Position numbers and translations under genes: made by a program. A stretch of 64,000 bases of DNA. Origin: Clavulina sp. PMI_390. Its lineage: Eukaryota > Basidiomycota > Agaricomycetes > Cantharellales > Hydnaceae. Within the stretch, counting starts at the first letter, position 1; every line of letters starts with the position of its first letter. Shown here one piece after another: positions 1-64,000 of this stretch. Below the pieces are notes generated by a model. The model did not search any database, was not told the origin of the DNA, and saw only the letters and a program-made list of their open reading frames with translations. The stretch spans positions 1-64,000 of the forward strand of contig WIDE01000062.1 in the NCBI GenBank assembly GCA_015039315.1, in the 5' to 3' direction.

Positions 1-95
1 GCTCATTGGATAATACTGCGCGAACTCTGTTGCTCGGACATGCCAAAGGTGACGCGTGTTTGGCCTCACGCGACTTCTCGCTCTCGACCATCACC
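1..95 (+). repeat. Left terminal inverted repeat (95 bp)
   Basis: Exact reverse complement of 3554-3648. Homology fades inside the element right after the shared sequence reading gaccatcacc. It begins at base 1, so it is probably cut by the window edge. Confidence 0.9.
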
Positions 96-439
96 ACTGC
101 CATCTCCTCTCATCGAACCGCACTAAATTGCACACCCGCTTCTATTTTAGCTCTTCTTTTCCTGCCATCACTACTTCCTAGTCTGCGTGTTGCCGTGTTT
201 CTCTGGACAACACAGAGCTGAGAACACGAAGGAACTTGACGCGTCTCACAAGCTCACTCACACTCTCTGTCTCGCAACAACACCTCAATAAGCCCTTATT
301 TTGATCCAAAATCCCGTTTGAACTTCTTGAAAGCTGAGTCCCTGGATATAAACGCGTCAAGTGAGTTCTCTGGGGCCGTTGAATCTCTATTCACCTGCTG
401 AACCGCCTCTTCCGTGTTTGCTCTGAAACTCCCGTAGAT

Positions 440-2154
440 ATGCGCACCAGATCACGATCTGAAGACGAGCCCAATGGTAGTGGTATATCCTATGCTCGAT
501 CAAAATATTATATGTTCTCAACCGCTGTTGAAGGCACCGATGGTGGCCACCCTGAGAGTGACGAGGAAGAACTCGAACTGCCAGACACACACGAGATCGA
601 GGGCATCGAAGACGATTCTGATGAAGAAGATGTTGAATTTGAGGGAACTACAGCTAATGATGAGGTTGAGGCCCCCCCGCCAAAACGCCGAAAAGGTTTG
701 CACGATGATAAGAGCGCTCCCCAAGCGTTCTGCCAACTGACAATGCAAACAGTGACCAAATCGGACATCCGGAGCGAAGAACCTGCTGATAGCCAAGAAG
801 GTGCGTCAATAATTCTGATAACAGTTCATAAGAACTAACGTAGGCACTTATATTTCCTCCAGCCTGTCTCCGTATCCCCAAACCACTGTCCGACAGCTCG
901 AAGACCCTCACTATTACGGCAGGCACTACAATCGGCGATCTCCTTCCCAGGATATGGCTGATCATTGGCTGTGAACATGCAACTGAAAAACCTTCGCTCA
1001 CCTATGTCATTGGGAAAGAGCGTGCTTCCACGGCTGAAGACCTTGCCTCTCAAGACGATCTAGACGAGATGATCAGGCGATGTGGGAAACGAGAAGTACA
1101 GATCCGGATCCAAAGCGAGGTATGGGATTTACCATGTCAATCGTCTGCTTCATCTCTCACATCAGCCCAGTATAAGAAGAAGCTCAAAAATGCAATCGCA
1201 GCAAAGAAAAATCCAGGCGCCAAGAAGACGTCAACTAGTCGCTCTGGGAAATCCGCTGCAGCAACCGCCAAACAAGACGGCTTCATGATCGTTGATCCGA
1301 ATGCCTCAATCCTTGATGAATCTTCTGAGGATGTTGAGTCCCTGGAAGACCGAGAAGTTGTGTGCTGGAATGCATTGAATAAGCAGCTCAGGAGTTGCCA
1401 TACTTGCGGGAACGATAGGCTCTGTAAGCTTACCGCAGACATGAAGCATGTTGCTCTTACTGCTCAGGAGCTTTCGTTCTGGGCACGCGCTATGGTCTGC
1501 ATCATTCTTAGTATTTTTGATAGCTCTACTAATCGTGTGGTATCTCTGATATTATAGGCTAAAGATTCAAGCATCACTCTATTCACAATGCCTAATGATC
1601 CAATGTTTGACAAGTGGAGAGTCAGCGCTAAGAAGAAGCGCGACTCCACTAAAAGCAGCTCTCATAAACGCTCACTCCACCGTAGCTCCACCCGGGCTCC
1701 ACCCAGTGACTCAGACCACAGCTCTACCTATTCTCGCTCACGCTCACACTCACGCTCCTACTCTCGATCCCGCTCCGGCTCCCACTCCCCCTCTCGACAT
1801 TACTCTCGCTCTCGCTCTCACCGTCGCCCTCACCATCCTTCAAGTCGTTCTGGGCCTCCCATCTCGACTCAACCTCTTGCTGCTTCTGACGAATGGGATG
1901 AGGAGATCGATTGGCCAGAAATTGTTGACTACTTGGAGGATTTCAACAAGAAGTTCTCTCAACAGAATCGCTTTATCAATGCCGAAAACTTTATGGACAA
2001 TGGCATTTTCTCGCTCATAGAGATGAAGGACATTTCGATCAGCCAGCTGCGCCAAGATCCATTCTATTTGACCTGGGGTGACGCCAATGTGCTGGAAGCC
2101 GATATCAAGAAGACGATTCGTAATCTTCGAGAACGTCATGCTGGCCATGTGTGA
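440..2154 (+). CDS. Transposon-borne accessory protein with RS-rich linker
   Basis: I do not recognise a characterised family. Four exons give 512 residues: 440-800, 863-1119, 1171-1494 and 1558-2154, all with GT-AG introns and consistent phase. The N-terminus (about residues 40-80) is acidic and followed by a PPPKRRK nuclear-localisation-like motif. A lysine-rich stretch follows, then a short Cys pair (CHTCGNDRLCK), an Arg/Ser-repeat block like those of splicing factors, and a C-terminal helical region of ~75 residues that resembles SAM-type or protein-interaction helices. The gene sits wholly between the transposon inverted repeats and is convergent to the transposase, so it travels with the element. 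A DNA- or RNA-binding helper for transposition, or captured host cargo, are both possible; neither is shown. The first acceptor is chosen at 862 because the nearer AG at 843 leads to an early stop. Confidence 0.7.
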
Positions 2155-2260
2155 CTTCATTCGACACTTTTTTGGGCTATGCTATAGCTGCGCTTGCTAC
2201 TTATTTCACACTTGTTCTGCACCACACAAAGAACGATTCTGTATTGCACAACTGAACAAA

Positions 2261-3483
2261 TTATCCAATATAACTCGAATGACGAAACCATCCTTGTACT
2301 GAATCAACCGAAATACACTTGTCAAGCGATGCATATAGCCAACCAACAACATCATCAGTTTCAGCATACTCGACCAGTGCTCGAAAGGTGTGCCCATGAC
2401 GACGGACATGGGACTTGAATGCTGAGAAAGCTTCTTCAATCGGATTGAAGTCTGGAGAATATGGCGGAAGGTATTCGAGTCTAATTCCACTGTATCCCAT
2501 TGCAAGATTAGCGCCAGGGTTCAACAAATAGTGTCGCGCTTACCGTGCCTCCACTATCTCTTGAACAGCTTCTACATGATGTATTGCACAGTTGTCCATA
2601 ATAAGGACGCTATTGTCGCCAGGATAAGGATTCATGCGCTGAACAAGACACTCAAGGAACCCGCAGAATGCGGGGCCGTCGAACGAGTCCTCAATGATGC
2701 GGCTGTGGATGATACCATCTAAGGAGAGGGCAGGGAGGATCGAGTATCTTATGGGGAAGTTTGATCAGTACTGTACTCAGTGCCGCACTACAATACGTAC
2801 CTTTGTCCACGCACAAAAGCGGCAGTCTTGTATGCTCTTTGACCTTTATAGGACCACCCATTCAGTCGATATGTTGTCTTGATATTTAGAGCGCTTTCAT
2901 CGACAAATACAAGCTGTCGAGGCTGATATTGTCCGATCCTCAGCATAAATTGCGCCCGCTTCCGTTCATTCCGTTCAGCAGCCCGTTTAGATAGCTGAGA
3001 CGTCATGTTAGCAAGTACTCATATGTTGTTTAGAGTCAGGAGATCGGTAGCATACACGTTTAGACGAGAAACCAAGCCATTTCAGCGTCTGGTGAATCGT
3101 GCTCAAGGGGACTTGAACTTGAAAGACATCCGCAACACAGGCCTGAATCTCATCTAGGTAGAGGTCTGGGCTGCTAGCAAGAAGCTCTATCACGTACTTC
3201 GGCGCTGTATGAGTACATGCGGTATGGGAAGATAGACGGAGAACAAGGCTGGACGTACTTCAGCCTGGGGACCAGTCATAGCTCTATAGCGACCACTATG
3301 TCCATTGGGACTACACACAAAACCTGTATCTTTGTGCGTTTTTATGACTCGCTGAACCACACGGCGGGGCATGTTGAGCTGGCAAGCAATCTCCTGTGTC
3401 TTATGACGGAGGGCATAGTATTGCCAGATGACGAGCTGTTTGACTTCCCGAGTATAGTAGTTTCGTTGACGAAGGCGAGCCAT
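2261..3483 (-). CDS. Tc1/mariner-type (DDE_3) transposase, DD34E
   Basis: Cut-and-paste transposase. Five exons on the minus strand (3483-3259, 3196-3056, 2994-2801, 2747-2544, 2489-2261) join in frame to a 330-residue protein, the usual length for the superfamily. An N-terminal helix-turn-helix region (MARLRQRNYYTREV to about residue 60) precedes the DDE_3 catalytic domain. Catalytic residues are visible: D154 in LVFVDES, D238 in LIMDNCAIHH and E273 in PPYSPDFNPIEE. The 34 residues between the last two give the canonical DD34E spacing of Tc1. The conserved RYSILPALSLDG block is formed only after splicing, which supports the intron model. The first intron could use slightly different borders. 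An upstream in-frame Met at 3609 lies in the inverted repeat; 3483 is preferred because the protein then starts just before the DNA-binding region. Confidence 0.85.
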
Positions 3484-3553
3484 ATAGAGTATCTCTGGTG
3501 TTGGGGAGAATCTGGTGGATGTTTGTGGAAGTCTAACGCGAGGGGACAGTGGC

Positions 3554-3648
3554 GGTGATGGTCGAGAGCGAGAAGTCGCGTGAGGCCAAACACGCGTCAC
3601 CTTTGGCATGTCCGAGCAACAGAGTTCGCGCAGTATTATCCAATGAGC
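3554..3648 (-). repeat. Right terminal inverted repeat (95 bp)
   Basis: Perfect inverted copy of bases 1-95. It lies just upstream of the transposase start, so the transposase promoter is probably in or next to it. Confidence 0.9.
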
Positions 3649-4328
3649 TGACAGCTACAAGATCGAGACTAGCGACAACATATATTACTGATGGGGAAAA
3701 TCGGTAGCATCCGTATTACACGAGTTGTGGTATCAACTAATTCATAGGTAGTTTGTTGCGTCGCTGTGTCCGATCACGGACATGCTTCACAGGGGGGATC
3801 TGATTTTCTGGATGCTCTACTCAGGTAATAGATTGTAGTAATTTATCCAATATTTACAGGTGGCGGGGCGGACGAGGGTAGACGAGATCGGATGAGTGGT
3901 TTCTACTATAGGGATCGCGCGCGTGCGTGTGAATTTTTCGGGTCCGCGCCTTACACTCTTGGAATTGCTGTAATAGTGCTGCTAAACTGTAATATTCCTC
4001 CAGTCTGGCATAGAAAGAGAGGTTCGCCTCTGTGAGGTTGCTGCAAATTAGATAGTAATCTCCGCGAATGACAATGCGAAATTTTCGCAAGAGCTCCACG
4101 ATGCTTCCCGTTCACTAGCCCCTCGGGAAGGTGGGATCAATCTCGAGGAAGGAAGAACGTAAGATCCAGTCAGAAACAATGAATATCATTCATCTTTCAT
4201 CGAACCCTAAGATTCGTGTGCTTGCCAAACTTCCCGGATAGGGAGATCACATCGTGGGTGGGCTGAAGCCTGGCCATAAATAGAGGACGCAAAAAGGCGA
4301 TCCCATAGTGCTCGAGAGCGATCCCTAT
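3649..4328. other. Gene-free flank right of the transposon
   Basis: AT-rich spacer between the transposon and the 3' end of the F-box gene. One open frame of 81 codons on the minus strand (3854-4099) has no recognisable motif and I do not call it. Confidence 0.5.
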
Positions 4329-5837
4329 TTAATGAGACAAAGTTATCATTAGAACTCCCAGAGCGCTAAGAATCCTCAAGAGCACAACATACATAGCAGG
4401 TGTCAGTCCAAGATTGTGTTGTGAATGGGATTTTTGGGGACTCCATGAGTCAAAATGGATGTCCCTAATCCGACTCTCCAGCTCAATCCTTCGCTCTGAC
4501 AGGTCGGGGATCTTGCTGGCCTCAGACTCGGAGCTGACGCTCGGATTCTGTTCCTTAGCTAGTCCGTTCTGAGTTTGAGCCCATGGGTCAGATTCAATCA
4601 AGTCGTATAGCTCCGCATTATAGATGGTAAGGCTGGGATGATATTGGAGGATCTGCATGGCAAGCACATAGAGTCTGTTTATGTCGCGTGGACTTCGTCT
4701 GCCCTGCACATAACCGTCTTTCCGTGCTCGTCTGATGATGAGAGCCCTTAATCGGGGAATGCGCTGAGGACGAGCTACACTTTCATGCGTATCGCTTGAC
4801 CAGAGCCCGAAAACATGTCGAATGAAATGTGACAAATAAGGGTCAGCGTCCGTTGTAAGTTCTAAAACGCGCAGCTGATCTATCCTGGAGAGCTCCTCGA
4901 AGTAGCCAGGATAGTTGGTATTTCTCGGTGTCAGCATGCGGAGGTAGATAATAGAAGGCTCTATCCACGCAGGTAGATAGCGAGAGTCTGGATAATGGCA
5001 CAAACAGCGGAGGTTGGGAGTTTTGAGATAGCTTCCAATTAACAGATCATCCACCTCAAGCGCTTTGAGATTGGGAAGAGTCACTACGGTAGGATTATCA
5101 TACAGGATACTGCGAGAGGATCTGAGGATGAGGGTCAAGAGGGACTGGCAGCGGACTAGAGTTTCTGCAAATATACTCCACTCAGGGAATATTGCTCGAG
5201 AAACAAGCTCCAGCGACGTTAAGCCCCCAAAGGAAAGTCGGGAAGGCATGTTTTGGGAAGGAACACCAGAGAATACCTCCCGGAGCACGAGATCACGTAT
5301 GGGGGTCATCTCCGATGACTGGCCGCTGATAAATGGCAAGAGCTGCTCGAACCAGCCAGTAGTGAAGTTGTGCGACACATATACGAGCAGACGCCGTAGC
5401 TTTGGCATTGAAGGTAGTGGGGGAGGGGTATCGTTTGCCGCTGCGGTATATATCTCCAGCACAGAAACACGACAGAACGCTGGGTATAACGCATTGCAAA
5501 CTCTTCGCAGAATGGTGTTATCATACAGCCTATTATTGACGTTATCGATATAGAGCTCCATTTCAAGGCTCTTGGAGTTTTTTATGGCAACTTGCCAGCT
5601 CGCAGCGGCGGCCACAAAGTCGCCATTCACCTTGACTTTGGGAGAGATATAGATGACTGCCCAAAGTTTCGGAGTCTCAAAGGCAGAAGCCCGCCAGTAA
5701 GAAGAGACTGCACAGATATTCGCACGATGGGCGACGAGACCAAAATAGTCCTCAACTTCATCAGAACGAAACAGGTTGCAGCTCTCGACAAATATATGGG
5801 ATAGGAGCTCCAGCGGCAATGATTCGATAGAAGCCAT
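4329..5837 (-). CDS. F-box protein, solitary subfamily
   Basis: Probable SCF ubiquitin-ligase adaptor. Single exon, 502 residues. The N-terminal F-box is clear (IESLPLELLSHIFVESC, residues 4-20), followed by an Arg/Trp segment (SSYWRASAFETPKLWAVIYI) shared by Agaricomycete F-box-like proteins and then leucine-rich repeat-like stretches. It differs from the plus-strand family at 20-53 kb: no short first exon and no LFELEK leader before the F-box, so it is a distant cousin rather than part of that array. The last ~14 residues are hydrophobic (VLMITLSH), which may mean the true end is altered by an unseen intron. Confidence 0.85.
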   Translation of the reverse strand: MASIESLPLELLSHIFVESCNLFRSDEVEDYFGLVAHRANICAVSSYWRASAFETPKLWAVIYISPKVKVNGDFVAAAASWQVAIKNSKSLEMELYIDNVNNRLYDNTILRRVCNALYPAFCRVSVLEIYTAAANDTPPPLPSMPKLRRLLVYVSHNFTTGWFEQLLPFISGQSSEMTPIRDLVLREVFSGVPSQNMPSRLSFGGLTSLELVSRAIFPEWSIFAETLVRCQSLLTLILRSSRSILYDNPTVVTLPNLKALEVDDLLIGSYLKTPNLRCLCHYPDSRYLPAWIEPSIIYLRMLTPRNTNYPGYFEELSRIDQLRVLELTTDADPYLSHFIRHVFGLWSSDTHESVARPQRIPRLRALIIRRARKDGYVQGRRSPRDINRLYVLAMQILQYHPSLTIYNAELYDLIESDPWAQTQNGLAKEQNPSVSSESEASKIPDLSERRIELESRIRDIHFDSWSPQKSHSQHNLGLTPAMYVVLLRILSALGVLMITLSH

Positions 5838-6277
5838 GATATAATTCTGCGAGGGGAAGGTGTGAGTATCTCGGAAGATATGCGTTTCAGTTTTTCAGGT
5901 GCCTTGCTGGCGCGCGATGGAGAATGGCGTGGCAAGATGAGAGGGAAACTGAGGTCACGGGTATTGTGACGTAACCTCAGTTGAGCCTCTGTCCTCTGCA
6001 TACGAAGGATCTCCGAAAGAAACCCCGCGCTCTTCACACACAGGTCGAATCTGGCAGATTCCATAAGATTAGGTGGTGCGCGGTGAGACGCGCGGTGTAA
6101 GCCCACGTGCCCGCTGACTTTGCCACCTGCGCGCGACCAAACAAACACGCCGACCTGCCTCTCTCTCCTCTCCCATCACAGCACCAACACCTGAACTTCC
6201 GATCACGTCTCAAGACGCGTCCCATCTTCGACCACATCTTCATCTCTTCACTCAAGAACACCTTTGACGCGTCATAC
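5838..6277. promoter_or_regulatory. Divergent intergenic region
   Basis: 440 bp between the minus-strand F-box gene and the plus-strand gene at 6278, so it should hold both promoters. No clear TATA box. The part near 6140-6260 is pyrimidine/CA-rich, as is common before fungal starts. Confidence 0.4.
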
Positions 6278-7043
6278 ATGGAGCCGATGCTGTCCATCGC
6301 TCGACCCCTGCAGTCACCGCCCCTAGTCGCCTCGAGCCATCCCGATACGACTAGCATGCGTGTAAGCCTCCAGCCTAATCTATTTCAAGTCCGTGTTTGT
6401 GCTCTCGCTCCCTTCACTAACCATCTACATCGTCGACTAGGTCCATGGCAAGAAGCGCGTTCTTGACGTTCTCTACGACGAGGACGCATACTACGACACC
6501 AACCACCCTGCCGATTCCTTCGGTCACCATCTCGCTGATTGCGGCTCTGTAGATGGAAGGAAGAGATCTTATGGGCTTTGTGACGTATCGAATGCCGACG
6601 AAACCGCGGGAGGCGAGGACTTGGACCAAGACGACGACGCTATGGATGCCGCCACTGCGTATAGCTCCGCCTCTCAGCTTCCTTCGGGTGCATTGGACAC
6701 TGTTACGATCGGATCTCGCTCCCGCCCAGTTGCTCGCTCAAGTCGAGCTATCGCACCTGCTCATAAGCTTCAAGCTTGTCGCAGGACACGATTTTTCCTC
6801 AAGCTTTCGCTCCACTCCCGCCAACTACGCGTTATTAACAAGTACGATGAGCTAGAGGTTTATCTGGCAACCTTCAAGTTCACCTTCGAGATGGCTATTC
6901 CTCCTCGTCCGATATTCCCACCGCGCAGCGACGACTCGTTCAAGTTTACGTTTCCACCACCACCCAAAATCATGCTTCGAATCAAGATTCCCATCGACAT
7001 GGTGCTTTCGATGCATATGTCTAAAAAGCTGAAACTTGCTTAG
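6278..7043 (+). CDS. Hypothetical protein, 228 residues
   Basis: Not recognised. Two exons (6278-6361 and 6441-7043) joined by a 79-nt intron with phase 0 borders; the second exon reads VHGKKRVLDVLYDEDAYYD at its start. There is an acidic patch (GGEDLDQDDDAMDAA), a basic middle, and a C-terminal half with alternating Phe/Pro (FKFTFPPPPKIMLRIKIP). No signal peptide or membrane segment. The intron model is supported by the uninterrupted 200-codon frame after the acceptor. Function unknown. Confidence 0.55.
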
Positions 7044-7919
7044 GCTTGAAGGGTAGTGCGGGAACTTGCTATTGTTATTGTTACCTCATATTTTGTTGCT
7101 TTGCTATTATCCCCCCTTCGGCTCCCTCAATGCCCATGATCATCCTTCCTGTTCCTGATTGACAGATTGTTTAGTGTTAAATCTGTATTAACAATTTCCT
7201 GTATGATTATCATCCACGTAGTACCATCCAATTGCTCCGTCACCACAATAGCTATTCCACCTTGTTTCTGCATAGATACAATCCCGAAGTAGCTGTTTGG
7301 TTTACCCTGTGACCAGCAAGTACGACAATGACCTCAAAAAGCGAACCGCAGTGCCAGGTTGCGCTGGACTTGATTAGGCCTCGTGGGAATGGGGAGCCGA
7401 CATCAATATGCCACAACTCGTCATTTCGGAGCGGAACTGGGATCTGGCATCAGGACGTGGTGCATGCTTGCACTTCTTCGCCTGACGTACACGAATTGAG
7501 TCGCTCTAAGCCCGCAATCAGCACCACCCCCAAATCAGAATCAGTGAATTGGTCTCGTAAGCGAGGCCCGCTCAGAGCGCCGTGCAGAGCTGTCATTTGC
7601 AAATGAACCTATTCAAGCCACTGCTTGTTCATATGAAGCATCACTAACAAACCCATCAGTGCAATACTATCAGCATAATGCAGGTCTTAGTGGACTGTGG
7701 ATGTAGAGATTCGCACCATCATTTCATATAAGCGACCCTCGCGGAAAGCTTGAGCAAGCTTGCTGCTTCACACTCTCATGGGGTGTTGACAGCGACACCC
7801 ACACACCCCACAGCGGCCTTGTAAACCAGTTCTAGTGATACTTCTACACCTATACCCTTCTTTTCGCTCTTCTTCTCTTCTCTAAACTTCAAAAATCGTC
7901 GAACCTTTCCCTGGATGTG
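7044..7919. other. Gene-free stretch with pyrimidine-rich promoter
   Basis: The first part is the AT-rich 3' flank of the gene before it. A 92-codon open frame at 7328-7606 has no motif and is not supported. Just before the next start (7845-7895) there is a CT-rich tract typical of fungal transcription start regions. Confidence 0.4.
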
Positions 7920-10265
7920 ATGGCGTCTGATAGCACGACCCCAGACTTGAACGAGGCTACGCTTCTCGCGAGGACTTTCGTTGGGCCTTGGATCATTGGT
8001 GCTTTCTTCAACGTTCTACTCGTACGCAAGCCCATCCTACTCTTCCGCTGTCTTAAGACTAACAAAGTTCACCTCTAGTTCGGTATACTCTGCATGCAAA
8101 TGAGGTCGTTCTACCGCCATCCCCCGAAGTAAGACCGGACATCTCTCTTAGCGTCTATTTGAGACAGGATATCGACTATCCTTCGAAAGGGACTCTTCAA
8201 CTCTCAAGATCTATGTTGCTTTCCTCTTCGCGCTCGAGACGCTCAATGTGACCACAGTGGCCTATACTGGTAAGTGCGGCGCGAGTCATAATTGGGGTAA
8301 ATGCGAGGGCCTCATGATCTTGATAGCATATGGCTACGCTATCAAAGACTTTGGTATGCACCCTCCTCCGCTGCTCGGCCTCGATCGTATCAAACCTAAT
8401 TGTCTTGCCCTTTGGCGCATGTTAGGGAATATCAACGCCACTACTATAGCTAATTCGGGTACGCCACACCCCGCTCTCTTGATCGATATTAGTACTCACA
8501 ACTACTGTTCATTATAGGAACAGCGCTTCGTGAGTCTACAATGCGTTCTTTAGTAGCCGGAGAGCTAATGAGCGCATATCCCTGTCATTTCATTCAGTGG
8601 GATTGACTGTACGTGGATCGCTTGCTTGAAATTCAACTTGTTTGCTCCCACTGACAATGAACTGCTTTTTCAGGGCTGCATCAGTACATTGATCGTTCGA
8701 GTCTTTTTCGGATTGTGGGTACTTTCGTCGCAGTATATCCCATTCCAACCACTCAGCGTGTCGCATAATTTCCAACCTACTTCAGGAAAGTGAAAAGGTT
8801 GACGAAGTGGACCTTGGGCGCTACTATTATCATTATACTTGCTATTATTGACTCCTGTAAGTTGCGAGATCTCTTGTATGACCGAGGTGGCGAAGATAAT
8901 CGACGCTGACGTTGATTCTGACTTCTTCTAGTGTTTGGGATATCTATTATTATTGGTACATTCCTATCCCAACTCCCTACCCTACGACCTTGACCTCAAC
9001 TTCATCTATTCAGCTGGCCCAATGATTATCAAAACCTACGCTGAATTTCATAAAATTGCCTCCGTCGTCATCATTTGGCTGGCGCTCGCCCCTGTGATCG
9101 ACATCGCTATCAGCACATCCCTCCTTGCATACCTTCGCTACACGCGGACAGGGACCACGGAGCCCCAGGATATGATTGCTAGTGTTTCAAGTAAGGATTA
9201 TTGCTCAACCTGTCTGCACGATTGACCAATTGTGCTGTGCATTCAGTGGTGTTCCAAACGGGTACAATCGTTGGTAAGTCGTGCACTCGTACCTAGAGCT
9301 TACCCTGAGGTGACAGTCTTACCTTACTTGATTACTTCGTAGCCATCTGGGCAGCCGGTAATTTGGCGATCTATGTATGTTCTTTCCCTGTGGCCGTTTC
9401 GACATCAACTGACGCCGATTGAACTCTCACAGTTGACGATTGTAAGTTAGACTCTCGCAACACAATCCTCACATGAGTTTTCTCACAGGGGATACAATAG
9501 TCCACCAATCTGCATTTCATCCTGAATGTCACACTCGCTAAACTCTATGCAAACTGCCTATTGGCCTTCGGTGAGCCTTCATCTAATATCCAGCCCCGCT
9601 GTATGGTACATTCTAATCACCGTTTCTAATGCCATGACAGTCAACGCTCGGCCGCAATGGGGGAACGAAGGGAAAACATACAATGAATGGGTATGTATTA
9701 ATACCTCACTTTCTTCTCGTTTCCCTTCTATTAAACTCCCCCATCATGATTGACCGCATCTGTCCGAAAGCCCTTATCAAGCAGCGAGATCCGTGTGACT
9801 ACTACCACGGGTGTGCGTGATTCTCCAGATTTGCCAGACCTCGATTTTGTATCCCCAGCTTCGTCCCCATCCAAGGGTCAGCTGGAATCGCCGTTATACC
9901 CCGCACCAGCCGATATCACGACATCATCACCATCTGAACGGCCCACCGGAGAATGTCGGTGCGGAGTGATAGGTCATGGCGAACCGGTGGAGATCGGCAA
10001 CATCCTCACAGAGGAGCCTCCACCTCTCGCGTCAGGCTATCAACAGCGCATTACGCACAGTATACCCAGAATCAGTCTCCTAGAGGTCGCCTCTCCCCAT
10101 ACCCCTTCATCTGCAGTAAAAACAAATGGCGCCGTACCCAGATTGCAGATGAGACCTGGTGCCTCACCGGCATTTTCGCGCCGCTCTCATGCCACCGAAC
10201 TGATCCAGCGACCTTTACCGTCCATCATCGAAGACGTGGACTCAAGAACCTGGGGTGGGGGTTGA
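7920..10265 (+). CDS. DUF6534-type multi-pass membrane protein
   Basis: Function unknown; the family is large and specific to Agaricomycetes, with seven predicted membrane helices. A chain of small exons splices to a protein of roughly 430 residues: FVGPWIIGAFFNVLLFGILC (TM1), HPPKDSSTLKIYVAFLFALE (TM2 with the usual K-D loop), a third helix ending RVFFGLWVLSSQ, TLGATIIIILAIIDSLFGIS, IASVVIIWLALAPVIDIAIS, and the family hallmark STNLHFILNVTLAKLYANC near the last helix. A ~165-residue polar, Ser/Pro-rich cytoplasmic tail follows. At least fifteen short introns are needed; I fixed borders by keeping the helices in frame. The end is uncertain: a weak donor at 10255 with a good acceptor at 10308 would replace the last residues and extend the gene to a stop at 10406. 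Confidence 0.75.
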
Positions 10266-10802
10266 GTATTGCACTCATAATGTATACTACATTGATAGAA
10301 TGTATCAGGCAAGCCCAAAGTGCACAAGATAGCAAACTCACTTAGGGTCAGTCCTAGTGTTGAGCTCGAAGATAACGTCGGAGAAATAGTGCCCACTTCA
10401 ACTTAATCTGCAACAGTCAAGGTACATTTGATATGCTTCCAGGTGGAGCTCGACTATGGGATTGCTCTCTCTGACCAAGGGATCATACGGAAACGCTCCA
10501 ATCAATATCATTACTGAGAAAGTACGGTAAACAGCATATGTCATGGTACAGTATGTTACTAGGTGCGGCTTGTATCGAGGTCGGCCGGGGTTACTGGTGG
10601 TTAAAACGACAAAAGCGAGCGAGAAAAAGAAACAGTGCAGTCTACAAGAAGCGGGCAAGATTCGATGAGTCGCCTTAAGAGAAGGCAAGAAAATGATTCC
10701 ACGGCAGGTCGAAATGTCAAGCAAGCTGGACGGCAAGCTATAAATTAGCCAAGAAAAGAGAAGAGCGAAAAAGAACCGAGCGAGAGGAGAATTTTAGGAT
10801 CT
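10266..10802. other. Convergent 3' flanks
   Basis: Lies between the ends of two convergent genes. It may hold a last exon of the DUF6534 gene (10309-10406). Otherwise I see nothing coding. Confidence 0.4.
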
Positions 10803-13800
10803 TTAAGCCGCTGGGGACTCTTCCTCGAGGGCGGTAGCGTGGAGTCGCTCAGCTTCGAGCCAAATGGAAGCTTGGTCAATGATCTCATTGATGTGATCAA
10901 CAACAGCTCTGCGAACACGAATTTGGGCAGGGTCCTCTTCACCGCCTTCCCAGAGGACAGAGATTGAGACTTCGACCTATAGAGAAAACAAGAAAAATCA
11001 GGATACAATTTTAAATGGGGATAAGGGTTAGCGAACCTTTTCAGCAAGCTCGAAGAGCTTCTCAGTTAGAGCAATCCCCACAGCATCAGCAGCCGCATTC
11101 AGACGGCCCATGACGATGTCAGCACCACCAGTGAAGATCTCGTGCTTGTGATCGTCTACGAAAGTGTGGAAGACGGCTTTCTGTCTTTTCACGCTGCCAG
11201 TGCCGCGTTCTTCCATAGCCCGAGCGTAACCATCGAACATAGAGCTCTGCACATGAGGAATGAGGGAGCGCGAAACGTCCTTCTGGTTATCCTGAAGCGC
11301 ATCGTGGACGACGCCGGTGATCTTGTCCATCGCTAGCTTTGCCTCGTTCATCGAGACCTCAGCCTGCATACCAGCTCGCTCCTGAAGACCCACGGGGCAC
11401 TTGGACTGAACCTCATTCAGCACCACCGTTATGGCGCTATTGGCAGCGTTTTGGAAAGAAGCGAAAAGGTCGGACTCAAACACCTTTCCCCAGCTCGAAG
11501 CGATACCCTTGCTCATCGGAGTAGCCAACTCTTCATTGATGTCAATGCGATGACTTCCATTGCGACGGAGGGCTAATTTCATTCAAAGTTAGGGGTGCGA
11601 CTCAAAAAATGATTGACCATCACGTACTCGCTCGGTAGGTAGCCCAATGCATCGAACCGGCAATGTTATCGGACACTTCGACAGCTGAAGCGGCGGCCTA
11701 GGAACAGGCTTGAGAACTTTTTCTGAATAAAGACACAACGGAGATGCTCACGTTTGCTGCTCCAACTTGACATTTGTCTTCCAAGCCATCGCGGAACTTC
11801 TCTTTCAAGCCGCGAACGCAATCATTAGCGACTTCACCAAAAGCCTGGTCACACAAAAGAAGCTAAGATTTCTCGAAGCTTGGGGAGCAGTACAGAGGAA
11901 ATGAAACATACGGTGGCAAGTTGCGCGGTAATACCGACGACCTTCGGGTTTTGAGGCGTTCCATTCATCTTCGGTCTTGCGTCAAATGCTCCAGGGATTG
12001 GGTAGCCGAACTCGTCGTAATCGTCTTCCTCATCATCTTCCTCATCGTCTTCGGCGTCTCCGTAAATGCCCATTGGGTCAGCCAGTCTGGTCTCGTAGAG
12101 GTCACGGAGCACCTGGCGGTCCTCGGCAGTTACGCCTTCCCCAGCTCGGAGGTAGGCGCGAACCGAGTTTGCGAAAACCTTGATTGAGTGGAGGAAGATG
12201 CGGGCGCTGCGCTCGCGGGAGGCGACGGTTAGAGCACGGCACCACTCTTGGAGAGCAGGAATTCCAGTGTCCTTGACGTTACTGAAACAAATGGGGTCTC
12301 CGTCGCCTCGTACTTGTCTAGGAAGCGATGCCAACAAAAAATTAACGCTTAAGAAAATTTACGGCAGAAGTGAAGCTTACCGCTTCAAGCGCACATAATC
12401 ACGGGCGGACGCAGTGAAGACAGGAAGGTTGATGCTAGCATAATCTACGTTGGATTGGCTTAGCTCGTCAGCTGATTACGAATTCCGAGGTTCATAAGCT
12501 TACCGCGGAGATCTTCCTCGGGGTTGAATGAGTCGGGATCGCGCTCTTCAGCAGCAGCATCCTACAACAGAACAAGAGGGTGAGACGGGGAGATAAGTTA
12601 ATTAGGCAGGTCACGCTCACATCCATGCCCTTCAATCCAGTTCGGAAGTCTTCACGAAGGACGTCGATAGAGAACTGATAGAGGTCACGATCGTCAGTCG
12701 GAGCGTGAATTAGCATGATTATGAAGTTGGTCTCACCTCGGAGCGCCTGAGCGAACAGAAACCGTTCTTCTGACGCTGCAACTTGGCCCTCTCTTTCTTG
12801 AGCGTCGTGATGATATTGATGGCCTCCTTTCGCTTCTCAGACTCGTCCTTCTTCAAGTCGGTACCAGCTTTCAGCGCTTCTCGGGACTCCTTGAGCTTCT
12901 CCTTGAGGTCTTCCACGGTGACTTCAGATTGAGGCTCATCCATGTCCTCATCATGCTCGGCGTCGCTATTTCCAGCGTTGGAGGAACCATCAGACTGAGC
13001 GTCTTCCTTGTCGCTCTTGTCGCCAAAGTCGTCGTCCTCAGAGTCGTCAACAATGAAGTCGTCCAGAGAATCAGCCTCAGAGATGTCGTCATCGTCGAAA
13101 TCAGCATCCGAATCCTCCGCGAGTTCAGCAGCAAGGTCGTCCTCGTCAGCATCACCGTCATCGGAGGTGCGCCTACGCTTGGACGACTTCCTTCCGTCGT
13201 TCGCAGACTTGCGCTTCTTGCCACTCGTCTTGCTCTTCCCCTTGCCTTTGGCCTTCTTCTTGGCGTTCTTTGCGCCGTTGGGACCAGTGACGATGGGAGT
13301 AAAAGGTTCGCCATTTTCCAGTGCCTCGATGTGATCCTTGTACTCCCTAATATGAGCACGAGTGTCTCTCAAAGCGTTTGCGAGTTCTACAAAGCGGCAA
13401 AAAACATGAGCCACGGATGAGGACAACACAAGAAACCAATATTAACCTTCGATCGTCGTTTCGGCATCAGTCTTCTGGCTTTTCGCAACCTTGTCGCGTG
13501 CATCGATATCATCAAGGGCTGCCTCGATGACCTCGAGCTCAGGATCGTCCTTGAGGTGTAAAGCTATATAAGCATGAAAATAGTGATGAGTATCTCCGCT
13601 CGACCAGCATTCGTGGAGAAGAAAACTGACATCGAATGATTTCTTCGCATGAAACATCATCCGTCTTCGTAGCAATAAAGGTTATTGTGCTTGAGTCATA
13701 GCTATGGTATATCATGGAGAATGAGCGGCCAGCCGAATGACGAAGACCGATTCAGATACTCACGCGCCATCTAGTTTGTTGTAAAACCGAAAGAATGCAA

Positions 13801-16062
13801 ATCACGTCAGTTGGGATCACTACCATTGGCAAATAATCAGTCGGAAGCGGAACGTACCCACTAAGAGTAATCTGGTCAGTGTCAGATCGTCTACGGTCTG
13901 ATCTTAACTAAAGATACTCACTGAGTAGTTGTGTCTTGAACGCGTCACCCATGAGGTCTAACATATGCTAGATTAGCATCGAACACCAGGTCAAAAGGGC
14001 AATCCTTCGTACCTCGGGCAGTTCTATCGTCGACGGCGCGAGTGATGGGAGCGAGAATCCAAACACAATTGCAGTTCTTCATGTAATTTTTGGCGATGCT
14101 ATTACGGGCCGCATTCGCATCGGCCGTACCAGGAAGGTCGCAAAGGACAGCGCCTGTTTCACAACAAGCTATCACTCAGCACGCGGTTTCATAAGCCTAT
14201 GCCAAGGAAACGTACCTGTCTCCAGCGCCCGAGCGTTGCAACGGACCTTGACGTTTTTGATAAGAGGCCAAAGCTCAAGATCTTCGATGTTGATATCCTT
14301 CTCCTTGTCCCTCGACGAACCAGCCAGCGCCAAAGCTCCAGAAGAACTAGCAGGCGCCGAACCAGCACCTGGAGTCGCAGTTCCCTCCTTGCCCGCTGCG
14401 GCCGAGGCCTCTGCTTTCCGCTTCAATAGGTCGATGAGAGAGCCTCCCATCGTCTTCGGCTTTTCCTTCTCCTTCTCGGGCGCCTTGGGCTTGTTCTTGT
14501 CAGTGCCTTTTTTCTTATCGTTCCCGCGGCGCTGATCTTTGGAATCGATAAACTTGGCGATTTCTTTGCCGAAGGTTTTCGAATCCTTGGCTTCGACATG
14601 CCTGGTCGCGCCGAGGATACGATTGATGCGAGAATCAGCACCCAGAATCTGGTCGACCGTCATATTACCGAGACGCTCGGGCTGGACATCAAATTGGGTA
14701 GAAAACAGAGATCAACGATGTGGGGAGATCAAAGTCAATGCGCAGAGCATGACATACCGCAATGCCGGGGTACACGGCGTGCACCTTGCTCCAAGCGACA
14801 CCGGCTTCGTTGCCAAGGTTCTTGACGCTTTTGATGTTGCCTTGTTCATCAACCAAGTCTTCGACAAGGAGCTTGAGCTCGGAGCGCCACTCAGCCTCCG
14901 TAAGGAATGAGACATCGGCGTCAATAGTTTTCTTCTTATGATAGGAGATCTCAGTGACGACGGCAGTGCACGCTAGGAGCAGAGAATCATTAGTTCAGGT
15001 GGTGACACGAGGAATGGAACATCATCGAACCTCGCATGCCGCTGGTAGGCACAATGTTATCTACATGTCAAACAGATCGTCAATACGGAAGACGTAAGTT
15101 ATGAGCAGCTGACTTACCGTCTAGAATCGCGTTCAAGATCGACGACTTTCCAGCGCCGGTAGCTCCGCATACAGCGATGAGAGTTTTGGGGGATCCTTGG
15201 CTCTGAAGGCTATGGAGCGTAAGGCTCAGCAATTCAAGTAAGCAAGTGAGACAATGGCACTACTCACGTGGTAAGATCACGGGCCCAGACTTCTTGGCGG
15301 ACTTTGTTGCCTTGCTTGATGGATAACACGCGATCTTTGATAGCCTCAACCTATGTATATGGTGAGTTGAAGGAGATCATCGCCGAAAAACACAACGCAC
15401 CATGTGGAGCCCTTCTTTGAGCGCACTCTCAGGAGTATAGACTATTTCTTCAGGGATGTTATAGAGCGTATAATTACGCGCATTTTCTTTGGGGGCATTC
15501 GTTGTACGATTCTCGCGGGTAGGGAGTGACCCGACTCCACGACCGTTTTCTGGGGCTACGTCGTCCAAGTACATTCCCTCGTATTCGCCATCGTACTGAA
15601 GAGGCTCGGGCTTAGGCTTGTTCTCGCTGGGGCCCGCACGAGCGTTCCATTCCTCTTTAACTGAGACACCAGGGGAGGTGTACGCACCCCCAGAAGAGGC
15701 GCCGGGGGCATAACTGGCTCTATTGTCTCCAAAGACCTATCGACGACAAGGAAAGACATATTTAGTGAGTAAGAAGTTCGCGTGTGGAAAACAATGCAGA
15801 TCCGAACCATGCGCTCGTCGCTGAATTCTTGCTTGACAGTAGTGCTGCCTTGGCGCGAAGTAGAGGCACCGTTCAGCGAATAGGGACCATTGCTGGGCTC
15901 TTGCTTCACAAAGGTGCCGTTTGAGGGCCACTGGATTTGCAGCGGCGCGTCGAGGAGCGCATTGTGGGTGAAAGTCTCGCGTCAATGTCGGCCGTTCCCA
16001 GCGATACCGTCGCGTCGGTCGAAAACGAAAGGGACTCACAGCGGAATTTTCTTTCTTGCTCA
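10803..16062 (-). CDS. Dynamin-like nuclear GTPase (SLIP-GC type)
   Basis: Large P-loop GTPase of the Dynamin_N group, closest in layout to vertebrate nuclear GTPase SLIP-GC and its many basidiomycete homologues. It should bind and hydrolyse GTP; its cellular role in fungi is not established. More than fifteen short introns interrupt it, and the protein exceeds 1000 residues. Visible motifs: P-loop CGATGAGKSS (about 15142-15165), G3 CDLPGTADAN (about 14113-14143) and G4 ATKTDD (about 13657-13674). Between G1 and G3 there is a Lys-rich insert and a Ser/Ala/Gly linker (14290-14530). After G4 a strongly basic block (KKKAKGKGKSKTSGKKRK) followed by acidic Asp/Glu runs (12930-13290) looks like a nuclear-localisation and coiled-coil linker. 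The C-terminal part is helical. The start MSKKENSA at 16062 is chosen because its first intron restores the following frame. Confidence 0.8.
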
Positions 16063-16563
16063 TGGCACTGAAATACGCACTCGTAATCGAACGAGCGGTA
16101 ATCGATGCACGTTTGAGACTGGGTGGCGGTTGAGGTGAGGAGAGGGACGCCGTCAAATTGAATTGGGGGTCGTCATTTCTGAAAATCAACAAATGTCAAC
16201 AACTTGGGGATTTGCAGTGTGGATTATGCGGAGAGCAACAGGGATTCACGCGTCGCAGTTGCTTAGTATCCTTTGACATCTACTGTGAACGCGTGACTCA
16301 GAAGTCAGCGTGGTTTTCCGCGTTGTTGTTGTCCCGCGGTGAGCGCGGTACCGCGGCTGCAGCGATCGGCGTGCCAAAAATTCCGCCCGCGAAGACAGCT
16401 ACGCCGACAACAAGTCATTACACTCTGAATATTATTTTTTGTTCATCAAGCGACTTTTAAAGGTAGTAAGTACATGGGCTCTCCAGTTCCTAGCATGAAG
16501 CGAGGAGAACAAGTGACTCAGGCTTCAGAATGAGAACGATCACTATGGCATAGTACCAACTTA
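16063..16563. other. Intergenic region upstream of the GTPase
   Basis: Contains the promoter of the GTPase gene and the 3' flank of the next gene. No TATA box or repeat noticed. Confidence 0.35.
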
Positions 16564-17488
16564 TCAATCCGTGAACCCGAACCACCATTTTTTGAGAGGT
16601 CCCACAAGGTGGAGGTCCTTATCCTCGTCATTAGGAGGCGCTGCATACTCGACTCGGCCAATGACTCGGCGGCCAGCGAGGAAGTGAGGGTACCAGTGCA
16701 GTTCATCTTCAAACATCTTCGGGGCAGGAAGAGGTGGAAGAGAAGAAGATGTAACGGGCGTCATCGAAGCCGCAAACCATTCAGGTTTCCGAGTTTCAGT
16801 CCTGCATATATGGTTGGTCGATCAACGAGGGTCTATCCAGAGGTGACACAGCAAGGCGATAATACTCACTCGGTAGGTTCACCAGTCCACTTGGTTATCT
16901 TTAGCGCCTTAGCAAAACAGACAAACGGCGGCTTGCCAGCCTCGCCGTCGATAGTAATAAAAAAGCCACCGACGTCGATGACACCGGAGGGATCGCCCTC
17001 AAGGCCGCCAGTTTGGCCCTACAATAGCAGCATCATTCCACAAAGACCACAAAATAAATACATATAATCTGAGTCACAACCACGGCTACTCACTTTTGTC
17101 GCTTTAGCAACTACTTCCTTGGGATCGGCCCCCGCGGGCAGAGGTGCCATGATAGGAAGATATTTGCCCTTGCCAAAGCCAGACTTCCCCCACATGAGGA
17201 GGATCTGGTCCGTATAAGAAACAGTATTCCAAGACCGACGACGCATAGTGAGTAGAAAAGGAGGAGCTTGTCAGTTCGGAGCTCACTCATGGCACGGTCT
17301 CGCAATCAAAGCATCAGCCAAGGAATGAAGACCTTTTGATTTTCTTCATCGTAGATGAATCCGTTAACGTTTGGATCGACGGGGAGTCCCTCGACCTTGA
17401 GCCACTCCTCAGCCCCACCAGCCGAAGCGACGCCTGTGAACTTATGCTGCTCCAATCCGGGAGGGACATCAACCGATATGTTCAACAT
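16564..17488 (-). CDS. Unknown protein, tandem paralogue A
   Basis: Not recognised. Four exons join to about 217 residues: an N-terminal part with PPGLEQHKFTG and GFIYDEENQK; a middle with ILLMWGKSGFGKGKYLPIM and PLPAGADPKEVVAKA; an exon with GGFFITIDGEAGKPPFVCFA; and a conserved tail PHFLAGRRVIGRVEYAAP ending WWFGFTD. No signal peptide or membrane helix. GKSGFGKGK only superficially recalls a P-loop and lacks the GK[ST] ending. The same exon plan and most of these motifs recur in the neighbour at 17934-18837, so the two arose by tandem duplication. Confidence 0.7.
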
Positions 17489-17933
17489 GTATTTAGAGAG
17501 CCAACAGAGGAATATTTGTCGAGGTGATGGGGGTCAGTATTGATGAAGGTTCGAGACGGAGCTCAACAAAAGGACAATTGGATATCAAGTTCGTCCGTTC
17601 CATGTGCTCGATGGCAGCTCATGCTCTCACGCCACCCAAATAGGAATAACTTCCCTAGCTCCACTGAATATGCCCAGTCCAAGGCGTGAGCCGGTCTCAT
17701 CGTAGTGAACTCAACCTAGCCCTTGCTTTGGCATGTTATTAAGGCCGCTGCACCACCTCAACCAAATGGGCAAAAGGAACAAGAGATTGCGATTCCCATG
17801 ACATTGTTGTGCATCAAGCAACTTTTGAATCTCATCAACTACACAGGACCCTCCACTTCCTCACATAGTGCGATTACAAGGAGTAGCACATGCTTCGGAA
17901 TAAGAACAACAATCGTGACTCAGTACCGACCTA
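17489..17933. other. Spacer between the tandem paralogues
   Basis: Should hold the promoter of paralogue A and the 3' end of paralogue B. The stretch after the paralogue A start resembles the one after the paralogue B start (both include a motif close to gacaattggatatcaagt), so the duplication took promoter sequence with it. Confidence 0.5.
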
Positions 17934-18837
17934 TCAGTCTGTAAATCCGAACCACCATCGCTTGAGGGGTCCGACGAGGTCGCCATCGGAAGGCGCTGCA
18001 TACTCCGCGCGGCCAATAACTCGGCGGCCAGAAAAGAAGTGAGGGTACCAGTACTGTTCATCTTCGAATATTTTTGTCACTGGAAGAGGTGGAAGGGAAG
18101 ATGACTCAAGGGGCGTCATCGAAGCCGCAAACCACTCAGGCTTTTGAGTTTCGGATCTAATTGGTTGGTCAATTGACAAATGTCTCTCGCTGTGTGATGG
18201 CAGGTGTGATGATACTTACTCAACGGGCTCACCAGTCCACTTGGTGATCTTTAGGGCCGTGGCGAAAAAGACCATGGGCGGCTTCCCAGCTTGACCATCG
18301 ATAGTAATGAAAAAGCCACCGACATCGACGATACCGGAGAGATCGGGCTCGAGGCCGCCGGTTTGTTCCTGTCACAAAAACGACATTTGTATCCAGCCAC
18401 AAACCGAAGATCACAGGCACAATCGCATCCATAGCTACCCACCTTTGCAGCCTTGGCAACTACCTCTTTGGGATCGGCCCCAGCAGGGAGAGGCGCCACG
18501 ATTGGAAGATACTTGCCCTTCCCGAATCCAGCCTTCCCCCACATAAGCAGGATCTGATTCATATGCAATACCAGTGTTTTCCAGACCAATAACACACAAA
18601 TGGAGAGCAAGATCGGTCTTATCAGCTTGGGGCATTCTTACAATAGTATCTCAACTAGAACATGAGTCAATTAATAAGGACCTTTTGGTTTACTTCATCA
18701 TAGATGAATCCGTTCACAGTCGGGTCGCCAGAGCGCCCCTCAAGGTCAAGCCAAGCTTCGGCCCCACCCTCGGCAGCCACACCCGTAAACTTATGCTGTT
18801 CCAATCCAGGAGGCACAGAAATCGATGTGGTCGACAT
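17934..18837 (-). CDS. Unknown protein, tandem paralogue B
   Basis: Second copy of the gene at 16564-17488, with the same order of exons. It starts MSTTSISVPPGLEQHKFTG and contains GFIYDEVNQK, ILLMWGKAGFGKGKYLPIV, GGFFITIDGQAGKPPMVFFA, PHFFSGRRVIGRAEYAAP and the same C-terminus WWFGFTD. Compared with paralogue A it lacks the small acidic insert (PPNDEDKDLH) before the tail. The strong conservation of these blocks with drift elsewhere suggests both copies are under selection. Function unknown. Confidence 0.7.
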
Positions 18838-19079
18838 GTAGTCAAAGTCCGCAGAGGGATATTTATCGATGTGATGGGGTCAGTATCGATGAGGGTTCAA
18901 GATGGTGCTCAACAAAATGACAATTGGATATCAAGTGAGTTGGTCCATGCGGCCCGCCGCAGATTACACTCCCACGCTTCCCATACAGGAACTCTGGTTC
19001 CCACGCTTCCAGTTCATGTTGCGAACGATCACCTACCTGCTCTGCACCACTACGATAGAATAAAGTCTTGCTCTCAGCA

Positions 19080-20030
19080 ATGAACCAGCCATCTCAAAAC
19101 TCGATTACTGGCTTATCGCTTGATATATCTGCTGCTGACACCTCTCAGCTACCTCCCCAATCCGCGATTGCGCAAAGTGCTGGTGGGAACCTCGTCGACA
19201 GCATCTTGGCAGATATCCAGAACAATACAAGCAGCGTTGCACGAGGGTCTATAGCAGATAATGAAAGCTTAGTCGGCTCTGCGCTTGTGCCTCCCACGTC
19301 AACATTGGGCGTGAACGTACCAGTGACGTTAGCACCTCCGCTGTCAGACTTCGCTGCTGCACGACAAACAATACTGGACATTCAGATCCCTACAGTTGAA
19401 CGGCTGGCGAGAAATGTGATTGCAGGAATGTGAGCGTCCAGTCTTTTTCAGTCATTAACCTTCGCTGACACGATCTGCTTTCACAATAACTAGATGTCGT
19501 GCATATGAGCCTGGTGTCCACCCGAGCCGAACAGCAAGTAAACCCAACATGACCGCTGTCTTCTAGCTGAAATAAACCCGTTTGGACACCTCTAGGCGAT
19601 CTCCACGATCTTCAGGTAGCACTTGATGCCCTTCGCAAACTCCTTCATGACTCTGGCATCGGAGCTCTACCTTTGGACCCATCATCACTACGAGTTGAGA
19701 ATGCTGCATCCTCCCCTACAAAATGTAAGTGCAATCGATCCTCAAAACCTCAGTCCCCAATTCACATAGTTTCCTACTATAGCCGACGCGATGAATATTG
19801 ACCAATCACCCTCCATCACCAAATATTCTATGGACGAGAAGATTGCCTCGAAGCGAGTGGAAGAAGTTTTTGCTCGAGTGCAAAGGAGGAAAGAGGCTGC
19901 TGCTATCGCGCTCAACATCTTCACGCAAGGACGAGGGCAAGGCGAAGCCTCACAGCCATCCTCTCAGAGTGGGCCAGCGGCCTCCGCTCGGACTGGAGCC
20001 GCTGGAAACACTGTAGGGACACCACGGTGA
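19080..20030 (+). CDS. Hypothetical protein, about 250 residues
   Basis: Not recognised. Exon 1 (19080 to about 19430) gives a Ser/Thr/Asn-rich N-terminus and then RQTILDIQIPTVERLARNVI. Short exons follow with CRAYEPGVHPSRTA and HDLQVALDALRKLLHDSG. The last exon (from about 19782) holds a predicted coiled coil, KIASKRVEEVFARVQRRKEA, and a Ser/Gly-rich tail ending GNTVGTPR. No signal peptide or membrane segment. Short helical blocks with low-complexity linkers recall subunits of nuclear complexes, but I cannot assign one. It is divergent from paralogue B with 242 bp between starts. Confidence 0.5.
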
Positions 20031-20329
20031 TGGCTTTTCTTGTCTTGTTTGGTACATCAATCATCGCGGCATAGCGATAAAGACTCGATTTTCGAAATGT
20101 ATTCATCGCATAGCGCAAGCTAATTATATACTCACTCTAACTCCGCCTTCTCGTCCTCATGCGTTTCCAAAGTCTCTCTCGTTGCGTCTAGCACGATGGA
20201 GAAGTGTTACACTGTGTGACGTAACGCCTTCCCTTCTGCTCTCACAGTCTCAACAAGCTTGCGGATACGTCGTTCAAATTCGTCGCCTTAGTATCTAACG
20301 CTACTGACCGGAGGCGCCAACTCGCCATC

Positions 20330-22215
20330 ATGTCTTCATCTGAGGATGATTTATCCCAAAGCGACCTTCAACTGCTCGTGGGAAAACTGAAGGCATTGGA
20401 AAACGCATCTTCAGATACATGTGTACTTTTCGACCGCACAAGCGAGCCGTGAGCTTTCCCATGCATTAAATTATGGCCTAACCTGTCTAAATGACGATGT
20501 GTCTTCCTCCTAGACGCACCCTTGGCCACTACGATCGCGGATTATTTGAGCTCAAGGCCCTCAAGAACTTACTCTCTTCAGCCCTCACATGGGCCGATCG
20601 AGAAATGGAAGTCGGAGAGGTTCTCCGAATCCGCGCGCAGAACTATGCACAATCAATCATGTCGCGTCTTCCTGATGAAATCCTCCGCGAGGTCTTCCTT
20701 CTATCTCAAACCTCTGAGGCCGGAAACCTAGGTGAACGCAGTGTTTGGTCACAGCCTATACTCCAAGTCTGCTCTCGATGGAGGCATTTCGCACTCCGCC
20801 TGCCTCACTTCTGGGCTGATCTTCGCCTTCGCCCTAATACGGCATTGGAGTCTCTTTATGTCGCCTTGCATCGTGCTCAGATGGTGCCTCTCAACGTAAC
20901 TATTGATTATGCTCCCCCTGTTTCCTCTTCGGCACAATTTTCCAAAATCGATGTGGACAATCGAATCCAGACTTTTGACTCATTTTTGTCAAAATTTCGC
21001 TCTCGGTTACTCAGTATTGTTCTCCTCAATGCGAAACCCTCCAGCTTCTTTCCACAGACAATCTTCTCCTCGCCATCTGTCCGTGAAATTCGTATAGACT
21101 TCTCTTTACTCGGAGGGTCTCAGAACGGGAGCCATGTTGGGGCCAACGTGAATGCACCTGGAAATGGGGGAGATGATATCTCAGCCAACAATAGACGCAG
21201 TATTCTGTTCCAGAATCTGGTGGCACCTTGCTTGGCGACTATAGCAGTCACCGGCCATGCAACCAGCAAAGTCAGAATTTCCCCCGCTCCACTCGTGGCT
21301 CTCACTTCATTGACATTAGAGACTATGATCTCCGCCTCTGTTGTATGGAACACTCTCCAACAGTGTCCGACCCTTGAATCGTTCTCCTGGTGGTTCTGCC
21401 CATATGCAGGATCAGCCCGAATGATTATGGCTGAACACACCCCGTCAGCAGTAGGATCTCATGCCCCAAGTCTCCCTCATTTGACGAAACTCTTTCTAAG
21501 AGAGGACGCTTGCCGTCTATTTCTCCATGTGTCTCATGTCCCTACGCTCATTGATCTCACCCTATCAAACTGCTCCTCCCCCTTCACTGAGGTCCTTCAG
21601 GAACTGGATTCAAGTAACAAACTACAAAAGCTTACCATTCAAGGTTTTTGGAACATCCCGAGGGTGCGGCGGAATCGCCTCACTGGCGAGGATGTCCAGT
21701 TCATATTTGGCCTGGAGATGTTCCCGCATTTGGAAATGTTCTCCTCCGATGTGTGGAGCGATGACAGTTTGGGTGCATTAAGTCTGCTTGCGGAACCCAG
21801 AATGACTGGAGAGGCGACCTCTGACCTCCTTGTCAACCCCCCTCCGACCATAAGCACCGAACCTGATCTCAATTCCTCATGGCCATGCCCCACTCTCTCC
21901 AGCCTGGAGATTGGGGGAGGCTTACCGCTAAGCAATCTTTTATCTACTTCAGAACCTTTTTTGGAGTCACTTGCTGCAATCACAAAAACGCGTGCGCGAA
22001 GTACAAGAAGTCGGCTCCAGATCTATATAGATGGACCCTTCATTCTTGATGTCACCGAGAAAAATGGCAACCTGGTGGCTTGGCCTGCCGTCCATGTCCA
22101 TTCTACAATACAATGGCTCGACGACGAAGACATGGAGAGTGAACCTGATACTGAGCCGGATGAGATGGATGAGGAACCAGACTGGGATGCGAGCGAGACC
22201 GACGACTCGGACTGA
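20330..22215 (+). CDS. F-box-like protein, array member 1
   Basis: Probable substrate adaptor of an SCF ubiquitin ligase. Two exons (20330-20448, 20514-22215) give 606 residues. The short first exon ends after TSEP; exon 2 starts with the array-wide leader (LGHYDRGLFELKALKNLL) and reaches the F-box at about residue 90 (MSRLPDEILREVFLLSQ). The motif VCSRWRHFALRLPHFWADL follows, then irregular leucine-rich repeats, and an acidic tail with repeated Asp/Glu. Closest relative is its right neighbour at 22797: same 119-nt first exon, same FSWWF and CPTL blocks. Confidence 0.88.
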
Positions 22216-22796
22216 TGAACCTTTTGAGGTCAGCACAGCACCCTTATCCGTTACCCCTCATCTTCGACAGTGCACTTCTAATTCGTCTGTATATTATGGC
22301 TGAAATGTATTATCAATAGAGGCATTGACCACTATTGCGCGTGCTGATGCGATATTGCTTGACATTTCCCCACCATCATTTATCCTCAATTCTTCTTCAT
22401 TCACCCCCATCTCAAATATGAGATATTTTAACGGAGCTCAACTTATTCACGAGCTTGTTTGCCACTTTCTCATCTTAATTCCCCGCCTCCTTACAAGCCT
22501 ATTGATCAATCTGCAACCTAAACTGGAATACTGATTTGATATCGCAGGTTTAGATATTCGTCTTAGTTATTAAAAAAAATGCGTCTCTCACTTGCTGGCG
22601 AGGCCTTCGTCCTAATTAGAACGAACCATGGAGGCGTGGTGCTCACCAGTAAATCAGGGGGAGCATTCGTACGGGTGACATAACGGTGACGTGACAGGGA
22701 TTCGCCACTCATCTCGAATCATCCACCGCGGGCATCTCTTCTCGTTCTCATCATACATATCTGGGAGGCTAACACCCCGAGAACAAATCGCTCCCG
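22216..22796. other. Spacer between F-box members 1 and 2
   Basis: AT-rich, with a poly-A run near 22571. I see no further gene. Confidence 0.4.
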
Positions 22797-24720
22797 ATGC
22801 CTTCTTATAAGCACAATCTGAACCAATCCGATCTTCGATTGCTCTTGGGAAAACTAAAGGCGCTTGAAAGTGCGTCTTCGGACACGTGTGAGTATTTTGA
22901 ACGTGTTGATGAGCCGTAAGCCGCACTACATGTTAGACCTGGTGGCGTATCTGACCCTAGATGATTCTTTCAGTCGCGGCCTTGGCCATTATGACAAAGG
23001 GCTATTCGAGCTGAAGCTCCTTAGAAATCTACTTTCCTCTGCCCTCCAATGGATGCAGCAAGAAATAGAAGCCGGCGAATTCTTGCGAAAGCGCGCACAG
23101 AATCGTGCCCGCTCTCTTGTATTGCATCTCCCAGATGAAATTCTCCGTGAAGTCTTCCTCCTATCCCAAACCGTGCCAGGTGCTGGCGAAGATGGGCGCA
23201 CTGTGTGGGCGCAGCCTGTACTGGGCGTCTGCACTCGCTGGAGACGGCTCGCACTACGCATCCCCCATTTCTGGGCTCGTGTTTATCTTTGTCCAAACAC
23301 TGCTTTAGAGTCCCTCCACGTCGTGCTGCATCGGGCAAGAACAGCACCACTTGAAGTGACTATTGATTATGCTGTCTCCCAATCTTCTACCCCCCATCTC
23401 TCCATCGGCGGTGTCAAATCACAAATCGAAAGATTTGACAAAGTATTATCAAAACCCTGTTTCCAAATCAGCCGCATTATTCTAATGAATGTGGATCCCT
23501 CTGGTGTCCTTCCACAAGCTTTGCTATCCTCAAACTCTGTACGTGAAATCCATCTCAACTTTCACGAGCCTGACGATGATGAGGAAAACGAGGACAGCGA
23601 GGACGACGAGGATGGGGAAGATGAGGGACAGGTCGACGATGATGATGATAGTGGGGACGAAGCGGATGATGGTAATACTGACGGGGTGGAAGACGGTTCT
23701 GAGGGCAGTTCAGTGACTCAAGACAACATTGAGGCTCTATTCCAGAACCTCACATCACCTTCTCTGAAAACCCTCGCGATTACCGGATATATCTGGACCG
23801 AGTTTACCATCGCCCCAATTCCAATGGGGGCCCTCACTTCGCTCACCCTTGAGACCATGATCCCAGCCTCTTCTGTGTGGAACACTCTTCAACAATGCTC
23901 GGCACTGGAGTCATTTTCTTGGTGGTTCCACCCAGGGCCCGATAATGCGCCGATTGTGCTAGAAAAGCACGTACCCTCGGCGGTCGGGTCTCAAGCTCCT
24001 ACCTTGCCTCGCTTGCAGAAACTCTTTTTGCGAGATGATGCTTGCCAATTATTCCTCCACGCATCTTACCTTCCCCATCTTACTCATCTCACACTATTCA
24101 ATTCCTCTGCTCCCGTTGTGCGCGTTCTGCAGGAACTGGACTCTCACGACAAGCTGCATACGCTTGAAATCCAAGGGTCAAATGGCGGCGAAGGCACAAA
24201 GCCGAGGCCATTGACTGATACTGATGTGAAGTTCATATTTGGCTCGGAGATGTTCCAACATCTGGAAATCTTTTCCTGCAATCTCTGGGATGATTCCAGC
24301 TTGGATGCGCTGCAACTTCTAGCTGAGCCCGAGACATCCGCAGAGCCGACGTCGGAGACATTTGCTCTGGCCGAAGCTGGTCTTGCTTCCTCATGGCCAT
24401 GCCCCACTCTCCGCAAGCTCGAAATAACTGGGGACTTTTCGCGCTACGGAACGCTCGCGGTGTCTGAGTCGTTAACGAAGTCCCTCGCGGCAATCACAAG
24501 GAGTCGTGCCCAATATGCTACCAGTCGGCTCCAGATTCATATTACTCAAGCGATCGTCGTCGACTCTACTCTCAATTACAGTGACCCACTCGTTTGGCCT
24601 GCGGTACACTTTGAGCACGACATTGGAGAGCTTGACGATGAGGAGATGGAGAGCGCACCGGATACAGAGCCCAGTGATATGGAAGAATTCGACTCGAATG
24701 ATAGTGATCGTGACGAGTAA
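22797..24720 (+). CDS. F-box-like protein, array member 2 with acidic insert
   Basis: Two exons (22797-22915, 22974-24720), 621 residues. The F-box is VLHLPDEILREVFLLSQ, near residue 93. It is a tandem duplicate of member 1, matching along its whole length including the first exon length and the intron phase. It differs by an in-frame insert of ~45 mostly Asp/Glu residues in the repeat region (about 23570-23710) where member 1 has a short Asn/Gly-rich loop. A second acidic stretch forms the C-terminus. Expected role: SCF adaptor; substrate unknown. Confidence 0.88.
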
Positions 24721-25248
24721 AGGTGATTGACGCACCAACTCGATGTACCCAACCTTATACAATCCCTCCACTGGTATGGCTTTCATAGACAAGCTGTTAG
24801 GACATGGGATCATTCTATAGATATATTATCTTGCCGTTATAAATAGACAATCAATATCGCCTCGCGCTCTGCACCAACACGAGCATTTCTGTCTCATTTG
24901 CCACTATCTACGTCGCATGCTGTCATTTCACTGTTCCCCCTAATGCCAAATTTGCAAGTTTTCTCTCTTCTTCACCATTCCGAAGCTTGTCCAAGAGTCT
25001 GATACTATACCATGATTACACGATGTCTACATCCTCATGACCCTACATAAAACGCTAAGAAAGTAACTTTTGGCAAAGTGGAGATCGTTGCTCTCGTCAG
25101 AAAGACTTGCGTGAGTATACTGTAGCACTTTGTGCGCTTCGTTAATTTCGTCAATAATCAAGGAGGACTTGGCAGTTGGGGATGGTAAATGGCATTCGAT
25201 GTCTGGGATAGACGTCTTAAATACAAAAATGCTACAGAGACGGCCCAT
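24721..25248. other. Convergent 3' flanks
   Basis: Between the stop of F-box member 2 and the stop of the phosphodiesterase gene. A 73-codon open frame on the minus strand (25027-25248) is most likely 3' UTR. Nothing else seen. Confidence 0.4.
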
Positions 25249-27096
25249 CTAGCAGTAAATCAGAATGCTAGAAAGAAATAACGGGTCAGAAAAAGGTTGA
25301 ATGATTAGACTTGTGAGAATCCACTCACTCATACGCATGCCCTGTCTTGCTACAACCACGCGAATCCCTAACCTCAGCGGCTTCAACAGCTGCTCAACCT
25401 CATCACGTATGATTGTGCGAATATCCACCTCTCCACCTCCATCAGGATTTGCCCCCGTATCATCTACAGGTTCTTTGCAGTGAATAATCACGAGCGTCAT
25501 GCCCTCCAGCGCGCCAACAAGGTCTGCATCAGCAAGAGGCATGGGCATTGAGGAAGGAGCACAGGAAACAGGAGATGAAGGAGAGAATGTGCCGTTGCCG
25601 TTCATGCTCAGGGGGGAATCAGAGTCGGGGGTATATGTTGTTTGTGACGAAGAGGCAGTAGAGAGGAGGGAGGGGACAGATGCTGATGTGATGGTGGACT
25701 GGCGTCGTCGGCGCGCACGGTTGAACAGTGCTCCAACTGCTGCTCCCATCCCTCCACCAGCTGCAACTCCGTTTGTAGTGCTGACGCCGTTCGTCGCGTG
25801 CACGCCATTCCCGTTGACCTGACCTGCTGTAGAGAAACTCCTGAATGGTGGGGACAGTGCGGAGCCAGATGGGATAACGCCCATTGAGGTGCGCCTCACG
25901 GTGTTATTGAGGGTCTTCCTGGCCTTTACGACCTCGCACGCAAGTACCCTCATCTCATCGCGCACATGAGGGGGACTCAAATGGCCAAATAGTTCTTCTT
26001 TCCTTCTCCCATTCGGGTACGAGCATTCTAGGAAGATATGGGAGAGCCTTGGGAGGGATCCAGCTGGAGACGGTGGTGCGCCACCAAAGGTTGTTGGCCA
26101 TCGAGGAATGGGAGAGATGATCAATGCAGCTGCTTCCTCCCACACTGCACGATTTCGCGGGAACGAGGATATCGAGTCTGGCTCGACGTCTCCAAAGAAG
26201 AGGAATTCTTGTTGTGTGGTGTCATTCCGGATGAAGAATGCCGTCGAGTCATAGGATATTGATTGAGGTTTGGCTTGGTGGGAATGGGAGTGGGAAGGAG
26301 GTTGGGACTGAGAGTCAGAGGGCGAAGAGAAGGGTGTTATCATTCCGTGCGTGATAGGAAGGAGGCGGGCGGAGAGTGAGGGTGCGATGGTTGTATATGG
26401 TGAATGGGGGGGTATAGGATGATAGGTGTAGCAGAATGGAAGGGCAGGCTCGGTTGATTGGAGGACTAGGCGCGGCCAGAGCTTCTGACCATCAAAAACG
26501 GTCTGCAAGTCATGTATCACGGTCGGGAGTGCGACCACGAATCGTCTCAGTGTGCTAGTGGTCGAGCCTGCACCTATCACAAGACCAGCAACATGGTCAA
26601 AGTGGGCGTGGCTAACAAGAAAAGTTCTATTGGGAAGGAGAGTATATTAGACAATTTTTATCTCAGCATATTGTTGACTCTTACCTGATACACGAGTATA
26701 TGCTCGCGGCCCGCTTGGAGGCCGATCCTCCACCACCAGTGATTGGCACACGAGCACCTTCATCTTCGAATACTAACGGATGGTCGACTAGAATTTCTTT
26801 CAGGGCGCCAAGCCCGGATCCTAAATGGGATGTTGATGAGTGATTTGGAGCCCTGGAGAATACCGGCGGGAGGGGAAGCAATCGAGGGGGAGGATCGAAC
26901 ATGAACATGACCCACCAGCTTCGAGAGCCAGAATTCCTTGCGCCCATGAGTTTTCTCGAGCCTTTACAAAGTAGCTAACGCAAAAATGTCATAAATTACA
27001 GACCAAACCCAGAGATATTACGGCAAACACTCACGAGGAAAGATTGAGTTCGCTGGGCCCTCCACCACACCCAACAACGACGAGATCGAAGCTCAT
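25249..27096 (-). CDS. PDE1: Class II (low-affinity) cAMP phosphodiesterase
   Basis: Hydrolyses cAMP to AMP and thereby damps protein kinase A signalling. Spliced protein is about 510 residues. The N-terminus is FDLVVVGCGGGPSELNLSS, the class II signature; then ALEAGSGLGALKEIL, formed across an intron; then the metal-binding SHAHFDHVAGL (about 26590-26620); then FLFFGDVEPDS and IFLECSYPNG with FGHLSPPHV. All are hallmarks of the metallo-beta-lactamase-like class II enzymes of fungi. A Ser/Asn/Gly-rich insert (about 25560-25880) is typical of basidiomycete versions. The final exon is tiny: an intron from about 25320 to 25267 leads to RMSILIYC. The third exon border uses the acceptor at catttag because the nearer one gives a stop. 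Confidence 0.88.
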
Positions 27097-27452
27097 GAGT
27101 CAGGGGGAGTTACCTGGACGACAGGTGGGGCTGGATACGGGAGTTGCTAGGTCGAATAGCACAGGGGGGTGTGACTATTTAACGTCCAGAGCCAGCGGAT
27201 GTTAAAGGTTTCGCCAACAAGTTCTGGGGAGGGGTGAGCTCGAACATTGTTCTACTCGTCCCATTCAGTTCACTCGCACGCAAACAAAGGCGCCGTCATC
27301 ATCGAATAGCTGTGGGCGACTCTCAAGTTGATCTACCACCACTGCGCTGCGAATCTGAGCGGCCTTTGAGCGGCTCTAAAACAATCTACGCGCTAAACCT
27401 GTGCTTCATATTTGTCATCTGCTGGCATCATCGAGGCTTCACTAAAAAAAAA
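27097..27452. promoter_or_regulatory. Divergent promoter region PDE1 / RRP17
   Basis: 356 bp separate the two divergent starts. No TATA box is evident; an A-run (27445-27453) directly precedes the RRP17 ATG. Confidence 0.45.
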
Positions 27453-28614
27453 ATGAGCACTGCTTCTGCTGTGTGGCCTGGCAAGAGATCGAAGGGTTTT
27501 TCTGGGAAGCCTGGGAAGAAAGGCGAAGTCAAGGAAATAGTCTTTGATGATGAGGCAAGGCGGTGCGTTTTATTTGCCCAATCTCGCATGGACGTTGATA
27601 CTAATGAGTGGCCTGGGCACATTCATCGTGTGGGTTGGATCGATCCGTCTTACAGGGACTACCTCACAGGCTTCCATAAGAGAAAAGTCGCAAAGAAGGA
27701 AGCTCGAGTGGCAAAAGCCAAGGAAAAAGCTCGGGCCGAGCAGCTGGAGTTCCGGCGGGAGGTGTGTCAGCTTGCTTGGACCTTCGCTTGGGTCCTGAGA
27801 CTAATATTCGTTGTTTCATGTATAGAAACGCAGGGAACTGGCGAAACAGGCTCGTGATAATGCTGCTGCCGTTGAACGGGCATATGGTGGAACGGCAGCT
27901 GACGATGGTGAGCCGACCTTTGCTTCGTCGCATAATGAATTGCTACTAACAACCTACCTCTCCTCTCAACTCAATAAACCCTTGCGAAACATCTCTCACC
28001 AAATTCTATTCGCTGGCACCCTGCTTGACTTGCGCTTTCTGCCTTGGACGACAGACTTGGCGAATGAGGCCGGACCCTCAACCCCTCATCAGCCAGCAGA
28101 AGAAGAGCTCGAATTCGAGAACGAGGAGCAACTCGCAACAGTTACTGTCGTCGAGGACTTTGATGTCCAAACCGATATCCTCGGGCTAAGACCACAGCAC
28201 GTGGGTGACGTCGAGGACAACTCTGATGACGATGACGACGACGACGACATGGCGGATGATTCTAGCACCCCTCGCGCTGGCCCCTCTCATTCTCGCAACA
28301 AAAACATCTCTTCCCGATCATCAGTTCCATCCAAATCTACTCGCACATCCACGTCCACATCCTCTACCCGAACATCCCAAACCATCACACGAACATCGTC
28401 CTCATCAACTGCTGCACCAAAGAAGAAGCCCAATCCCAAATCAATGCCATACTTGTCTAAAGCGGAGAGGAAACTCGACAAGCTCAAACAAAAGGCGAAG
28501 AGGACGGAGCATATGGAGGATCGGAAGCTGAAGAGTAAGATGAGTGGTAGGGGAGGGGGTTCTAGGGGAAAGGGAGGGAAGGGTTCCAAGGGGAAGCCCA
28601 AGCGAAGAGGGTGA
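27453..28614 (+). CDS. RRP17: Ribosomal RNA-processing protein 17 / NOL12 family
   Basis: Nucleolar protein of the Nop25/RRP17 family, which in yeast acts in 5' end processing of pre-60S rRNA. Four exons give about 285 residues. The family core is split by introns and becomes continuous only after splicing: EIVFDDEARR + DYLTGFHKRKVAKKEARVA, followed by the long basic helix with EKARAEQLEFRRE + KRRELAKQARDNA. A Ser/Thr-rich, acidic middle (DDDDDDDMADD) precedes a C-terminal basic segment, YLSKAERKLDKLKQKAKR, and a Gly/Lys tail typical of nucleolar proteins. Confidence 0.85.
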
Positions 28615-28764
28615 TGCTGTCTTGTATTCGTTATCACTTTGTGTTGGCGTGGAGCGAAAATACACGATCCATTGTGTCACTCGAGTTACGCAAGTGACAG
28701 GGTCTTCCACTCGAATTCGACGACGACCGACAAGAACTAAACACAACGAGCTAAAGTTTTCCAC

Positions 28765-30464
28765 ATGGCCACGGAACCCGGACGAAACCCAGGGCTCCAA
28801 AATGCGGTGCTTACCTATGGGCAACTTCGTTCTCTAGTCGCATCTTTGATTGCATTGGATAATCCAGTAAAATGGGGCAGGTCGAAGGTCTCTCAACAAC
28901 TTGGACTTCTTTCAGCCGAGTCAGTGTAGTGTACCTTGATTTAATTCCTCTCGTTGCGAGCGGCAATAACGAACTGTCTCCACTGTCTGATCCTATCCTC
29001 TAATCGTATAGTTCAGAGCATCGTGCAGAGCAGCTAGGCCAACTTACAACAATGGATGGGTACCTCCGCGCTGCTCAAGCTTGGATCTGCAAAGAGAAGC
29101 AAGATCATAACAACAGTGTTCCATTCGCGCGGCTTTATGGTTCTCAAGAAATTCTCAGTGAGATTCTCCTTCTCTCAATGAACCCAGAAGAACTTGATGT
29201 TTGGGAAGAGCCTGTCCTTGCCACCTGCGCTACGTGGCGACGACAAGCCATATATACTCCCAACTTCTGGCGCTGGATCTACGTCCGTCAGACAACGGGC
29301 CTCGAAGAAATAGCATTGTGCCTCTCGCGATCAAAACCAGTTCTTCTCAACGTCACGATCGAGTGCCGTCGTGACAACAACCCATCTCTAGAAATACCTA
29401 TGCCTCATTACAACATGATGGAGTCGTTCCTCGAACACTTCTCTGGCCGCATCGTATCCCTTACATTGCTCGGCCTTCGACCTTTGGAGTGGATGCCAAT
29501 CAAACTTCTAAAAACACCCTCCATTCGTATGCTGTGGTGTGGGTATGCACATTATGACGAGTGCAAGGGAGATGACCCCCCAGAATCCATGTTGTCGGAA
29601 GCAAAGCTTCCAAACCTCCATCGCCTCGAGCTGACTGGAGGACGCGTAGAACATGTCCATCTCGCCTCTCCAAATTTCGCTTCCCTCTTGCACGTTCGTC
29701 TCAATGCGGTGGTCTGTTTTGATACCGCTTGGAAGATCTTCATCCAGTGTTCGCAACTGGAAAGCATATTCTGGCAAGCTGACGGCAAGTGGGAATCAGA
29801 CTGGGAGTATAGAACCCCCGCTTATTATGGTCTGGAACGGCCATTCCTTCCAAAACTGAAAGTCTTGGACTTGGAGGAAGCTGCAGTGGCTCTATTTTTG
29901 CCATCTGCTGATTTTCCTAACATTGAAGTGCTTGGACTACATAGTCCCCACGAAACGCCAGCACTTTCTGACATCCTACCTCATCTCTCCAATGAGGAAA
30001 AAAGTCGGGTTCGCACCCTCAACCTGCAGAATATTACCAATCTATCGAAGGAAGATCTCCTTGTGACTCTTTCATTCCCATCACTCGAGCAGTTATCGAG
30101 TGATTCATGGGGACCAGACACCCTGCGCGTACTCAAGTGCCTCAACGAGTTCCATGTCAACGGCCAACACCAGAAGGTTTGGAAATGCCCTCGCCTTCGC
30201 AAGCTGGACATTGGCTTTGACAGCACATTCAAGTCTACTGACATCAAGCCGGGGGAGACATCCGACGCTCTTGAGCAAACACTCAAAGCTCTTGTCTCTA
30301 AACGAGCTAGGGGAAGAGAAGGCGCTCTTCGTATAAATGTCGAGGACATCCAACTGAAGCTCCCCTGCCATGAAGATGCAGCCCATTGGTCCTCCATCAC
30401 CGTGGCTGGCCGTGCGCTGGAGCACATGTCGGATGGTAAACAAGAAAATAGAGTAGTCGCATAG
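28765..30464 (+). CDS. F-box-like protein, array member 3 (degenerate F-box)
   Basis: Two exons (28765-28919, 29012-30464), 535 residues. It aligns with the array from the first exon (LTYGQLRSLVASLIALD) to the C-terminal PCHEDAAHWSSITV block. The F-box is altered: the array-wide SRLPNEVLSEIFLLS here reads ARLYGSQEILSEILLLS, losing the Leu-Pro pair that usually contacts Skp1. The repeat region (FWRWIYVRQTTGLEEIALCL and onward) is intact. It may therefore bind substrate-like partners without efficient Skp1 contact, or be drifting toward loss. Confidence 0.85.
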
Positions 30465-31321
30465 ATCTCCATATCTTGATCCAATCGTTTGTTTCCTCAG
30501 GCAAGTTGCTTTCTATTACAACTCTTGGAACTCAAAACCTGATTCTTCTCCCCACTTTGTTAAGTTTCCATCATCTTGTTTGGGTTACCTTCTAAGCAGA
30601 CTACGAACACCGTGATTTACTCGGGTAGCGCTTGACTCGTGCTTCTCCCCATTCTCTCCCTCTTCCATCACGTTATGAATCTATTCTCATGTTACCCCAT
30701 TGGTTCTAAAAATATTCCTCTAGAGATTTTTGTCTCAATTATGGATTAATTTGGGGCAAGCCCTATACTCGAAATCAACGACTTCTTCTATATATAGACG
30801 CCGCCTGAGATGATCAATAGAGGGTGGAATAATGGGATATTCCATCACGTCTTAGCCTATTATAGCTCGCCGGTGCCGCGACTCCATGTTAACGGCAACT
30901 GTCGGAATACTGTGCCAGTGTACGGTGCATTCACCTCGACATCCGGCCTTCGGTTATTCCAGTACCTATCAGCCGCCTTGAGCACTATAATCTGACCCAA
31001 GTAGACCTCAGAAGTCCTTGGATGAGATATCACGCTCAAGGGCTGAAACAGAAAGCGAACCACGGGCAGCGGGTGTGCGATTCCATGCTGTGATCTGAGT
31101 GGTACGGGAGAGAGTGCTCGGAAAGTGAAGGGGCAGGGCCCAAAGCAAAGCGATATGGAGGCCAGATGAAGAGGGCAAAGTGTTGTCTTTTCACTGCCAC
31201 CAGACTCTTGCACTCTTTAAGGCATCAGAATCCTGCGTAACCTGTCACTCCGCGTGACACGCTGTTACTCTGTGTCAACCAAAAACCAAACTCCTGTCGC
31301 TCTCCTCGAACCCCTGCGTAC
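30465..31321. other. Spacer between F-box members 3 and 4
   Basis: Contains AT-rich 3' flank and a GC-richer part. I see no gene; a 117-codon minus-strand frame (30860-31213) has no motif. Confidence 0.4.
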
Positions 31322-33023
31322 ATGTTGAGAAATACTCCGGAGTCCCAACAGATACAATCAAATGCCCTTACGTACGAGAAGCTCCGCTCTCTAAACGCGT
31401 TTTTCCACTCTCTGGATCGCCCATCAAAGGATGGCTTCTCGAAGGTCTCGACGCAGCTCGAAACGCTTTCACCAGAGTCAGTTGCCTCCCTGCTTCCTTC
31501 CAGGTTGAAATCCTCTTACCTTCACCAGCTGGTTTTGCTTATCTGATTTTTTTCTCAGGTCACACGGTTTGGGATTTTGTGATAGACGACTGTTCGAGCT
31601 GGAGAAAGTGGGTAGTTTCTTTCAGGCGGCTCAAAATTGGCTTCACGAGGAAAAGTACCTGGTGGAAGTGATGCGAAAACAAACCCAAAACCATCTTCGC
31701 CCCGTCTCTCGCCTGCCCAATGAAGTCCTTAGCGAGATTTTTCTACTCTCTATGGACCCAGATTCCAAATCCGTGTGGGACGAGCCCTTCCTCAGCACCT
31801 GCTCCAGGTGGAGGAAATGTGCTGTAGCAACTCCTGCAGTCTGGAGGTGGTTATACATCCACGAAAACACACACCCTTCAGAATTGATAGTAGTTCTTGC
31901 TCGATCACACAACGCCCCACTCGATGTCACTATCGAATTCCCATCCATTGATGACGATGGCCCAGTACCTGAGCTGAAGATCAGCCACTTCTCACTACTG
32001 GAGCGTCTCCTCTCGCACTCAGTATGGCGCATTGTATCTCTCACAACGGTCGATGCCCCAATGCTGGGATGGATGCCCATCAGTATTCTCCGAACAAACT
32101 CACTTCGTAAGCTCCACTACGATTTCTCATACTATCAGGAGCCTGAATCATTGATACCAACTGCTGGCTCGCCGCTCTCCGAGATCAACTTTGGAAGGCT
32201 TCAGCTTCTGAAGCTAACGGGTGGAGTCTTACATTCCGTTAGTATCCAATCACCAGCCTTTGCTTCCCTTTCACATATCCAGTTTTTTTCGGCTGTTTCT
32301 ATCGACACAGCCTGGAGGATCTTTGTCCAATGCTCACAACTCGAGACAGTTGAGTGGCAAGCCGACACAAATGGAGATCTGAGCTGGGATGACTACCTTC
32401 CTGCTGCTTACGGATTGGGATCGCCAGAACTACCACGGCTGAAGAAACTAAAGCTGGAAGATGATGCTTGCGCTTTATTTCTTCCCGCTGCTGTTGCTCC
32501 TAATGTCGAGACCATCGAAATCCGCACACCCCCTCCAACGATTCTTCCACGCCTCTTATCAGCACTTCAGAGGCAGGAAAGCAGTCATATCTCTACATTT
32601 TGGTTATGGGGCATACCACAGCTACTAGAAGAGGATATTACCACAATTCTCGCCTTACCGTCGCTCGAGTCATTGGCAAGTGATTCTTGGGATTCACAGG
32701 CACTGAGAGGAGTCAAGTGCCTCACCAATTTTGAAGCGGATGAGGAAAATCGTTGGTTCTGGAAATGCCCTAGGCTCAGGCGGCTGGACCTGGGCTTTGA
32801 AAGCACCTTGACGCGTCCTGAAGCAACTCCGGGGGATATTCGGCGCACGTTGCTGCTTTTGCTGGAAGAACTCGTTGCGGATAGAGCAAAAGAAGAGAAT
32901 AGTTCTCTTCGCGTTCGTGTGCATGGGATCCGGCTAGAGCTACCAGCCAATGACGATCCGGGTCACTGGGCTGCCGTTCATGTGGTCGACCCTGAACCGG
33001 CTTCCACACGAGATAGAGGATAA
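31322..33023 (+). CDS. F-box-like protein, array member 4
   Basis: Two exons (31322-31476, 31559-33023), 539 residues. First exon has LTYEKLRSLNAFFHSLD; exon 2 opens GLGFCDRRLFELEKVGSFF. The F-box is VSRLPNEVLSEIFLLSM, near residue 97, followed by TCSRWRKCAVATPAVWRWLY and leucine-rich stretches, ending with NDDPGHWAAVHVVDPE. First exon length (155 nt) and intron phase equal those of member 3. Expected SCF adaptor. Confidence 0.88.
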
Positions 33024-33580
33024 CATCAATAGGTCTGTCTCCGTTCAATTTTTAAATACTGTCTCTTCTGACGGGTGTCTTCCCTAGTTGGAATCCAGAA
33101 ACCAAAACTACACCAAAAGTTGCATACTGATTAGTCGATGATGTTCGATCACAGAGTGGCCTGCACCCTACTGTAGGGAGGAATTTCCAATAGAAATCCA
33201 TTATATTCATCCTTGCCGGGCATCTGGGCCCACATGACGTTTTACCAGCTTGTAGGACCCACCAGGTCCGACAGGTTGGATGTTTCATCCTAGCGGACCG
33301 AATCAAAAAGGATGCAGTCGGCTTACTACAATAAAATATCCGAGCGGGGTTTCGTCGCCCTCGAACGGCATTCCAATTCGAAGGTGAACTGGATAGGTGA
33401 ACATTTATTCTCTTTATTGCCACTTCACGACCCCATCAGGAGCAATGAACCGATTCGACCTAGGCCTGTCACATTGCGTGACGAGACTGACTATATCTCG
33501 CCACAATTTTGCCACTTTGTCTATCAATTCTTCCTTCCATCTTCACGATTTTGGCCACATCGGGTGCCACCACTAATCAG
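33024..33580. other. Spacer with partial dispersed repeat
   Basis: Holds a truncated copy of the dispersed repeat (33196-33380) listed separately, then the promoter side of member 5. No gene seen. Confidence 0.5.
33196..33380 (+). repeat. Dispersed ~300-bp repeat, partial copy
   Basis: Matches the 3' two thirds of the copies at 38846-39150 and 41834-42135, with shared blocks such as ttaccagctt and ccgagcggg. It is more diverged than the other two and lacks their first ~110 bp. Confidence 0.75.
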
Positions 33581-35284
33581 ATGGGAAATTCTACGTTTGA
33601 TCTTAACTATGAGCGGCTCCGCTCCCTGAGTGCATTCCTGCGCTCACTAGATCACCTGTCAGCAGACGGCGCCACAAAGGTCCCAACACGACTTGAGTCT
33701 CTCGCTGTAGAGTACGTAGCCAGCTACCACCGCTCGACATTATCTGACCTTCTCGTCAGTTCATACAGCCTAGGTCTCTGTGACAGAAACCTTTTCGAGC
33801 TCGAGAAAATGGACCTTCTCTTGCAGACAGCCCAAAAATGGTTACGCGAGGATAAAGCTCGAACGAACGTCCTGCGAAAGAGGGCCCAAAATCGAATGCT
33901 TCTTATCTCGCGTCTACCTGACGAAGTCCTCAGCGAGATTTTCCTGCTCTCTATGGCTCCCAGCGACTGCTCTGTCTGGGCAGAGCCTGTTCTCGCTATC
34001 TGCTCAAAGTGGAGACAGTGTGCACTCTCTTCCCCGAAGCTCTGGTGCTTTTTGTGCATTCATGAGCGTACAGAACCTTCAGAATTAGCTTTATGGCTCT
34101 CTCGATCGCGCCGCATGCCCCTCCATGTGACCATGGAATTTCCGGCCATCCCCGACAATCAGCGTATCCCTGAATCGACGGTCAGACATTTTCAAATGAT
34201 GGAACCGCTGCTGGGAAATTCCTTGTGGCGCATTACTAGTGTTCCACTGGACGAAGTCCTTATGACAGGATGGATACCTTGCAGTCTTCTCCAAACGGAC
34301 TCGCTTCGCACGTTGCGGTGCATATACTCATCATCTCAGCCCGACCCACCCACACCCCCCGCACCGTCACTCTCCGAAGTGAATCTCGAGAAGCTTCAGA
34401 TTCTTGAGTTGACTTCTGGAGTGGTTGAGGGTGTTTCTCTCATCTCGCCGAGGTTTGCTTCTCTGACCTACATCCGACTCCATTCGACTGTTTGCGTCGA
34501 AACTGCGTGGAAGATCTTTGCTCAGTGTTCGGAACTCGAAACTATAAAATGGCGCGCCAGATTGGAGGCAGATCCGGATTGGGAAGAAGCCCTCCCAGAA
34601 GCATACGGCCTGGAAGCACCAACGCTGCTAAAACTCCAGGACGTGGAATTGTTCGGTGATGCTTGTGCCATATTCTTCCGCGCTGCCGTTACCCCAAACG
34701 TCCGGTCCATTGGACTCCATGCTCGTGGCCTAGATCTCGATGATATCTTCTCCAACATCAGCAGTGTCGAACAACCTCATGTTCGAAAGATTTCCCTCAA
34801 CGCTACAAGTGAACTAAGTGCCAAGGATATTTCCGCGATTCTTGAATTGTCGTCACTTGAGGAGCTGGATTGTGACTCGTGGAACTCACAGAGCTTGAAC
34901 GCTCTCAAGTGCCTCAACGAATTCGAGGTGGATCCTAAAGGCACATGGGCCTGGAAAGCTCCTCTACTCAAACGATTGGGGATTGGCTTCAAGGGCGGAA
35001 AATCCGCCAGAGCTGGGCTGGAGAAACTTCGGACTGACTTGGTATCTGTACTCGAGGCTCTTGCTAACAAAAGAGCCAGAGGGCCACAGAGCATCCTCCA
35101 TATTCACGTGAAGGATCCGAGATTGGAGCTTCCATCGTACGAGGAAGTGGATCACTGGGCTGCTGTTCATGTGACCCACCTTGGACCGGCGTGCATGCCT
35201 GGTAATGAAGCGGAAGGGGAAGACGAAGACGAAGAGGACGACAGCGACAACGACGAAGAAGACGAAGAAGATGAAGAAGAATAG
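33581..35284 (+). CDS. F-box-like protein, array member 5 with acidic tail
   Basis: Two exons (33581-33711, 33769-35284), 548 residues. The 57-nt intron is a multiple of three without a stop, so unspliced RNA would also be open; splicing is chosen because it restores the array-wide junction (E + LGLCDRNLFELEKMDLL). The F-box is ISRLPDEVLSEIFLLSM. The C-terminus, after the shared YEEVDHWAAVHV block, is a run of about 25 Glu/Asp residues. First exon is shorter than in members 3 and 4 because the N-terminal lead is missing. Confidence 0.87.
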   Translation: MGNSTFDLNYERLRSLSAFLRSLDHLSADGATKVPTRLESLAVEYVASYHRSTLSDLLVSSYSLGLCDRNLFELEKMDLLLQTAQKWLREDKARTNVLRKRAQNRMLLISRLPDEVLSEIFLLSMAPSDCSVWAEPVLAICSKWRQCALSSPKLWCFLCIHERTEPSELALWLSRSRRMPLHVTMEFPAIPDNQRIPESTVRHFQMMEPLLGNSLWRITSVPLDEVLMTGWIPCSLLQTDSLRTLRCIYSSSQPDPPTPPAPSLSEVNLEKLQILELTSGVVEGVSLISPRFASLTYIRLHSTVCVETAWKIFAQCSELETIKWRARLEADPDWEEALPEAYGLEAPTLLKLQDVELFGDACAIFFRAAVTPNVRSIGLHARGLDLDDIFSNISSVEQPHVRKISLNATSELSAKDISAILELSSLEELDCDSWNSQSLNALKCLNEFEVDPKGTWAWKAPLLKRLGIGFKGGKSARAGLEKLRTDLVSVLEALANKRARGPQSILHIHVKDPRLELPSYEEVDHWAAVHVTHLGPACMPGNEAEGEDEDEEDDSDNDEEDEEDEEE

Positions 35285-36341
35285 GGCTGGAGGGGTGTAT
35301 CCATGTAGCGATGTTAGGCGTCCTCGGGCGGGGAGCATCCTGTTACGAGTATTGGTGTTTGAGAACTGATCTATTATCCATACCAGCTAGTTCACTTACC
35401 TGCAGGAGCAGCCTATTCTAGGCGAATCCCAATCGTTTGTCTCTAAAATTGCAACTATTGTATCCCATCCCATCCATTTCTCTTTGATTGTGCCCAGATC
35501 TGTAATATGGCGAATGAGCCTCTGCCAGCTCGCGCGGCCCAATGGGATAAGCGAGGTTGTTGATGGGCTAAGCTAGGAGAAGCTAGAAAGACGGTAGTCC
35601 GGCTAGAGTAAATATAGCTAGAAGGCATTCGCGTTGCTTTTCGCCCTACCCTCACAGCTCCCTATACAGCTCAACTAAGGGAAAAGCAGATCCTTAAGCG
35701 AAAATCTTCGTGCCTTAAATACTGAGGCCCTCGAGCCGAGCTTTTCTTTCTACTAGCTCTCTTATTTTGCTTCAGCTACGTTTTTCTCTGTCATCGGCGC
35801 CGTACATCTTGCAAATTAGACATATTATCCCCCTTTTGATCATTATAACCTCTAGCACTATACAAAGCATGTTGGCTCTAAGTTGGGGTCTTGGCTGGAG
35901 TGTATCGAGTCTATTGATGTGCTAATGTTCGGACGGGTGGGATGTTCAATAGAGAAATGGGTAGTAAAGTGCTTGAAAAATCTCAGGTGCAGCGGGATAT
36001 GTCATCTGGAGCGATAGATTGTTCCAAAAATATGGTATAGCAGGGTCATCTGGCGCTTCAACCGCCGAGCCGGGCTGAAGTCCTGCATCCGTACCTATGG
36101 ATCCATAGCTGAAACTGAGTCAAGGGGGCTCGTGCGCTCCAAGACCACCATATTACCATCTGGGCTAGTGCTTATGAAGAGTAGTTTCTCTTTTATCGGC
36201 TTATCATGATCTTGGTCCCGAGCGACGCGAAGTGTCACAGATGCTGCTGCCGTGACCGTGACAGGACCCTGCCTGGACTCTGCAGGTGAAAAACGACACA
36301 GAGCCGTGGCACTACACCCACGGTTTGAGGAGGGTCTAGAA
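35285..36341. other. Gene-free kilobase between members 5 and 6
   Basis: AT-rich, with the short string ctagaa/gctaga recurring near 35570-35630. I see no gene, tRNA or clear transposon end. Confidence 0.4.
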
Positions 36342-38012
36342 ATGCCGCTCCCCCAAGAGGGCACACTCACATATGGGCAGCTTCGCTCTCTCACCACATC
36401 TTTACTTTCTCTCGACCGTCCGTCAGAACTCGACAACACCAGCGTCACAACCCAGCTGGGGTCAATCTCACGCGAGTTAGTAGTCGCTCGCCACCTTGTT
36501 TGTCTCACTCTCTTGTGAATAGAATAATCACGCCTGATACTGACCGCTCTCATCAGACCGTATGGTTTAGGCTTTTGCGACAGCAGACTTTTCCAACTCG
36601 AGAAAATCCATAATCTCTTGCAGTCAACCCAAACTTGGCTACAAAAGGAAAAACTTCGGGTCCAAGCGATGCGAAAGCGTGCTCAGAATCAATCACTTCC
36701 CATCTCGCGTCTACCAAACGAGCTTTTGAGCCAAATCTTCTTGTTCTCTATGAACAGGGATAATCTCCACGTTTGGCAAGAGCCTACTCTCACCACTTGC
36801 TCTAGATGGAGAGAATGCGCAATCGCTACCCCATTATTTTGGAGCTGGATCTATGTCGACGAGAATACGGAACCGTCGGAGCTGGCTCTTTGCCTCTCAC
36901 GGTCGCTCACCACCTCTCTCGATGTGACGATACAGTATCCTCTCGACAAGCAAGATGGGCAATCAAGTGAATCTATAATTGATAGTTTTGCACTATTGGA
37001 ACGACTTCTCATGAAGCCTTTGAAACAAATTGTCTCCATCACGTTGCACAACGTCCCAATATCGGGTTGGGTTCCTGCCCACATTCTTCAAACAAGCTCT
37101 CTTCAGGAGCTATACTGTGACTATATACCTCCCAAAGAATCTGGCGGGGCCTCTCCAGAATTGCTATTCTCTCACACACATCTGAGAGACCTTCGGCTTC
37201 TGACAACAGGCTGCGTCCCCGGGCGCGTATCTCTCCATCCCACAACCTTTCCCTCCCTCTCATTTCTTGATGTCAGCTCCGTGGTTTGTATCGAAAACGT
37301 ATGGGGGATCTTGGCCCAATGTTCGGCGCTCGAGACCTTCACGTGGGATGCCAATATCCATGGAGAACTTGCCTCAAACCAGTTTTTCCCTACTACATAT
37401 GGCTTAGAAGCACCCATCCTACCAAAGCTCAAAACACTAGAACTAGGCCACTATGCATGTGCACTCTTTTTGCCCGTCGCCGTTATCCCCAATGTTGAAA
37501 CAATTGTGTTTCGCAATCCCCGCAGAAGAAAACTCACTCAGGCTATATTGGACCTAGATGTGCAGACAAAAAACCGCATTCGAAACCTCGAGTTATGGAG
37601 TGTGCCAAAGCTATCAGAGGAAGATCTAACTATGATTTTTACTCTACCCACGCTCGAGCGGTTGTGGAGTGATTCCTGGCAGTTGGAGAGCTTGGGCGTC
37701 CTCAAGCACCTAAACAAGCATGAAATGGACAATGGCGACCAGTTGTACTGGAAATGCCCTCATCTCAAGGAGCTGGAACTTGGTTTTGACTATACGTTGA
37801 GAAAGAAGTATGCACTTCCCGACGACCTTTGCGCCGCGCTACTTCCCACCCTCGAAGCTCTAGTAGCAAAAAGAGCGCAAGGAGGAGAGAATAGTCTCAG
37901 TATCGAGGTGTATGACCTCAAGCTAGAGCTGCCGCCCCACGAAGACTCGGCTCACTGGGCCGCTGTGCAAGTGTTTGCACCTGAGCCGGTGTCCACATCA
38001 AATGGAGAATAG
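36342..38012 (+). CDS. F-box-like protein, array member 6
   Basis: Two exons (36342-36475, 36557-38012), 529 residues. First exon has LTYGQLRSLTTSLLSLD; exon 2 opens YGLGFCDSRLFQLEKIHNLL. The F-box is ISRLPNELLSQIFLFSM, followed by TCSRWRECAIATPLFWSWIY and leucine-rich stretches, closing with PPHEDSAHWAAVQVFAPE. It groups with members 3, 4 and 5 by the FxSMN/D and LSRS blocks. Confidence 0.88.
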
Positions 38013-39747
38013 CTCCACCTCAAATCTCAACACGATATCACTGACTATCCCTTCTCTGAGGTGAGTCGTTTCCCCTTCAATGTGGGGCCCCAGACCTGAT
38101 CTCCTTGCTCGCATACCCACTTTGTCAGTCCACACATTGATTGCGCTTGACCTCTATCACCACAATTTTAGCTCATTACCCAGCTGTACCCTTCATCCTA
38201 TCCCAGACTGGTGGTAATAGCCAGCCAGCCAGCCCTCGATTGTCTCGAATCCGCTCTACAATCCTGACCCCCCTTGACTTGCGCAGTCCTAAATGGGGCC
38301 CAACGCTCTCCACCAATTTGCCCCACCGTCCCAAGTCCTGCAGCTCTTGGCAAAAAGACTCCTGCGTCTTCCTTCCCTCCGCTCTCCCATGACTCTCAGT
38401 TAGTACCAACAACTGGTACCCTTCCAGACAAAGATTTACATATTACTTCGTTCTTGCTACTCTACTTCACATCTTCACCGCTCGTTGAGCTCGGTAACCG
38501 TCATCAAGTAACGGCTATACACGCTTGCTCTCCTCGCTTGCTTTCCCAGTTAGTGATAAATATTCTTGGATTTGATCTATGCCTGGAGCTAGTGTCCCTT
38601 ACAAAATAGCTCCACCATCTGCATCCTAAAAGTAGTTATTGTGCTGCACCTAACAAGTTCCCATCATCCTCGGTGTGATGGCGCCTGTGGGTTAGTGCGC
38701 CGATGTGTATTTAATCCCTTCTCTTCCTCTCCGGATCAGTCATAGCAGCTCTCTGGATGGAAGTATTGCTGCCAGATAAAACTATGAAACAAATTGCCAT
38801 CAGTGATCCAATCCAGCCGTTGTCAGTAGAGCTCCGATGTGTTATGTGTTCACTCACTATTCACGGTAGTTCGTGGATATTCTCCCATTCTGTAACCATC
38901 AGCAAGTTGTCATGTAGCCTTCTCTGCTTTTGTAGCGCGAAAATCCTGAATTTGCATCCCGTTTATCCATCTTAGTCGGGTATCCGGGCCCGCATGGTGT
39001 CTTACCAGCTTGCAGGACTCCCCTGATCCGATAGGTTGGACAATTTCATGCTGGCGGACCGGATCGAAAAGGGTGCAGTCCGCGTAATATAACAAAATCT
39101 CCGAGCGGGCTTCCGCTACCCTCGAGCGGCATCACAATTCGCTAAATATATACTATCTGCTGCCTGATTCGACTCATAATCGAAAGTTTGTCATACATAG
39201 AAGGCATCATGGACAGCCATCAATCCGACCTGAAGCTCTTAGCATACGGTGTTGATGCCAGCTTGGGATGAGGATATTATTGGACGGTATTGAAGGAGTG
39301 GAAAGTGGTGCTGCGGCCGAATTCATTACCATTCTGTCTGGTCGCTCTTACTTGCTCACGCTCGCCTCCCTCTCTTCCTCTCCGGGCACTTGGAGCAATA
39401 GTAGACATGAATCAATGTCATAAATAGAGCTCACATAGCATTTAGTAAGCACTCTGTCATCCACGCTCCAAGATTAGGGGTTGCTACATCACGGGGGTTC
39501 CAGTTGTTGAGTGATCGCTCAGGCGCCGAGAAATGGGAGATAGTAAAGTGGGATCGCTACTTATCAACGAGGTCTCGTTAATTGTGCAGTACTAGGAGAT
39601 CTTTTTCAGAACCGTAAAATCTGCAAACTGGATGATTTCACATTTGCACTCGCGACGTCGTTGAGGTGACCAAATTCTATGTGTCATGGCGCTTAAATTG
39701 CGGACCCTGACGTCAATATTGTGAGCTCATAAACAATCTGCGCGCTC
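38013..39747. other. Gene-free 1.7 kb with one full dispersed repeat
   Basis: Contains the repeat copy at 38846-39150. The rest shows only short unsupported open frames. Confidence 0.5.
38846..39150 (+). repeat. Dispersed ~300-bp repeat, full copy
   Basis: About 300 bp nearly collinear with 41834-42135, beginning tgttcactcactattca and ending at an acaattygc block. No coding potential shared by both copies. It could be a solo LTR or non-autonomous element; no inverted repeat or target duplication could be confirmed by eye. Confidence 0.85.
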
Positions 39748-41470
39748 ATGTCTGGCAACACGGAACCCGTCGCGTCAAACGATGGGGCCCTGACTTTTGA
39801 GCATCTACGCTCATTTTTTACCTTTTTTCAATCCCTCAATCACGATCGTACCTCGTTCGCCAGTGTGACTCTTGTCCCTCAGAAAAGTGAGAACCCCGCT
39901 TATTTTACTATCAGCTTTTCTATATTTAAATGACGGAACCTGCGCCCTCACCAGCGCATATAGCATAGGATATTGTAACAAGCGACTATACGAACTTGAG
40001 CGAATAGCCACAGTGATCCATGTCACCCAACAGTGGGTTGAGAGGGAGAAGCTCCGAGCAGAAGCGATGCGCAAACGAGCAAAGAATCAGCTTGTACCCA
40101 TCTCAAGACTACCAAATGAGGTTTTCAGCGAAATCCTCATCCTCTCGAGAGACGATAACTACCATGTCTGGAGTGAACCAGTTCTCTCTACATGTGCACG
40201 GTGGAGACAATGTGCTCTATCCACGCCATCGTTTTGGAGCTCGATAATAATAACCGATCAATCTCATCCTTCCGAATTGTCCCTCATCCTCTCCAGGTCT
40301 CGCACTTGCCCACTTACCATCTCCTTTCGCCTTCCCTGTTTCCCCAATCAACCAATCCCTCCCGCAGATTCAAGGCGGCTTTCCTTGTGCGAAAACGTTC
40401 TGTATCAAGCGCTGCGGCATATCGCTTCTCTAGAAGTGTTCAGTTCCCCACTGTCTGGGTGGCTCCCTTCCACTATTCTACAATCAGGCACCCTGCGTCA
40501 TCTGACGTATTGCTTCATAAGTGGATTCGTGGATGAAGCTGAAGAAGCTATTGGGGCATTTCAATTATTCTCCCAAGCGAATCTTTCTGCACTCGCAAAT
40601 TTGACTTTACTGGGAGGCGTCACTGGGTCTATTGACATTGGCTTCACTGGTTTCGCGTCGCTCTCATCGCTAAAACTCAACGCAACTGTCAAGTTACAGA
40701 GTACATGGTCGCTTTTCAGCCAGTGTCCTATACTGGAAGAGCTGGTTTGGCATGCAGATATCTCGATGCAGGACAGCACCCTACCTGAAGACCACCTCCC
40801 TGCAGCATATGGTCTGGACGCTCCCACCTTCCCTAGGCTCAAATCAATAGAGCTTAAGGAGGATGCCTGTCCTCTATTCTTTCGTGCCGTCCCTATTCCC
40901 AACATCCAAGAGATCGTTATATCCGAACCTCCCCAGGGCTTTCTGGGAGATATCACTGCGTATGTGGATAACAAAACGAGGGATCAAATCCTCAGGCTGA
41001 AGTTAATGGATGTATCAGAATTCTCAGGGGAAGATGCTACGGCAATCGTTTCTTCGTTCCCATCACTAGAGGAACTCACCAGCAACTCGTGGACCATATC
41101 GAGTCTAGGTGCGGCCGATCTCCTCAGTGAGTTTGACCCGGACACGGATGGCCAGTGGCACTGGAAGTGCCCGCGCCTGAAGCGATTGGAACTTGCATTC
41201 GTTCGTAGCTTGAAGATCGAGAAAAGAAAACATGGTGATACCGGCGAATTTTATGCGTTCAAGAAGGAGCTGTCGACCGCGCTCCTGGATCTACTCAGAA
41301 ACCTTGTCGCGGAACGTGCAAAAGGAGAAACCAGTCAGCTGCGCATTCATGTGTATGATATTCAGTTGGACTTACAAAGAACAGATTCTGGTGAGAACTG
41401 GAGCGCGGTACACATCGCTGAGGAACGTGCTGCTAGTGAGGGTTCTGATACTGGTGATGATTCAGACTAG
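39748..41470 (+). CDS. F-box-like protein, array member 7
   Basis: Two exons, most likely 39748-39886 and 39969-41470, 546 residues. First exon LTFEHLRSFFTFFQSLN; exon 2 starts YCNKRLYELERIATVIH; F-box ISRLPNEVFSEILILSRD; then TCARWRQCALSTPSFWSSI and the leucine-rich part; acidic end SDTGDDSD. The splice junction is shifted: in members 10 and 11 the intron is phase 2 and the junction reads N(S/T)YS.GYC, but here exon 1 ends in phase 1, so only an acceptor five bases further on (catag) keeps the frame. The exon 1 end also lacks the FESSSNK-like block of its relatives, so a small deletion probably moved the donor. Confidence 0.8.
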
Positions 41471-43330
41471 GAGCGGCATATACCTCATTCAAAGGGTAAG
41501 TGCTGCTTCACAAACTTTCTTAAGGCTGCTACATCTCATGCCTATTTTTCATCTCATATTGTTCTGGTACTGCTCTCTCCTTGCATGGTCAATAGTCCCC
41601 TGATCGCGAACTTCTTGAGCCAAGCACCGCTTCTTCCCTTTTACAAGTGACACCAACGCCGATCCCTCGATTTTTCTCCCAACCAGTGGCACAATAATTC
41701 TTTACTGCGATCTAATAAACCGACGCACCTCCGGTTTTCCTGAAACCAATCACTCGAGCCCCTACGAAGACGGTCTCGCATCGGCGCTTGGTCGGCACTA
41801 TCCCAATTCGTCTCCTATACATTACATACGAAACTGTTCACTCACTATTCATGGTAGTTCGTGGATATTCTCCCATTCTGTAACCATCAGCAAGTTGTCA
41901 TGCAGCTTTCTATGCTTTTTGTAGGGCGAAAATCCTGAATTTGCGTCCCGTTTATCCATCTTCGTCGGGCATCCGGGCCCGCATGGCGTCTTACCAGCTT
42001 GCAGGACTCTCCTGATCCGATAGGTTGGACATTCCATGCTGGCCGACCGAATCGAAAAGGGTGAAGTCCGCGTAATATAACAAATTTCCGAGCGGGCTTC
42101 CGCCACGCTCGAACGGCGTCACAATTTGCCAAATACTGTGAAATACATGATGCACTGCGGGCAAATATTGATGAAACTGCTGCCTAATCATCTAGACCAG
42201 CTCCGAAATCCCCCATGAATCAGGTGATTCGGCAGAGGCTCTTCACGTTTCTATTGTTAACGATGGCCCCAAAGTTGAGTAATGGCCCTGATGCGGCTCT
42301 CAATAGCCCGAAGAAACCTTCGGAACACAGAACGTGAACACTCCAGCTCCAGAATATGACAGCATTATGACCCACTATGTGGGCTTGAACGCATAACGCA
42401 CTTCGGCCTTTCCACCGTAACAGAGGCGGCTTCTGATCATGCATTCTCTTGGCGTTTATATTAATGTCCGGCACCTGAAACGTAGGGTCATGAACGGTCC
42501 TTGTGGTCTGGATTACAATTGAATTGTCCCTTTGTTTGTACTTGCTTGCAACTCGGCTTGGCATCACCGTCTGCATCCGACGCCAAGAGGACACATCGCC
42601 ATGACAAGGATCTTCACCCGTCGAGGGCGCGTAATCTGACTCATTTACGCTAATATGAATATTGATCAGGTGGAGCTATCGCCGAGGCCTAGCTCAGACA
42701 GGTCCAGCTCCTCAACCACCATCTTACCAAAAGCATGCCCCAATGCTGCCAGCAAGACAGCCTATCCACGCCCAGAACATTTTTAAACGCTCATGCTCCT
42801 CCTTTGGCCGGTTTCTATATCGACCCGACTCATTCACCGGCTCGCCTGGGACAGTGCCTTCATGTCGTCGCCGGTCTGATCTCCAAGGACCATTCTTCCT
42901 CCTTTGCGCCAATATTTGGTGCCTGTCTGAAACAATACACTTGGAAACTATCAATATTCTCTGCCAAGGCCAAACTTGAACCAGTAACTAGAGAGGCCAG
43001 CGCTCATCACGCCCCTGACCTGCAGCATTATTGATCAATAAACATTTTACATACCCAGCCGAGACGCCCAAAGGCAGGGACAATATTGCAGACATCCTGT
43101 CAACCCTATTATGAAAACTCTCCAATGCGCGCCGTCGGATCGCTTTCATCTTTAGTGCGATGAGGACGGTACACATGGAGACACTTACCCGTTGCTTTGG
43201 TGTCGAGGATTCATTACTAGTTAAGCTAGGCGACGTTTAAAAGGATCGCTGCACGAAGGGTCATTCTCCAGTGTAGACATCTCCTCTTGTTCCACACACC
43301 ACCTCTTCTCTTCTCTAACTCTCCACCAAC
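41471..43330. other. Gene-free 1.9 kb with one full dispersed repeat
   Basis: Contains the repeat copy at 41834-42135 and, at its right end, the promoter of the glucanase gene (a TTTAAAA motif near 43236 and a CT-rich stretch up to 43320). Open frames in between have no motif. Confidence 0.5.
41834..42135 (+). repeat. Dispersed ~300-bp repeat, full copy
   Basis: Same orientation as, and roughly 90 percent alike by eye to, the copy at 38846-39150, with a few small indels. Confidence 0.85.
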
Positions 43331-44594
43331 ATGATCGCCGCCAGCGTTGCTGTTCTCGCCCTTCTCGCTTCCACCGCCCAGGCTGGAAAGCGCGGCCTCG
43401 CATGGCCCTGGTACAACGGCTCGCTTGACCCCGGCAAGCTGAACAACGGCCAGGGTGTTACCGTGGCGATATACGATTGGGAGAGCTATGCTCCCCCATC
43501 CACCAACGGCAACGGTGGCCTTGGCTTCATTGGCATGCAGGCGGTAAGCTTGACCCGCTCCTCGAAGCTTCTTCCAGTGCCTTATATCTCATCCTGCTAC
43601 ATCTTTCATACAGACTCTTGACTCGTCTTCGTCACCTGTTTCTCAGCTGGCTGCCCGCCAAGCTGCTCAGGGCTGGGCCAGTGAGTAGCTATATGCCTAC
43701 AAGCTCGTTCAGGAATATTTCTATTTAATAATGAAACATATCTTCCTCAGCCGTTTTCTCGTTGAACGAGCCTGACCTGAACGGCATCTCTCCTGCCACT
43801 GCTGCAAGCGTATGTGACCTTTCGTCATCACTCCAATAATTTTTGCTAACGATCCCACAGTGGTACAAGCAATACATCAACCCCTTGGTACGTCACTATA
43901 CGCTGAAAAGTGGCTCATCGGCTGACAAATTATGCTGGTGTAACAGGCTATCAAGAAGGCATTCCCTGCTGTCAGCAGCAGCACGAACGCCAACCAAGGT
44001 CTTAATTGGCTTCAGCAATTTATCAACGCCTGCGGTGCCACCAACATCTGCTACGGTGACTACATCAACTTGGTACGTCAAGCGGACCATCATATCTTCT
44101 CCTTAGCCAAGTTCTTACCCGCTTTTCGCTACTATAGCACTGGTACGGTACCAGCTTCACCGATTTCCAGAACCACATCATTGCTGCACACAATCAGTTC
44201 CCTCAATGGAACATCGTGGTGACCGAGTTTGCCCTCACTAACCCATCCGGTGGCCAGGCTGCGCAAATCGTGCGTCCATCCCACAATCGCCCTTTCATTG
44301 GGATCGGCTTGGAACTAATAAGGTCTGCACTCTATTATAGGCTTTCTTCAAGTCAGCGTTCGCTTGGTTGGATGCCCAGTCCTACGTCACTCTTTACTTC
44401 CCCTTCGTCGCCACCAGCCCTGCTCTTATGCAACAGGTTCGTCACTTTGCCCCCGAATGTCCACATTCTTTGTGAAAAACTAACCTGGCTGCTCGTTCTA
44501 GTACGATTCTGGCGCCATCAGCACTGTTGGTACTGGTTCTTGCCTCTACAACAACGATGGCTCAGTGTCTGCCGTTGGTCAACTCATGTTCTAG
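43331..44594 (+). CDS. Secreted GH128 beta-1,3-glucanase
   Basis: Predicted endo-beta-1,3-glucanase of glycoside hydrolase family 128 (Asl1-like catalytic domain), secreted and probably acting on fungal or plant cell-wall glucan. Residues 1-18 form a signal peptide (MIAASVAVLALLASTAQA). Eight exons splice to about 255 residues. The core reads KRGLAWPWYNGSLDP, then VFSLNEPDLNGISP with the likely acid/base Glu, CYGDYINLHWYGTSF, and NIVVTEFALTNP with the likely nucleophile Glu, ending in YFPFVATSPALMQQYDSG and a short Cys-containing tail. Family length is normal for a stand-alone catalytic domain. The gene is unrelated to the F-box genes around it. Confidence 0.88.
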
Positions 44595-44903
44595 ACAGCT
44601 ACTCTTTTGCCAGTATAGTACATCCTAATTTTTGGCCTCCTCTCAATATAAATATTACAGCCACTATCCCGCTGGGTCGTATGCTCCGCTATTTCGAGAT
44701 CGTTTGAGGCGGGGCCGTGGGAAACAGGGGGAGGTCTCTCACGCCTGAGATCGATCAACCCGCTTTTGAGTTGTTAACAACCAGGACGAGACTCCATGTC
44801 TAGGAGCAAATATTCGAGTTGTTAACCCAAACCTTCTTTTCCTTGTCTGGCTATTGCTACCTACTACACAGCAAGTGACACGAGACCCGCTTCCTACCAG
44901 CAC
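44595..44903. other. Spacer before F-box member 8
   Basis: 3' flank of the glucanase gene and promoter of the next. Nothing else noticed. Confidence 0.35.
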
Positions 44904-46645
44904 ATGGATACTTCAATGAGCTATGAACAGCTTCACTCACTCTCTTCGTTCCTGCATACCCTTGATGACCCTTCCTCTGGGCAAAAAGGTCGGGTAGCCT
45001 CAGTTTTACATCTAGAAGCTGACAGGTACATCTAATCCGAGCCACTTGTCGTGCTGCATACCGACTCACGCCAGACTGGTAGGTCAGATCTACTAGAGTT
45101 CTGTGATGACAAGCTGTTCGAGATCGATAATTTCAAGTCACTTCTTGCATCTGCGCAACAATGGGCCGATGAAGAAACTCGGCAACTTCGCAGTGCGCGC
45201 AATTTATCACGCAACCGCCTCCAACCAGTTTCTCGTCTACCAAACGAGGTGCTCAGCGAGATTTTCCTATCATCGACAAGCCATCGGAAGCTGAAAATAT
45301 GGCTTGAGCCTGTACTACAAGTTTGCTCGCAATGGAGACGCTGCGCCGTCTCAACCCCAAAGTTCTGGAGCTGCGTTTGGGTTGATTACCAGACGCCGGC
45401 AGCTGCCTTACAGACATGTTTGAATCGTTCCGGGACTACCGAATTGCATTTTCGCTTTGTCTATACCTCCAGTCTCTCCCGCCAGGAAGTACGGGCACAT
45501 CTGATGGTGCTCGAAAGTGTGCTTTCAAGTTTCGTCCAACGCGTCACTACCCTGTATCTGGAAGACTTTCCCCCTTGGGAGTGGATGCCCGTCTCCCTAT
45601 TCAAATCTTCATCCCTGCGTGAGGTCCAATTTCAGCTTCCTTCACGTCTTGTAGCTGGCCGAAATCGCTTCTGCCCTCCTCTCTTCTATGCGGGGGCTCC
45701 ACAGCATCTACAAACCTTGATTTTTTGTGGGAGCAATGACTGTCTCACGTCTCTTGACTCTTCAAATCTTCATTCCCTTCAGAAGCTAAAGCTCACCGAT
45801 GCTATTCCCCTCCAGAACGCTTGGGAAGCACTGAGCCACTGCCTCCACTTAGTGAGCCTATCCTGGGCTTGTAGTATACCCTCTGATGAGGAAAATATCG
45901 AGGACCATTTTCCCGCTCTTTTCGGCTTTCAAGACCTCAGCTTGTTGCATCTTCAATCCCTGGAGCTCGAAGACGGTTCGATTGTAGTATACCCTCTGAT
46001 GAGGAAAATATCGAGGACCATTTTCCCGCTCTTTTCGGCTTTCAAGACCTTAGCTTGTTGCATCTTGAATCCCTGGAGCTCAAAGACGGTTCATGCTCCC
46101 TGTTCTTTGGCAACGTGAATGCTCCAAGCGTTAGGAGACTCACCTTGCTGGGTCCCACGTTGTCAAGAATAAGGGAGATCATGGAAAAGATCGACCACCC
46201 AAGTCAAATTCGGCGCCTCGACATATGCGAAGTGCGGGATTTTGGTGAAGCTGACGTCACCACGATATTCACCTTATGCCCCTTACTTGAAGACCTTCGC
46301 GTCGATTCATGGACCAGTTCCAGCCTAAACGCGCTCTCTGCTCTCGCAGAGCATCGTGAAGTTGACAACGAATGCGTCTGGCCTTGCCCATCCCTCCGTC
46401 ATTTGGGCCTCAACTTCAATTCCACCGTTGCAGAACGCGATAGTGATACGGATCTTCGGAAATCCATGGAGAGGATACTTCTGCATATTCTCGAACGTCT
46501 TGCGAAGACTCGGGCGAGTGGGCCGCAGAGCCTACTACGCATCAGCATCGAAAACATCAAGATAGAACTTCCCTCCAAAAACAATGCAACCGAGAGCATT
46601 TGGTCAGCCGTGCAAGTGATTGATCCCCCAGGTGATGATGATTAG
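44904..46645 (+). pseudogene. F-box-like member 8, broken by a tandem duplication
   Basis: The start is normal: exon 1 44904-45025 (SYEQLHSLSSFLHTLD), intron with acceptor at 45082, exon 2 opening LLEFCDDKLFEIDNFKSLL, F-box VSRLPNEVLSEIFLSST. At 45871 a 113-bp segment is repeated head to tail, shifting the frame by two; the first frame then reads foreign residues and stops at 46118. The homologous C-terminal half (SLELKDGSCSLFFGNVNAP to VWSAVQVIDPPGDDD-like end) continues in another frame to 46645. No AG|GT pair inside the repeat would let splicing remove exactly one copy. A truncated protein of roughly 390 residues could still be made. Best intact relative is member 9. Confidence 0.8.
45871..46096 (+). 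repeat. 113-bp tandem duplication inside F-box member 8
   Basis: Two head-to-tail copies, 45871-45983 and 45984-46096, each beginning gtagtataccctctgatgag. They differ at about three positions in the shared part, so the duplication is not brand new. Confidence 0.92.
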
Positions 46646-47416
46646 GCAAACACGTACCGATAAGTATGCGTCGCTAGAGCTATGTGGTCGAATGGCGAGC
46701 TCCAGATCAGAAAACCTCAGAGGCCTCCGATCCAATGGTGTCCTTCATCAGCATCCTCTGTTGTGCTTCCTGGTAGCTGCTCATTCTGGGAGCACTCGGA
46801 AATACAGTCACTCTTGGACTTGTCGCTTATAAGCTCGAACACACTACACGGGGCAACATGTTATATACGAGTACGCCGTACACTATGATTTCTTCCTGAT
46901 GGTGGGGGGTCGTTGTGATGTTCTGCTCTGCTGCCCGGTTATGGACGCCTGAGTCAGGGCACCGGCCACCGACTAGTCTTCGGTCTAGGAATCATTAATC
47001 CTGACCAATTTAGGGTTTGTAAATATCTGGCCTGTTCGCCGGTTTTAGTTTGATTGGTGCCACTGCTAGCAATGATGTCTCACTCCCGTCAGTCAATTTA
47101 TAAGTAAGCTTAGTAGATAATATTGCCAGACGATTGCTCTTTTACTAAACGGAAGTCTTTTCTTTCATTTCACTGCTTACTCTATCCGTTGGACTTACCA
47201 TCTCACCGAGTTTGTGTATCCCATCAGTTCCACTGTTTCAGAGCCGTGTGAAACAACCACCCAGCTGTCTCCCACGGTCGCAATCTGCACACGCCACCTT
47301 CAGCCACAACACATTCTGTATCACTCGCAGGGCGGAATCCCTCGTCAGCAGATTCGCCATTCCGCTTCTTTCATTTTCGTTTGTTTCGGCTCTTGTCTCA
47401 GCGCATGCCCTAGACT
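46646..47416. other. Spacer between F-box members 8 and 9
   Basis: No supported gene. A Ser/His-rich open frame at 47212-47478 runs over the start of member 9 in another frame and is taken as a shadow. Confidence 0.4.
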
Positions 47417-49028
47417 ATGTCATCTTCAATGAACTGCCAGCAACTTCGTTCACTTGCTTCATTCCTGCACACCCTTGACGAGCCCACTGGGTTACTAGAG
47501 GGACAGAACCGGGTGGTTTCACTCCTCTCTTCGGATGCTAAAAGGTGCGTCTTCGATTTGTGAAATGCTATCCAATACGCTCTCCGCTAATACGGCCTCA
47601 TTCAGGTCTAATTCGCTAGGCTTCTGCGAGAGCAGGCTCTTCGAACTGGATAAATTCAAATCTCTCCTTGCATCTGCACAAAGTTGGGCAGATGAAGAAA
47701 CCATTCAGCTCCGTGCTGGGCGTAATCGCTCGTGCAACAGCTTACAACCAATCCTGCGGCTACCAAGCGAGGTGCTCAGCGAAATTTCCCTATATTCCAT
47801 GGACCCTTCCCGGCTTCATATCTGGGAAGAGCCTTTGCTCCAAGTGTGTTCCCAGTGGAGACGCTGCACCCTCTCGACCCCGCAGTTCTGGAGCCGCATA
47901 TGGGTTGATTACCACACGCGGCCAGCGGCCTTGCAAACTTGTTTGAGTCGTTCGGGAAGAACACAGCTGCATGTTTCTTTTGCTTTCACCTCCGGTCCAC
48001 CACCTTGGGAAGTGCACGGACATCTTATTATGCTCGAGGCCGTACTTTCCTGCTCCCTCCATCGCGTCACATCGCTCTATTTGGAAGACTTTATTTCATG
48101 CGAATGGACTCCCACCTCCCTCATCACAACCCCATCACTCCGTGAAATAGATTTTCATCTTCTTTCGAATACCACTCCTGGATTTCGATCCACTTTCTTC
48201 TCTACGAAAGCCCCACAACATCTGCATACTTTACTGCTCCGTGGGTGGCCTGGTTGTGCTACCTCCTTTGACTCTTCTCATCTTCGTTCGCTCCAGAAGC
48301 TTGTACTCTCCGAGGCGATCGTCTTGCAGAGCGTCTGGTCAGCGATCAGCCACTGCCCCGACTTGGTGTCTTTGTCCTGGGCATGTTCCGAGGGCATAGC
48401 AAGCGATGACCAATTACCTGCCAGCCTCGGCTTCCAAAATCTTGGCTTGCAGAACCTTCTCTCATTGGAGCTCCAAGACAAGGCGTGCACCTTATTCTTC
48501 TGCTTCGTCAACGCTCCAAGCGTTCGAGAACTCACTCTCACGTGTTCCGGTCTGTCGCCTGTCGAAGAAGTAATGGGTCGAATGAGCCGCCCTAGCCAAA
48601 TTACGTGCCTTTCGATATCGGGAGCCATCTACTTGACTAAAGACGATGTCAGGAGCACATTTGACTCATGTCCGTTGCTTGAACAGCTCACTACCGACTT
48701 ATGGAGCAAGGATAACTTGGATGCGCTTCTTGATCTCACCAAATACTCCAGGAATGGCAACGGCGAGTGCATATTGATTTGCCCAGCACTCTGTCATCTG
48801 GGCCTCGACTTTGATGAATACAGTGGGATGGACCCTCAAGAGGAAGAGTTCGTGGACAAGCACCTTCTTCTTGTTCTCAAACGTCTCGTGAAAGCTCGAT
48901 CAAATGGAACCCAGAACCTCCTGCGCATCGTGATTAGAGGCCTGAAGTTGGAACTCCCTATGGATGCTCCTGAGCACCTGTGGGCAGCGGTGCGAGTGAT
49001 GGATTCGGAGCCAAGCCGCGGCAATTAG
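47417..49028 (+). CDS. F-box-like protein, array member 9
   Basis: Two exons (47417-47544, 47606-49028), 516 residues. First exon NCQQLRSLASFLHTLDEP; exon 2 opens SLGFCESRLFELDKFKSLL; F-box ILRLPSEVLSEISLYSM; then VCSQWRRCTLSTPQFWSRIW and leucine-rich stretches with SLELQDKACTLFF; end ELPMDAPEHLWAAVRVM. Closest to the broken member 8, from which it can be told apart by its clean frame. Confidence 0.87.
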
Positions 49029-49403
49029 ACGAGGCCATCCCGGCGTCTGTGAGCTAGTGGAGCATCTGATACTTTCGCGCTGCTCGCAGTCGTCTTTTCT
49101 CCTCTGAAATTTTATGTAAACCATGAACGCGACCCTATTGTTCTTTTTACTAGCTGTAAGGCTCTTCGTCCAAGCTCACTCTTGTTATGGTGACCTGGAA
49201 GTACGTATTTATGATTTTTATAACCCTGTATCTATTGGCCTTGGTGCCCTATATCTCGATTCCCCTATTAACTATTTCGTGTTGCGATGAGATGGTCAGG
49301 AGTGTTGTCATGCTACAGTACATGGTCACACTTACGAAACTGTGACAGACCAGATACTCGTATCGAGTCGCGTCCACGACGCGTCTGACCCCACTCCACA
49401 GCG
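49029..49403. other. Spacer between F-box members 9 and 10
   Basis: AT-rich flank; nothing coding seen. Confidence 0.35.
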
Positions 49404-51177
49404 ATGGCTAGCGCGAAAACACTGCAGGGCCCAAATGAAGAAGCTCTAACATTCGAGAACGTGCGCTCATTGTGCGTGTTTTTGCAAACGATAGACCGCC
49501 AATCATCTGCAAGCGTCGCTCGCGTCCCTGCACTTTTCGAGTCTTCATCCAACAAGTGAGCACCACCTTGCAGCTAGCTAACATATCTAGTCCGCTGAAA
49601 TAACGTACGACGCTTCGATAAGCTCGTATAGTATAGGATACTGTGACAAGACACTATTCGATCTCGGGCGAGCAACCACCATGATTCATGCGGCTGAACG
49701 CTGGATTAATGACCAGAAATTGCGGGCGGAGGCGATGCGTGGACAAGCGCAGAATCGAGTTGCCCCCGTCTCGAAACTGCCCAATGAGGTCCTCAGCGAG
49801 ATTTTCATCTTATCGAGAGACCAAAAATACCGCATGTGGAGCGAGCCTATTCTGACCGTCTGCGCACGCTGGAGACGATGTGCTATATCCACGCCAGCAC
49901 TATGGAGCTCATTCACCATACATGATGGCACCCACCCTGCTGAATTATCTCTCTGCCTCACTCGCTCACGCTCATGCCCCCTCTTCATTACTATCTCCCT
50001 CCCCTGTGCCCCCAACAAACCCCTCTCCTCCGCCATTTCTGGACGCTTCGATCTTTTCCAAAGCATCCTATCCCAGGCAACGGACCGTATCACCTCCCTC
50101 ACGATGTGCAACGTCCCAATCTCTGGGCAGCAGATGCCTCTCAGTATCCTCCAAGCGGGGTCTATCGAAGAATTAACGTGCACGTTTGTTCGTGGTTTTG
50201 TGACCGAAAGGGAGAAATCCGGCCAACCATACCCGCCACTTCCCGAAGCGAATTTCTCCAGTCTTCGCAGGCTAACTCTTGAAGGGGGCATGCCTGGTGG
50301 TTTTACCTTGGGTTCCACCGCATTTGCATCGCTCTCATCATTAACACTAACCGCATCAGCCTACCCGAAGGGGACATGGTTGGTCTTGGGAGGATGTTTG
50401 TCTCTTGAAACGTTGGAGTGGCGTACATTTTCCCCAGACGTAAACGGCGAAAACATCCACGACCACCTACCTGCAGCATATGAGCTGGAACCTCTCAAAC
50501 TCCCGCGGTTAAAAAAAGTGAAGCTCCATCATACCGCATCTCCTCTGTTCTTCCGTGCCGTGGTATCCCACAATGTACAGGAGGCTGTCCTTCATGCCCC
50601 TCCTCGGTACTTCCTGGATGATCTCCCTGCGTACCTTGATGACGAAGATAGAGGGCGAATCCGGAAACTCGAGTTTCAAGATACGTTCAAGCTCTCCGCA
50701 GCCGACATCTCCGTGACTCTTTCCTTGTTTCCCTCCCTGGAAGTATTTGCGAGTAACTCATGGCGGGGTTCGAGCCTTCGTGCGGCTCACGTATTGAGCC
50801 AGTTTGATCCCGGCGAGGACTACCAGTGGCGCTGGAAATGTCCACACCTCAAGCATCTCGAACTTGGGTTTGAGCATACAATGACACAGGAGAAGGCAAA
50901 GAATAACGGAGCGAGTCTGTCCACATTTGAAAAGAAGCTCAGGGACGAGCTTCTCTTCGTCCTCAAAGCCCTCACTGCCGAACGTGCCAGAGATGCCACA
51001 AATCCTCTTCGTATCCACGTCAAGGGTCTTTATCTCAAGCTCCCTAAAATTGATGGGGACGAAGATCACTGGAGCTCTGTAGTCGTTGATGAGGCGGAGG
51101 AGCATAGTCTCGGTGCGGATCAGACAAAACGACGCCGTCTGAAACGTTTCTCATCAGACTCTTCTGATGATGACTAG
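49404..51177 (+). CDS. F-box-like protein, array member 10
   Basis: Two exons (49404-49555, 49623-51177), 568 residues. First exon LTFENVRSLCVFLQTID with VPALFESSSNK; exon 2 SYSIGYCDKTLFDLGRATT; F-box VSKLPNEVLSEIFILSRD; then VCARWRRCAISTPALWSSF and leucine-rich repeats; basic-then-acidic end KRRRLKRFSSDSSDDD. Exon lengths (152 and 1555 nt) are identical to those of member 11, so the two are a recent tandem pair. Confidence 0.88.
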
Positions 51178-51483
51178 GAGGAGAATGCCCTGCTTCGGTG
51201 CAGAATACAGTTAGGAGATTTAGTGAATCCTCAGAAGTATGTGCCTTACTGGGCGCCTTGGTAACAAATGCTGCATCCTAGCGTGGATATAGTGCTTTCG
51301 TAGTTAGCTGATACCAATGTTGACATTTTATTGTGAGAAGTCTTGTTGGGATGACCCCACTCTGATCACACTGCCACTGATGCGGAAGCCACGAGGCGCG
51401 AAGAGGCACCGTGACTCGCGCGTGACGAACCAATACTGTGATAGAAATCTCGGCTGCGACGCGCTCTGGCACACCCCACGGCT

Positions 51484-53257
51484 ATGGAGAACGAAAAAAG
51501 GGACGAAAAAATCGACGTAGGAGAGCTCAAGTTCGAACAGCTGCGCTCGTTGCGCGCCTTCCTTCAGTCCATAGACCACCAAGCATCTGGAGGTGGCACT
51601 CTTGTCCCGACAACTTTTGACTCTGCCTCGAACAAGTAAGAGTTTTTCACCTTCCAGCTTCAATAATTCATACGAAATGACAGATGTGGGCCGTCCGAAT
51701 AGCACGTATAGCGCAGGGTACTGTGACAGGACACTATACGAGCTCGAGCGAGCAACTATCATGGTTCACGCTGTTGAGCGGTGGATCGAACAAAAGAAAT
51801 CAAGAACGGAAACTATGCGTAGAAGGGCGCAGAATCAACTTGCTCCTATTTTGGCACTACCCAAAGAAGTTCTCAGCGAAATTTTTCTCTTGTTAAGAGA
51901 CCACAACGCTCATGTGTGGCGCGAATCGGTTCTGGCTGTCTGTGCAAAGTGGAGACAATGCGCTATTTCGACACCGAAACTCTGGAGCACCATCATAATT
52001 GATGACAACACCCATCCCTCTGAACTATCCCTCTCTCTTGCTCGCTCACATTCATGCCCCCTCGCCATCACCATTACCCTCCCCTGTTCCTCAAACAAAC
52101 CTCTATCTCTCGCCAGTTCCGGCCACTTTCAACTCTGCGAAAGCATTCTTTCGAAAACCCCCAAGACCCTGGATCGTATTACATCTCTGACAGTGTGTAA
52201 TGTTCCGGTGTCTGGGCCCATGCCCTCCATCCTTTTCGAGGGAGGGTCTATCCGCAATCTGACGTGCACATTCGTTTATGGTTTTGTGGACCAAGCTGAA
52301 CGGTCTCAATCACCATACGAGCTCTTCTCCCGAGCAAATCTTTCTGGTCTTCAAAACCTGAGACTGGAAGGGGGTGTAGTTGGCTGCTTCAACCTTGGTT
52401 TTACAGCATTCAAGGCCCTCTCATCATTAACCCTCAACTCGTCGGTCCTTCATCCAAGCGCCTGGGCTGTCCTGAGCCAGTGCTCGGCTCTCAAGATATT
52501 GGAGTGGCGTGCTAGTGAACCAGAAACAGACAGTCTCCCATTGCACAACTATCTTCCCGCAGCATATGGCTGTGATCCTCCATTACTCCTGGAACTCAAA
52601 AAAGTTACACTCCAACGTGCTGCTGCTCCTCTCTTCTTCAGTGCCGCCATCACGCATAATGTTGATGATGTTATTCTTCGTCTACCCCCTCGGTATTTTC
52701 TCGATGACATTGCTGCATACCTCAATGATGAGGTGAGATACCGAATCCGAAGATTTCAACTATATGGCATATCCAAACTCTCGGAAGTTGACATAGCTGC
52801 AATACTTTTTCTATTTCCTTCACTGGAGGAGCTTGTAAGCGACTCGTGGAGTATCTCGAGTCTCTGTGCAGTTGATGCACTAAGCCAATTTGATCCCGAT
52901 GTGGATGGGCATTGGCACTGGAGATTTCCAAATATCAAACGTTTGACGTTCGGATTTGGCTACACTATGGAGGAGCGGAAGAAGAAGAAGGATGCCGCAA
53001 AGATGCTGAGATTTGAGAAGAGGCTCACAAGTAAGCTCCTTCTTGTGCTCAACAAGCTTGCTGCCGAACGTGCCAAAGCAAAAACGGGTTCCCTCCGTAT
53101 CCACGTTCGAGGCATCCATCTCGAGCTCCCCAAACCCAATGGAGATGATGGGTATTGGAGTTCGGTCCTTGTTGAGGATGTAGCGCCCAGCGCAGGATTG
53201 GAGAACGCTTCGCTAAACATTCCGGAATCCGACTCTGACTCCTCAGATGAGGACTAG
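51484..53257 (+). CDS. F-box-like protein, array member 11
   Basis: Two exons (51484-51635, 51703-53257), 568 residues. First exon LKFEQLRSLRAFLQSID with VPTTFDSASNK; exon 2 TYSAGYCDRTLYELERATI; F-box ILALPKEVLSEIFLLLRD; VCAKWRQCAISTPKLWSTI; acidic end ESDSDSSDED. Tandem partner of member 10 with equal exon lengths but considerable amino-acid divergence, chiefly in the leucine-rich part. Confidence 0.88.
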
Positions 53258-54148
53258 GAGTGCGCGGCTTTGGGATGGGACCATAGTTGTGGAACCTTGG
53301 TAGGTGCTCGCGTTGGTATACCTATATCAAGTGAGGTTCGGAGACCTAATTTGTTATTCTGTTTGGGGCATCAGAATCCGTTCACCGTCTCGATGATCAC
53401 CATTAGCCTTCATTACTCGCGGTTGGTACTTCCAGCCATCCCGGATCGGTGCAATCTTCAGTCCCAAGCTAGGACTTCACTTGACATACCTTACAATCAA
53501 TAGCGACGCCATCAATCGAATGACACACGTGGTCACGTCTAGGTGCCTACACCCCCCCTTCATAAACATCAAGCGTAATCCGATCCCCATTCCCATCTGT
53601 TTGTCCCATTAGATGACGAAACGCCTTCATCACCGACCGAGACCTCGAATGTTCTCGGAGCCCTCTTTGCAAGAAGGTAGTTGTCCCTTCCGCAGCGAAC
53701 GGGCATGGCGCACTCCGCCTTTTTCATCAGTGTTTAGGTAACATAAGTTAAGCGTAAGTTAAGTGCCTGGGATGACCTCACGCCTCTCTATCGGCTAACC
53801 CAGTTAAGATTCATCCCTTGTCGCCAATATTATCAACTGAACACATTCGTCGAATTAGCCTCAACGACCACCCACTATTCGTGACGATGATCTAAAGTCA
53901 TCTGCCAGTGATATTGAGAGTCGCCTCCTATCAGCGCGTAGGAAAGACTACGTTCATTCGATTCGCACCCAGCGGCGATGGGCCCGATAGCCGAGCCTTG
54001 CGTTATCCTAGGTCAGTCTTAGAAGCATTGGTCCACAATTCAGTGGTTATCCCTGATCGTCTATCTATTCTTTTGCTGCTCCTACTGCCATCAAGCATTA
54101 AGGCCAGCGAGTGCTCAGCTCTGCGTGCAAAGATCAATCTAAAGACCA
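53258..54148. other. Spacer between the F-box array and the pheromone units
   Basis: No supported gene. It contains a short direct repeat (aagttaagcgtaagttaagt, near 53744). I could not see the ~870-bp upstream block that precedes the two intact pheromone genes. Confidence 0.4.
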
Positions 54149-54293
54149 ATGGACTTCTTGTTGCACTCCGCTTTCTCGAGCATTCCTCGGAAGAAAGCAT
54201 GACGACGACGGCCCCGGTCTGAACGACTCTAACGCCGTGTTACCTGTCCCGGCCGTTGGTGGTGAATCGATCGGCTGGTGCGTCATAATTTGA
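54149..54293 (+). pseudogene. Relic pheromone precursor (CaaX CVII), frameshifted
   Basis: The end of this segment matches the two intact precursors downstream: DSNAVLPVPAVGG, then a C-terminal CVII directly before a TGA, a valid CaaX form. An ATG at 54149 opens MDFLLHSAFSS, resembling the MDLFSIVNFVFSS start of the intact genes, but its frame stops after 17 codons and is one base out of step with the CaaX frame. The CaaX frame itself contains no ATG after the stop that precedes it. Its distance to the neighbouring TDP2-like stop (423 bp) mirrors that of the intact units (481 and 487 bp). A sequencing error of one base would make it intact, so its state needs checking. No TATA box at -83. Confidence 0.65.
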
Positions 54294-54715
54294 GCGCTAT
54301 ATCTGCTGTACCAAGTAAGGGGTACTCAATAAGTAGAACTATGGTATCTTTACGGCTGGTTTTGTTAATTTTTAGCCTTTCCCACTCACTCACGATACTC
54401 GCTGATATGGTGAGGCGAGCTCGAGCCATATGAGCCTCTGGCGACTCTCAAATCGATTTGTACGGGTCCCTCACCATTCTTGATCCGTCATGGGCACTGT
54501 TATTGCAATTTCTTTTACGTACACTCCTATGCGTATGTACAATTCGGCAGTTTACCGCGAGAAAATAATACCCATCTCCAGGTAGTTGACTAAGATAGCA
54601 CAACTCTAGAGCGAGCAGTTATTGCAAGAGGACAATAGCAACAACTTTGCAATAGAGAGAAGTAGGTTCAGCTATGAGAGCACAACCAGTCACCAACTCA
54701 ATTTGCCTCCACTAG

Positions 54716-56301
54716 TTAGGGCCCAACCCAGACGCTCGCCACCACCCCCAGATGGTCGCTGGGCCACACACTCATCTCTTCATCATCTACCTTCGCTAAG
54801 CGCTTCACAACCTCGTAAGGGATGCGCTCAGCACCCATGAACTTCGCATTCCTTGCATGCACTTTCGTCAAGGGACGAACGCGACGATCGTAGGACCCGG
54901 TAGCGTATGGCGCGACAGCCGCGAGTTCGGAATCCGATTCCGAATCATCGTTTACATCAGCGGAAGCCGGGGTAGGGTCAGATAAAGGGGTAGGGGGAGA
55001 GGGAGAGGGAAGAGGAGGGGCGCCGGGAGAGACTTTGGCCAGGATGTAGTCCAGGCGGGCGATGCGCTCTTTACTAAGCTTGTCTTTGAACTTGAGACCA
55101 GCGACGCCGAATGAGGGTATGTCTGTGAAGAGGTCAACCTGGGCCTCGCGTAGGACGGCAGTCAATTTGGACGGAGCGTCTTCGCTAGGGCTGGCTGTCA
55201 TTGTGAAGGCTTCAGCAGGTAGCGGCCGCATGCGAGAGAAGCCCTCTGCTATTACGAAGATGTCTCTCCACCCCTTCCGGATGAAATTCTCCTCGATCTC
55301 GGCGTACGATTCGATATTCGTGTCTCCACACAACACGCCTAATTCTAGTGCCTCAACCGGTGGTTTCTCTGGCTCCTTGTCTTCTTCGATGCTTGAAGGA
55401 GCCGCGGCCTTTTTCTTTTTGCTGAAAGATGTAACTTCCGGGGCTGCCAGTGTTGGTGACGGGAGTGGTGGAGGCAACTGCGACAGACGGGAGATGCAAA
55501 ACTCCATCTGTCGTTTGCGTTCAAGCGGGTTGTACTCGAGGTGAGTGTTTCCCACCAGAGTCTATCATCGATGGGAGCACAAGAGTATAGCATGGAGACG
55601 AATCGGTGACAGAAACGATAGTCAGAAGAAGACGTGTCGAAATTTAGCCTTCTATTCAATTGCGATCGACTCACCACACCCCCGTGCCGCATCTTCACCT
55701 TGAGCATTGACAGTCCTCGAGCGCATTTGCTGCCCTCGTATCCTTCAAATGTCGCGCTCACTTCGCATCCTTTCTCATAGACGAGAGTACGCTTCACGAG
55801 GATAATGGTCCCGTAGCGCGATCCGGTGACGGTCGTTTCATCTGAGAGATAGGTCGTGAGGTAGGTCGACCGCGTGACGTGATGCGCCAGGAGAATGTCT
55901 TGGAATTTGGGAGTTACTTCTTGCAGACAGACGATATCAGGACCCTATGAAACATAAAAGTCGTGGATCAATATACTCAGTGGTGAGATTCGGCTAAGCC
56001 TAACAGCCACAGAAAGAAGCAGAGCCAGAGCAAGAACACGTACCTCTTCGCCCAGATTCTCAATGAGCGTCTTCCACCGCAGCTCGCATAGAGTTGCATC
56101 GAACCAGACATTCCATGTCGCAATCTTGAGCTGCCTAAAAGGCCAGGCTTTGGGCCCAATACGTCGAACCCAGTTGGACGTCTTCGTATCGGAGAGTTTG
56201 TACTCGTTCCACGACCCCAGGAATGTCGAAGCTACGGAAGAAGTGGGAGCTAGGGGGACATAGGAAGAGAAAGAGTAGAGTGGGATCGGAGTCAGAGTCA
56301 T
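54716..56301 (-). CDS. TDP2-like endonuclease/exonuclease/phosphatase, copy A
   Basis: Member of the metal-dependent EEP fold, nearest to tyrosyl-DNA phosphodiesterase 2, which removes topoisomerase II adducts from 5' DNA ends. Three exons. Motifs in order: KIATWNVWFD (metal-binding Asn), then across the first intron GPDIVCLQEVTPKFQD (catalytic Glu), GTIILVKRTL, TLVGNTHLEYNPLERKRQM, GVLCGDTNIESYAEIEE (Asp/Asn), IARLDYILAK, and SVWPSDHLGVVASVWVG (Asp-His pair). These are the four TDP2 signature blocks. A Ser/Pro-rich linker precedes the last block. About 420 residues. It is the left member of three tandem copies and lies convergent to the broken pheromone relic. Confidence 0.85.
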
Positions 56302-57445
56302 GATTTCACTTCACGGAGCGATTGAGGATCAGAATCGCAGCGAGTGGTGAACGATGAAGGTTTAGGATGAGCACAAGTGTTTCAGCAGCAGCACTGTTAT
56401 GGGATGGAAGGATGCACAGGTTTTTGATCTTATTTCAAGAATTTGTTGAGCATCTTGTAGTTGCAAACACAGCCTTGCTAGTCAGACACGGGACGCATTC
56501 AGTACGTGTCCGACATCAACACGTCACAACAACGTGTCCCAATCAAACCGTACTCTCCTATCGGAGAAGTAGAGATATCTTTGATCTACTCCTTTGGTTT
56601 TTGCATATCTACCTCCCTTGTCCCCCACCAGGTTGTTCAAGCCTATTGACTGGCGCAGTCTCTTGCCGAAAACAGTGTTGCTTGAACACTCCCAAATTCG
56701 CTCCAGTTACTTCATGAGGTGGTAAATTGGACCATTCTAACTTGAGGCGTCTGATTTGTGCCAGCTGTAACTTCTATGATTGCCTCGGTTCTTAATATTA
56801 TCCTGGGCTTATCCCTGCCAGGGTCCTCGCCGAATCACTTGGTTTTGTCCTTTCAGGGCACAGAGAGAATGGGGATCGTCACTGATAAGAACTTCGACCT
56901 ATCTGCTACCCCTTTTCGCCTCAGGTGCTCATCTAATCATCAGCCATCAGGGACCTTCAATTATGCGGGGCTGCGTGGGCTTTTCCAGAATGCCGGCATA
57001 ACCAGTTAATGAAAGCTATAGAGTTCAGTTAGCTCTATTCATTGCGACAAGCTTCATTATACATTTGCCCCCGTTATCACCATGAGCGGTATTGAAGGCG
57101 TGACATCGGCGACGGTCCATCCGCTGCCATGCGCCCATCATATTCGAGCTCAGTCAATCTCGGTGTGGGCTAGCTGGAAATATACTGCTGTTAGGCCGCT
57201 GATGTTGGATGTAGTCAATGGCCACGGGCTCGACTACCCATCCTGATATTTCCAGGCGCTCTTCAAACTTAGGAGGATGGATTCTCAGAATCGCCAGTTC
57301 ATGTCTCACCGCGTTGTGTCCTATCTGTACAATTTGCTTGCTGCGCCCCCTGCAGCCGTAGGTATAAAAGGGTTGGCCAAGCGAGGATTGGGACCCAAGC
57401 TCCATCCTCTCGCCCAATCCACCAACAAACAAACTAGAAGGCCTC
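56302..57445. promoter_or_regulatory. 5' flank of TDP2-like copy A and pheromone upstream block 1
   Basis: From about 56579 onward it aligns with 58387-59257, for example cttgaacactc, cttggtttt.tcctttcagg and aatgaaagctatagagttc. This duplicated block ends at the pheromone start and probably contains its control region. Confidence 0.8.
57363..57370 (+). promoter_or_regulatory. TATA box of pheromone precursor 1
   Basis: TATAAAAG, 83 bp before the ATG. The second precursor has the same element at the same distance. Confidence 0.8.
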
Positions 57446-57610
57446 ATGGATCTCTTCTCCATCGTCAACTTCGTTTTCTCCAGCAGTGCCTCGGAGCAGC
57501 AGGATGAAGCGGAGACTATTATCCCAAAAGACTCAAAAGACTCTAACTCGGTCCTGCCCGCACCAGCAAGCGGTGGAGGATCGAGTGGCGGTAGTTGTGT
57601 TGTCGTTTGA
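57446..57610 (+). CDS. Lipopeptide mating pheromone precursor 1 (CaaX CVVV)
   Basis: A 54-residue, intronless reading frame too short for ordinary gene finding. It starts MDLFSIVNFVFSSSASEQQ, the form of basidiomycete a-factor-like precursors, has an acidic middle and a Gly/Ser-rich end, and stops right after CVVV, a CaaX box for farnesylation, -VVV removal and carboxyl methylation. The mature peptide would be a short C-terminal fragment; its N-terminal cut site is not obvious (a KDSKDSN stretch is the only charged place). Identity to the 51-residue precursor at 59258 is concentrated in the first 19 residues, KDSNSVLP and the CaaX end. A GTGAGT splice-donor-like motif follows seven bases after the stop in both genes. 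The pheromone would be exported by an ABC transporter and sensed by STE3-type receptors, none of which is in the window. Confidence 0.88.
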   Translation: MDLFSIVNFVFSSSASEQQDEAETIIPKDSKDSNSVLPAPASGGGSSGGSCVVV

Positions 57611-58090
57611 GTGTTGGTGAGTTCCGGTTCAAAGGAGAGTCCCTCTTCACGCATCCGAGCTGATGATCCTCTTGCGACGACGGTTTTGTGCTTCAAGGCT
57701 CCGCAAAATACCAGAAATCTATTGTCAGTGAGGGGATTGTCTCAGATTACTCGTGTCTTAGGTGAGAATTTCCTTACATTTCTCGGATTTTGGATTGATC
57801 AGCCCCCTAACCTTACAATCCATCTTTTTCCTGGCAGTATCCCTTAGTTCGACCAGTTGCGTATAATGTTGTGTCCCATAGGGAGTCTATCAGTACAATT
57901 AGAAAAATTCGTTCGTAGTCATCGTCGGAATACTGAATATTGCTGACGCCAATACGAATCTATCATATCATAGTGGCACATTATTCATGAAATTTAGCAA
58001 ATAGTGAAAAGAGGCTGCATAGTCAATGAACCAGGGAGCCAGTTCAATGCATGCCCCCCTTTGCCGTCCATCCACCTGTAAACCCATGGG
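57611..58090. other. Spacer between pheromone 1 and TDP2-like relic
   Basis: Aligns in pieces with 59414-59899. Contains the conserved post-stop GTGAGT motif at 57617. No further gene. Confidence 0.6.
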
Positions 58091-58386
58091 CTAAACCCCG
58101 ACCCAAACGTTCACCACCACACCCAAATAGCCGCTTGGCCACACGCTCATCTCCACATCATCCACATATGCCGGGCGCTTTACCACATCCCGTGGAATAG
58201 CGCCAGCACCCAAGAAGCGCGCGTTTCTGGCGTATACGTTCATCGGAGGAAGCAAAAACTGACCCTCTGGGCTGATGGGGATACCCGAGCTCACAGATTT
58301 ATCAGTGAGATTGAGAGCAGAGGTTGAGGGTAAGGGAATTGGATCGGCATTGGGAATCGCTTTGGCGAGAATGTAGTAGAGCTGTC
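58091..58386 (-). pseudogene. Truncated TDP2-like relic
   Basis: Only the last ~95 codons of a TDP2-like gene remain: YYILAKAIPNADP (full copies have LDYILAK/LDYLLAK), then NVYARNARFLGA, and SVWPSGYLGVVVNVWVG. The catalytic Ser-Asp-His of the intact copies (PSDHLG) has become PSGYLG, so the Asp-His pair is gone. Homology ends at 58386, where upstream block 2 begins. It lacks all N-terminal metal-binding motifs and cannot be active. Confidence 0.85.
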
Positions 58387-59257
58387 TTTTGATCTCCTCC
58401 TCTGATCCTTCCGTACCAAGATCCCTTCATCTCGCACCAGATTGTTCAAGCCTGTCGCCAGGCTGAGTCTTTTGCCGAAAATATCGGTACTTGAACACTC
58501 TGAATTTCTTACAGTTGATCTGCAAAGGAGCCAAATGAGGCTATTCTAACTCGAGGTGTCTACTTCGTGTCATAAATCCCTTCAGAATTCGTTGCCTCAA
58601 TTTTTAATACTCTTCTAGTGTCGTCCCTACAGGAGTCTTTCGCCGAATCCCTTGGTTTTTTCCTTTCAGGGGACATACAAAATGAAGATCGCCACTGATA
58701 AAAACTTCAACTCATCTGATGTCCTTGTCTACTCGGGTAATCATCAAGCCATCAGCCATCAGCGACCTTCAATTATGGGGAACTACGTACACTCTGCTAG
58801 AATGCCGGCATAAGCAGATAATGAAAGCTATAGAGTTCCGTCGGCTGCATTGACTTGTATAGCCTCATCATACATTTGTAATTTGCTATAACCATTCAGC
58901 GAGGTAGTATTGAAGGCTCAACACTGGCGACGCTCCATCCGCTTCATTGTGCCTGGCCATCGTATCCGAGCTTGGCCAATCTCGATACACATAAAAAGCT
59001 AACTTTCAATATCTTTCCCGCTGTGCGGCTGGTGATGCGTGCGGTCAACGGCCACGGGGGCGATCACCGAGCCTGATCTTTGCAGACGTTCTCCAAACTT
59101 GCGTGTGCTCAGTCTATTCCTCATCAATGTCATTAGGGTCTATCAGTCTGTTTGCTTATCGGGCGCCCTGGAGCTATAAAAAGCGAGGCCAAGCAGATGA
59201 CCAGACTCAGGTTCCTCCCTCTCCCCCTACCCACAAACGAATACTCTAGAACGCCTA
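58387..59257 (+). promoter_or_regulatory. Pheromone upstream block 2
   Basis: Second copy of the block at 56579-57445, about 870 bp, with many substitutions and small indels. It leads directly into pheromone precursor 2. Confidence 0.8.
59175..59183 (+). promoter_or_regulatory. TATA box of pheromone precursor 2
   Basis: TATAAAAAG, 83 bp before the ATG, matching precursor 1. Confidence 0.8.
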
Positions 59258-59413
59258 ATGGATCTCTTCTCCATCGTCAACTTTGTTTTCTCCAGCAGTG
59301 CGTCGGAGCAGCAGTCTGAAGTGGAGGGAACAACCCCAAAAGACTCCAACTCGGTCCTCCCCACCCCAGCAGCTGGCGGTGGTTCCAACGGTTCTGGTTG
59401 CATCGTCGCTTGA
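59258..59413 (+). CDS. Lipopeptide mating pheromone precursor 2 (CaaX CIVA)
   Basis: A 51-residue intronless frame starting MDLFSIVNFVFSSSASEQQ and ending GSGCIVA before TGA; CIVA is a typical farnesyl CaaX box. Compared with precursor 1 it lacks three residues of the KDSKDS stretch and differs in nearly all residues just before the Cys (GGGSNGSGC against GGGSSGGSC) as well as in the last two residues. That is the part kept in the mature peptide, so the two pheromones could differ in receptor specificity. Upstream block, TATA spacing and post-stop GTGAGT (59420) are conserved with precursor 1, arguing that both are expressed. Confidence 0.87.
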   Translation: MDLFSIVNFVFSSSASEQQSEVEGTTPKDSNSVLPTPAAGGGSNGSGCIVA

Positions 59414-59899
59414 GCGTTAGTGAGTACTAGTTGAAGCAGAGTCGCTCCTCATGCATCTGACTTCGGTACCTTCTTACAACGACTGTAGTATGCTTCAGTA
59501 TCTCCCATGGCGCCGAAATTCTAGCGTGAATGTGAGCTGCTCTCTCATATCGTTCATGTTCCAGGTGAGAACAACCTTTCACTTCTTGAATTTTAGATTG
59601 AGGAGGTTCCTAATTTACGACCATCCCGTTGCCCTTTCAGCACTCCCTAAATCGTGCAGTTTTGCGTATAATTTTGTCTCTCATACGGAGTTATTGGTAG
59701 AATGATATAGATAGTCATTTTCCGAATGTTGTCGATCACGCCGATACCTAGCCCTCATCAATCTATCCCCTTACAATAACAGTACATTTTTGAGAAAATG
59801 AGTAGACATTTCAAGAAGGAGGCGCGAACAGTGATTCAGAGAATCAATCCTAATGAAGTAGTTCCGCTCCATTTAGCCGTGAATAGTTAAACCCAGAGG
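59414..59899. other. Spacer between pheromone 2 and TDP2-like copy B
   Basis: Aligns in pieces with 57611-58090. No other gene seen. Confidence 0.6.
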
Positions 59900-61419
59900 T
59901 CAAACGCCAACCCAGACGTTCACCACAACACCTAAATGGTCACTCGGCCACACACTCATCGTCTCATCATCCACGTTTCCCCAGCGCTTCACAACTTCGC
60001 GCGCGATAGGCTCAGCACCCAAGAAGCGCGCATTGCTAGCATATACGTTTGTCGCAGGTAGCGAGACCTGGCCATCCTTGCGAACGGATGGGGCTCCAGA
60101 GCTTGATTCCGCGGCGCCGTCGGGGAGAGTGGTAGCAGTGGATGTTGAAGGATATGGGAGGGAAGGGGTGTCGGGAAAGGCTTTGGCGAGAAGGTAGTCC
60201 AGGCGGCCAATACGTTCTTTACTGACCTTGCCCTTGAACTCGAGGCCCGCAATCCCGAACGATGGGATGTCGGTGAAGAGATTGATTTGGGCTGCCGATG
60301 TAGGAGAGTCCACTTTCCCTGCAGCCTCTTCGCTAGGGCCAGCGGTCTCAGTGTCGGCATCGGCATCGGCATCGGCGCCAGGGTGGGTATCGGAAGAGAC
60401 CAAAGTCGGTGGAGACCGTCGCTTGGCGAAATTGTCCGCTATCACGAAGAGATCTTTCCAGCCCTTCTGGACCATATTCTCTTCAATCTCAGCATACGAT
60501 TCGATGTTCGTATCGCCGCACAGTACACCCAATTCTAGATGCTCGATCGGTGGGTGATCTGGCTCTTGGGTACTTGAAGCTTTGGATTTCTTCTTTGCAC
60601 TAGAAGTTTGTTCCGCCGGTGATGCTACTGGCGTTTCGGATGACGAATAGAGCGGTGGAGGTAATCGGGATAGGCGCGAGATGCAGAAGGACATCTGCCG
60701 TGCTCGGTCGCGCGGGGTATATTCAAGGTGAGTATTTCCCACTAGGACTTATCATTATCCATCAGCACAAACAAGAAGCTTCTTAGCTTCTCATCGAGAA
60801 ACTCACCACAGCACCATCTCTCATTTTCAGCTTCAGCATCGACAGACCCCTCCCGCACTCACTGTTCTCATACCCCTCAAACGTTACACTCGCTTCGCAG
60901 CCCCGCTCAAAGACGAGCTTTCGCCGCACGAGGATGATGGTCCCATACCACGAGTTTGTGATGGCCGTTTCGTCGGAGATATGCGTAGTGAGATACGTTG
61001 ATCGCGCGACGTGGTGCGTGAGAAGGATCTCCTGGAACTTGGGAGTGACTTCTTGTAGGCAGACGACGTCTGGAGCCTATAAAACAATCAAGCGCGCGTT
61101 AAATTATGAGGCCAAATCGTCAGCCTCGGTACAGTCAACATAAGAATGAGACAAAGAGAAATGCACTCACCCCCTTTTCCAGAGCTTCAATCAACATTTT
61201 CCACCGCAGCTCGCACAGCGCAGGGTCAAACCACACATTCCACGTCGCGATCTTGAGCTGTCGGCGCGGCCACGCCGCATACTGCCGTACTTGAGACGTC
61301 GTCCCAAAGTCTCTGGGGTTGTACAGCTTCCATTCACCAGGTATCTCCAGTAGCGGCGGAGAGGACGTAATGAAAGGGAGTAAGGAGTAGTGGTATAGTG
61401 GGATAGATGTCACTGTCAT
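59900..61419 (-). CDS. TDP2-like endonuclease/exonuclease/phosphatase, copy B
   Basis: Paralogue of the gene at 54716-56301 with the same blocks: KIATWNVWFD, APDVVCLQEVTPKFQE, VGNTHLEYTP, GVLCGDTNIESYAEIEE, IGRLDYLLAKAFPD and SVWPSDHLGVVVNVWVG, so all catalytic residues are kept. A Thr/Ala/Asp repeat (GADADADADTETAG) lies in the linker. The second intron is a problem: after the donor used in copy A (gtgagt following DGAV) every nearby acceptor is out of frame. Using GTGCTG a few bases upstream with the acceptor cctag keeps the frame and costs about five residues. If that donor is not used, the copy is frameshifted. About 400 residues. Confidence 0.78.
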
Positions 61420-62212
61420 TGTCGTCGTGCAATTATTGGGTATTCAGACGCTCAATAGATGATGAATATCGTGCTCTGCGCCACCGGTGTAGGACTCAAA
61501 GCGCTGTATGACTTGACTTTGCGGTTTCACAGCTTGAGAATCAGGCTGGCGACCAGAGGCTGGGCAGCCCTCGAGATGAAAGAAAGCCTCGGCGAGTCAT
61601 CGATCTCTCGGGAACGAAGCGCTTTTTATGATTCGATACGATGCACAGGTTTCTCAGTCGTATTTCACAGTTGGGGCTCCATACACACAGCCTTGGAGGA
61701 AAATATTGCAAATGTGGGTGCGTATTGGATCAACAAGCCACAATAACGCGCGCCAATCATAAGCTTTCCTTGCGCTTTGAGACACGACTGGGAGGGTGGG
61801 AGATTGGCAATAGAAGACTTTTGGTTTTCTCAGCACTGGCGATGCTTCATTGGCGCTGGTGGGGCATGCTCACTGAGTGCGCTCCTGTTGGCAGTCTCCT
61901 AATCAGCACGCTAGTAAGCATCTCGACGTCGAGGCCGTTCTTAGTGTCAGCACACAAACTACCTCGCTGCACCAAGTGAAGGGACGCTAAGATGACACAC
62001 ACACACATAGAGAGGATACAATGAACGTGAAAGATTCAATTAGGGGTCAAAGGATAGATGGTTTAGAGTGTTCGTGTTCACATTCCAGAAAGCTAATGAT
62101 GTTGTTACAAAGGGGGTGGACAATGAATGACGATGAAGCAAGGAGGCAACGGGGGAGATGGAGATGTCGAAGGAGGTGGACAAGTAAAGGGCGCATCAAT
62201 AGGGGGCGGCCC
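61420..62212. other. Spacer between TDP2-like copy B and ATG8
   Basis: Holds the 5' flank of copy B and the 3' flank of ATG8, including a short AC microsatellite near 61995. I found no further pheromone-like CaaX frame. Confidence 0.45.
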
Positions 62213-63194
<982 letters not shown>

Positions 63195-63698
63195 GATAGT
63201 CTAGTAGTGGGTTGTGGTGGTTTGAGTAAGTGGTGGGGAGGAGGAGGAGGGCAGGGGTGGTCGTGACGGCTGACTTAAGGAGGACGTGCGGCGACGCCAA
63301 ACAAGCCGCTACATCACCTCGTTTATTCCCACGCCAGAAAACTAAGGGTCCTCCGTCGCCAAGAAAGGCATTTGCGCAGATATATCGAAGAAAGCGATCA
63401 ATTGTGGATGATGTGAAAGGAAAACAATGGGGTATTATGATAGTAGAAGAAATATAGTACACTAGACCATGGGCTATGTCATAGACTGAAAGAAAAAAGA
63501 GAAAAAAGCATGAGAACCGGATGTGTTGATGAGGGAACCTCTCGTGGTATTCGTGTGTGATGAGGAAAACAAATGGCACTATTACTAGCATGTTGAGACA
63601 ACAACATAGAATCTTGGGGATAAAGGGATAAAACAATGAGAAGGAAAGAAGAAAAAAACGAACACAAAAAATCAAGTGAATGTGAACGGAGAAAGGAA
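63195..63698. other. Upstream region of ATG8
   Basis: Purine-rich on the plus strand, with no gene I can support; should hold the ATG8 promoter and the 3' flank of the gene running off the right edge. Confidence 0.4.
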
Positions 63699-64000
63699 TC
63701 AATACGACCAGAGTCGGTATATCGGCGGGCGTTCAGCTCTAGGAGGTGCAGGGTCTTCGTCTTCTTCCGCATCTTGTGTAGTCAGAGCAGGAGCGCCAGA
63801 GCCCACCAAATGGGGAGTCGGAGCCACAGAGCTATGAACGTCATGCTCTGTCGCCGTCTGCCCATGCGCTGGAGATCCGGAGCTAGCGAGCGCTGCATCT
63901 TCTGACACGGCCGCTAACATAGGCTGGAATGGGAACGAATCGAAAGCGTCAAAATACTCTTCTCCTCCATCTGTGCTCAAACTGGGACTAGTCACCTCTC
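63699..64000 (-). CDS. 3' end of an unidentified gene (partial)
   Basis: An open minus-strand frame enters from the right edge and ends at 63699 with RPPIYRLWSY. The ~100 visible residues are Ser/Ala/Pro-rich with acidic patches (GGEEYFDAFDSF, DAEEDEDPAPP) and look like a disordered C-terminal tail. No start is inside the window. It could also be 3' UTR; too little is visible to name it. Confidence 0.4.
   Translation of the reverse strand, partial: EVTSPSLSTDGGEEYFDAFDSFPFQPMLAAVSEDAALASSGSPAHGQTATEHDVHSSVAPTPHLVGSGAPALTTQDAEEDEDPAPPRAERPPIYRLWSY

Follow-up and report, generated by a model that had tools for sequence, protein, structure and literature searches.

Paired pheromone-like CaaX precursor genes and TDP2-like genes in Clavulina sp. 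PMI_390: a probable locally duplicated neighbourhood

In Clavulina sp. PMI_390, three CaaX frames on the plus strand, each facing a TDP2-like gene on the minus strand, lie at 54-61.4 kb of the window, which is the whole 64,000-nucleotide stretch analyzed here, on the 199-kb contig C261. We interpret this array, with a probability of roughly 0.55, as a locally duplicated neighbourhood of pheromone-like CaaX precursors and the only TDP2-like genes found in the genome, "only" referring to the loci recovered by two protein queries in a genome that has further EEP loci. Old adjacency combined with joint duplication is the most likely link between the two families. The earlier note had described three convergent pairs, and these were recovered, with gaps of 423, 481, and 487 bp from the peptide stop to the enzyme stop in units 1 to 3 (Table 1).

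A self dot-plot, the check that had been proposed for the units, has off-diagonal lines. The two tandem blocks are 67.6% identical over 1791 columns, and about 878 bp of this match lies upstream of the unit-2 ATG, in agreement with the alignment of some 870 bp claimed for the upstream blocks of units 2 and 3. Two enzyme blocks also match each other in the self-comparison, 54723-55558 with 59907-60745 at 64% and 55669-56133 with 60801-61260 at 70%. The 1.8-kb tandem block stops within the last exon of the enzyme gene and abuts the next copy. F-box-like genes lie near the array.

Table 1. Features of the array (positions are those of the window).
Feature	Position	Strand	Basis or remark
Unit 1 CaaX precursor, N-terminal remnant (ATG to premature stop)	54149..54202	+	Sequence
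Unit 1 C-terminal remnant, other frame, ends WCVII and stop	54213..54293	+	tblastn with unit-3 and unit-4 peptides
Unit 1 TDP2-like gene, 457 aa, intact	56301-54716; exons 56301-56044, 55944-55675, 55561-54716	-	PF03372, E 3e-10
1.8-kb tandem block, first copy, with upstream region, peptide gene, and enzyme-gene end	56568..58291	+	67.6% to 58375-60103
TATA box, -83 of unit-2 peptide gene	57363..57368	+	Sequence scan with control
Unit 2 intact CaaX precursor, pheromone-like, 54 aa, C-terminus CVVV	57446..57610	+	Frame, whole-genome search
GTGAGT splice donor, 7 nt past unit-2 stop, putative 3'-UTR intron	57617..57622	+	Scan with control
Unit 2 stub, TDP2-like last exon	58091..58426	-	SDH replaced by SGY
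Second copy of tandem block	58375..60103	+	Self-comparison
TATA box, -83 of unit-3 peptide gene	59175..59180	+	Sequence scan
Unit 3 intact CaaX precursor, pheromone-like, 51 aa, C-terminus CIVA	59258..59413	+	Frame, whole-genome search
GTGAGT splice donor, 7 nt past unit-3 stop	59420..59425	+	Sequence scan
Unit 3 TDP2-like gene	59900..61419; exons from 61419, 61076, about 60747	-	One-base shift of the intron-2 acceptor; probably non-functional

The three units are in different states. Unit 1 has, as the earlier note stated, a broken peptide gene, with its premature stop at 54202, and an intact enzyme gene of three exons, the product of which is identical to the NCBI protein DL93DRAFT_2099553. 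The C-terminal remnant of its peptide matched the unit-3 peptide with an E value of 2.5e-4 and the unit-4 peptide with 2.5e-5 (tblastn). The peptides of units 2 and 3 match each other with an E value of 4e-17 in the whole-genome search. For unit 2, the claim of an intact peptide gene next to an enzyme stub lacking the catalytic Asp-His stood, the translated alignment rows having Ser-Gly-Tyr at the position of Ser-Asp-His in units 1, 3, and 4. The decay of a full unit, which had been proposed as the origin of this stub, is disfavoured: because the stub stops where the next tandem copy starts, unit 2 is best read as a partial tandem duplication of 1.8 kb, with the stub as its end. For unit 3, the peptide gene is intact as claimed, but the description of the enzyme as nearly intact was too generous. 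The AG of its intron-2 acceptor lies one base downstream compared with unit 4, and direct splicing gives 174 residues and then a stop; the NCBI model of this enzyme (P0002) is 21 residues shorter at intron 2 than unit 4. Because of the displaced acceptor, the unit-3 enzyme is probably broken and non-functional.

The consistent pairing proposed in the earlier note extends beyond the window. A fourth convergent unit lies at C261:74370-76594, and a second CaaX/TDP2-like locus, arranged head to head, is found on contig C39 (79 kb), which has a gap at 40980-43279. In this one genome, each of the five TDP2-like loci and five intact CaaX genes found has a member of the partner family no more than 2.4 kb away; TDP2-like matches occur on C261 and C39 only, save for one weak match on C232 (E 0.3). 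In unit 4, the enzyme gene and the peptide gene differ in their closest relatives: the enzyme block shares 77% identity with unit 3, whereas the peptide cassette matches a C39 cassette at 87% over 323 bp. The link of unit 4 spans a gap of 10 Ns, with a repeat that looks suspicious. The C39 enzyme is just 38-47% identical to the enzymes of units 1 and 3. The dN/dS ratios were below 1 in both families, at 0.14-0.21 for three enzyme pairs and 0.24 and 0.58 for two peptide pairs, a range from which the pair of unit 2 and the first C39 gene was excluded as saturated (dS undefined). Such a pairing appears in none of the titles and abstract openings of the literature on the subject, among the matches listed, which is in line with the earlier view that it was not known as described.

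We also considered whether C39 and C261 are two haplotypes of one region. Of the C39 flanks, one (5 kb) matches itself alone, and the other matches itself and scattered family members at 66-78%, one of them at C261:127 kb; the array's flank on the ATG8 side and a kinase stretch on contig C33 are each present in one full-length copy. Since the C39 flanks are thus unmatched elsewhere in full and the latter two stretches are single-copy, we judged it unlikely.

The assignment of the enzyme as TDP2-like was supported by its predicted structure, which has an EEP fold closest to TDP2: TDP2 occupies ranks 1-45 of the Foldseek comparison, which covers the ranked chains and leaves families outside the ranking possible. 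Units 1 and 4 carry TWN, LQE, GDTN, and SDH, which we take to be the catalytic motif set of TDP2. Unlike TDP2, the enzyme has long low-confidence insertions. Pfam recognized PF03372 alone. A single-sequence search gave no match to a solved TDP2 up to E 0.1, and in a profile search the best TDP2 had a non-significant E value of 0.27 and ranked behind an unrelated chain (0.055). The profile retrieved nine relatives among 7992 scored candidates, three of the Clavulina genome itself, five from metagenome-type sources, and one from Phenoliferia.

The five intact precursors all have CaaX ends (CVVV, CIVA, CVVV, CIVV, and CVVV). Three are 51-54 aa long and two are 80 aa with an MG start, while MD starts are present in three. 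Ten of the 15 invariant columns fall within the last 22 residues, as for a mature lipopeptide, and this end is G-rich, least so in the first C39 precursor (NPPSGGTGC). The G-richness is shared with the non-mating-type pheromone-like peptides of Coprinopsis, Laccaria, and Agaricus, such as GGGSGNGAYC, in the available part of a published account (PMC8305134). The same part describes Agaricus bisporus precursors of 44-54 aa, a length similar to that of the three shorter Clavulina precursors, with no STE3 link seen, as in Clavulina; it makes no mention of a neighbouring TDP2-like gene, a feature of the Clavulina peptides. Unlike the Clavulina precursors, all of those from A. bisporus carry a charged processing dipeptide, and the two 80-aa precursors with MG starts are a further difference. 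In mating pheromone precursors, the dipeptide (ER and similar) is placed about 10-15 residues before the CaaX in the excerpts available (PMC5473757, PMC8305134). None of the five Clavulina precursors has a listed dipeptide within 28 residues of the cysteine, the sole one being a DE in unit 2, 29 residues away. Because of this absence, the peptides are termed pheromone-like by resemblance, without being assigned to the non-mating-type class. With the unit-3 precursor as query, no homologue sharing three words was present in a set of 5.8 billion proteins.

The CaaX frames might instead encode prenylated small proteins with another role that are not secreted, both families merely lying in a fast-evolving F-box-rich region. 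We consider this unlikely, with perhaps one chance in four. The missing maturation dipeptide, the two longer precursors, and the nearby F-box-like genes are in its favour, while the G-rich end resembling known pheromone-like peptides and the invariant columns concentrated there argue against it. Since precursors of the non-mating class should carry the charged dipeptide as well, its absence raised the weight of this alternative and lowered that of a duplicated neighbourhood of pheromone-like genes.

According to that preferred interpretation, the precursors would be farnesylated, clipped, and exported as G-rich lipopeptides. Their receptor may be one of the STE3-like proteins encoded elsewhere in the genome, and their role would be in self-recognition or hyphal signalling, not in the choice of mating type. 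The enzyme would clear DNA ends of 5'-tyrosyl or similar adducts and may have no direct part in peptide signalling. Unequal crossing-over would multiply short segments of peptide gene, gap, and enzyme end, of which unit 2 may be such a partial copy, and ectopic exchange may shift peptide cassettes between sites already bearing the pair, as in unit 4 and C39. The pairing would persist because the copied segments span both genes and the cassettes move among paired sites. However, passive linkage does not readily account for the persistence of the pair at two loci that differ in orientation and whose enzymes share less than half of their residues, nor for the mixed make-up of unit 4, the parts of which have different closest relatives.

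The retention of the pair at two loci in different orientation and the composition of unit 4, together with the pairing of all TDP2-like loci found and the enzyme dN/dS of 0.14-0.21, would suit a functional module, in which the enzyme takes part in the process served by the lipopeptide and selection keeps the genes adjacent, for example through DNA-end processing that keeps a recognition locus recombining or a peptide-triggered step after cell fusion. We regard this as improbable. Neither gene needs its own partner, since only the enzyme is intact in unit 1 and only the peptide gene in unit 2; the probably broken unit-3 enzyme lies beside an intact peptide gene, and no mechanism is known. Slightly more doubtful again is a two-gene module of the Cantharellales, comprising a secreted lipopeptide and a TDP2-like DNA-end enzyme, kept and rebuilt by selection after recombination, with, e.g., the peptide repertoire diversified by enzyme-assisted local recombination.

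The earlier reading of the window as a mating pheromone locus was not supported. The CaaX ends, the MD starts, and several divergent copies in one region are as in an Agaricomycete P/R (MAT-B) locus, and the genome has six STE3-like genes. However, there is no STE3 match on C261 or C39, and contig C33 holds STE3, a kinase frame, presumably PAK-type, and an ER-motif precursor with DEER 8-12 residues away, in contrast to the five precursors here. PF08015 matched none of these five and nothing genome-wide, although the 14 controls of the genome search also gave no match. The surroundings of the remaining STE3 genes were scanned for ATG-initiated CaaX frames 28-120 aa long, and none was convincing over the parts covered, namely 18 kb on C269, 16 kb on C296, and short stretches on C68 and C24. 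We therefore consider it very improbable that the array is a P/R locus or sublocus; on sequence grounds the window is not the mating-type locus, and the evidence suggests that the P/R locus of the genome lies on C33.

The interaction of the non-mating STE3-like receptors of mushrooms with pheromones is described as an open question in the available part of one article (PMC8305134). The Clavulina CaaX family offers a compact set of candidate ligands for it, with intact and broken copies at two unlinked loci and a constant neighbour. If the pairing recurs in other species, it would suggest that peptide signalling and DNA-end processing are connected in a way not suspected so far; if it is absent from them, it would be a clear case of neighbour hitch-hiking.

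The intact peptide genes also share flanking signals. The position of the TATA box is not general, since the unit-1 remnant has no box in the 250 bp upstream and that of the C33 precursor is at -195. In the five intact genes, which represent about three lineages and are not five independent cases, a TATA box lies at -83 to -101 in all (against 5 of 611 window ATGs), and a splice donor follows the stop by 7 nt in four (against 4 of 536 frames), found by script in units 2 and 3 and by eye in unit 4 and the second C39 gene. The latter position recalls the 3'-UTR introns of the A. bisporus precursors in the excerpted account (PMC8305134).

We suggest that the pairing of CaaX pheromone-like precursor genes with TDP2-like enzyme genes in Clavulina sp. 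PMI_390 (Cantharellales) is best explained by an old neighbourhood that the two families would share and that would have been duplicating piecemeal. The assembly comprises 39.4 Mb, and the window is the first 64000 bases of contig C261 (199,238 bp). Self-comparison of the window gave clear off-diagonal lines at units 1-3, and the CaaX frame with a convergent enzyme gene, described three times in the earlier note, was recovered with stop-to-stop distances of 423, 481, and 487 bp. The states of the genes assigned to units 1 and 2 were also confirmed, and the splice product of the unit 1 enzyme matches DL93DRAFT_2099553 of Clavulina sp. PMI_390 without a difference across 457 residues. In unit 3 the precursor is intact as described, but the "nearly intact" enzyme has its intron-2 acceptor shifted by one base and, if spliced directly, gives 174 residues; at this site the NCBI model lacks 21 residues relative to unit 4. 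A 1.8-kb tandem duplication covers units 2 and 3 (56568-58291 versus 58375-60103, 67.6%), and since the unit 2 stub ends where the second copy starts, a single partial duplication suffices to explain unit 2.

Features of the paired loci and of the candidate mating-type (P/R) locus
Feature	Position	Strand	Remarks
Unit 1 CaaX frame, broken	C261:54149-54202; remnant 54213-54293	+	
Unit 1 enzyme, intact	C261:56301-54716	-	three exons, GT-AG introns
Unit 2 precursor, intact	C261:57446-57610	+	54 aa, CVVV
Unit 2 enzyme stub	C261:58426-58091	-	Ser-Gly-Tyr in place of Ser-Asp-His
Unit 3 precursor, intact	C261:59258-59413	+	51 aa, CIVA
Unit 3 enzyme	C261:61419-59900	-	intron-2 acceptor one base out of place
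Unit 4 enzyme	C261:74370-75881	+	450 aa, open, spliceable
Unit 4 precursor	C261:76594-76352	-	80 aa, CIVV
C39 enzyme	C39, matches 38351 to 36924	-	head to head with precursors
C39 first precursor	C39:39700		54 aa, CVVV
C39 second precursor	C39:40703		80 aa, CVVV
Candidate P/R locus	C33:35000-44900		STE3, 39-aa ER-motif precursor (CIII), presumed PAK-type kinase frame

A genome search with the unit 3 precursor yielded seven matches at an E threshold of 10: units 2, 3, and 4, a pair on contig C39, and two weak hits (E 0.16 and 0.53) left out of the count; the first C39 precursor as query revealed no additional locus in the genome. With the last exon of the enzyme and an E threshold of 1, seven matches were likewise obtained: units 1-4, a single C39 gene in two of its exons, and a weak hit on C232 (E 0.3), which was not counted. 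The genome thus has at least five TDP2-like loci, of which one is a stub, and at least five intact CaaX genes, both lower bounds because only the best candidates are scored. Every one of these has a gene of the other family within 2.4 kb; the largest separation is that of the second C39 precursor, 2352 bp from the first matched base of the enzyme with the first precursor in between. The TDP2-like genes of this neighbourhood are the only ones found in the genome.

Unit 4 is arranged tail to tail like units 1-3, its partners 471 bp apart. Its distance from them is provisional, as the link spans a 10-N gap, on both sides of which lies a 1.55-kb direct repeat (C261:70006-73122, 98% identical), probably an assembly artefact. 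C39 is a locus separate from C261: one flank (5 kb) occurs once in the assembly, and the other has only scattered family matches (66-78%). For both the C33 kinase stretch and the flank of the array on the ATG8 side, a single full-length copy is present. Past the second C39 precursor, a 2.3-kb N gap is followed by a further copy of the region upstream of that precursor. The large gene at window 10400-16300 has a paralogue at C39:43680-47580, and the colinear block (window 10.8-14.9 kb, C39 43.7-47.6 kb) makes the two regions probable old paralogues. Directly upstream of the unit 4 precursor, C261:76360-76914 is presumably a fragment of this gene, judged by eye from its P-loop motif, and the C39 and unit 4 precursors seem to be joined to such fragments.

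The partners of unit 4 have different nearest relatives, the enzyme block in unit 3 (77% over 2032 columns) and the precursor in the second C39 precursor (87% over 323 bp). Together with dS values (Nei-Gojobori) of 0.57 for the unit 3/unit 4 enzymes and 0.22 for the unit 4/C39 precursors, this suggests that the peptide cassette moved between the C261 and C39 loci after the enzymes had parted. Identity between the C39 enzyme and the unit 1 and unit 3 enzymes is 38-47%. Point estimates of dN/dS were 0.14 (units 1/4, dS = 2.2, near saturation), 0.21 (units 3/4), and 0.20 (units 1/3) for the enzymes, and 0.24 (units 2/3) and 0.58 (unit 4/C39) for the precursors; the unit 2/first C39 precursor pair is saturated.

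In a shared neighbourhood, the enzyme, or else the peptide gene, is most likely a passenger. Alternatively, the two may be kept together as a functional module. Two observations argue against simple co-duplication, namely that the pair persists at two loci with differing orientation and that unit 4 is of mixed ancestry; this leaves the module a modest probability. No account of such a pairing was found among the open-access literature matches listed, mostly by titles and abstracts.

A reading of the window as a mating pheromone (P/R) locus is not supported, because no STE3 match lies on C261, the precursors lack an ER-type motif, and C33 is a better candidate. The STE3 (PF02076) matches in the genome lie on C33, C68, C269 (two genes), C296, and C24; C261 and C39 have none. 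Within the 18 kb examined on C33, a 39-aa precursor, unique in the genome, carries DEER ahead of its final residues and lies some 1.7 kb from where the STE3 reading frame ends; the same stretch holds an open frame that we take to be a PAK/STE20-type kinase. In Trichaptum, PAK lies at the flank of MATB (PMC8970355). C33 thus most probably holds the P/R locus of this genome. PMC5473757 gives an ER-type motif as expected 10-15 residues before CaaX in mating precursors, and none of the five intact C261 and C39 precursors has a listed charged dipeptide within 28 residues of the cysteine.

Four of the five precursor ends (GGGSNGSGC, GGGSSGGSC, GGESNGSGC, and GGGSNGSSC; the first C39 precursor deviates with NPPSGGTGC) are similar to those of non-mating-type pheromone-like peptides quoted in PMC8305134, GGGSGNGAYC in C. 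cinerea and GGGSGNNAYC in L. bicolor. However, all four A. bisporus precursors are reported there to carry charged motifs, and the absence of such motifs here counts against the same class, so that the Clavulina peptides resemble it but are not assigned to it. PMC8305134 also reports 3′-UTR introns in three A. bisporus genes, to which a predicted splice donor shortly after the stop may be compared. This donor lies 7 nt past the stop in four of five intact genes (two of the four read by eye) versus 4/536 open frames across the window. A TATA box is present at −83 to −101 in 5/5 versus 5/611 ATGs; the two intact genes within the window are counted in both controls, and the five cannot be treated as independent cases.

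Many long single-exon frames, alike by eye, occupy window 4332-53257; the two tested both gave F-box-like matches below Pfam's cut-off, and a similar frame, again by eye, adjoins the C39 enzyme. Next to the array (62200-63200) is what we take by eye to be an ATG8-like gene, in a stretch that is single copy in the assembly. The Phenoliferia psychrophenolica protein P0007 combines a PF10275 domain, presumably an OTU-type peptidase, with a TDP2-like domain, and these parts match separate Clavulina loci, the former on C22 and the latter on C261 and C39.
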